Shown here piece after piece: positions 1 through 32,312 of a stretch of DNA of 32,312 nucleotides. The notes beneath the pieces are model-generated. The model had not been told where the DNA came from and ran no database searches. It saw only the letters and a list, made by a program, of their open reading frames with translations. The first letter of the stretch is position 1. Each line of letters begins with the position of its first letter. Source of the stretch: Christensenellaceae bacterium (lineage in GTDB: Bacteria > Bacillota > Clostridia > Christensenellales > Aristaeellaceae). The stretch lies in NCBI GenBank assembly GCA_022510815.1, contig JAFLST010000019.1, positions 19,276 to 51,587 of the forward strand, read 5' to 3'. Both the position numbers and the translations under genes were made by a program.

Positions 1-190
1 TCCCCACGGAAGTTCCGACGGAGGTGCCGACGGAAGTCCCCACGGATGTTCCGACTGATGTTCCGACAGACGTTCCGACTGATGTTCCGACTGACGTTCC
101 GACCGACGTTCCCACGGACGTTCCGACGAACGCTCCGACCGATGTTCCCACGGAAGCCCCAACGGATGCTCCCACCGATGTCCCCGCGCC
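1..190 (+). repeat. 12-bp tandem repeat encoding PTDV/PTEV
   Basis: About fifteen near-identical 12-bp units (CCGACGGAYGTT-like) run in frame from the window edge and continue upstream out of view. They encode Pro-Thr-Asp/Glu-Val, with a few Ala variants at the 3' end (PTNA, PTEA, PTDA). Such arrays can change length by slippage. Confidence 0.9.
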
Positions 191-3100
191 TGTGATGGTG
201 ACGGTGACGGTGCGCTACATCCACGCGATGTCGAATGAGATCGTCGCTGAAACGAGCGCCCAGTTCGAGCATGGCACGACGCAGCGCATTGAGGCGGTGC
301 AGGCGGCCTATCCGGACTACACCATCACGCCTGCCTACGCGGATATTGTGGTGAACGCGGACGCTCCGAACGTGGTCGAGTTCATGCTCACGCCGATTCA
401 GCAGCCGACGGATGTTCCGGCGCCTGATCCTATCAGCGTTGAGGTTAAGGTGGTCTATCAGGCGGAGGATGGCTCGCAGATTTTTGACCAGCAGAAGGTC
501 ATCTGCACGCAGGGGGAGCAGACCCCCGTGACCGCGAACAGCGCGAGCATCCCGGCTGGGTACACCCTTATCGGCGATGCGACCGTCTATGTGACGGTGG
601 ACGAGTACGGCAACGCCAGCCAGAACCCTGTGGTGTTCAACTATGCCGCGCCGCTGCCCGCCGACCGCAATGTCGACGTGCTCTATCAGACGGAGGTCGG
701 CCTGACGGTGGCGCAGGAATCTGTGTTCTGCGTCGTCGGCAGCACCACGGTCTCGCCGGACGCCTCCAAGCTGCCTGACAGCTATGTGTTAGTGGATCGC
801 AATCCTGTGACAGTGACGCTCCAGCAGGACGGCACGGCCAATCCTGATCCGGTGATCTTCCGCGTGATGGAGAAGCCGAATGAGACGCCGATTCCGCAGG
901 GCGATATGATTCAGCGCTGGGGCTATACCACCACGGGCGGTGTGAATGTGCGCCGCGAACCCAGCGCGAACTCTAACCGCGTGACCCAGATCAAGAGCAG
1001 CGGCACCATGGTGTATGTGCTGCGCGAGGAGATCGGCAAGGACGATGCGCGGTGGATGCGCGTGCTGATCAACGGCGATCAGTGCTTCATCAAGAGCGAA
1101 TACATCACGGTCATGTCCGGCTATGACAGCGACGAGTACATGCAGGCCAACTACAACTCGGCGAATGTCACGCCCGTGCCGCCCATGACGGCGGATCAGC
1201 TTGGCGACGCGGCTGGCACCCCCACGAACGCGCCGACGGCAACGCCCACCGCTGATCCCACGGCCACGCCGACAGCGGCCCCCACCCAGGCTCCGACGGA
1301 TGCGCCCACGCAGGCACCGACAGACGCGCCCACACAGGCTCCGACGGATGCACCCACGCAGGCACCGACCACCGCTCCGACGGACGTGCCCACGGCCTCT
1401 CCGACGCCCGCGCCTTACTTCGGCTATGCGCTGACGACCCAGCAGGTTGCTCTGCGCACGAGCATCAGCCGGGACGACAGCTCCATCATCGCCACGCTGG
1501 CGCAGAATACGCTGGTGCGGGTGACCCAGCCCGGCTATGACACCGACGGCACGCCTTGGAGCGTTGTGACCACGCTGGATAGCATGAGTGGCATGCTGCC
1601 CGACAGCAGCCTTCGCCGCATCACGGACGAGGAAGCGAAGTATTACCTCGATCAGTGGGAGAAAGAGCATGCCACGGCTACGCCGACCGTCACGCCGACC
1701 AACAGCCCGGTGCCTGCGATGGTGCAGGGTTACGCGGTGGCCATCGGCGATGATGTGCCTTACCGCAACATGCCCAGCAGCCTGAGCGTCATTCTCGGCC
1801 AGCTCATGAAGGACGAGGTCGTCTATGTGGCGGGTCAGGAATACGCGGACGGCGTCGTCTGGCATGTGGCTCAGTACGGCGGTCAGTGGGTGTATGTTCA
1901 GGCGAACCTCCTGCGAATGATGACCCCTGAAGAGGAACTGGCCTATCTGACGCAGGAACAAAAGACGCCTGAACCCACCCTCGCGGTGGACATCCCCACC
2001 TACAACCCCGACGGTATGTCCAGCTATGGCTACGTTTCCGCCAGCTCGGTCAACTTCCGCACCGCTGCCGGCACGAACAGCAGCCGCAACTCGAAGTATC
2101 CGACCCTGAAGCAGTACGCCTTCTGTCTGGTGCTCGGCACGCAGAAGATCGGCAATACCACTTGGTACAACGTCAATTATAACGGTGAAAAGGGCTACAT
2201 CTCCGGCGATTACTTCAAGCAGATGACGATCAATGAGCTGGAAAGCTTCATGAAGAGCCCGGAGTATCAGCAGGGACTGACGAATAACAACGCGCAGGAT
2301 TCCTTCGCGGGCACCGGAACGAGCGGCATTCCCAGCCGTGAGGATCAGGTTCGTCAGGAATGGGAAGGCAGCGGCAACTCGCCGAGCTATCAGCCCTTCG
2401 AGCCCTTCGGGACGCCCGGCCCGCTGGACACGAGTTCCGCTTCGCCTGACGCCTCGCCCTCGACCTCTCCCTCCGACGAGCCGACGATCTCCTTTGAGCC
2501 GCTGCCGACGGCGGATCCGAACGGCGGCGCGTCTTCAAAAGGCAGTTCCGGTTCGCCTTGGGGCATCGTGATCGCGATTGTCCTGCTGCTGACGGCGGCT
2601 GGCGGCGTGTATGTCTATCTGCGGATTCGCGACAGCAAGCGCAAGATGGCCCAGCGCGCGGCTCAGCGTCGTGCGCAGGCGGCCCGCGGCGACGCTCGTC
2701 CCTATGCCCGCAACAACGGCGCGACGCCTTCCCAGCAGCAGCCGCGTACAGGTACTTATCCGAACCAGAATGCCGCGCAGCAGACCCGCCGCCCCTACAG
2801 CGGCGCACCCGGTCAGAACGCGCAGCAGCCGACTGCCCGCCCCGCTCAGAACGGTGTATCCGGCGCGACGGTTCGGCCCGCCACTCCGCAGGTTGGCTTT
2901 GATCAGAACGGTGATACCGTTCGTCCTGTTCAGGGCCAGACAGCGCAGGAGACGGTGCGGCCCATCAGCCAGGCGCCGATGACAAGCGGCACTGTGACCG
3001 GCTTTGAACGCCCGGAGAGCCAGACGCCTCAGGCCAGCCAGCCGTCGAGCTTTGACGAGACCTATCGTCCGGAAAGCCAGACACCCCCGGCCAGCCAGCA

Positions 3101-3287
3101 GCCGTCGAGCTACACGGCAGCCTACCGTCCCGGCGGCGATACTACCCCGAGAACGGGCCGTCGGACGGCTTACCGTCAGACCCACAACGACTACACCGCG
3201 TCCTATCGCGCAGACGAAACCCCGAATGCCGACGCCAACAAGACTGGCGAGCAGCAGAACAAGGACTTCGCGAGTGACGACGAGTAA
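1..3287 (+). CDS. Large cell-surface SH3/MucBP-like repeat protein, 5' partial
   Basis: The reading frame is open to the first base, so the true start and N-terminus lie upstream; the GTG at 24 is only a repeat codon. Numbering from 24, residues 1-55 are tetrapeptide PTDV/PTEV repeats. About 57-282 holds three beta-rich units resembling MucBP domains (each opens with a V-x-V-x-Y strand). Four SH3b-like units follow near 299-365, 465-537, 567-640 and 667-740, each starting with W/Y-G-Y and several with a (V/A)-N-(V/F)-R-x motif. A second PT-rich linker spans about 399-462. One transmembrane segment lies near 846-868 and is followed by basic residues, so the last roughly 217 residues should be cytosolic. 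SH3b domains usually bind cell wall peptides, so a wall-spanning adhesin or envelope sensor is inferred. No catalytic domain is visible. Two hairpins follow the stop. Confidence 0.85.
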   Translation, partial: PTEVPTEVPTEVPTDVPTDVPTDVPTDVPTDVPTDVPTDVPTNAPTDVPTEAPTDAPTDVPAPVMVTVTVRYIHAMSNEIVAETSAQFEHGTTQRIEAVQAAYPDYTITPAYADIVVNADAPNVVEFMLTPIQQPTDVPAPDPISVEVKVVYQAEDGSQIFDQQKVICTQGEQTPVTANSASIPAGYTLIGDATVYVTVDEYGNASQNPVVFNYAAPLPADRNVDVLYQTEVGLTVAQESVFCVVGSTTVSPDASKLPDSYVLVDRNPVTVTLQQDGTANPDPVIFRVMEKPNETPIPQGDMIQRWGYTTTGGVNVRREPSANSNRVTQIKSSGTMVYVLREEIGKDDARWMRVLINGDQCFIKSEYITVMSGYDSDEYMQANYNSANVTPVPPMTADQLGDAAGTPTNAPTATPTADPTATPTAAPTQAPTDAPTQAPTDAPTQAPTDAPTQAPTTAPTDVPTASPTPAPYFGYALTTQQVALRTSISRDDSSIIATLAQNTLVRVTQPGYDTDGTPWSVVTTLDSMSGMLPDSSLRRITDEEAKYYLDQWEKEHATATPTVTPTNSPVPAMVQGYAVAIGDDVPYRNMPSSLSVILGQLMKDEVVYVAGQEYADGVVWHVAQYGGQWVYVQANLLRMMTPEEELAYLTQEQKTPEPTLAVDIPTYNPDGMSSYGYVSASSVNFRTAAGTNSSRNSKYPTLKQYAFCLVLGTQKIGNTTWYNVNYNGEKGYISGDYFKQMTINELESFMKSPEYQQGLTNNNAQDSFAGTGTSGIPSREDQVRQEWEGSGNSPSYQPFEPFGTPGPLDTSSASPDASPSTSPSDEPTISFEPLPTADPNGGASSKGSSGSPWGIVIAIVLLLTAAGGVYVYLRIRDSKRKMAQRAAQRRAQAARGDARPYARNNGATPSQQQPRTGTYPNQNAAQQTRRPYSGAPGQNAQQPTARPAQNGVSGATVRPATPQVGFDQNGDTVRPVQGQTAQETVRPISQAPMTSGTVTGFERPESQTPQASQPSSFDETYRPESQTPPASQQPSSYTAAYRPGGDTTPRTGRRTAYRQTHNDYTASYRADETPNADANKTGEQQNKDFASDDE
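1216..1410 (+). repeat. 12/24-bp tandem repeat encoding PTQAPTDA linker
   Basis: A second in-frame array of 12-bp units encodes PTxA/PTxP tetrapeptides. In the middle the units pair into a 24-bp higher-order repeat encoding PTQAPTDA, present about three to four times. It forms the linker between the first and second SH3b-like units. Confidence 0.85.
3006..3135 (+). repeat. Tandem repeat in the cytosolic tail of the surface protein
   Basis: Two imperfect copies of a roughly 20-residue unit (RPESQTPxASQ..PSS, then F/Y) lie in tandem near the C-terminus, each leading into a Y-R-P triplet. Upstream in the same tail the triplet T-V-R-P occurs three times (near 2868, 2918 and 2953). Confidence 0.7.
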
Positions 3288-3303
3288 GGAAACCAATTGA
3301 AAG

Positions 3304-3331
3304 GGGCGGCAGCTTGAGAAAGCTGCCGCCC
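3304..3331 (+). terminator. Hairpin after surface-protein gene
   Basis: A perfect 12-bp inverted repeat (GGGCGGCAGCTT / AAGCTGCCGCCC) has a GAGA loop of the GNRA type, 16 bases after the stop codon. The following U-tract is poor, so termination probably also relies on the next hairpin. Confidence 0.6.
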
Positions 3332-3352
3332 TGCTATATGCCGTTCTGTATA

Positions 3353-3383
3353 AAAAACGACCGCGCAGCCCGCGGTCGTTTTT
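3353..3383. terminator. Bidirectional intrinsic terminator between surface gene and trkH
   Basis: The 13-bp stem AAAAACGACCGCG / CGCGGTCGTTTTT has a 5-base loop. It carries T-runs on both strands, so it can serve the plus-strand surface gene and the minus-strand trkH, whose stop codon is 18 bases away. Confidence 0.9.
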
Positions 3384-3400
3384 CAAGTGGGTCAATCAGT

Positions 3401-4852
3401 TTATTTCCGCCAGATGGCTGGATGGAACAGCGCGAGGATTGGGAACAGCTCCAGACGACCGGCGAGCATCAGGAAGCACAGAACCAGCTTGGCAAAGGGT
3501 CCGTAGCCCGCGAAGTTCTCCACAGGGCCGACAGCGCCCAGTCCGGGGCCTACGTTGCTCACGCAGGTGAGCGCGGCGGTCAGGTTGGTTTCCACATCAA
3601 AGCGCCCCTCCAGAGAAACAGCGAAGCCGCCGATGAAGATCAGCGCCACATACACGAAGGCGAAGACAGCGACCTGCCGGAGCACGGCCTCGTCGACGCC
3701 CTTGCCCTCGTAGCGCACGACCTGCACCTTCATGGGCTGAAAGACGTGGCGCACCTCGCGCAGCCCCTGCTTGCACAGCATGCCGATGCGGCACACCTTC
3801 ATGCCGCCTGCTGTCGATCCGGCGCAGGAGCCGATGAACATGATCAGCAGGATGAGCATCCGCGTCGCGATGGGCCAGAGGTTAAAGTCGGCCGTCGCGT
3901 AGCCCGTCGTGGATATCACGCTGGCCACCTGAAAGGATGCGTAGCGCAGGGCAATGAGGGGATGGCCGTAGGTCGGGATGAGCATCACGGTGATGAACGC
4001 CGTCACGGTAGCGAAAATGATGAGGAACCACCGCAGCTCCTCGCTGCCCGTCACGTCCTTCCATGAGCAGGTGAGGAGCTTGTAGTACATCACGAAATTG
4101 ATGCCAAAGAGTACCATGAACACCGTGATGATGGCTTCAATCACCGGGCTGTTGAAAGCTCCGACGCTGGCTCCCTTATTGCTGAAGCCGCCGGTACCTG
4201 CTGTTCCCAGCGCGTGAATGGCCGCGTCATAGGCGTTCATGCCCGCAATCATCAGAATGATAAATTCGAGAGCAGTCAGCGCAGTGTAGATCAGATACAG
4301 GATTTTTGCCGTATCGCCCATCTTGGGCACGATCTTGCTCAGCGTGGGGCCGGGGCTCTCCGCGCGGACGAGATGGCTTGAGCGGCCCGACATCCGCGGC
4401 AGCAGCGCCAGCGTCAGCACCAGTACGCCCATGCCGCCGATCCAGTGGGTGAAGCTGCGCCAGAAGGTCACGCCGTGGGGAAGGTTCTCAAAATTGGTGA
4501 TGACTGTCGCGCCTGTGGTGGTAAAGCCGGATACCGACTCAAAAAAGGCGGAGACAAAGTTCGGAATCAGCCCGCTGAACACGAAGGGCAGCGCGCCGAA
4601 CACGGACAGCAGCAGCCAGCTCAGCGCCACGATCAGGAATCCTTCGCGGGCCCGGAGGGTAGCCTGCTGACCACTCTTGCGGCAGAGAAGGTACATCGGC
4701 GCGCCCACAAGCACCAGCAGCCCGATGGAGGCCGCCATCGCCCGCGCGTCGCCGTCACGATAGACCAGCGCGATGATCAGCGCTGGGACCATGGCCAGCG
4801 CTTCCACCAGCAGCATGGAGCCCATGACACGAAAAATCAGCTTCCTGCTCAT
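3401..4852 (-). CDS. trkH: Trk-type potassium uptake protein, membrane subunit TrkH
   Basis: 483 residues, the usual length for TrkH/KtrB channels. It forms the membrane pore for K+ uptake and needs the cytosolic regulator TrkA. The four pore-loop filter regions are visible: SGFTTTGA, GTAGTGGFS, ISTTGYAT and SNVGPGLG, each with the central filter glycine. Many hydrophobic helices cover the length. The ATG overlaps the trkA stop as ATGA, so the two are translationally coupled and expressed together. The C-terminus ends in a hydrophobic helix with HPAIWRK, as is common for the family. TrkH is preferred over KtrB because the partner has two RCK domains. Confidence 0.93.
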   Translation of the reverse strand: MSRKLIFRVMGSMLLVEALAMVPALIIALVYRDGDARAMAASIGLLVLVGAPMYLLCRKSGQQATLRAREGFLIVALSWLLLSVFGALPFVFSGLIPNFVSAFFESVSGFTTTGATVITNFENLPHGVTFWRSFTHWIGGMGVLVLTLALLPRMSGRSSHLVRAESPGPTLSKIVPKMGDTAKILYLIYTALTALEFIILMIAGMNAYDAAIHALGTAGTGGFSNKGASVGAFNSPVIEAIITVFMVLFGINFVMYYKLLTCSWKDVTGSEELRWFLIIFATVTAFITVMLIPTYGHPLIALRYASFQVASVISTTGYATADFNLWPIATRMLILLIMFIGSCAGSTAGGMKVCRIGMLCKQGLREVRHVFQPMKVQVVRYEGKGVDEAVLRQVAVFAFVYVALIFIGGFAVSLEGRFDVETNLTAALTCVSNVGPGLGAVGPVENFAGYGPFAKLVLCFLMLAGRLELFPILALFHPAIWRK

Positions 4853-6213
4853 TTGCGGATAACCTCGTTCAGGTCGCTCACGCCGCTCTCGCGGGTGATG
4901 ATCAGCACGTTGTCGCCAGCCTCAATGGTGTCATTGCCCGAGGGGACGATGACCTTGTTGCGGCGCACGATGACGGCGACCAGCGTATTCTGGCGCATGG
5001 TCAGGCTCTTGAGCGGAATGCCGATATAGGGGTCGCCCTTGCTGGCGACGAACTCGAGGGCCTCCGCCTTGCCGCTGACCAGCCGGAAGAGCTTCTCCAC
5101 CGCGGTGCCGCCGCCGTTGACGCGGGCCCGGACATAGCGCAGAATGGTGTCCACGGTGATGGAGCGCGTGGAGACGATGCTGTCCAAACCAAGGCTGTTG
5201 ATGATGTCCGCGTAGGTCAGCCGGTTGTTCTTCACGACGACCTTGGGCACGCCCTGCCGGGCCGCGTAGAGGGCGGTCATCAGGTTTTCCTCGTCCCGGT
5301 CGCACAGGGCCACGAAAGCGTCCGTGTCCTGCAGGCCCGCCTGCATCAGCAGCTCCTGATCCGTGCCGTCGCCGAGGATGACGTTGACGTCGGGCAGCAT
5401 CTCGCTGAGCCGCTCGGATTTCGACTTGTCGATCTCGATCATGGACACGTCGATGCCGATGGGCGCGATGATCCGCGCCAGATAGTAGCTGACGCGACCG
5501 CCGCCAAGGATCATGGCGCTGCGCACCCGCTTGGCGTTGCGCCCCATGTGGCGGAAATAGTGGGACATGGTCGCGGTGTCCGCGGCGACATAGAGCCTGT
5601 CGCCCGCCTGAATGACAAAATCGCCGTTCGGGATGGTGACCTCTCCGTTGCGCTCCACAGCCGCGTACAGCACGCGGGGCAGGTTGCGGATGCGCGTGGG
5701 CATTTCCTTCAGGGCCAGACCCGCGATCGGATCCGTATCAAGGCAGCGGAACTCGACCATTTCTACCTGACCGCGGGCGAAGTTCTCGATGTTGCTCGCG
5801 AAGGGGAAGCGCAGCAGGCGGCTGATTTCCTGTGCCGTGGCGCGCTCCGGGTTGATGGTCATGTCGATGCCCAGCTCCTGCTGTAAAAGGGCCAGCGATT
5901 CGTTGTACTCCGGGTCGCGGATGCGGGCGATGGTGTACTTCGCGCCCAGCCGCTTGGCGATCAGGCAGCAGAGCATGTTGGTCTCGTCGCTGGCCGTGGC
6001 GGCGATGATGATGTCGGCCTTGCCCACGCCCGCCTCCAGCAGGGTTTTGGCGTTGGCGCCGTTGCCGCTCACGCACAGCACGTCCAGCATATCCTCGATC
6101 CGCTGGAGCACTTCCTCATTGCGGTCGATAACGACTACGTCATGTTCTTCTCGGGTGAGCTGATCGGCCAGCGTCTTGCCGACCTTGCCGACGCCCACAA
6201 CAACAATGCGCAT
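4849..6213 (-). CDS. trkA: Trk system potassium uptake regulator TrkA
   Basis: 454 residues, matching full-length TrkA with two RCK halves. The first half opens with a Rossmann nucleotide-binding loop (GVGKVG, residues 7-12) and an acidic strand end (VIDRNEE). The second half repeats this as GGGRVS followed by MIEIDKSKSE. Each half ends in a TrkA-C domain; the last ends with EAGDNVLIIT. Family knowledge: the cytosolic ring binds NAD(H)/ATP and gates TrkH. It is the first gene of the trkA-trkH pair, with GGAGGG upstream of its ATG and a minus-strand promoter at 6267-6295. Confidence 0.94.
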   Translation of the reverse strand: MRIVVVGVGKVGKTLADQLTREEHDVVVIDRNEEVLQRIEDMLDVLCVSGNGANAKTLLEAGVGKADIIIAATASDETNMLCCLIAKRLGAKYTIARIRDPEYNESLALLQQELGIDMTINPERATAQEISRLLRFPFASNIENFARGQVEMVEFRCLDTDPIAGLALKEMPTRIRNLPRVLYAAVERNGEVTIPNGDFVIQAGDRLYVAADTATMSHYFRHMGRNAKRVRSAMILGGGRVSYYLARIIAPIGIDVSMIEIDKSKSERLSEMLPDVNVILGDGTDQELLMQAGLQDTDAFVALCDRDEENLMTALYAARQGVPKVVVKNNRLTYADIINSLGLDSIVSTRSITVDTILRYVRARVNGGGTAVEKLFRLVSGKAEALEFVASKGDPYIGIPLKSLTMRQNTLVAVIVRRNKVIVPSGNDTIEAGDNVLIITRESGVSDLNEVIRK

Positions 6214-6266
6214 GGAATATCGTCCCTCCGTATGGATGGCTGATTGATGCCATAAAACATCAGCTT

Positions 6267-6295
6267 ATTCTATCACAGGTTGACGAAAAAAGAAA
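6267..6295 (-). promoter_or_regulatory. Promoter for trkA-trkH
   Basis: On the minus strand an extended -10 (TGA then TAGAAT, with TAGAAT at 6267-6272) sits 17 bp from a weak -35, TTTCTT (6290-6295). The predicted start is about 45 bases upstream of the trkA ATG. Confidence 0.55.
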
Positions 6296-6349
6296 CACAT
6301 TCCGTCAAGATTTCTTCTGTGCCTCAGGGAGACGCGCGGGATTTCCTGC

Positions 6350-6378
6350 TGGACAACGCGCGCCGGTTGCGGTATGAT
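6350..6378 (+). promoter_or_regulatory. Promoter for the beta-helix protein gene
   Basis: TGGACA (6350-6355), a 17-bp spacer and TATGAT (6373-6378). Transcription should start near 6385, which is too close for an ATG at 6393 to have a ribosome site and supports the start at 6444. Confidence 0.65.
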
Positions 6379-6443
6379 GGGAGAGGTATCGCATGATTGG
6401 CCGCGGGGAAGCCTGCGGACTGAGGCTTTCAAGGAGGAACTGC

Positions 6444-7109
6444 ATGTTGACCATCCAGCAGCTTTACGACCTGTCGCATACCATGGCGCGGGATTATCTG
6501 AACGGGTTCACCTATCCGTGGGAGGCGCTCTCGGGCATCAAGGCGCTGATTCTTTCGCTGGGCGAGAAACTCGATCCGGCAGAGTACGACCAGCCCTCGC
6601 CGCAGGTGTGGGTTCACAAGACGGCGACGGTTGCGCCTACGGCGTATCTGGGTGCGCCCTGCATCATCGGCGCGGGCACTGAGGTGCGGCACGGGGCGTT
6701 TGTCCGGGGCAGCGCGCTGGTGGGCGAGGGCTGCGTCGTCGGCAACTCCGCCGAGCTCAAGAACGTCATCCTTTTTGACAATGTGCAGGTGCCCCATTAC
6801 AACTATGTCGGAGACAGCATCCTTGGTTACAAGTCTCACATGGGCGCCGGCTCCATCACCAGCAACGTCAAGAGCGACAAGAGTCTCGTCGTGGTCCGCG
6901 GCGGCGGGGAAGCCATCGAGACCGGCCTCAAGAAGTTTGGCGCGATGCTTGGCGATTACGTCGAGGTCGGCTGCAACAGCGTGCTGAATCCCGGCACGGT
7001 CATCGGCCGCAACAGCAATATCTATCCGCTGAGCTGCGTGCGCGGCGTGGTGCCCGAGGGACACATCTGGAAGACCGGCGGCGTGGTCGTCAAAAAACGC
7101 GAGGATTGA
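6444..7109 (+). CDS. Left-handed beta-helix (hexapeptide repeat) protein, GlmU C-terminal-like
   Basis: 221 residues from the ATG at 6444, chosen because AAGGAGG lies 6 bases upstream; an ATG at 6393 has no such site and sits almost on the predicted transcription start. After an N-terminal helical region, hexapeptide repeats run from about residue 45 (APTAYLGAPCIIGAGTEV and onward). Stretches such as NSAELKNV, VPHYNYVGDS and MGAGSITSN resemble the acetyltransferase half of GlmU. The uridylyltransferase half is absent. Acyl or acetyl transfer to a sugar nucleotide is plausible, but the substrate cannot be read from sequence. Databases often label such proteins UDP-N-acetylglucosamine pyrophosphorylase, which the missing domain does not support. 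Its stop codon lies inside the -35 of the next promoter. Confidence 0.8.
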   Translation: MLTIQQLYDLSHTMARDYLNGFTYPWEALSGIKALILSLGEKLDPAEYDQPSPQVWVHKTATVAPTAYLGAPCIIGAGTEVRHGAFVRGSALVGEGCVVGNSAELKNVILFDNVQVPHYNYVGDSILGYKSHMGAGSITSNVKSDKSLVVVRGGGEAIETGLKKFGAMLGDYVEVGCNSVLNPGTVIGRNSNIYPLSCVRGVVPEGHIWKTGGVVVKKRED

Positions 7110-7135
7110 CAGCGGCGGATATTTCGTGCTATAAT
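7106..7135 (+). promoter_or_regulatory. Consensus promoter of the erm leader
   Basis: Perfect TTGACA (7106-7111), an 18-bp spacer and perfect TATAAT (7130-7135). The -35 contains the TGA stop of the preceding gene. Predicted start near 7142. It is the only strong promoter I see before the methyltransferase, and a terminator lies in between. Confidence 0.9.
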
Positions 7136-7150
7136 CAGCCGAAGTCCAAT

Positions 7151-7207
7151 ATGAAGGAGAATCAATACGCCTTGTTAGTGATTTGTTTCATTCGTTTGAG
7201 GAAGTAA
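7151..7207 (+). CDS. Putative erm leader peptide with C-terminal RLRK
   Basis: An 18-codon ORF encodes MKENQYALLVICFIRLRK. Its Arg-Leu-Arg triplet (codons at 7193, 7196 and 7199) matches the R-L-R arrest motif of ErmD-type leader peptides, where macrolides stall the ribosome. With the ATG at 7151 the transcript would have only about 9 untranslated bases. Alternatively AAGGAG at 7154-7159 could serve an in-frame TTG at 7172, giving an 11-residue peptide with the same end. The stop codon overlaps the first bases of the terminator stem. Function is inferred from position and motif. Confidence 0.65.
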   Translation: MKENQYALLVICFIRLRK

Positions 7208-7244
7208 AAACAAGCCGCTTCTGAATCGCAAGCAGCTTGTTTTT
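7206..7244 (+). terminator. Intrinsic terminator acting as attenuator before erm
   Basis: AAAAACAAGC (7206-7215) pairs with GCTTGTTTTT (7235-7244). An inner GCTT/AAGC pairing (7217-7220 with 7230-7233) follows across one C/A mismatch, with a 9-base loop. The T-run is part of the stem. It sits between the only good promoter and the erm start, so erm expression needs readthrough. A ribosome stalled at the RLR codons would cover the 5' arm. Confidence 0.75.
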
Positions 7245-7287
7245 CGTACCGTTTTCTCATGCGTGTGAAAGGCAAGGTGTATTTTTT

Positions 7288-8034
7288 GTGTCTCAAAAAC
7301 AGAATAAGTATAGTATTTCGCAGAATTTCCTGACCAGCGGCGCGACCATCCGGCGGCTGATCCGGCACAGTGATCTTTGCGGGGACGACTTGGTCGTGGA
7401 GATCGGCGCGGGCAAGGGGCACATCACGCGGCAGCTCGCGGAGGTCTGCGGGCACGTCGTCAGCTATGAGATTGACCCGCTGTTATATGATCGTTTGCAG
7501 GGGACGCTCCCGGGAAACGTTTCACTGCGCCGCGGGGATTTCCTGACGGCACGCCTGCCGGGAAAGCCCTATAAGGTCTTTGCGAATATCCCGTTCTCCA
7601 TTACTACGGCGATCCTGCGCAAGCTGACCATGGACGGCAATCCGCCGGAGGCGGCATGGCTCATCGTGGAGAAGGGCGCGGCGATGCGGTTCTGCGGTTG
7701 CGGGCGCGACACGGCCATGAGCCTTGCGCTCAAACCGTGGTTTGATGTACGGATCGCTGCCAGCCTTCGCCGGGAGGATTTTCATCCGGCGCCGTCGGTG
7801 GATTGCGTGCTGCTGGAGCTGCGCCGCAGGAAGCTGCCGGACATACCAGTCAGTCAGCGCACGGCATGGATCCGCTTTACCGAGGCGGGGCTTCGGCAGG
7901 GCGTCCGGGGATTGACCCCGCACCAGATTCGCCGCGCGCTGCAGCGGGATAACGCGATTCCCATGTCGGGAACCATGCGCTATGTCCAGTGGCTGTGCCT
8001 GTTTCGATGCTGGCAGTCCATGCGCGGCAGATAA
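7288..8034 (+). CDS. erm: Erm-type 23S rRNA (adenine-N6) methyltransferase
   Basis: 248 residues from a GTG at 7288, a normal length for Erm. AAGG at 7274-7277 is the likely ribosome site; an upstream in-frame TTG at 7237 lies inside the terminator and is rejected. Visible family motifs: SQNFLTS (11-17), the SAM loop EIGAGKGH (38-45), the acidic YEID (60-63), GDF (83-85), catalytic NIPF (100-103) and FHPAPSVD (165-172). The QNFLTS opening and the FHP-P-V motif with a short C-terminal domain fit Erm better than KsgA. Erm enzymes dimethylate A2058 of 23S rRNA and give macrolide-lincosamide-streptogramin B resistance. Base composition resembles the surroundings and no mobile element is near, so it looks resident. 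The next gene is convergent, 7 bases away, with no clear terminator between. Confidence 0.88.
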   Translation: MSQKQNKYSISQNFLTSGATIRRLIRHSDLCGDDLVVEIGAGKGHITRQLAEVCGHVVSYEIDPLLYDRLQGTLPGNVSLRRGDFLTARLPGKPYKVFANIPFSITTAILRKLTMDGNPPEAAWLIVEKGAAMRFCGCGRDTAMSLALKPWFDVRIAASLRREDFHPAPSVDCVLLELRRRKLPDIPVSQRTAWIRFTEAGLRQGVRGLTPHQIRRALQRDNAIPMSGTMRYVQWLCLFRCWQSMRGR

Positions 8035-8041
8035 TGCCGTG

Positions 8042-8527
8042 TCAGTCAGGACAGTATCGAACGTCGATCTCGTCCGTCGACGGCTCCTCGAAGCGGGATT
8101 CCAGCTTCGCCAGCAGTCCCTCGTCGACATGGTAGGCGGATGTTTTGCCTGCCTGAACGGCCCGGTTGCGCTCCTCGATATGCCGCTGCCAGACGTCAGG
8201 CGCGGGATCGATGTAGTGCAGAGAGCAGGGAATGCCGTGCTCGGCAAAGAAGGCGCGGGCCTCCTCCCGCCACTGCTTTGTCCAGAATCCCCAGTCCAGG
8301 ATGACGTTCACGCCGCATCCGATCAGCTCAAGGGCGAGCGCGAACTGATACTGCCGGGCGCGCTCCGCCAGAAGATCGTGATGCTCGCCGGCGCCGTCGG
8401 GGAACAGCGTCAGCATCAGCTCATCGCAGGAGAGAACTGCCGACGCGGGCAGCTGCTCCCTGAGATGTCGTGTGTAAGTGCTTTTTCCGCTGCAGATCTT
8501 GCCGCACAGAAGAATAACCTGAGCCAT
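8042..8527 (-). CDS. Small P-loop kinase-like ATPase (AAA_33-type)
   Basis: 161 residues from the ATG at 8527, preceded by GGAGG about 7 bases upstream; a longer frame to 8731 would run through the yqfC promoter region. The N-terminus has a Walker A motif, GKICSGKST (residues 8-16), then CDE and a hydrophobic strand ending LDWGFW. An Arg-rich lid (KQWREEAR) follows, with a helical C-terminus. This layout is seen in AAA_33 / zeta-toxin-like small-molecule kinases. The substrate cannot be told. It faces erm tail to tail, which might suggest a resistance role, but nothing in the protein proves this. No antitoxin-like partner is adjacent, so a toxin-antitoxin role is not supported. Confidence 0.75.
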   Translation of the reverse strand: MAQVILLCGKICSGKSTYTRHLREQLPASAVLSCDELMLTLFPDGAGEHHDLLAERARQYQFALALELIGCGVNVILDWGFWTKQWREEARAFFAEHGIPCSLHYIDPAPDVWQRHIEERNRAVQAGKTSAYHVDEGLLAKLESRFEEPSTDEIDVRYCPD

Positions 8528-8547
8528 CAGACCGCCTCCATGGATCC

Positions 8548-8576
8548 ATTCTACCAAAAAGGCGCGGCGTGCGCAA
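8548..8576 (-). promoter_or_regulatory. Promoter for the P-loop kinase gene
   Basis: Minus-strand TTGCGC (8571-8576), 17-bp spacer and TAGAAT (8548-8553), with the start expected near 8541. It directly abuts the divergent SigE-like promoter of yqfC. Confidence 0.55.
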
Positions 8577-8577
8577 G

Positions 8578-8606
8578 GCGTATCCCTGTCTGGGGCCGCA
8601 TAGACT
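8578..8606 (+). promoter_or_regulatory. SigE-like promoter for yqfC-yqfD
   Basis: GCGTATC (8578-8584), a 14-bp spacer and CATAGACT (8599-8606) resemble the mother-cell SigE consensus (KMATATT, 14-15 bp, CATACAMT), with 5 of 7 and 7 of 8 matches by eye. The yqfC gene of Bacillus subtilis is in the SigE regulon. No SigA-type promoter is seen here. Confidence 0.55.
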
Positions 8607-8627
8607 GCGGACAAGGAGGCGTATCGG

Positions 8628-8888
8628 ATGGACAAGGGTGAACTGTTTCCCAAAGAGGTCGTGTCGGACATGCCGCGGGTCACGATGACGGGCAGTGAGC
8701 GCGTGCATGTGGAGCAGCACAAGGGCCTCATCGCGTATCAGCCGGAGGAGGTTGTCTTCCGGGTCGCGTCGGGCAGGCTGACGGTGTCTGGGCAGGAGCT
8801 GCGATTCCGCCTGTATACCTCGGGCGAGGCGATCCTGACCGGGCGGGTGGACAGCGTCGCCATCGCGGGAGGTGAGCGGACCGTATGA
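8628..8888 (+). CDS. yqfC: Sporulation protein YqfC
   Basis: 86 residues, the usual size of the YabP/YqfC family. The ATG follows AAGGAGGC. The protein shows the family pattern of short beta strands, beginning with a VTMTGSERVHVEQHKGLIAY-type segment, then a VSG turn and a GxVDSVAI end. It is expressed in the mother cell during sporulation in known Bacilli; the molecular role is not settled. Its stop overlaps the yqfD start as ATGA. A SigE-like promoter lies just upstream. It indicates that this organism forms spores or descends from a spore former. Confidence 0.9.
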   Translation: MDKGELFPKEVVSDMPRVTMTGSERVHVEQHKGLIAYQPEEVVFRVASGRLTVSGQELRFRLYTSGEAILTGRVDSVAIAGGERTV

Positions 8889-10033
8889 GGCCATGGCCTT
8901 ACACCTTCACGGCGGAGGGACTGAACATTGAGCGGCTGATCCGGCAGGCGGGCGAGCAGGGGATTGCGCTCTCCGGGCTCAAGCGCGGCGGATCGCGGAA
9001 GATCAGCGGCATGGTGTCGGAGGACGATCTGCCACGGCTCAGCGAGCTTGCCATGAGCGGCGGCTGGCGCTTTGAGGCAGGGCGGCGGCGGGGCGCTGGG
9101 AAATGGCTGGACACGCTCCGTCGGCGCTGGATGCTGGCGGCCGGATGCCTGCTGGCGGCGGTTTGTCTGGCAGTGGCCTCGCAGCTTGTGTGGCGCATCG
9201 AACTGGTTGACGCGGGAATCTACGAAGCTGATCTGCGGAATTATCTTGAGGTGCTGGAGGTACGGCCGATGCGCTGGAAGCGGAGTCTCGATCTGGGCGC
9301 GATCCGCGACAGCCTTGAATGGCGCTACCCGGAGGTGGCATGGATCGAGTGCGGCTTTCGCGGTATGACGCTGACCGTGACGGTGGTGGAGGGCGTGGCC
9401 TCTGGGGAAGCGCTGACGCATCTCGGCTCTGGCGACGTCGTGGCGGCCCGGGATGGCATGGTGGACAGCATCATCACGCTGGCTGGTACGCCACAGGTGC
9501 AGGCCGGGCAGATCGTCCGCGCGGGACAGGTGCTGATTCTTGGCGAGGAAAGGACGTCGGACGGCCTTGTGCGCCCGGTATCGGCACGGGGGAAAGTGCT
9601 GGCCCGAGTGTGGGACGGCGCGTCGGTCAAAATGAGCACACTGGAGCAGGCGACCGTCTATACGGGCCGTCGGCAGCAGGTCACGGTGGCGAGCTGCCCG
9701 TGGTTCGATCTCTGGCAGGCGGAGGCGTCGGGATACGAGCAGCAGGATACCGCCGTCCGCAGGATGCCGCTGGGCGGGCTGTTTCTGCCCTTCACGGTGC
9801 GCTTTGAGACGCGCATGGAGGCTGACTCCTCCCTGCAAGCGCGCGACATGGAGCAGGTCAAGACCGAGGCGGCGCTCGCGGCCCTGCGGAAGCTGCGGGA
9901 AAAGGTTGGAATCGATGATGTTTTTTTGACAAATTGGGTAGATTATAGTATGATAGATGATGAGGTACTGTTGGCTGTCGCTATTGGGGAACGGGTGATC
10001 GATATTGCGTCGCCAGCCCTCCGTGCGCAGTGA
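8885..10033 (+). CDS. yqfD: Sporulation protein YqfD
   Basis: 382 residues, matching the YqfD family. A cytosolic N-terminal domain of about 75 residues is followed by a basic patch (RRRGAGKW, RRR), one membrane helix near 82-102 (LAAGCLLAAVCLAVA-like) and a large external part. The family signature of a beta-rich post-membrane domain is visible in IELVDAGIY and WIECGFRGMTLTVTVVEG. YqfD is a SigE-controlled sporulation protein paired with YqfC; it probably acts at the mother-cell membrane. Start overlaps yqfC by 4 bases. The last 110 bases of the gene also contain the promoter for phoH. Confidence 0.9.
   Translation: MRPWPYTFTAEGLNIERLIRQAGEQGIALSGLKRGGSRKISGMVSEDDLPRLSELAMSGGWRFEAGRRRGAGKWLDTLRRRWMLAAGCLLAAVCLAVASQLVWRIELVDAGIYEADLRNYLEVLEVRPMRWKRSLDLGAIRDSLEWRYPEVAWIECGFRGMTLTVTVVEGVASGEALTHLGSGDVVAARDGMVDSIITLAGTPQVQAGQIVRAGQVLILGEERTSDGLVRPVSARGKVLARVWDGASVKMSTLEQATVYTGRRQQVTVASCPWFDLWQAEASGYEQQDTAVRRMPLGGLFLPFTVRFETRMEADSSLQARDMEQVKTEAALAALRKLREKVGIDDVFLTNWVDYSMIDDEVLLAVAIGERVIDIASPALRAQ
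9926..9954 (+). promoter_or_regulatory. Internal promoter in yqfD for the phoH-era operon
   Basis: Perfect TTGACA (9926-9931), 17-bp spacer and TATGAT (9949-9954), in a locally AT-rich stretch within the yqfD coding sequence. The predicted start near 9961 is about 117 bases before phoH. It would give the housekeeping genes vegetative expression independent of the sporulation promoter. Confidence 0.75.
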
Positions 10034-10077
10034 GCGGCGCCGCATGAAAAGACACGCTTGAAAGAAGGCTTTGCTCT

Positions 10078-11070
10078 TTGACAAAGACCCTGAAGCTGAC
10101 GCTGTCCGTGGATTCGATGGACGCGTATATGTCCCTCTTCGGACTGAACGACCAGAACGTCGCGCTGCTGGAGCAGGAGTGCGGCGTGACCATCGCCCTG
10201 CGCGGGGCGGAGCTGACCATTACCGGTGAGGAAGAGGACACCCAGCTTGCCGCCGGAGTGATCGAGAAGCTGGTCGATATGATCCACCGCCGCGAGCTCG
10301 TGGACCGCAGCCGCATCCGTTACGCGCTGGCGCTGGCCCGTGAAGGCAAGGTGGACATGATTGACGAGATCCTGCGCAATGTGGTGGCGATCACCCACCG
10401 GGGCAAGCAGATCAAATGCAAGACCCTCGGTCAGCAGCAGTATGTGCAGGCGATCCGTGATCACGACCTGACCTTTGCTGTTGGCCCGGCGGGCACCGGC
10501 AAGACCTACCTTGCCATGGCGCTGGCCGTGGTTGCGCTCAAGAACAAGGAGATCGAGCGCATCGTGCTGACCCGTCCGGCGGTGGAGGCGGGAGAAAAGT
10601 TAGGCTTCCTGCCCGGCGACCTGACCCAGAAGGTCGACCCCTACCTGCGTCCGCTCTATGACGCGCTCTATGATTTCATGGGTGTGGACAGCTATCAGAA
10701 GCTGCTGGAGCGCGGCACGGTGGAGGTGGCTCCGCTGGCCTACATGCGCGGCCGCACGCTGTCGGACTCCTTCATTATTCTCGACGAGGCGCAGAACACC
10801 ACCTCTGAGCAGATGAAGATGTTCCTGACCCGTCTGGGGTTCAACTCCAAGGTGGTCGTTACCGGCGACGTGACCCAGACCGATCTGCCCTTCGGCAAGA
10901 AATCCGGCCTTGCAGAGGCCCTTGACATCCTCAAGGACATTCCCGCCATCGGCATGGTACGCCTGACCCATCAGGACGTGGTGCGCCACGAGCTGGTGCA
11001 GCAGATCGTTCAAGCTTATGACGCGTACTTCGCCGCCGGAGTCCAGAACAAAGGAAAGGAAGCGACCTGA
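10078..11070 (+). CDS. phoH: PhoH family P-loop ATPase
   Basis: 330 residues, typical for the PhoH/YlaK-type group found next to ybeY in Firmicutes. The start is a TTG with AAGAAGG about 9 bases upstream. An N-terminal KH-like region (1-100) precedes the ATPase: Walker A GPAGTGKTY near residues 139-147 and Walker B FIILDEAQN near 232-240, followed by VVTGDVTQTD (sensor region). PhoH proteins are predicted RNA-linked ATPases/helicase-like enzymes; the exact role is open, but linkage to YbeY and Era suggests rRNA processing. The stop is one base before the yqfF start. Confidence 0.93.
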   Translation: MTKTLKLTLSVDSMDAYMSLFGLNDQNVALLEQECGVTIALRGAELTITGEEEDTQLAAGVIEKLVDMIHRRELVDRSRIRYALALAREGKVDMIDEILRNVVAITHRGKQIKCKTLGQQQYVQAIRDHDLTFAVGPAGTGKTYLAMALAVVALKNKEIERIVLTRPAVEAGEKLGFLPGDLTQKVDPYLRPLYDALYDFMGVDSYQKLLERGTVEVAPLAYMRGRTLSDSFIILDEAQNTTSEQMKMFLTRLGFNSKVVVTGDVTQTDLPFGKKSGLAEALDILKDIPAIGMVRLTHQDVVRHELVQQIVQAYDAYFAAGVQNKGKEAT

Positions 11071-11071
11071 G

Positions 11072-13519
11072 ATGCCCCGGGGAAAGACCAACGAAAAGAA
11101 AAAGCGCCGGAATGGCGTGAAGCGGATCGGAGACTGGCTGCACAGCGGCGAGGCGAAGTGCACCGGGCTGATTCTGCTGGGCACGCTGCTGATCTTTGGC
11201 CTGTTCTGTCTTTCCAGCGCCCCGACGCGCTATGATCTGACGGTCGGCGCCATTTCCCACCAGACGATCACCGCCACCAAGGACGTGGAGGACACCATCG
11301 CCACGGAGGAGCGCCGCAGAACTGCCGCCGCATCGGTGGAGCCGACTTATCATCAGCTCGAGGGCGCTTCGGAGGAGGTCATGGACGCCCTCGATACGGT
11401 GTTCGGGGAGCTGCGCCTTGCCCAGCAGTACGGCCAGTCCCTGCGCGGCGAGGAGGAGACGGATATACAGTTCCAGCAGCATGTCTTTGCAGATGCGGAG
11501 ATTACCCATGCGCAGGAGCTGGTGCGTTCGCTGACGCTCACGTCGTATCAGGCGCGGATGCTGATGCGCTCGGAAACGGTGCAGTTTGACGAGATGGTCA
11601 AGAGCGTCCGTCAGGCGGTGGAGAGCGCGCTGAACGCGACCATCCGCGAGGGGCAGGAGAGCCAGGCCATCAGCAATATCCGTCAGGTCATCAGCTCCCA
11701 TGTGGATATTTCGCTTTATCAGAATATTGTCCCGACGGTGCTGAGCGCTTGCATCAGGCCCAACATGGTCATCGAGACCGAGGCGACGGAACAGGCCCGG
11801 CAGGCGGCGATGGACGCTGTGGAGCCTGTCATGTACCTGCAGGGACAGAACATCATCCGTCAGGGCGAGCGCGTGAGCTCCAACCAGCTGGAGATGCTCA
11901 AAGCGCTGGGCCTGCTGGAAAACAACGACTATGACTACTCGATCTACTGCGGCGCGGCGCTGCTGATTGCGGCGGCTGTCCTGCTGATGGTCATGCTGCT
12001 GCGGATGCTGTCCCGGGACACGCTGTCCCGCCCGCGGTCCGTGGCGGTGATCATGCTGGTCATGGTGCTTTGCGAGGCGCTGGCTGTGCTGATGGTCAAG
12101 GTCATCAACGTGTATATGGCGCCGGTGGCGCTGGGCGCGATGCTGCTGACGGGCCTGCTGGGCGGGCGCGTGGCTGTTTCGACGGTCATCAGCATGGCGA
12201 TGATGATCGCGGGTCTGATGGCTGGCAGCAATACGACCTACTCCACTGAGATGGTGCACCTGCTGATCATGGGTATGTTCGGCAGCGTGGTGACCATCAA
12301 GTTCCTGCGCGGAAAGCCTCAGCGCGTGCGGATGCTGATCTGCGGCATTTTGGTAGCGCTGTCGAATCTGGCGATTATGGCCGCGATTGGCCTGATGACC
12401 TCTGCGAATCTCCTGAGCAATCAGCAGAATATTGGCTGGGCCATGGCGGGCGGTCTGCTCAGCGGCGTGCTGGCGGTGGGCCTGCAGCCTATTTTCGAGG
12501 CCGTGTTCAATCTGGCCACCCCGAGCAAGCTGCTGGAGATGGCCAACCCCAATCAGCCGCTGCTGCGCCGCTTGCAGCTGGAGGCTCCCGGCACCTATCA
12601 TCATTCGATCATCGTGGCGAATCTGGCGGAGGCGGCTGCGGAGAAGATCGGCGCGAATCCTCTGCTGGCCAGAACAGGCGCGTATTTCCATGATATCGGC
12701 AAGCTCAAGCGCCCGCTGTATTTCAAGGAAAACCAGATGGGCGAGAATCCCCATGACCGCACCGATCCTTATGTCTCTGCGGCCATCGTGACCACCCATA
12801 CCCGCGACGGTCTGCAGCTGGCCCAGAAGCACCGTCTGCCCAAGGAGATTCAGGACATCATCGTTCAGCACCATGGCGACACGCCTGTGATGTACTTCTA
12901 CCATAAGGCGCTCCAGCAGGCCGACGGGAAGCCGGTGAATGCCGATGATTTCCGCTATGACGGCATCAGGCCGACGACCAAGGAAGCCGCGATCGTCATG
13001 CTGGCGGATACCATTGAGGCAGCCGTCCGCTCCATGTCTGATCCCACGCCAGAGTCCATCGCGAAGTTCATTGAGAGGCTGGTGCGCGGCAAGCTGGAGG
13101 ATGGGCAGCTCAGCAATTCTCCGCTGACGCTGCGTGATATCGACGGCATCTGCGAGGCCTTCTGCACGGTGCTTAACGGCGTGTTCCATGAGCGGATCGA
13201 GTATCCCAGCGTACAGGTGCCCGAGCGCGGCGCCGCCGCGGCGAAGGAAGTCCTCAAACAGGCAGATGCCGCGAAGAAGCAGGAACCGACCAAGGCGCCT
13301 GACTCGGTAAAACCGACTGAAGTTCAGAAGCCTGCCGAGCGATCGAAAGCGCAGGAAAGTGCTGAACAGCCGGCTGCGGAGAAGAACGTAACTGAGGAAG
13401 CGGAAAGCCCTGAAAAGGAAGCGGAACCGGCTGATACCGCGGAACCGACCGGCACACAGACGGATGCGAAGCCGATCGAGGTCTCCAAGCCTGAGCATGC
13501 GGAGGAAGCCGGAGAATGA
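11072..13519 (+). CDS. pgpH: 7TM-HD domain cyclic-di-AMP phosphodiesterase (YqfF/PgpH)
   Basis: 815 residues from the ATG at 11072, with AAAGGAAG upstream; a frame start at 11018 overlaps phoH and is rejected. After a Lys/Arg-rich start and one membrane helix (near 30-50), an external 7TMR-HDED region runs to about 290. Then come seven membrane helices (about 295-490) and a cytosolic HD domain. HD residues are visible: HHSIIVANL, the HDIGK motif, H at THTRDG, HHGD, and a final D in ADTIEAAV. PgpH of Listeria hydrolyses c-di-AMP to pApA, and the same reaction is inferred here. The C-terminal 85 residues are an unusual Lys/Glu/Pro-rich tail that looks disordered. ATGA overlap with ybeY follows. 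Confidence 0.93.
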   Translation: MPRGKTNEKKKRRNGVKRIGDWLHSGEAKCTGLILLGTLLIFGLFCLSSAPTRYDLTVGAISHQTITATKDVEDTIATEERRRTAAASVEPTYHQLEGASEEVMDALDTVFGELRLAQQYGQSLRGEEETDIQFQQHVFADAEITHAQELVRSLTLTSYQARMLMRSETVQFDEMVKSVRQAVESALNATIREGQESQAISNIRQVISSHVDISLYQNIVPTVLSACIRPNMVIETEATEQARQAAMDAVEPVMYLQGQNIIRQGERVSSNQLEMLKALGLLENNDYDYSIYCGAALLIAAAVLLMVMLLRMLSRDTLSRPRSVAVIMLVMVLCEALAVLMVKVINVYMAPVALGAMLLTGLLGGRVAVSTVISMAMMIAGLMAGSNTTYSTEMVHLLIMGMFGSVVTIKFLRGKPQRVRMLICGILVALSNLAIMAAIGLMTSANLLSNQQNIGWAMAGGLLSGVLAVGLQPIFEAVFNLATPSKLLEMANPNQPLLRRLQLEAPGTYHHSIIVANLAEAAAEKIGANPLLARTGAYFHDIGKLKRPLYFKENQMGENPHDRTDPYVSAAIVTTHTRDGLQLAQKHRLPKEIQDIIVQHHGDTPVMYFYHKALQQADGKPVNADDFRYDGIRPTTKEAAIVMLADTIEAAVRSMSDPTPESIAKFIERLVRGKLEDGQLSNSPLTLRDIDGICEAFCTVLNGVFHERIEYPSVQVPERGAAAAKEVLKQADAAKKQEPTKAPDSVKPTEVQKPAERSKAQESAEQPAAEKNVTEEAESPEKEAEPADTAEPTGTQTDAKPIEVSKPEHAEEAGE

Positions 13520-14415
13520 AGCTTCTGTGGCAAATTGAAACGGAGACTGCCCCGGCATGGCTGTCGCTGATCCAGACGGCGGCTGACGCGGCGCTGCTGA
13601 CGGAAGGCGTGGCGCGGCCCTGCGCGGCGTCCATCCGGGTCTGCGGCGATGAAGCCATCCGAGAGGTCAATCGCGAGTGCAGGGGCATCGACCGGGCGAC
13701 GGACGTGCTGTCCTTTCCGACGGTGGGCTATCCGGCGGGGACGACAGCGGGTTGTGCGGACAAGCTGCTGCTTCGGGAGTTCGACGATGAGCTGAACGCC
13801 TGCATGCTGGGCGACCTGATCATCAGCGTGCCTCATGTGCTGGCGCAGGCGGAGGAATACGGCCATTCCCCGGAGCGGGAAGCGGCCTACCTGACGGTGC
13901 ACGGACTGTGTCACCTGATGGGCTACGACCATATCGAGGAAGATGATCGAAGGAGGATGCGCGCGATGGAAGAGAAGATTCTGGCGTCCATCGGCATGGA
14001 TCGCGACGAGAGCGCTGCTGTGAGCGACGAGACGCTGCTGGCCTTGGCGATTCAGGCGCGGGAACGCAGCTATTCGCCCTATTCCGGGTTTGCTGTCGGC
14101 GCGGCGCTGCTGTGTGAGGACGGTCGCGTGTTTCAGGGCTGCAACATCGAGAATGCTTCCTTTGGCCTGACCAACTGCGCGGAGCGTACGGCGCTCTTCA
14201 AGGCAGTCAGCGAGGGCGCAAGGGAATTTACAGCCATTGCCATCGCGGCGGAGAAAGCGGCGCCTTGGCCCTGCGGCGCGTGCAGGCAGGCCCTCAATGA
14301 GTTTGCGCCGGGGATCCGCGTGCTGGTGACATGGGACGGACAGACCGACGAAAAGCCGCTTTCCGAGCTGCTGCCCTGCGGCTTCGGCCCCAAAGAGCTG
14401 CCAAAGAAGGAGTAA
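13516..14415 (+). CDS. ybeY-cdd: Fusion of rRNA maturation RNase YbeY and cytidine deaminase
   Basis: A single uninterrupted ORF of 299 residues joins two enzymes. Residues 1-162 are YbeY with the metal-binding motif HGLCHLMGYDH (129-139) and the upstream RATDVLSFP signature. Residues 168-299 are a homotetrameric-type cytidine deaminase: SPYSGFAVGAAL, GCNIENASFG, the catalytic C221-A-E223 and P-C253-GA-C256 for zinc. Both halves keep all key residues, so both activities are expected: 16S rRNA 3'-end maturation and ribosome quality control, and cytidine/deoxycytidine salvage. I see no stop, frameshift or internal ribosome site at the junction (about 13985-14030). In many Firmicutes these are separate neighbouring genes, often with dgkA between them; dgkA is absent here. 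Start overlaps yqfF as ATGA. Confidence 0.92.
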   Translation: MKLLWQIETETAPAWLSLIQTAADAALLTEGVARPCAASIRVCGDEAIREVNRECRGIDRATDVLSFPTVGYPAGTTAGCADKLLLREFDDELNACMLGDLIISVPHVLAQAEEYGHSPEREAAYLTVHGLCHLMGYDHIEEDDRRRMRAMEEKILASIGMDRDESAAVSDETLLALAIQARERSYSPYSGFAVGAALLCEDGRVFQGCNIENASFGLTNCAERTALFKAVSEGAREFTAIAIAAEKAAPWPCGACRQALNEFAPGIRVLVTWDGQTDEKPLSELLPCGFGPKELPKKE

Positions 14416-14417
14416 AC

Positions 14418-15314
14418 ATGGCTGAACAGACGAAGTTCCATTCTGGATTTGTGACCATTGTCGGCAGGCCCAATGTGGGCAAGTCGACGCTGATGAACGC
14501 GCTGGTGGGCGAGAAGGTTGCCATTGTCTCGAACCGCCCGCAAACGACCCGCAACCGCATCATGGGCGTGATGACCCGGCCTGACTGGCAGGTGGTCTTC
14601 CTTGATACCCCCGGCATTCATACGCCCCGCACCCGGCTGGGCGAGTACATGATGCAGTCCGTCCGCGACGCGATGGACGGCATGGATGGTGTGCTGGTGC
14701 TGGTCGACGCGACGCAGGTGGGAGAGCACGACCGTGCGATCGTGGCTGACATGGCGCAGAAAAAAGTGCCGAAGATTCTTGCGCTCAACAAGATTGACCT
14801 GCTGCCCCGGGAGAAGCTGCTGGGGCTCATGGCGTCCTTCGCGGAAAGTGGTTACGACGCGATCATCCCCATCAGCGCGAAGACCGGCGACGGTCTTCCG
14901 GAGCTCACCAAGGCACTGGTGACCTCGCTGCCGGAGGGCCCGAAGTACTTCCCGGACGATATGATGACTGATCAGCCTGAACGGCTGATCTGTGCTGAGA
15001 TGATCCGCGAAAAGGCGCTGCTTCACCTGCGGGACGAGGTGCCCCACGGCATCGGCGTGGAAATGATGGCGATGAACAAGGAAAACGACAATTTCATGGA
15101 GATTCACGCCACCATCTACTGCGAGCGGGACGCCCACAAGGGCATCATCATTGGCAAGCATGGGGCCATGCTGCGGCAGATCGGCACCGAGGCCCGGGAG
15201 GACATTGAGGCGCTGCTGGGTATGCACGTCAACCTCAAGCTGTGGGTCAAGGTCCGGCCTGACTGGCGAAACCGCATGGACGACCTGCGCAATCTTGGGT
15301 ACGAGAACAAATAA
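14418..15314 (+). CDS. era: GTPase Era
   Basis: 298 residues from the ATG at 14418, two bases after the preceding stop, with AAGAAGGAG overlapping that stop; a longer frame from 14331 is rejected. G motifs: GRPNVGKST (G1), a Thr-rich switch QTTRNRI (G2), DTPG (G3), NKID (G4) and SAK (G5). The C-terminal KH domain carries the GKHGAMLRQIGTEAR signature, which binds the 3' end of 16S rRNA. Era is a 30S assembly GTPase and works in the same process as YbeY. It is the last gene of the operon; a strong terminator follows at 15323. Confidence 0.96.
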   Translation: MAEQTKFHSGFVTIVGRPNVGKSTLMNALVGEKVAIVSNRPQTTRNRIMGVMTRPDWQVVFLDTPGIHTPRTRLGEYMMQSVRDAMDGMDGVLVLVDATQVGEHDRAIVADMAQKKVPKILALNKIDLLPREKLLGLMASFAESGYDAIIPISAKTGDGLPELTKALVTSLPEGPKYFPDDMMTDQPERLICAEMIREKALLHLRDEVPHGIGVEMMAMNKENDNFMEIHATIYCERDAHKGIIIGKHGAMLRQIGTEAREDIEALLGMHVNLKLWVKVRPDWRNRMDDLRNLGYENK

Positions 15315-15322
15315 GAGCATTA

Positions 15323-15354
15323 AAAAAGCTCCCGCTATTCGGCGGGAGCTTTTT
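15323..15354. terminator. Bidirectional terminator between era and the rlmI-like gene
   Basis: The 13-bp stem AAAAAGCTCCCGC / GCGGGAGCTTTTT has a 6-base loop (15336-15341) and T-runs on both strands. The minus-strand stop codon is 5 bases away. Confidence 0.92.
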
Positions 15355-15358
15355 CATG

Positions 15359-16531
15359 TCAGTCAAAGATTTGGAAAATGCCGCACTTGAGATACTGGGT
15401 TTCCGGCGAAGCGGGAAGAATCGGGTGATCGCGGCCTTGCGTGCGGTACTCGACCTGCCGCAGGTGCACCCGCGCGTCATGGGCGGCATCCTTCACGATG
15501 GACATGAATGCGTCCGGCAGGATATGCTGGCTGCAGGAGCAGGTGACGAGATAACCGCCGGGACGGACCAGCTTCATGGCACGGAGATTGATCTCCTTGT
15601 AGCCGCGGGTAGCGCTTTCGATGGCGCTGCGGGTCTTGGTGAAGGCTGGCGGATCGAGGATGACAACATCGTACTTCTTGCCCTCGCGGGACTCGCGCGC
15701 CAACAGGTCGAAAGCGTTGGCCTCCACGAAATGCACCAGGTCTTCAAGGCCGTTCAGTTTCGCGTTCTCCGTGGCAAACTCGCAGGCATAGGCGGAAATA
15801 TCGACGCCGGTGACTTCCTTCGCGCCGAAATGTCCCGCGTGCAGGGCAAAGCTGCCCGTATGGGTGAAGCAGTCCAGCACCGTCTTGTCCTTAACGAAGG
15901 GCGCGATGGCGGCGCGGTTCTCCTTCTGGTCGAGGAAGAAGCCTGTCTTCTGGCCCTCCTTGACGTCCACGAGGAACCGCACGCCGTTCTCGACCATCTC
16001 CACCCGGTCAGGCACCTCGCCGTAGAGCAGGCCGGTGGTCATCTCGAGGCCCTCCAGCCGCCGGACGGGCACATCGTTGCGTTCCCAGATGCCAGCGGGA
16101 TGCAGCTCCTCCGCCAAGGCGTCGACCACATCCTGCTTGAAGCGTTCCATGCCCAGCGCCAGACACTGCAGCACCAGCACGTCACCGAAGCTGTCGACGA
16201 TCAGCGCGGGCAGACGGTCGCTCTCGGCGAAGATCATCCGGCAGGATTTCAGGTCGGCAAAGGTTCGGCGATAATCGACGGCTTCCTTTACCCGGCGGAA
16301 GATGAACGCCCGGTCGATAGGCTCATCCTTGTAGCTCATCACGCGCAGGGCAATCTGGCTCTGCGGGTTATAGAAAGCCTTGCAGAGGAACTTCCCCTTG
16401 CTGGACGCTACGTCAACGATGTCGCCCGGCGTGAAGCTCCCCTCTACGCGGGCGATGTCGCTGCGGAAGACCCATGGATGGCCGCTGAAAACGCGCTTCT
16501 CCTTGCCGGGAATGAGGATGGCTGTCGCCAT
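15359..16531 (-). CDS. rlmI: RlmI-like class I rRNA (cytosine-C5) methyltransferase
   Basis: 390 residues, the typical length for RlmI/RlmK-type enzymes. An N-terminal PUA domain (1-75, with the GHPWVFRSDI signature) is followed by an EEHEA-like middle region and a Rossmann methyltransferase. SAM and catalytic motifs: LDCFTHTGSFALHA, GVDIS, ILDPPAFTK and TCSCSQH, the last holding the likely catalytic cysteine. E. coli RlmI makes m5C1962 in 23S rRNA; the same class of reaction is inferred, the exact site is not proven. GGAGG precedes the ATG. It lies 12 bases downstream of pyrG and is probably co-transcribed with it. Confidence 0.88.
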   Translation of the reverse strand: MATAILIPGKEKRVFSGHPWVFRSDIARVEGSFTPGDIVDVASSKGKFLCKAFYNPQSQIALRVMSYKDEPIDRAFIFRRVKEAVDYRRTFADLKSCRMIFAESDRLPALIVDSFGDVLVLQCLALGMERFKQDVVDALAEELHPAGIWERNDVPVRRLEGLEMTTGLLYGEVPDRVEMVENGVRFLVDVKEGQKTGFFLDQKENRAAIAPFVKDKTVLDCFTHTGSFALHAGHFGAKEVTGVDISAYACEFATENAKLNGLEDLVHFVEANAFDLLARESREGKKYDVVILDPPAFTKTRSAIESATRGYKEINLRAMKLVRPGGYLVTCSCSQHILPDAFMSIVKDAAHDARVHLRQVEYRTQGRDHPILPASPETQYLKCGIFQIFD

Positions 16532-16543
16532 GGGATTGCCTCC

Positions 16544-18139
16544 TTATTGCGCCATCGCCGTGCGGATGAACGCGGTGAAAAGCGGATGCGCCTTGTTGGG
16601 GCGGGAGATGAACTCGGGATGATAGATCACGCCGATGTAGAAGGGATGCCCGGGCAGCTCAAAGGCCTCGGGATAGCCGCCCTCGGCGCAGGTGCCGACA
16701 AAGCGCAGGCCCTTTTCCTCCAGCGGCGCGACGAAGGCCGGGTCGATCTCATAGCGGTTGCTGTGACGCTCGCGGATTTCCGTGCAGCCATAGATGCCGG
16801 AGAGCTGACCCTCGGAGAGCTTCACGTCAAAGCCGCCGTTGCGGGCATGCTGGCGGCTGTCATTCACGCCGATGCGGTCAGCGGGAATGCGCACCACCGC
16901 GGGGCTGCAGCCATGGTCAACCTCCGTGGAGTTCGCGCCGGCCTGTTCCAGCAGGGAGCGGACAGCCTCCACCGTCGCAAGCTGCATGCCGAAGCCGATC
17001 ATCAGGCAGGGCACGCCATGGGTGCGCGCGTACTTCGCCGCCGCCACAATGCCCTCCGCGCCGCGGTCGCCATAGCCGCCCGGAAGCACAATACCCGCGT
17101 AACCGGCCAGCGTCTCGGCGGCGTTTTCGTCGGTCAGGTCGTCGGAGCCGATCCAGTCCAGCTTGACAGCCACCTGATTGGCGATGCCTGCATGGGTCAG
17201 CGCCTCGGCGACGGACAGGTACGCGTCGTGCAGCTCCACATACTTGCCTACAAGCGCGATGCGGACAGCGCCGTCGGGATGGGTGAAGCGATCAAGCATT
17301 GTCTCCCAGTCGGCCAGATCGACCTTTTCGGGCTGCAGGTCAAGCTCGCGGCACACGGCGGCGGCAAGGCCTTCCTTTTCCAGCATCATGGGGACGTGAT
17401 AGAGCGTCTTGGCGTCGGCGTTCTGGAAGACGTTGCCAGCCTTGACGTTGCAGAACAGGGCGATCTTTTCCTTGGCTTCGGTGGAGATGGGCACCTCGGT
17501 GCGGCAGACGATGATGTCCGGCTGGATGCCGATGGAGCGAAGATTCTTGACGGAGTGCTGGGTGGGCTTGGTCTTCATTTCGCCCGCGACGGACAGATAG
17601 GGCAATAGCGTCACATGAATGAAGCACACGTCATGCGGGCCCAGCTCCCACTTCATCTGGCGGATGGCCTCCAGATAGGGCGAGGACTCCATGTCGCCGA
17701 CGGTGCCGCCGATTTCGACGATGGCCACGTCCGCGCCGCAGTTCTCGGCGGTGCGCAGGATGCGCTCCTTGATCTCGTTGGTGACATGGGGAATCACCTG
17801 CACCGTGCCGCCATGGTATTCGCCGCGCAGCTCCCGCTCGACGATGGCCTTGTGGATCTTGCCCGTGGTGATGGACGCTTCGCCGCGCAGGCTTTCGTCG
17901 ATGAAGCGCTCGTAGTGACCGAGGTCAAGGTCGGCTGCCACGCCGTCGTCGGTGATGAAGGCCTCGCCATGCTGCAGGGGAGACAGCAGGCCGGGATCGA
18001 CATTGTAATAGGGGTCGCACTTCTGCATGGAGACCTTGTAGCCGCGCGCCTTGAGCAGCCGCCCCAGAGACGAGGCGGTGATTCCCTTGCCAAGCGAGGA
18101 TACCACGCCGCCGGTGACAAAGACAAACTTTGTTGCCAT
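16544..18139 (-). CDS. pyrG: CTP synthase with altered glutaminase active site
   Basis: 531 residues from the ATG at 18139 (AAGGAG about 11 bases upstream), the normal CTP synthase length. The N-terminal synthetase domain is well kept: VTGGVVSSLGKG, CDPYYNVDPG, LDLGHYERF and EIGGTVGD. The C-terminal class I glutaminase domain is odd. The nucleophile motif, usually GICLGMQ, reads MIGFGMQ; the cysteine position is Gly382 (codon GGC, plus-strand 16994-16996). The GTMRLG-type segment is replaced by a QHARNGG region and RHRHRYE by RHSNRYE. The HPEF motif and the PGGYGDRG oxyanion loop remain. The synthetase may therefore use free ammonia only. A sequencing error could explain the Gly alone but not the other changes. 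Confidence 0.93.
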   Translation of the reverse strand: MATKFVFVTGGVVSSLGKGITASSLGRLLKARGYKVSMQKCDPYYNVDPGLLSPLQHGEAFITDDGVAADLDLGHYERFIDESLRGEASITTGKIHKAIVERELRGEYHGGTVQVIPHVTNEIKERILRTAENCGADVAIVEIGGTVGDMESSPYLEAIRQMKWELGPHDVCFIHVTLLPYLSVAGEMKTKPTQHSVKNLRSIGIQPDIIVCRTEVPISTEAKEKIALFCNVKAGNVFQNADAKTLYHVPMMLEKEGLAAAVCRELDLQPEKVDLADWETMLDRFTHPDGAVRIALVGKYVELHDAYLSVAEALTHAGIANQVAVKLDWIGSDDLTDENAAETLAGYAGIVLPGGYGDRGAEGIVAAAKYARTHGVPCLMIGFGMQLATVEAVRSLLEQAGANSTEVDHGCSPAVVRIPADRIGVNDSRQHARNGGFDVKLSEGQLSGIYGCTEIRERHSNRYEIDPAFVAPLEEKGLRFVGTCAEGGYPEAFELPGHPFYIGVIYHPEFISRPNKAHPLFTAFIRTAMAQ

Positions 18140-18190
18140 GAATCCATTCACTCCTTCTGTATCTGTGGAAAAGCGCCTGTCGCTTCTACC

Positions 18191-18220
18191 ATTGTACCGT
18201 GCCATGGGAAGGTCTGTCAA
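18191..18220 (-). promoter_or_regulatory. Promoter for pyrG
   Basis: Minus-strand TTGACA (18215-18220), 18-bp spacer and TACAAT (18191-18196). The -35 contains the stop codon of the upstream acetyltransferase. The predicted start lies about 45 bases before the pyrG ATG. I do not see the G-run start used for reiterative pyrG control in Bacillus. Confidence 0.75.
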
Positions 18221-18723
18221 GCGGTGGGAACGTGATAAACGCGCTCTCTTTTGCCGTTGCCATGCTGATAACCGACCAAAGCGCCGCCGCAGCGCTCGAT
18301 CACCTTGACCGACGCGATGTTGTTCTCGGCGCAGGTGATAACAGCCGGGTCAATACCCTTGGCCTTGGCGAGGGGCAGCGCAAGGGAAAGCATCCGCGCC
18401 GCATGCCCCTGACGGCGCGCCGAAGGACGGATGCCGTAGCCGATGTGCCCGTCCGAGGCAATACTCGGGTTGTTGCCAAAGCGCAGGCTGATCGCGCCCA
18501 GAAGCTGTCCACCCGCGATATAAAAGAAAAGCTCCTGACCGTTTGCCCTGTCGTCGTCCATCCAGCCGAGCCATTCCGCGTAGGAAACGGCCCGCCCGAG
18601 GCGGTAGCTCCAGCGGCGCAGCGCACCCGGATTCAGCCTGCCGCCATGAGCCTCCCATTCATCCATCATGGCCTCGTACAGCGCCTGATGCCCGGGCAGC
18701 GGTCGGACAAGGATCGCGTCCAT
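18217..18723 (-). CDS. GNAT family N-acetyltransferase
   Basis: 168 residues from the ATG at 18723, which has GGGAGG close upstream; a longer frame to 18900 lies inside murC. The acetyl-CoA binding motif A is visible as GIRPSARRQGHAARML (Q/R-x-x-G-x-G/A type), preceded by the HIGYG strand. It is followed by the motif B-like AENNIASVKVIERCGG, typical of RimJ/RimL or general GNAT enzymes. Substrate unknown. It starts 20 bases after the murC terminator and may rely on readthrough. Its stop codon overlaps the pyrG -35. Confidence 0.85.
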   Translation of the reverse strand: MDAILVRPLPGHQALYEAMMDEWEAHGGRLNPGALRRWSYRLGRAVSYAEWLGWMDDDRANGQELFFYIAGGQLLGAISLRFGNNPSIASDGHIGYGIRPSARRQGHAARMLSLALPLAKAKGIDPAVITCAENNIASVKVIERCGGALVGYQHGNGKRERVYHVPTA

Positions 18724-18742
18724 CGTATTCCTCCCAAGAAAA

Positions 18743-18764
18743 ACGGGAGACGTGCGCCTCCCGT
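18743..18764 (-). terminator. Intrinsic terminator of murC
   Basis: Read on the minus strand, ACGGGAG pairs with CTCCCGT across an 8-base loop, followed directly by TTTTC. It lies 9 bases after the murC stop and before the GNAT gene, so downstream expression is probably reduced. Confidence 0.75.
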
Positions 18765-18772
18765 GATGCAGA

Positions 18773-20173
18773 TCAGTGCTGTTTTTCCAGCTCGTGCCGG
18801 TGAATCTGGTCGTTGAGCAGGTTGATATCGCCGCAGCCCATGGTGATGGCCAGATCGCCGGGGCGCAGATGCTCGCGGAGGTATGCCTCCGTGTCGTCAA
18901 AGGTCGGCGTCCAGACGGCGTTGATGCCGTGCTGCATCATGCCCTCCACCAGCATGCCGGAGTTCAGGTCGCCGGGGTCTTTCTCCCGGGCGGCGCAGAT
19001 GTCGGTCACCAGCGTCACGTCAGCGACCTCCGTGCAGGTAAGGTATTCGTTGAACAGCGTGCGCACGCGGCTGTAGGTGTGGGGCTGCATGACGGCGAAG
19101 AGCCGACCCTTGCAGCGCTTCCGGGCGATGGACAGGGCGTTGCGCATCTCGGCGGGGTTGTGACCGTAATCGTGGAAGATTTCCGCGCCGTCAATGGTGT
19201 CGGTCAGCTCGAAGCGTCTGTGAGCCCCGACGAAGGCCGACAGCGATTCTGCCGCCTGCCGGATATCAGCGCCGAGGGCGTGCGCCGCCGCCAGCGCCGC
19301 CAGACCGTTCTCCACATTGAAGTCGCCCGGAACGCCCATGGTCACACGCGCGACGATCTCGCCCCTGTGCGACAGATCGTAGGATGCGTAGCCGCGGTCG
19401 TCCTCCGTCAGGTTTTCCGGGTGCCAGTCGCACTCGGGGGTCATGCCGAAGGTCTCACGGCGGCAGGGGAGCTTGCTGAACAGGCGCATGATCCGCTCAT
19501 CCGTGCCCTTGCCGATAGCCAGCCCGCTCTCCGGCAACAGATCGAGGAACTGTCCAAAGGTCGCCTCGATTTCGTCGATGTCCTTGTAGCAGTCGAGGTG
19601 ATCCGCGTCGATGTTGAGCACCACGGCGATGGTGGGCTTCAGACGCAGGAAGGAGCGGTTGAACTCGCAGGCCTCGGCGAGGAATGCGTCTCCCTTGCCG
19701 ATGCGGGTCGAGCCGCCGATGGCGTCCAGCTTGCCGCCGATGTGCACCGACGGGTCAAGGCCACACTCCACCAGCATCTGCGAGAGCATCGACGTGACCG
19801 TTGTCTTGCCGTGCGCGCCGCATACGCCCACCGCCTGCGGATAGCCTTCCATGAGCTGGCCCAGCAGGTACGCCCGCTCCATGGACGGAATGCCCAGCCG
19901 GGCTGCCTCGACGCGCTCCGGGTTGTCCTCCTTGGCCGCGGCGGTATACACGATCAGATCCGCGCCATGGACATTCTCCGGCTTGTGCCCGATGGCGACC
20001 TCAGCGCCCTTCGCACGCACATCGCCGATGAGATAGCCGTCGGTCTTGTCGGAACCCGTGACGCGATAGCCCTTGTCGATCAGCATCGCCGCAAGGCCCG
20101 ACATGCTGGAGCCGCCGATACCGATCATGTGGACGCGCTTGCCCATGTAATCGCGAATATGGGGAATCTGCAT
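18773..20173 (-). CDS. murC: UDP-N-acetylmuramate--L-alanine ligase MurC
   Basis: 466 residues from the ATG at 20173 (GGAGGAG about 10 bases upstream), a usual MurC length. It adds L-Ala to UDP-MurNAc in the first peptide step of peptidoglycan synthesis, in the cytosol. Motifs in order: the N-terminal UDP-binding loop GIGGSSMSGLA, the ATP loop GAHGKTTVTSM, the central LNIDADHLDCY region, and DYGHNPAEM with MQPHTYSR in the C-terminal domain. An upstream in-frame ATG at 20203 sits on the promoter -10 and is rejected. It stands alone with its own promoter and terminator. Confidence 0.96.
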   Translation of the reverse strand: MQIPHIRDYMGKRVHMIGIGGSSMSGLAAMLIDKGYRVTGSDKTDGYLIGDVRAKGAEVAIGHKPENVHGADLIVYTAAAKEDNPERVEAARLGIPSMERAYLLGQLMEGYPQAVGVCGAHGKTTVTSMLSQMLVECGLDPSVHIGGKLDAIGGSTRIGKGDAFLAEACEFNRSFLRLKPTIAVVLNIDADHLDCYKDIDEIEATFGQFLDLLPESGLAIGKGTDERIMRLFSKLPCRRETFGMTPECDWHPENLTEDDRGYASYDLSHRGEIVARVTMGVPGDFNVENGLAALAAAHALGADIRQAAESLSAFVGAHRRFELTDTIDGAEIFHDYGHNPAEMRNALSIARKRCKGRLFAVMQPHTYSRVRTLFNEYLTCTEVADVTLVTDICAAREKDPGDLNSGMLVEGMMQHGINAVWTPTFDDTEAYLREHLRPGDLAITMGCGDINLLNDQIHRHELEKQH

Positions 20174-20207
20174 GCAGATCAGTCTCCTCCTGAGGATTGT
20201 CATGGGT

Positions 20208-20237
20208 ATTATATACCAGATCAGGTGAAATAATCAA
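20208..20237 (-). promoter_or_regulatory. Promoter for murC
   Basis: Minus-strand TTGATT (20232-20237), 18-bp spacer and perfect TATAAT (20208-20213). Start near 20201, about 28 bases before the murC ATG. Confidence 0.75.
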
Positions 20238-20276
20238 GGCCCGGAGGCCGCAAGGGTAGCGCAATGGGCGAGGATG

Positions 20277-20285
20277 TGGTATAAT
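20277..20285 (+). promoter_or_regulatory. Extended -10 promoter for the YwiB-like gene
   Basis: TGG followed by perfect TATAAT (20280-20285), an extended -10 element. No good -35 is seen (TAGCGC at the 17-bp position). The start would be near 20292, 18 bases before the ATG at 20310, and is divergent from murC. Confidence 0.6.
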
Positions 20286-20309
20286 CAGGCTTGCGAAGGA
20301 GGATTTGCC

Positions 20310-20768
20310 ATGGATTCAACCCTGATTCCCGTGCGCCTGACGCTGGAGAGCTCCAGCCGTGACGAGGGCGGCGCGGAGGACACGCCCATCCGCATCATGA
20401 CCACGGGGAAGCTCAAGCCGACGCCGTCGGGGTATGTGCTGCGGTATATCGAGAGCGCGACGGATGAGGGCACAGGTCAGGTGACCTCCTCGCCGGTGAC
20501 GCTGTCCCTGCAGCCGGATCGGGTCGTGATGAACCGCTCGGGGGAGTTCGGCACCACGATGGTCTTCGTGAAGGACACGCGCTTTGAGGGGCTGTACCAC
20601 ACGCCCTACGGAGACATGGGGCTGGCGCTCTACACCACGCATGTCTATTGCAAGGCCGCGGAGGATAAGGGCACCGTCCGACTGGAATATCAGATCGACA
20701 TGCACGGCCGTTATGCCGCCACACAGACGATCTCGCTGGATTATGTAGCGGAGGGCGGCGCATGCTGA
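20310..20768 (+). CDS. DUF1934 / YwiB-like beta-barrel protein
   Basis: 152 residues from the ATG at 20310 with AAGGAGG upstream; an in-frame ATG at 20274 lies within the promoter and is rejected. The protein is all-beta in appearance, with the DUF1934 pattern: a strand with the T-x-G-x-L segment, YIES, then a VMNRSGEFGTTMVF segment and a terminal ISLDYV strand. The family has a lipocalin-like barrel in YwiB of Bacillus and no proven function. It overlaps the next gene by 7 bases, suggesting coupling. Confidence 0.82.
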   Translation: MDSTLIPVRLTLESSSRDEGGAEDTPIRIMTTGKLKPTPSGYVLRYIESATDEGTGQVTSSPVTLSLQPDRVVMNRSGEFGTTMVFVKDTRFEGLYHTPYGDMGLALYTTHVYCKAAEDKGTVRLEYQIDMHGRYAATQTISLDYVAEGGAC

Positions 20769-21247
20769 CAGCGCTGCGGAAGGACGTTCAAGCCGTGCTG
20801 GAGAGGACGCCCACCGCGCGCAGGCCTGCTCTGCGCCGCTCGGACGATCCGGATGCGCTGCTGGCGACCGACCTGCCCCTGACGGCGGACGATCAAGCGG
20901 TCGCTGAATTCATTGCGCGGATGAATGCTCTGGGCTGGCATGTCTGGCGGCAGGGAGGCTGGCTGCTGATGGACGCGGAGGTGCCTCTGCCGGACTGCGC
21001 CGGGACTGAGCCGCCGGAAGGGGAGGCGGGCTGCTGTATTTCCCTGCTGCTGCGGCATCCGGAGGGTGAAGCGGACAGGCGTGCCATACGCGCGGTGGTC
21101 AAAGCGGCGGAAAGCGGCCCCTCCGCGCTGGAGAGGCTCTGTGCCGGGCTCCATGAAACGTGGGCGGCGGCGCTCCGTGAGCATCGAAAACTGCCCGGCG
21201 GACTGTTGCCTTACTTATGCCGGGCTGTCGATATGACAAAAAGATGA
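20762..21247 (+). CDS. Uncharacterised protein, 161 residues
   Basis: I do not recognise the family. The start overlaps the preceding gene by 7 bases and the stop overlaps the ribosome site of the next gene, so it is clearly part of a three-gene operon. No signal peptide or membrane segment is visible. It is rich in Arg, Ala, Glu and Leu and predicted mixed alpha/beta; a strand pair near 58-75 (GWHVWRQGGWLLMDAEV) resembles a beta hairpin. The position between a YwiB-like protein and a metallohydrolase gives no clear function. Confidence 0.7.
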   Translation: MLTALRKDVQAVLERTPTARRPALRRSDDPDALLATDLPLTADDQAVAEFIARMNALGWHVWRQGGWLLMDAEVPLPDCAGTEPPEGEAGCCISLLLRHPEGEADRRAIRAVVKAAESGPSALERLCAGLHETWAAALREHRKLPGGLLPYLCRAVDMTKR

Positions 21248-21261
21248 AGGAGGTATGAACC

Positions 21262-21915
21262 ATGATTCTGTCCTGTATCGGTCACGCCAAGTTCCTTGTG
21301 GAGCTGGAAAGCGGGCTGCGCATCCTCACGGATCCTTATGATCCATCCTGCGGCTATCCTGTCACGCCCGTCGCGGCGGATGTGGTGCTGGTGTCCCATG
21401 GGCATCACGACCATGCCGCGGTGGAGACGGTTCCCGGCGAGCCGAGGATTATTAAGGAAGCGGGGAAGTATACGCTGTCTCCTGATGTCAAGGTCACGGC
21501 CATCGAGGCCTGCCATGACGACAAGGGCGGAGCGCAGCGCGGAAAGAACCTGCTGTTCCTGATCGAGGCGGAGGGACTCCGCGTGGCGCATCTGGGCGAT
21601 CTGGGCCATCTGCCTACGGAGGAGCAGGTGAAGGCGCTGGCGCCTCTGGACGCGGTGATGATCCCCGTCGGCGGCTTTTTCACCATCGACGCGCCGACCG
21701 CCAAGCAGGTTGCGGAAATGTTACAAGCACGGATCGTCCTGCCGATGCACTACCGCAGCGCCGCGACGGAGGGCTGGCCCATCGGCACCCTCGATCAATT
21801 CACCAGCCTCTATGCGGAGAAGGCAGAGGAGCTTGATCTACTTCGGCTCACGGCAGGCGATATGGCCTGTCAGCCCCATCTGGCGGTCCTGAAGCCCCAG
21901 AGCCTCCGCGACTAA
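21262..21915 (+). CDS. Metallo-beta-lactamase-fold hydrolase (UlaG-like)
   Basis: 217 residues; AAGGAGG ends 8 bases before the ATG. The metal-binding signature HxHxDH is present as SHGHHDH (near 46-52). Further ligands are probably the His of EACHDD, the Asp of HLGDLGHL and the His of LPMHYRS near 160. The opening segment (GHAKFLVELESGLRILTDPY) is typical of the UlaG/YtkL-like metal-dependent hydrolases (Lactamase_B_3 type), soluble enzymes with varied and often unknown substrates. Last gene of the operon that starts at 20310. Confidence 0.88.
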   Translation: MILSCIGHAKFLVELESGLRILTDPYDPSCGYPVTPVAADVVLVSHGHHDHAAVETVPGEPRIIKEAGKYTLSPDVKVTAIEACHDDKGGAQRGKNLLFLIEAEGLRVAHLGDLGHLPTEEQVKALAPLDAVMIPVGGFFTIDAPTAKQVAEMLQARIVLPMHYRSAATEGWPIGTLDQFTSLYAEKAEELDLLRLTAGDMACQPHLAVLKPQSLRD

Positions 21916-21928
21916 TCATGGCTCCTTC

Positions 21929-21958
21929 AAGCCCGGCTGCAGCCGGGCTTTTCTTTTG
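21929..21958 (+). terminator. Intrinsic terminator after the metallohydrolase gene
   Basis: A perfect 22-bp palindrome at 21929-21950 (stem arm AAGCCCGGC, tight TGCA loop) is followed by TTCTTTT. Confidence 0.9.
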
Positions 21959-21999
21959 CAAACCGATGACACGGACTGCGCACGATAGAAAAAGAATTT

Positions 22000-22062
22000 T
22001 AACATATTTGTAAATTCTTCATAAAATAGATTGACAAGGAAACATAATCGTAATATATTTGT
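22000..22062 (+). promoter_or_regulatory. Direct repeats TAAYATATTTGT around the promoter at 22031
   Basis: TAACATATTTGT (22000-22011) and TAATATATTTGT (22051-22062) differ at one base. They are 51 bp apart, close to five helical turns. The second covers the -10. An 8-bp inverted repeat (AAGAATTT 21992-21999, AAATTCTT 22012-22019) surrounds the first. This may be an operator; no regulator gene is adjacent. Confidence 0.4.
22031..22059 (+). promoter_or_regulatory. Promoter for the SH3/peptidoglycan-binding protein
   Basis: Perfect TTGACA (22031-22036), 17-bp spacer and TATATT (22054-22059), in an AT-rich stretch. Start near 22066, directly before AAAGGAG (22067-22073). Confidence 0.75.
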
Positions 22063-22083
22063 CATGAAAGGAGATGATCCCTC

Positions 22084-23145
22084 ATGACTTCCCGTAAGAC
22101 ACGCTGCATGGCACTGGTTCTGTTAAGCCTGTTCCTGATCCTGTTTGCGTCCGTCGCGCTGGCGGCGGAGGGATATGTCGATACAAACGCGCTGGTGCTG
22201 CGCAAATCCGCGTCGAAGGACAGCAAAGCGCTTCAGACGCTGGACCGCGGCGACAAGATGACCATTCTCGCGGTCAGCGGCGACTGGTATAAGGTTCGCT
22301 ACGGCAAGTACACGGGCTATGTGGTCGCGAAATATGTGGTCACCGTTGGCGATCTGCCGACTGAGAAGCCTACCGCAACGCCCAAGCCCACGGCAACGCC
22401 CGCGCCCACCGCGGCTCCGGCGTCTTCCTCGGGCAGTTCCTCCTCGAGCAGCGCGTCCTCCGCGAAGGTTACCGCCGCGCCGCAGAACTCGTCCGTCATT
22501 CTCCGTCCCGGCGACACCAACGGGAGCGTGCTGACCATGCAGACGGCCCTGCAGGCACTGGGCTACTATTCGGGCAAGCTCGACGGCATCTACGGCACCG
22601 GCACGGAGAACGCGGTGCGCTCTTTCCAGAAGAAGGCAGGGCTCAATCAGGACGGCATCGCAGGGCCCAAGACCCTCGGAGCGCTTTATAACGGCAGCAC
22701 GAACAGCTCAAGCGATACCTCCTCGTCCGCTTCCACAAGCCCGAAGACGGAATCCCTTGACTGGTTCAAAAACGGCAGCACTGCCATTCCCAAGGGGGCG
22801 GTGTTCACGGTGAAGGACGTCGCGACGGGCAAGACCTTTCAGGTCAAGCGCTGGGCCGGAGCCAGCCACTGCGACAGCGAGCCGCTGACCAGCGAAGATA
22901 CCGCCACCATGAAGGCCATTTACGGCGGAAGCTGGAGCTGGACGCGCCGGGCGATTCTCGTTTCCTATAACGGGCATGTGTATGCCGCCTCCATGAACGG
23001 CATGCCCCACGGCACATCGACGCGCGACAACAATTTCGCCGGGCACTTCTGCATTCACTTCACAGGCAGCAAGACCCACGGCACCGACCGCGTGGACGAG
23101 GATCATCAGGCGGCGGTGCAGAAGGCGCTCAAGAGCACATGGTGA
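22084..23145 (+). CDS. Secreted SH3 and peptidoglycan-binding domain protein
   Basis: 353 residues with a clear signal peptide (basic start, hydrophobic core, ALA-A cleavage near 27). Domains in order: bacterial SH3b (29-85, with ALVLRKSAS and YTGYVVAKYV), a PT/Ser-rich linker, a PG_binding_1 domain (about 140-205, ALGYYSGKLDGIYG and FQKKAGL), a second Ser-rich linker, and a C-terminal domain of about 125 residues. The last domain has conserved-looking His/Cys/Asp clusters: SHCDSEPLT, GMPHG, HFCIHF, KTHGT and DEDHQ. I have seen this type of domain in Clostridia without an assigned activity. It is not a canonical YkuD L,D-transpeptidase. The protein probably acts at the cell wall. It is monocistronic, with its own promoter. 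Confidence 0.87.
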   Translation: MTSRKTRCMALVLLSLFLILFASVALAAEGYVDTNALVLRKSASKDSKALQTLDRGDKMTILAVSGDWYKVRYGKYTGYVVAKYVVTVGDLPTEKPTATPKPTATPAPTAAPASSSGSSSSSSASSAKVTAAPQNSSVILRPGDTNGSVLTMQTALQALGYYSGKLDGIYGTGTENAVRSFQKKAGLNQDGIAGPKTLGALYNGSTNSSSDTSSSASTSPKTESLDWFKNGSTAIPKGAVFTVKDVATGKTFQVKRWAGASHCDSEPLTSEDTATMKAIYGGSWSWTRRAILVSYNGHVYAASMNGMPHGTSTRDNNFAGHFCIHFTGSKTHGTDRVDEDHQAAVQKALKSTW

Positions 23146-23186
23146 TGAGGTTGGCGTCGGAATTTGTCAAAATTCACGTTCCGCCC

Positions 23187-23215
23187 TTGCATGCGGGCGC
23201 TCCATACGCTATAAT
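23187..23215 (+). promoter_or_regulatory. Promoter for upp
   Basis: Perfect TATAAT (23210-23215) with TTGCAT (23187-23192) 17 bp upstream. The start near 23222 leaves a 35-base leader. No PyrR-type or uracil attenuator is visible. Confidence 0.6.
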
Positions 23216-23256
23216 ATCAGTCAATGGGGCTGCCCAACGCATAAGGAGGAAACGTC

Positions 23257-23886
23257 ATGAGCAAAGTCGTCGTCTTCGATCATCCGCTGATTCAGCATAA
23301 GCTGTCCATCATGCGCAGCAAGGATACCGGCACCAAGGAGTTCCGCGAGCTGCTGAACGAGATCGCAATGCTGATGGTTTATGAGGTGACCCGCGACCTG
23401 CCCACGGAGGAGGTCGAGATCGAGACGCCTATCTGCGTCTGCAAAGCCAAGCAGCTTGCCGGCAAGAAGCTGGGTATCGTGCCGATTCTCCGCGCGGGCC
23501 TTGGCATGGTGGACGCGGTTACGAAGCTGATCCCGGCGGCGCGCGTGGGTCACATCGGCCTCTACCGCGACCCGGAGACCCATGAGCCTCACGAGTATTA
23601 CTGCAAGCTGCCCGACGACGCGGAGAACCGCGAGCTGCTGGTGCTCGACCCGATGCTGGCGACCGGCGGCTCGGCCAGCGACGCCATCACGCTGATCAAG
23701 GCCCGGGGCTGCAACCATATCCGGCTGGTCAACCTGATTGCCGCGCCCGAGGGCGTCGCGAAGGTGCAGCAGGATCACCCCGATGTGGACATCTACATCG
23801 CCGCGATGGACGATCATCTCAACGAGCACGCTTACATCGTGCCCGGTCTGGGTGACGCGGGCGACAGGCTCTTCGGCACCAAGTAA
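23257..23886 (+). CDS. upp: Uracil phosphoribosyltransferase
   Basis: 209 residues, the standard length. It converts uracil and PRPP to UMP in pyrimidine salvage. The PRPP-binding loop is visible as [12 protein letters not shown], and the uracil-binding C-terminal segment as [16 protein letters not shown]. The N-terminal [13 protein letters not shown] is typical. AAGGAGG precedes the ATG. It stands alone between a promoter at 23187 and a terminator at 23898. Together with the cytidine deaminase half of the ybeY-cdd fusion and pyrG, it completes a picture of active pyrimidine salvage. Confidence 0.97.
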
Positions 23887-23897
23887 ACGATTTTCAT

Positions 23898-23929
23898 GGA
23901 GGAGCTGCTTGAACGGCTCCTCCTTTTTT
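23898..23929 (+). terminator. Intrinsic terminator of upp
   Basis: GGAGGAGC (23898-23905) pairs with GCTCCTCC (23916-23923) across a 10-base loop, followed by six Ts. The next gene starts 14 bases later, so it depends on readthrough or an unseen promoter. Confidence 0.88.
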
Positions 23930-23942
23930 CGGAGGGAAGATC

Positions 23943-24785
23943 ATGCTGACGGACAGGCTGCTGGAGGCCGGGTTTGACCGGGTTGTCGTACTTTCCGGAG
24001 AGGACTGCGGATACCCTGAGTACGGCAGCGTCGTCATTGCGCTGTGGGGATATCAGGCGGAGGGACAACCTGCGGAGGCCGGGGCATGGATCCATCCGTA
24101 CTACTTCGCGTCCCAGAGGGCGTATCTGGCGGCGGCTGAGGCTGTCAGGGGCGAGAGCGGCGCGCGGCTGCGGGACGACATCCGGGTGAAGCCGATTTTC
24201 GCACGGCTGCCGGGCTTTTCGCAGGGACGGAATACGCTGTCCTATGTGGAGGGGCTTGGAAGCCGCTTCCATGTGCAGATTATCGCGACGGACGATCCGC
24301 TGCCTGTGACTCACCGGCTGGAGGATGCGCCGCATCCATTGCCCTGCGGAGAATGCCGCCGCTGTCTTGACGCGTGCCCGACCCATGCCATCGACGATCA
24401 GGGCTTTCACCGCGAACGCTGCCTGCGCAACTGGATGATGTCCGGCAAGCCGATTCCTCCGGAGGTGCGGCGCATGGGCAACCGTCTCATCGGCTGCGAC
24501 GAATGCCAGCGCTGCTGCCCGAGAAACCCGGAGCCGGCGGGGGAGCCGCATGAAGCCGTGGCGCTGGATGACTTGCTGACCCGAACGACCGAAACCTGCG
24601 CCATGCTGCGGCAGCAGATCGGCGCAAACCTGAGCATTCCCAACCGCGTGCTGGGTCAGGCCTGCCTTCTGGCCGGGTGCTCTGAACAGCAGGAGCTGCG
24701 GCCCCTCTTGGAACCGCTGTCTGATCACCCGTCCGAGGTGGTGCGCGAGCATGCCGCTTGGGCACTGGAGCAGTTCAAAAAGTGA
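23943..24785 (+). CDS. Short QueG-like iron-sulfur protein
   Basis: 280 residues, about 100 fewer than E. coli QueG. Two 4Fe-4S ferredoxin-type motifs are visible: C135-GE-C-RR-C-LDA-CP and C185-DE-C-QRC-CP. Between them is the QueG-like stretch with PIPPEVRRMGNRLIGCDECQ. The C-terminus carries a short HEAT-like repeat (EVVREHAAWALEQF), as in QueG. QueG reduces epoxyqueuosine to queuosine in tRNA using cobalamin; here the N-terminal cobalamin-binding part is shortened, so the same reaction is uncertain. The ATG follows GGAGGG, 14 bases after the upp terminator. Annotate as epoxyqueuosine reductase-like. Confidence 0.8.
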   Translation: MLTDRLLEAGFDRVVVLSGEDCGYPEYGSVVIALWGYQAEGQPAEAGAWIHPYYFASQRAYLAAAEAVRGESGARLRDDIRVKPIFARLPGFSQGRNTLSYVEGLGSRFHVQIIATDDPLPVTHRLEDAPHPLPCGECRRCLDACPTHAIDDQGFHRERCLRNWMMSGKPIPPEVRRMGNRLIGCDECQRCCPRNPEPAGEPHEAVALDDLLTRTTETCAMLRQQIGANLSIPNRVLGQACLLAGCSEQQELRPLLEPLSDHPSEVVREHAAWALEQFKK

Positions 24786-24795
24786 ACGTTTTCTA

Positions 24796-24836
24796 AGCGG
24801 CGCCTATGCTGAGAATATATCGGCATGGGCGCTGCT
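24796..24836 (+). terminator. Hairpin after the QueG-like gene
   Basis: A 14-bp stem (24796-24809 with 24823-24836) contains two G-U pairs and a 13-base loop. It is followed by TGTTTGG, a weak U-tract, so it is probably a moderate terminator. Confidence 0.6.
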
Positions 24837-24887
24837 TGTTTGGTGGGCAGCAGATGGAGAAAATACGCATAAATACAAGGAAAATGC

Positions 24888-24916
24888 TTGACAACATATA
24901 TCTGACAAAATAAAAT
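24888..24916 (+). promoter_or_regulatory. Promoter of the peptide transporter operon
   Basis: Perfect TTGACA (24888-24893), 17-bp spacer and TAAAAT (24911-24916) in an AT-rich stretch. Start near 24923. Confidence 0.75.
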
Positions 24917-25107
24917 ATGATCGTGTCAGCAGTGCATCAGCGCGCCACCATGTGAAAGTGGTCATGGCAGTGCTTGCCGCAAGGACACACAGGCGTAATG
25001 TACCCCAAGAGGAATGTGTCAGCGCCTGAGGATGGGAGTCGGGCCTGCGTCAGCGTGGCATTCGCGGGTCTGTTGAAGAAAAAGCGGCGCAGAAAGGGGC
25101 AAGAGTT

Positions 25108-26748
25108 ATGAAAAGAGCAAGCGCAATCCTGATGGCGATCGTGATGTTTATTGGTATGATCGCATCGGAGACGACGGCGTCCGCGCAGGGAAACGACAGT
25201 CAGCTTACCGTTGCCGTGGGTTATCAGTTCACCACGTTCGATCCGGCGCTCAATACGGAGATTTCGAATGCCTATGTGATGACGCATTTGTTCTCCGGCA
25301 TGTTCCGCAAGGGGCCGGAGGGTGATGTTATCAACGATCTCTGCGAGAGCTACGATGTCTCCGACGATGGCCTCACCTACACCTTCCATATGGTGCCTGA
25401 TGCCGTATGGAGCGACGGCGTGCCTGTGACCGCTTATGACTTCGAGTATTCCTATCTGCGCTCCCTGTCCTATGGCGTTGAAAATGCTTGGGCAATCAAT
25501 GATTTTGTGAGCTTTATCGAGGGCGCGGAGGAGTACAGCGCGGCTGCTCAGCAGGAAGGCAATGCCTTTGACTGCACGGTGGCTGATCACAGCTCAGTCG
25601 GCATCGAGGCGGCGGATGCTGTCACGCTCGTGCTGAAGCTGAAGGCGCCGTGCGTATACCTGACGGGCCTGATGGCTTCCTGCCAGTGGATGCCGGTTCG
25701 CGAGGACTTCGGCGTTCAGCATGAGTCCCTGTGGGCCTTTGAAAGCGGCTATCCGACCAATGGCGCGTATACGCTGGCGGAGTGCAACGAGACGGAAAAG
25801 GCCGTTCTGATCAAGAATGAAAACTACAGGCTCGCGGACGAGGTGACCATGGATACCATCACCTTCCTGTGCATGGCCGATGAGGAAGCGCAGGCCATGG
25901 CCTATAAGGCTGGTGAGATTGACGTCGCCCTCGGCATTTCCAGCGAGACGGCGATAGCCTATGCGGGAACCGATGAGCTGTGGATGATGCCGCAGCCGTC
26001 CAACTATTTCCTCGTGATCAACTCCGGTTCCACCGGCCCGGAATGGGCCAAGGACGTTAATGTCCGCCGCGCGCTCGCTCTTGCCATCAACAAGGACGCG
26101 CTTGTCAGCGTCCTCGGCGGCGCTGATTTCTACCCGATACTCAACGGTTACGTTCCTGAGGGCATAGCCGGTATCGAGGATTCCTTCCGGGCCGAGGGCG
26201 ATGCGGACGGATATACGCTGGTCTACGATCCGGAGCAGGCGAAGGAGCTTCTGGCGCAGGCCGGTTACGATGCGGGCAATCCGCTTCATATCTCGTACAA
26301 GTATTCCAACAGCGGCATCCATAGCGCTGTGGCGACCATGCTCCAGCAGATGTGGAAGGCTGTGGGGATTGACGTTCAGTTCCAGAACGTGGAGTCCGCC
26401 GTATTCTATGACCAGCTTGATCAGGGCGATTTTGAAATCGCCCGCTACGGCTATGGCGCCGTCGACAACGCGATCCAGTATCTGGAACTGTGGACAACCG
26501 CCATGCAGGTGGTGCCCGCGGTTGACGTCCCTGAGTTCGATCAGATGATCGCCGACGTGCGGACGATCGCGGATCCGGCTGAGTTCAACAACGCCCTGCA
26601 TGCCGCGGAGGATTATCTGGTTGAGGAAAATGTCTATGTGATTCCGCTGTTCAACTTCAATACGCCGGCGCTTGTGCAGCCCGACATTGAAGGCTGCACG
26701 ATAACGGGCATTTATCCGTATTTCGCATACACCACGATCACAGAATAA
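25108..26748 (+). CDS. oppA: Peptide ABC transporter substrate-binding protein (OppA/DppA family)
   Basis: 546 residues, the usual size for SBP_bac_5 proteins. Signal peptide 1-27 ends in ASA-Q. No lipobox cysteine is present, although monoderm Firmicutes normally lipidate this protein; the mature protein may be anchored otherwise or released. Family signatures: FDPALNTEISNAYVMTHLFSGM near the start, WSDGVPVTAYDFEYSYLR, and the C-terminal YPYFAYTTITE. It captures oligopeptides outside the cell and delivers them to the OppBC channel. First gene of the cluster. A leaky terminator separates it from oppB, which suits the high demand for binding protein. Peptide specificity cannot be read. Confidence 0.92.
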   Translation: MKRASAILMAIVMFIGMIASETTASAQGNDSQLTVAVGYQFTTFDPALNTEISNAYVMTHLFSGMFRKGPEGDVINDLCESYDVSDDGLTYTFHMVPDAVWSDGVPVTAYDFEYSYLRSLSYGVENAWAINDFVSFIEGAEEYSAAAQQEGNAFDCTVADHSSVGIEAADAVTLVLKLKAPCVYLTGLMASCQWMPVREDFGVQHESLWAFESGYPTNGAYTLAECNETEKAVLIKNENYRLADEVTMDTITFLCMADEEAQAMAYKAGEIDVALGISSETAIAYAGTDELWMMPQPSNYFLVINSGSTGPEWAKDVNVRRALALAINKDALVSVLGGADFYPILNGYVPEGIAGIEDSFRAEGDADGYTLVYDPEQAKELLAQAGYDAGNPLHISYKYSNSGIHSAVATMLQQMWKAVGIDVQFQNVESAVFYDQLDQGDFEIARYGYGAVDNAIQYLELWTTAMQVVPAVDVPEFDQMIADVRTIADPAEFNNALHAAEDYLVEENVYVIPLFNFNTPALVQPDIEGCTITGIYPYFAYTTITE

Positions 26749-26760
26749 TGCTGCCCTGCA

Positions 26761-26802
26761 AGGGGACTGCCGTCGATCACGGCGGTCCTCTTCGGGCTTT
26801 TT
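26761..26802 (+). terminator. Probably leaky terminator between oppA and oppB
   Basis: A 13-bp stem with two G-U pairs (26761-26773 with 26779-26791) and a 5-base loop. The T5 run only begins 7 bases later. It likely reduces but does not abolish transcription into oppB. Confidence 0.65.
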
Positions 26803-26887
26803 GCAATGACGGCGGCGGCTGAAAGAAGCTGCCTGCCGGTTCGAGAAATATCCGGCGGAGGCCCGGACTGTCGGGAAGGAAGGTCCC

Positions 26888-27808
26888 ATGGGAAAATACT
26901 TGGTGAAAAGACTCTTGATCGGTGCGGTGACACTGCTTGCGCTGGCGACCATCACCTTTTTTCTGATGCACGCCATTCCCGGCTCGCCCTTTGCGGGAGA
27001 GACGAACAAGCTGCCGGGCGTTGTCAAAGAGCGGCTGATCGAGCAGTATGGACTGAATGAACCCATTCATATTCAGTATATCAAGTATCTGGGCAATGCT
27101 CTCCGGGGCGACTTTGGCACATCGCTGAACCGCCGGGGCAGGCAGGTCGTCGATATCATCAAGTCGGGCCTTCCCAATACGGCAAGGCTTGGCGCGGTGG
27201 CTTTCTGCATTGCCATCGGCGTGGGCATCCTTCTCGGTACGGTGGCCGCTTTCAGCAAGCACCGCTGGGTGAACAGTGCGGTGGCGTTTGTCGCGACCAT
27301 CGGCGTCAGCATCCCCAGCTTCCTGCTGGCCCTGCTGATGATGCTGCTGTTCGGCGTTGTTCTGCGCTGGCTGCCGATCGTGGGCCTGTCGTCATGGAGA
27401 CATTATATTATGCCGGGGATTGCCTTGGCGCTTGCTCCCATTGCCATGATCTCCCGACTGACCAAGACCAGCTTGACGGAAGTCATGAAGCAGGACTATA
27501 TGGTGCTGGCCCGGAGCAAGGGAACCAGCGAGCTGATGGTGATCATACGCCATGCCTTGAAAAACGCTCTGATTCCTGTGGTCACCTATGCGGGCCCGTT
27601 GCTGGCGACGCTCCTGACGGGTTCCTTTGTCATTGAGACGCTGTTCTCGGTGCCGGGAATCGGCGCGGAGTTCGTGATGAGCGTATCCAATCGTGATTAT
27701 ACCATGATTATGGCGCTGACCATTTTCTACGGCACGTTCATCATCGTGTGCAATATCGTGACGGATCTGATCACGGCCGTTCTCGATCCCAGAATCAGAC
27801 TGAGGTAA
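26888..27808 (+). CDS. oppB: Peptide ABC transporter permease, OppB type
   Basis: 306 residues with six hydrophobic helices. The N-terminus (KYLVKRLLIGAVTLLALATITFFLMH) and an early extracytoplasmic loop (GLNEPIHIQYIKYL) are typical of OppB/DppB. The EAA loop that contacts the ATPases is visible as DYMVLARSKGTSELMVIIRHALKNALIPVV-like sequence near 200-230. The C-terminus ends in the family-typical DLITAVLDPRIRLR. GGAAGG precedes the ATG. oppC follows after 10 bases. Confidence 0.94.
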   Translation: MGKYLVKRLLIGAVTLLALATITFFLMHAIPGSPFAGETNKLPGVVKERLIEQYGLNEPIHIQYIKYLGNALRGDFGTSLNRRGRQVVDIIKSGLPNTARLGAVAFCIAIGVGILLGTVAAFSKHRWVNSAVAFVATIGVSIPSFLLALLMMLLFGVVLRWLPIVGLSSWRHYIMPGIALALAPIAMISRLTKTSLTEVMKQDYMVLARSKGTSELMVIIRHALKNALIPVVTYAGPLLATLLTGSFVIETLFSVPGIGAEFVMSVSNRDYTMIMALTIFYGTFIIVCNIVTDLITAVLDPRIRLR

Positions 27809-27818
27809 GGAGTCACGT

Positions 27819-28769
27819 ATGGAGCAGTCGAGCGAAAAGATGGCGGATATCCTGTCCGATGAAATCCGGGACGAGGACTTCGAGCTTCTCGATGAAAGCG
27901 AAAAAGATTCTGAATTTGTGGCTGTGAAGGGCAAGACCTACTTTCAGGACGCGTGGTCGCGATTCAGGAGAAACTGGCTTGCGATGATAAGCCTTGCTTT
28001 TCTGTTTGTCATGATCGTGTTTGCCATTGTGGTACCCATCCTTTCACCCTATACCTATGACGGCATGGATTTTGCCCAGATCAACGCGCTTCCGAATGCT
28101 TCGCACTGGCTGGGCACGGATAGATTTGGCCGCGATATCTTTGTGCGCATAATGTATGGCGCGCGTATTTCTCTGTCCGTCGGCTTCGCGGCAGCCGCGC
28201 TGAATCTGGTGATCGGCGTCGCGTATGGCGTGTTCTGCGGCTATGTGGGCGGCAAGACGGACCTGATCCTGATGCGGCTGGTGGACATTATCTATTCGGT
28301 GCCCATCCTGCTCTACGTCATTCTGGCCATGCTGATTTTCGGTTCCAATATTTTCTCCATGATGATCGCCATCGGTATCAGCAGCTGGGTGGGAATGGCG
28401 CGCCTTGTCCGAGGGCAGATTCTGTTTTTGAAGGAGCAGGAGTATGCGCAAGCGGCCTTTATCATGGGCGCGAGCAGGGCGCGGATCATGTTCAAGCACC
28501 TGATCGTCAACTGCTTGGGGCCGATCATTGTCAACACGACGCTGATCGTGCCGAGCGCGATCTTTACCGAGGCGTTTCTTGCCTTTGTGGGCATTGGCAT
28601 CAGCCTTCCGCAGGCCAGCTGGGGAACGATGGCAAACGATGCGCGCTCGCTGCTGCAGACACAGCCGCTGCAGATGCTGTGGCCGGTGCTGGCGATCAGC
28701 CTGACGATGCTTAGTCTGAACTTCATCGGAGACGGCTTGAGTGAGGCCCTCGACCCCAAGAAGCGCTGA
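27819..28769 (+). CDS. oppC: Peptide ABC transporter permease, OppC type
   Basis: 316 residues. An acidic cytosolic extension of about 40 residues (DILSDEIRDEDFELLDESEKD region) precedes WSRFRRNWLAMISL, the usual OppC start. The GTDRFGRDIFVRIMYGARISLSVG signature and an EAA loop (EYAQAAFIMGASRARIMFKHL) are present. The C-terminus ends GDGLSEALDPKKR, as in the family. It pairs with OppB to form the channel. Confidence 0.94.
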   Translation: MEQSSEKMADILSDEIRDEDFELLDESEKDSEFVAVKGKTYFQDAWSRFRRNWLAMISLAFLFVMIVFAIVVPILSPYTYDGMDFAQINALPNASHWLGTDRFGRDIFVRIMYGARISLSVGFAAAALNLVIGVAYGVFCGYVGGKTDLILMRLVDIIYSVPILLYVILAMLIFGSNIFSMMIAIGISSWVGMARLVRGQILFLKEQEYAQAAFIMGASRARIMFKHLIVNCLGPIIVNTTLIVPSAIFTEAFLAFVGIGISLPQASWGTMANDARSLLQTQPLQMLWPVLAISLTMLSLNFIGDGLSEALDPKKR

Positions 28770-28779
28770 GGAGGCCCCC

Positions 28780-29808
28780 ATGGAACAGAGAAAGACCGTA
28801 CTGGAAGTCAAGAATCTGAAGGTGGAGTTCAAAACGGATCAGGGTACCGTTTACGCGGTGCGCGACGTCAGTTTTGATGTCAAGGAAGGGGAAATCCTGG
28901 GGATCGTCGGTGAGTCCGGCTCTGGTAAATCGGTGAGCATGCTTGCGGTCATGGGTCTTTTGGCCGACAATGGACGCATCGCGGACGGCGATATCATCTT
29001 TAACGGAGAGAATATCGCCCTCAAGGGCTTTGCAGACGGCAAGGCTTATGAGAAGCGGATGCGCGAGATCCGCGGCAACACCATGGCGATGATCTTTCAG
29101 GACCCGATGACCTTCCTGAACCCGGTGCTGACCGTGGGACAGCAACTGCGGGAAGTGATTTTGAATCATAATCCGGACATCGGCAAGGCGGAAGCCAACC
29201 GGCGAACCGTTGAACTGATGCACCGGGTGGGTATCCCGGCTCCTGAAACACGGATTCACCAGTATCCCTTTGAGTTTTCCGGCGGTATGCGCCAGAGAGT
29301 CGTGATCGCGATTGCGCTGGCCAACCGTCCCAAGCTGATCATCGCCGACGAGCCGACGACGGCGCTGGATGTGACGATTCAGGCGCAGGTGCTGGACTTG
29401 ATCCGCGAAATGAGCGTGCAGACCAACGCGGCTGTGATCATGATCAGCCACGATCTGGGCGTTGTTGCCAACCTCTGCGATCGGATCAATATGATGTACG
29501 GCGGCAAGATCGTGGAAACGGGATGCGCGCATGAGATTTTCCATGAGCCCAATCACCCGTATACGGAAGGCCTGCTGAAATGCGTCAATAACCCGGAGGA
29601 CGATGGCAGGGAGCTGACGCCGATTCCCGGTTCGCCGCCGGATATGCTGAAGCCCCCGGCAGGATGCCCGTTTGTGGATCGCTGCGACAGGGCGATGCGC
29701 ATCTGCAAGGCACAGATGCCGCTGGCGACAGAATGCTCCGATACCCACAGCAGTGCTTGCTGGCTCAACGAGAAGAAACGCAGGGAGGAGGCAGAACTGC
29801 ATGGGTGA
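28780..29808 (+). CDS. oppD: Peptide ABC transporter ATP-binding protein, OppD type
   Basis: 342 residues from the ATG at 28780 with GAGGAGG upstream; a longer frame from 28741 overlaps oppC and is rejected. Walker A GESGSGKS (near 40-47), Q-loop MIFQDPMTFLNP, signature FSGGMRQR, Walker B LIIADEPTTALD and the H-loop in MISHDLG. The C-terminal oligopeptide region has PGSPPDMLKPPAGCPFVDRC with several Cys, as found in OppD/OppF, where they can bind an Fe-S cluster. Overlaps oppF by 8 bases. Confidence 0.95.
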   Translation: MEQRKTVLEVKNLKVEFKTDQGTVYAVRDVSFDVKEGEILGIVGESGSGKSVSMLAVMGLLADNGRIADGDIIFNGENIALKGFADGKAYEKRMREIRGNTMAMIFQDPMTFLNPVLTVGQQLREVILNHNPDIGKAEANRRTVELMHRVGIPAPETRIHQYPFEFSGGMRQRVVIAIALANRPKLIIADEPTTALDVTIQAQVLDLIREMSVQTNAAVIMISHDLGVVANLCDRINMMYGGKIVETGCAHEIFHEPNHPYTEGLLKCVNNPEDDGRELTPIPGSPPDMLKPPAGCPFVDRCDRAMRICKAQMPLATECSDTHSSACWLNEKKRREEAELHG

Positions 29809-30775
29809 TCGGGAGGTGATTGTTTCCATCAATCATCTGAAAACCTATTTTCAGGACAGCAAAGGCTTCGGAAAAAAGCGGATCATCAGGGCGGTAGACG
29901 ACGTCAGTCTGGATATCTACCGCGGCGAGACCTTTGGCCTTGTAGGCGAATCGGGCAGCGGCAAGTCGACGCTTGGGCGCACCATCGTCAAAATCCATCA
30001 GCCGACGGATGGAAAGATTCTGGTCAACGGACAGGACATTGCTACGCTTTCCGGCGCTGCGCTAAAGAAGTTTCAGAAGAGCACCCAGTTGATCTTTCAG
30101 GACCCTTATGCTTCGCTGAATCCGCGCATGACGGTGGGCGAGATCATCCGTGAGCCCATGGTGATTCATCGCATTTATCCCATGAGAAAGGAGCAGGACG
30201 AACGGGTTGCGGAGCTTCTGCAGATCGTCGGCCTGAAGCCGGATCATATCCTGCGCTATCCCCATGAGTTTTCCGGCGGACAGCGGCAAAGGATTTCCAT
30301 CGCCCGTACCCTGGCGCTTGGTCCGGAGTTTATCGTTTGCGATGAGCCCATTTCGGCGCTGGACGTATCCATTCAGGCGCAGATCATCAATCTGCTGAAG
30401 CGGATTCAGAAGGAGCTGGGCATTGCTTATCTGTTCATTGCCCATGACCTGAGCATGGTGAAATACATTTCCGATCGGATCGGCGTGATGTATCTTGGGC
30501 ATATCGTCGAGCTGGGCGACAGCAAGGAAGTGTACGGGAAGCCCCTGCATCCGTATACGCAGGCGCTCCTGAGCGCGATTCCGATCCCGGATCCGGACGC
30601 GGGCAGGGGAAAGAAGCGCATCATCCTTCGCGGTGAGCTTCCCAGCCCCATCAATCCGCCTTCCGGATGTCCCTTCCGAACCAGATGCCCATATGCCATG
30701 AAGCAGTGCGCCGAAGAACGGCCGAAGCTCAAGGAAGTAAGCGGGCGGCTGGTTGCCTGCTATAGAGTGGGATGA
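29801..30775 (+). CDS. oppF: Peptide ABC transporter ATP-binding protein, OppF type
   Basis: 324 residues from the ATG at 29801, which overlaps the oppD end by 8 bases; GGAGGAGG lies upstream. Walker A GESGSGKSTLGR, Q-loop LIFQDPYASLNPRMTVGEII, signature FSGGQRQRISIAR, Walker B FIVCDEPISALD and H-loop IAHDLSMVKYISDRI. The C-terminus carries the GELPSPINPPSGCPFRTRCPYA signature of OppF/DppF. It works with OppD as the heterodimeric motor. Last gene of the operon. Confidence 0.95.
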   Translation: MGDREVIVSINHLKTYFQDSKGFGKKRIIRAVDDVSLDIYRGETFGLVGESGSGKSTLGRTIVKIHQPTDGKILVNGQDIATLSGAALKKFQKSTQLIFQDPYASLNPRMTVGEIIREPMVIHRIYPMRKEQDERVAELLQIVGLKPDHILRYPHEFSGGQRQRISIARTLALGPEFIVCDEPISALDVSIQAQIINLLKRIQKELGIAYLFIAHDLSMVKYISDRIGVMYLGHIVELGDSKEVYGKPLHPYTQALLSAIPIPDPDAGRGKKRIILRGELPSPINPPSGCPFRTRCPYAMKQCAEERPKLKEVSGRLVACYRVG

Positions 30776-30823
30776 CCCCGGCGAATGGAAGCTGACTGCG
30801 CTGTGGCGGATCGCGGCAAAACA

Positions 30824-30856
30824 CCGCTCCTGACTGCAAAGGAGCGGCTGCTTTTG
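30824..30856 (+). terminator. Terminator after oppF
   Basis: CCGCTCC (30824-30830) pairs with GGAGCGG (30841-30847) across a 10-base loop, followed by CTGCTTTTG. The T-run is short and offset, so strength is moderate. Confidence 0.7.
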
Positions 30857-30875
30857 TATGATTGATCGTTGGTTA

Positions 30876-30904
30876 TTGATTCCTGTCCCAATCTATGTTA
30901 AAGT
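30876..30904 (+). promoter_or_regulatory. Promoter for the degV-like gene
   Basis: TTGATT (30876-30881), 17-bp spacer and TAAAGT (30899-30904); start near 30911, about 79 bases before the ATG. Confidence 0.5.
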
Positions 30905-30989
30905 AAACGGTGCCAAGCAAAATGCACAGCGCGGATTCGGGCACGTTTTGAGCGTCTCAAGCTGAGCGTGGTACAGGAGGGGTTTACGG

Positions 30990-31847
30990 ATGAAAAAGAT
31001 CGGAATCTCCACAGACTGCATGTGCGATCTGCCGGCGGATTATCTGGCGGCAAACGGCGTCGATGTGATGCAGTTCTATATCCATACCGCCACCGGCAGA
31101 TTTTGCAACGAAAGCGAAATCACATCCGAGAACATTCTGGAGTATTTTGAGGCTGGCAATGTGCTCCTCAGGACCAATGTTCCCGAGCCCGGAGAGTGCA
31201 AGGCGTATTTCGAGAAAATCCTGACGCGCTATGATACAGTGATTCATATCACCACCAGCGATAAGGTTGGTCTGTCCCATCCCAACGCAAAGGCCGCGCT
31301 GGGGCTGATGGGGGAAAACGCGAAACGGGTAGCGTTGGTCAATTCAGGCAGCGTATCAACAGGGCTGGGGCATATGGTGCTGCTGGCGGTGACGCTGCGC
31401 GACAGTGGAAAATCCGTTGCCGAGATCATTGGGGCGTGTGACGCCATGCGGAGCAGGATTTCCAGCTCCTTCATCGTCCCGAACGCGGATTATCTCCATC
31501 GCATGGGCTATGCGAGCGAGTGGGTGAAAGGCCTGTGCAGTCTTTTTAAGATTCACCCCATCCTCTGCACAAAAAAAGGCAAGCTGACTGTCAAGGCCTT
31601 CCGGGTGGGCAACTATGAGAAGGCGGTCATAAGCTACATTCGCAGCGAATTCAAGCACAGCAAAACAATCGACAAAAAGCATCTGTTCATCACGCACGCC
31701 GGTTGCTCGACAAAGATTCTCGCGCGGGTCAAGGCCGAGGTGGATCTCCTGTGCAGATTCGACAATGTCACCGTCACAAAGGCCTCCGCTGTCATCTCCA
31801 GCTGCTGCGGCCCAGAAACGGTAGGCGTTCTGTTTGTCTATCAATGA
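30990..31847 (+). CDS. Divergent DegV family protein
   Basis: 285 residues, usual DegV length; ACAGGAGGGG precedes the ATG. DegV proteins bind fatty acids for the FakA kinase system. The N-terminal STDCMCDLP and the SGSVSTGLGHMV segment match the family. Other hallmarks are altered: the usual S-x-x-L-S-G-T-Y fatty-acid loop reads TTSDKVGLSHPNA, the K-G-G-R motif reads RMGYAS, and the terminal H-T-G-P-G motif reads SCCGPE. The protein is also rich in cysteine (about 12). It may bind a different lipid or have another role. Flanked by its own promoter and terminator; no fakA nearby. Confidence 0.82.
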   Translation: MKKIGISTDCMCDLPADYLAANGVDVMQFYIHTATGRFCNESEITSENILEYFEAGNVLLRTNVPEPGECKAYFEKILTRYDTVIHITTSDKVGLSHPNAKAALGLMGENAKRVALVNSGSVSTGLGHMVLLAVTLRDSGKSVAEIIGACDAMRSRISSSFIVPNADYLHRMGYASEWVKGLCSLFKIHPILCTKKGKLTVKAFRVGNYEKAVISYIRSEFKHSKTIDKKHLFITHAGCSTKILARVKAEVDLLCRFDNVTVTKASAVISSCCGPETVGVLFVYQ

Positions 31848-31857
31848 GATCAAACGT

Positions 31858-31885
31858 AAAAAGCGCTGCAATGCGGCGCTTTTTT
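31858..31885 (+). terminator. Intrinsic terminator of the degV-like gene
   Basis: AAAAAGCGCTGC (31858-31869) pairs with GCGGCGCTTTTT (31873-31884) with one G-U pair and a 3-base loop, ending in six Ts. Confidence 0.9.
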
Positions 31886-31957
31886 GATGTTCACAGGTGC
31901 CTCTGTAGTGACAGCTGATTCGTTAGTAAACAAAAGAAAAGGAAGAGGAGGTGGCGT

Positions 31958-32312
31958 TTGATTGCAGATGCAGAGGGTCCAAGCCATCATGTATCATGGT
32001 GGATTCCTTCGATTGTTCTCGCTGTAGCCGCAGCATGAAGGGAAAGATTAAGAGGAGCACCCTTGGCCGTTGTTTTTTTGCTGATGCTGTGCCTGTGTGT
32101 TCTTGAGCACGGCAAGTCTGGACGGCAGTCGCCGAGACAGACTCAGCGATCGTGGTCGGTACGCTGCCGCTGTGGAGGCTACGGATGGCTGACACGAACG
32201 TAATGCCGGAACTGACTGAAACACCAATGCTGACCGAAATGCCCGATTTGACTAGGCCCCCCGGAATGACGAAGAATCCGGAAAGCACAACACCAAAAAC
32301 TGGTGATGGGCC
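31958..32312 (+). pseudogene. Decayed or frameshifted small surface-protein-like gene, 3' partial
   Basis: A strong ribosome site (GAGGAGGTG, 31945-31953) precedes a TTG at 31958. That frame encodes 26 residues ending in a hydrophobic stretch (SWWIPSIVLAVAAA) and stops at 32036-32038, overlapping an ATG at 32035 as ATGA. The ATG frame (MKGKIKRST...) stops at 32104. A hydrophobic signal-like segment (LAVVFLLMLCLCVL) lies in the +1 frame and joins the ATG frame if the T7 run at 32073-32079 loses one T. From 32185 the ATG frame encodes a Pro/Thr-rich stretch (ELTETPMLTEMPDLT) reaching TPKTGDG, similar to a sortase sorting signal, at the window end. At least two indels are needed for one gene. 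It could instead be two tiny genes or assembly errors. Confidence 0.4.

What the first reader, a model, noticed from the sequence alone, without database searches (positions are those of the whole stretch)
7106..8034. erm gene with a built-in RLR-leader transcription attenuator
Seen: a perfect TTGACA-18-TATAAT promoter, an ORF ending in IRLRK, then an intrinsic terminator whose 5' arm starts at the ORF's stop codon, then an Erm-type methyltransferase with no other visible promoter. Known: the ErmD-class leader peptide arrests macrolide-bound ribosomes at Arg-Leu-Arg, and ermK of Bacillus licheniformis is controlled by transcription attenuation. Inference: with drug, a ribosome stalled with the Leu codon (7196) in its P site reaches to about 7210 and masks the 5' arm (7206-7215), so RNA polymerase reads through into erm; without drug the ribosome leaves and the terminator forms. 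The compact design, with one hairpin and no translational masking, is unusual.
Basis: partly seen in the sequence, partly recalled or inferred. Interest (0 to 1): 0.75.

Follow-up and report, generated by a model that had tools for sequence, protein, structure and literature searches.

The report
Drug-sensing attenuator before an erm gene
A short leader peptide and a transcription-stop hairpin sit in front of a macrolide-resistance (erm) gene in a Clostridia genome, and related genes keep the same layout; it most likely lets the gene switch on only when a macrolide stalls the ribosome, much like a known Bacillus switch but with two alternative locks on the gene's ribosome-binding site.

Summary
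In detail: perfect TTGACA-18-TATAAT promoter (7106-7135), leader ORF ending IRLRK* (7207), hairpin 7206-7244, erm 7288-8034. Comparison makes it more than chance: of 25 related Erm loci 18 have R-[LIMVFYW]-R-(x)-stop upstream (1.05 expected from shuffles), two more have RxR with a longer tail, three an altered motif, two none. The terminator pairing covaries; an antiterminator does not (P 0.97). So direct occlusion of the terminator by a ribosome arrested at Arg-Leu-Arg is the best-supported mechanism; drug dependence is untested. (1) There is predicted translational masking: the erm Shine-Dalgarno pairs with the leader's start region (7164-7176/7271-7283, 13 bp) or with the terminator's 3' arm plus U-tract, and both pairings fit their own locus better than swapped ones. 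(2) The nearest studied system is not ermK (antiterminator) but Bacillus subtilis tlrB (leader MIIQFIRYR*, no antiterminator, SD lock; PMC6851288). The leader probably starts at TTG 7172. Against a complete model: a ribosome modelled at RLR only partly opens the window's terminator and does not free the erm SD. New variant of a known kind.

The parts
7106..7135 (+). sigma-A type promoter TTGACA-18-TATAAT; its -35 box overlaps the stop codon of the gene before it
   Evidence: matches of 8 to 12 of 12 upstream of the leader in the 22 loci scanned
7154..7159 (+). AAGGAG, likely Shine-Dalgarno of the leader (12 nt before TTG 7172)
   Evidence: sequence; aligned GGAG-type sites in relatives
7164..7176 (+). 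segment 1: anti-SD lying across the leader's start codon; pairs with 7271-7283
   Evidence: 13 bp, -17.0 kcal/mol against -10.6/-10.7 with swapped partners; class-wide covariation
7172..7207 (+). leader ORF, probably TTG start, MLVICFIRLRK*; ATG 7151 (MKENQYALLVICFIRLRK*) or GTG 7178 not excluded
   Evidence: start codon by alignment with the TTG of L064/L081
7193..7201 (+). Arg-Leu-Arg arrest motif; Leu codon 7196-7198 would be in the P site
   Evidence: RxR recurs in 20 of 25 loci; P/A-site assignment from ErmDL and tlrB toeprints in print
7206..7244 (+). intrinsic terminator hairpin: segment 2 (7206-7220) and segment 3 (7230-7244), five-U tract inside the 3' arm
   Evidence: -14.3 kcal/mol; pairing covaries in 19 loci
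7232..7245 (+). segment 3 as second anti-SD: 7236-7245 pairs 7267-7276 and 7232-7234 pairs 7278-7280
   Evidence: -15.8 kcal/mol, swapped partners -9.1/-12.3; class-wide test
7274..7279 (+). AAGGTG, Shine-Dalgarno of erm (segment 4 core)
   Evidence: sequence; aligned with GAGGTGTATTTTTTATG of relatives
7288..8034 (+). erm: 23S rRNA adenine-N6-methyltransferase-like gene, GTG start, 248 aa
6441..7109 (+). upstream gene, hexapeptide-repeat (GlmU C-terminal-like) transferase; neighbour, not part of the switch

Best explanation
A chromosomal, drug-inducible erm gene controlled by a ribosome-arrest attenuator of the tlrB layout. Without drug a ribosome finishes the leader and leaves; the terminator that starts at the leader's stop codon forms and RNA polymerase stops before erm. 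In rare readthrough RNA the erm SD is hidden by pairing with the leader's own start region, which also shuts the leader. With a macrolide the ribosome halts with Leu (7196) in the P site and Arg in the A site, covers the foot of the terminator's 5' arm, and polymerase reads into erm; no antiterminator is used. The SD must then be released; which ribosome position does that is not settled. Shown here: anatomy and conserved, covarying pairings. Inferred: drug-dependent arrest, readthrough, SD release, methylation of A2058.
For: Leader motif in 18 of 25 Erm loci against 1.05 expected, 2 of 23 KsgA-type control loci. Terminator pairing own -19.7 against -12.8 kcal/mol swapped, P 5e-5, n 19; segments 1:2 (antiterminator) P 0.97, controls 1:3 P 0.45 and 2:4 P 0.40. 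SD locks: 1:4 own -11.2 against -9.2 (sd 0.39), n 21; 3:4 own -14.5 against -11.6 (sd 0.56), n 19; none of 20000 permutations as good in either. 1:4 core: 90.8% of 120 cells paired, slid versions at most 55.6%. Occlusion: terminator-base pairing 0.89 to 0.45 on placing a ribosome at RxR, 19-locus mean. Published parallel: tlrB; RLR/+X+ arrest with ErmDL.
Against: No expression, toeprint or resistance data exist for this sequence here. In the window the occlusion is weak (0.99 to 0.76) and the hairpin was missed by the simple scan. A ribosome at RxR leaves the erm SD closed in the model (8.7 against 8.4 kcal/mol free in the window; 17 of 19 loci stay at 4 or more). The three nearest Erm genes (L003, L004, L005; sister group of the window) lack RxR (RIAR instead), and L037 and L058 lack the leader. 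In one search two of five measures (pairs with a change on both sides, 198/500; further pair types, 131/500) do not exceed shuffles. The strict motif also turns up in 7 of 19 lower-scoring loci; two of these (L062, L063) look like real leaders and five (L073-L077) like chance or shared descent. Permutation P values ignore relatedness.
Confidence: 0.77

Rival explanations
1. ermC/ermD-like translational attenuation is the main control and the hairpin at 7206-7244 is chiefly part of the SD switch (2:3 competing with 3:4), terminating little in the cell.
For: Both SD locks covary. The window's hairpin has a short U run and was not listed as a terminator. With a ribosome in the first codons of the leader the SD opens (WIN 0.7-2.6 kcal/mol for P-12 to P-33) while 2:3 stays formed.
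Against: In the relatives the hairpin is a strong stem directly followed by a T-rich tract (19 of 22 loci examined gave a simple one; L069 none, L040 and L041 only long branched folds). A ribosome at RxR does not open the SD in the model.
Confidence: 0.13
2. Classical antiterminator attenuation as described for ermK: arrest frees an upstream strand that pairs with the terminator's 5' arm.
For: Window 7171-7176 CUUGUU could pair 7209-7214 AACAAG (read; best window duplex -9.4).
Against: Segment 1:2 pairing is no better within loci than between them (own -6.9, swapped -7.8, P 0.97, n 19).
Confidence: 0.03
3. Leader and hairpin are relics; erm is expressed constitutively or not at all in this organism.
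For: The sister genes have lost RxR and L058 has lost the leader while keeping erm; genome is a draft without expression data.
Against: Consensus promoter, intact leader, hairpin, SD pairing and uninterrupted erm frame all persist in the window, and the window's 1:4 pairing is the strongest of the 21 tested.
Confidence: 0.07

Closest known systems
Bacillus subtilis tlrB (yxjB) attenuator (PMC6851288; passages and sections 8 and 13 read)
   Same: Short leader ending FIR-X-R at or next to its stop (MIIQFIRYR* there, CFIRLRK* here); terminator whose base a ribosome stalled at RxR would cover; no antiterminator; SD-hiding structure in readthrough RNA that also shuts the leader.
   Different: Target gene there is RlmA(II) acting on G748, here an Erm; a NusG-dependent pause is shown there and was not tested here; here the terminator's 3' arm and U-tract form a second SD lock; I did not compare the tlrB nucleotide sequence.
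ermK of Bacillus licheniformis (PMC5418344 passages; original papers only seen in reference lists)
   Same: erm gene under macrolide-dependent transcription attenuation with a leader peptide.
   Different: Described as switching through an antiterminator; not supported here.
ErmDL arrest peptide (PMC8298421 passages)
   Same: Arg-Leu-Arg with Leu in the P site and Arg in the A site; L061 and L053 leaders (MTASMRLRFPALNR, MTASMRIRN) resemble it.
   Different: Here RLR ends the leader and is preceded by CFI rather than HSM.
vmlR of B. subtilis (PMC9226507 passages)
   Same: Terminator plus a separate SD-sequestering hairpin.
   Different: Uses anti-antiterminator and antiterminator, three-codon uORF (MIN), arrest at initiation, ABC-F target.
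ermC translational attenuator (recalled, and PMC5418344 passages)
   Same: Alternative pairing of a 3:4 SD hairpin with 2:3.
   Different: Segment 2:3 doubles as a transcription terminator here.

Membership tests
tlrB-type ribosome-arrest attenuator | leader with R/K-X-R/K at its C terminus next to the stop | tested here: met
   RLRK* in the window; 18 of 25 related loci by the strict pattern
tlrB-type ribosome-arrest attenuator | terminator starting at the stop codon, no overlapping antiterminator | tested here: met
tlrB-type ribosome-arrest attenuator | SD-sequestering structure in readthrough RNA | tested here: met
   predicted and covarying; no probing data
tlrB-type ribosome-arrest attenuator | macrolide-dependent arrest and induction | not testable with these tools
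   needs toeprinting and reporters
tlrB-type ribosome-arrest attenuator | NusG-dependent pause between leader and gene | not tested
   no pause-motif scan was made
tlrB-type ribosome-arrest attenuator | target gene is RlmA(II) | tested here: not met
   target is Erm-like; works like tlrB control, is not tlrB
ermK-type attenuator | antiterminator formed on arrest | tested here: not met
   P 0.97, n 19
Erm 23S rRNA methyltransferase | NCBIfam NF000499 above its cut-off of 212 bits | tested here: inconclusive
   205.6 bits, best family match, KsgA 112
Erm 23S rRNA methyltransferase | distinct from the genome's own KsgA; SAM and N-I-P-F motifs present | tested here: met
   KsgA at G000:C14; EIGAGKGHIT and NIPF (motif meaning recalled)
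Erm 23S rRNA methyltransferase | methylates A2058 and confers MLS-B resistance | not testable with these tools
   no assay

The most novel reading that the evidence does not exclude
A two-position switch: a ribosome arrested at RxR permits transcription through the terminator, whereas a ribosome on the first codons of the leader (covering segment 1 while the terminator hairpin refolds) is what frees the erm SD. Transcription would then report drug-hit ribosomes and translation would report ribosomes still loading on the leader, so erm protein would be made when at least some ribosomes work again; drugs that halt ribosomes in the first codons would favour SD release and macrolides at RxR would favour readthrough. 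The terminator's 3' arm serves both steps.
Probability: 0.15. Interest if true: 0.7.

Novelty: new variant of a known kind. Interest (0 to 1): 0.47.

Why it matters
It points to a set of chromosomal, draft-genome Erm genes (none of the 1743 plasmid records with a match reaches 60% identity) whose control resembles a Bacillus ribosome-arrest switch rather than the textbook erm switches. It shows that one short leader type (FIR-X-R then stop, then terminator) stands before at least two separate Erm groups and, in print, before tlrB. It also raises a testable question: how a single stalled ribosome can both permit transcription and release a Shine-Dalgarno that two strands compete to hide.

Tried and rejected
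Antiterminator (segments 1:2): tested on 19 loci, rejected. Rfam: one sub-threshold match in 6900-7500 (Thr_leader, 18 bits against a gathering score of 55, E 0.86), taken as chance. A stalled ribosome as sole opener of the SD: modelled with 5' edges P-15 to P-34, does not work well (mean 8.4, 7.5, 6.6, 7.1 kcal/mol against 9.2 free). Plasmid-borne origin: best listed plasmid match 34.3% identity. A wider hunt for the leader before other genes: a narrow nucleotide pattern matched 1 of 291 class genomes, the genome of L068, so it says little. Terms ermK, RLR, tlrB and uORF/attenuation were searched in the paper library; I saw no paper on this Erm group in those lists, which is weak evidence; Term-seq (PMC5756622) is not held.

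Choices that affect counts. The 25 loci are those with profile score 280 or more (next lower 246) out of 50 loci with a match in the pipeline; 30 passed, 5 exact duplicates (L032, L033, L034, L051, L052) were dropped. L046-L050 were not put in (the genomes of L004, L005, L006, L003 and the window fetched again); L055 has no upstream DNA. L065/L066 and L004/L005 are near-copies that stay in the 25. Pair tests used 22 loci with a leader less L005, and less L005, L040, L041. In one search six loci do not beat their own shuffles at 0.06 or better (L003 0.136, L004 0.21, L035 0.064, L069 0.13, L040 0.498, L041 0.268). rows were anchored by hand on CACC/GGTG and five identical loci were merged. Leader start codons of relatives were read by eye; L036 has no ordinary start codon.

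Full report
What is there. The stretch 7106-8034 reads promoter, leader ORF, hairpin, erm. The promoter is a perfect TTGACA-18-TATAAT with TG before the -10. The leader frame ends ...C-F-I-R-L-R-K-stop at 7207. The hairpin pairs 7206-7215 with 7235-7244 and 7217-7220 with 7230-7233, -14.3 kcal/mol. The erm frame starts at GTG 7288 with AAGGTG eight bases before it. The protein's best family is NCBIfam's broad Erm model (205.6 bits, cut-off 212), and its nearest solved structures by sequence are 1yub and ErmC' (E 1.8e-27 and 3.8e-27; the name ErmAM for 1yub is recalled). The genome keeps a separate KsgA. The simple terminator scan did not list the hairpin, so it is not a textbook terminator taken alone.

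Is it kept? I collected relatives by protein and read the DNA before each. Among 25 Erm loci scoring 280 or more, 18 have R-[LIMVFYW]-R-(one residue or none)-stop in the 50-300 nt upstream, where dinucleotide shuffles give 1.05; 2 of 23 KsgA-type loci have it. Two further loci have RxR with a longer tail (L041 IRLRQV*, L054 NIRLRTRRR*), three have an altered end (L003 CIRIARMWK*, L004 and L005 QLRIARFWK*), two have no leader (L037, L058). Among 19 lower-scoring loci 7 match; two, L062 MGIRFIRIR* and L063 MGICFIRMR*, look like true leaders before another Erm group, and five, L073-L077, do not (297 nt away in four near-copies). In the tree the window's Erm groups with L003-L005 (100/99), and the labelled leaders need 5 changes against 12.3 for shuffled labels (the label there includes L003-L005 and L061-L063).

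Where the leader starts. In L064 and L081 the frame starts TTG-GGT-ATT-TGT right after ACACC; the aligned codon in the window is TTG 7172, giving MLVICFIRLRK*. This is inference; ATG 7151 and GTG 7178 remain possible.

Pairings. I named four segments: 1, around the leader start; 2 and 3, the hairpin arms, 3 including the U-tract; 4, the erm SD. For each pair of segments I asked whether a locus's own two strands pair better than strands swapped between loci. Terminator 2:3: -19.7 against -12.8 (P 5e-5, the floor of 20000 permutations). 1:4: -11.2 against -9.2 (n 21, P 5e-5). 3:4: -14.5 against -11.6 (n 19, P 5e-5). Antiterminator 1:2: P 0.97; controls 1:3 P 0.45, 2:4 P 0.40. On a hand-anchored alignment of 15 distinct rows the eight-pair core of 1:4 is paired in 90.8% of 120 cells and has 12 cells changed on both sides against 5.0 (sd 1.7) in shuffles; slid versions reach at most 55.6%. 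Two other measures there do not exceed shuffles (3 pairs with a two-sided change, 198/500; 10 further pair types, 131/500). In one pair, for example, A-U in eight rows is G-C in five and G-U in two. These tests do not correct for shared ancestry, so independent changes are fewer than rows. The window has the strongest 1:4 pairing of the 21 (13 bp, -17.0), and its 3' strand covers the erm SD while its 5' strand covers the TTG start codon.

How it most likely works. The tlrB gene of B. subtilis has a nine-residue leader MIIQFIRYR, a terminator with no antiterminator found, an SD-hiding structure that also shuts the leader, and tylosin-dependent arrest with Tyr in the P site and the last Arg in the A site (PMC6851288). 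The window matches that layout feature by feature except for the target gene. ErmDL arrest at Arg-Leu-Arg has Leu in the P site and Arg in the A site (PMC8298421). By analogy a ribosome halts with 7196 in its P site and covers the foot of the terminator. In the model this lowers pairing at the terminator base from 0.89 to 0.45 over 19 loci, but in the window only from 0.99 to 0.76, reaching 0.40 if the ribosome stands one codon further; hairpin energy available drops from -14.4 to -7.1 kcal/mol when bases to P+15 are taken away.

What the model does not explain. With the ribosome at RxR the erm SD stays closed: opening energy 8.7 kcal/mol in the window against 8.4 free, and only 2 of 19 loci fall below 4. 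The SD opens when a ribosome occupies roughly the first six codons: 0.7-2.6 in the window for P-12 to P-33, 12-16 of 19 loci below 4, with the terminator still formed. So in this static picture readthrough and SD release need different ribosome positions. The masks are crude (31 nt, no steric effects, no kinetics), and the tlrB authors hold that their stalled ribosome does prevent the SD hairpin. I record this as an open step and as the boldest reading.

Surroundings. The gene before erm is found in 14 of 18 genus genomes; beside it erm was seen only in the window's genome, within about 1.5 kb, none in the other 13. Four of 18 genus genomes hold an Erm of this group at E 1e-50 or better, with other DNA upstream in the three relatives. 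In wider samples 9 of 398 phylum genomes and 18 of 391 class genomes had a match at E 1e-45 or better, including some outside the 25. All 1743 plasmid records with a match are under 60% identical. This suggests a scattered chromosomal gene that moves or is lost now and then. The named relatives are MAGs from deer gut, rumen-type and other sources.

Specificity. tlrB's leader answers to tylosin and not to erythromycin, and ErmDL needs RLR strictly for telithromycin but less for erythromycin. The inducer for FIRLR cannot be read from the sequence; a negative erythromycin test alone would not refute the model.

Verdict. Observation confirmed; interpretation right in outline, wrong on translational masking and on the closest relative. 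A new variant of a known kind.

Noticed in passing
L003, L004, L005, about 420 nt upstream of erm: The nearest Erm genes have longer leaders ending IRIARMWK* or LRIARFWK*, without RxR, yet the terminator still starts 3-4 nt after the stop's first base; geometry would put an arrest near the last Arg-(Met/Phe)-Trp.
   Followed up: partly
L062, L063: A separate Erm group (profile scores 164 and 159) also has FIR[IM]R-stop leaders followed by a stem and T-run, but no ACACC-type anti-SD was seen before the start.
   Followed up: partly
L061: ErmD-like leader MTASMRLRFPALNR* before an Erm scoring 179.
   Followed up: no
L058: Erm locus that keeps the SD region and T-rich tract but has no recognisable leader; may be a natural loss.
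   Followed up: no
L036, L038: Leaders end IRLRK* but L036 has no ordinary start codon (ATA at the place where L038 has ATA then GTG).
   Followed up: no
L039:1142-1813: The erm match holds one in-frame stop; described only.
   Followed up: no
window 24-3284 and 15356-17605: Long frames (1087 and 750 aa) without a Pfam match at 1e-10.
   Followed up: no
window 8885-15311: Downstream lies a YqfD, PhoH, 7TM-HD, YbeY plus cytidine deaminase, Era-like run, an ordinary chromosomal setting (the gene name Era is my reading of the MMR_HSR1 and KH_2 domains).
   Followed up: partly
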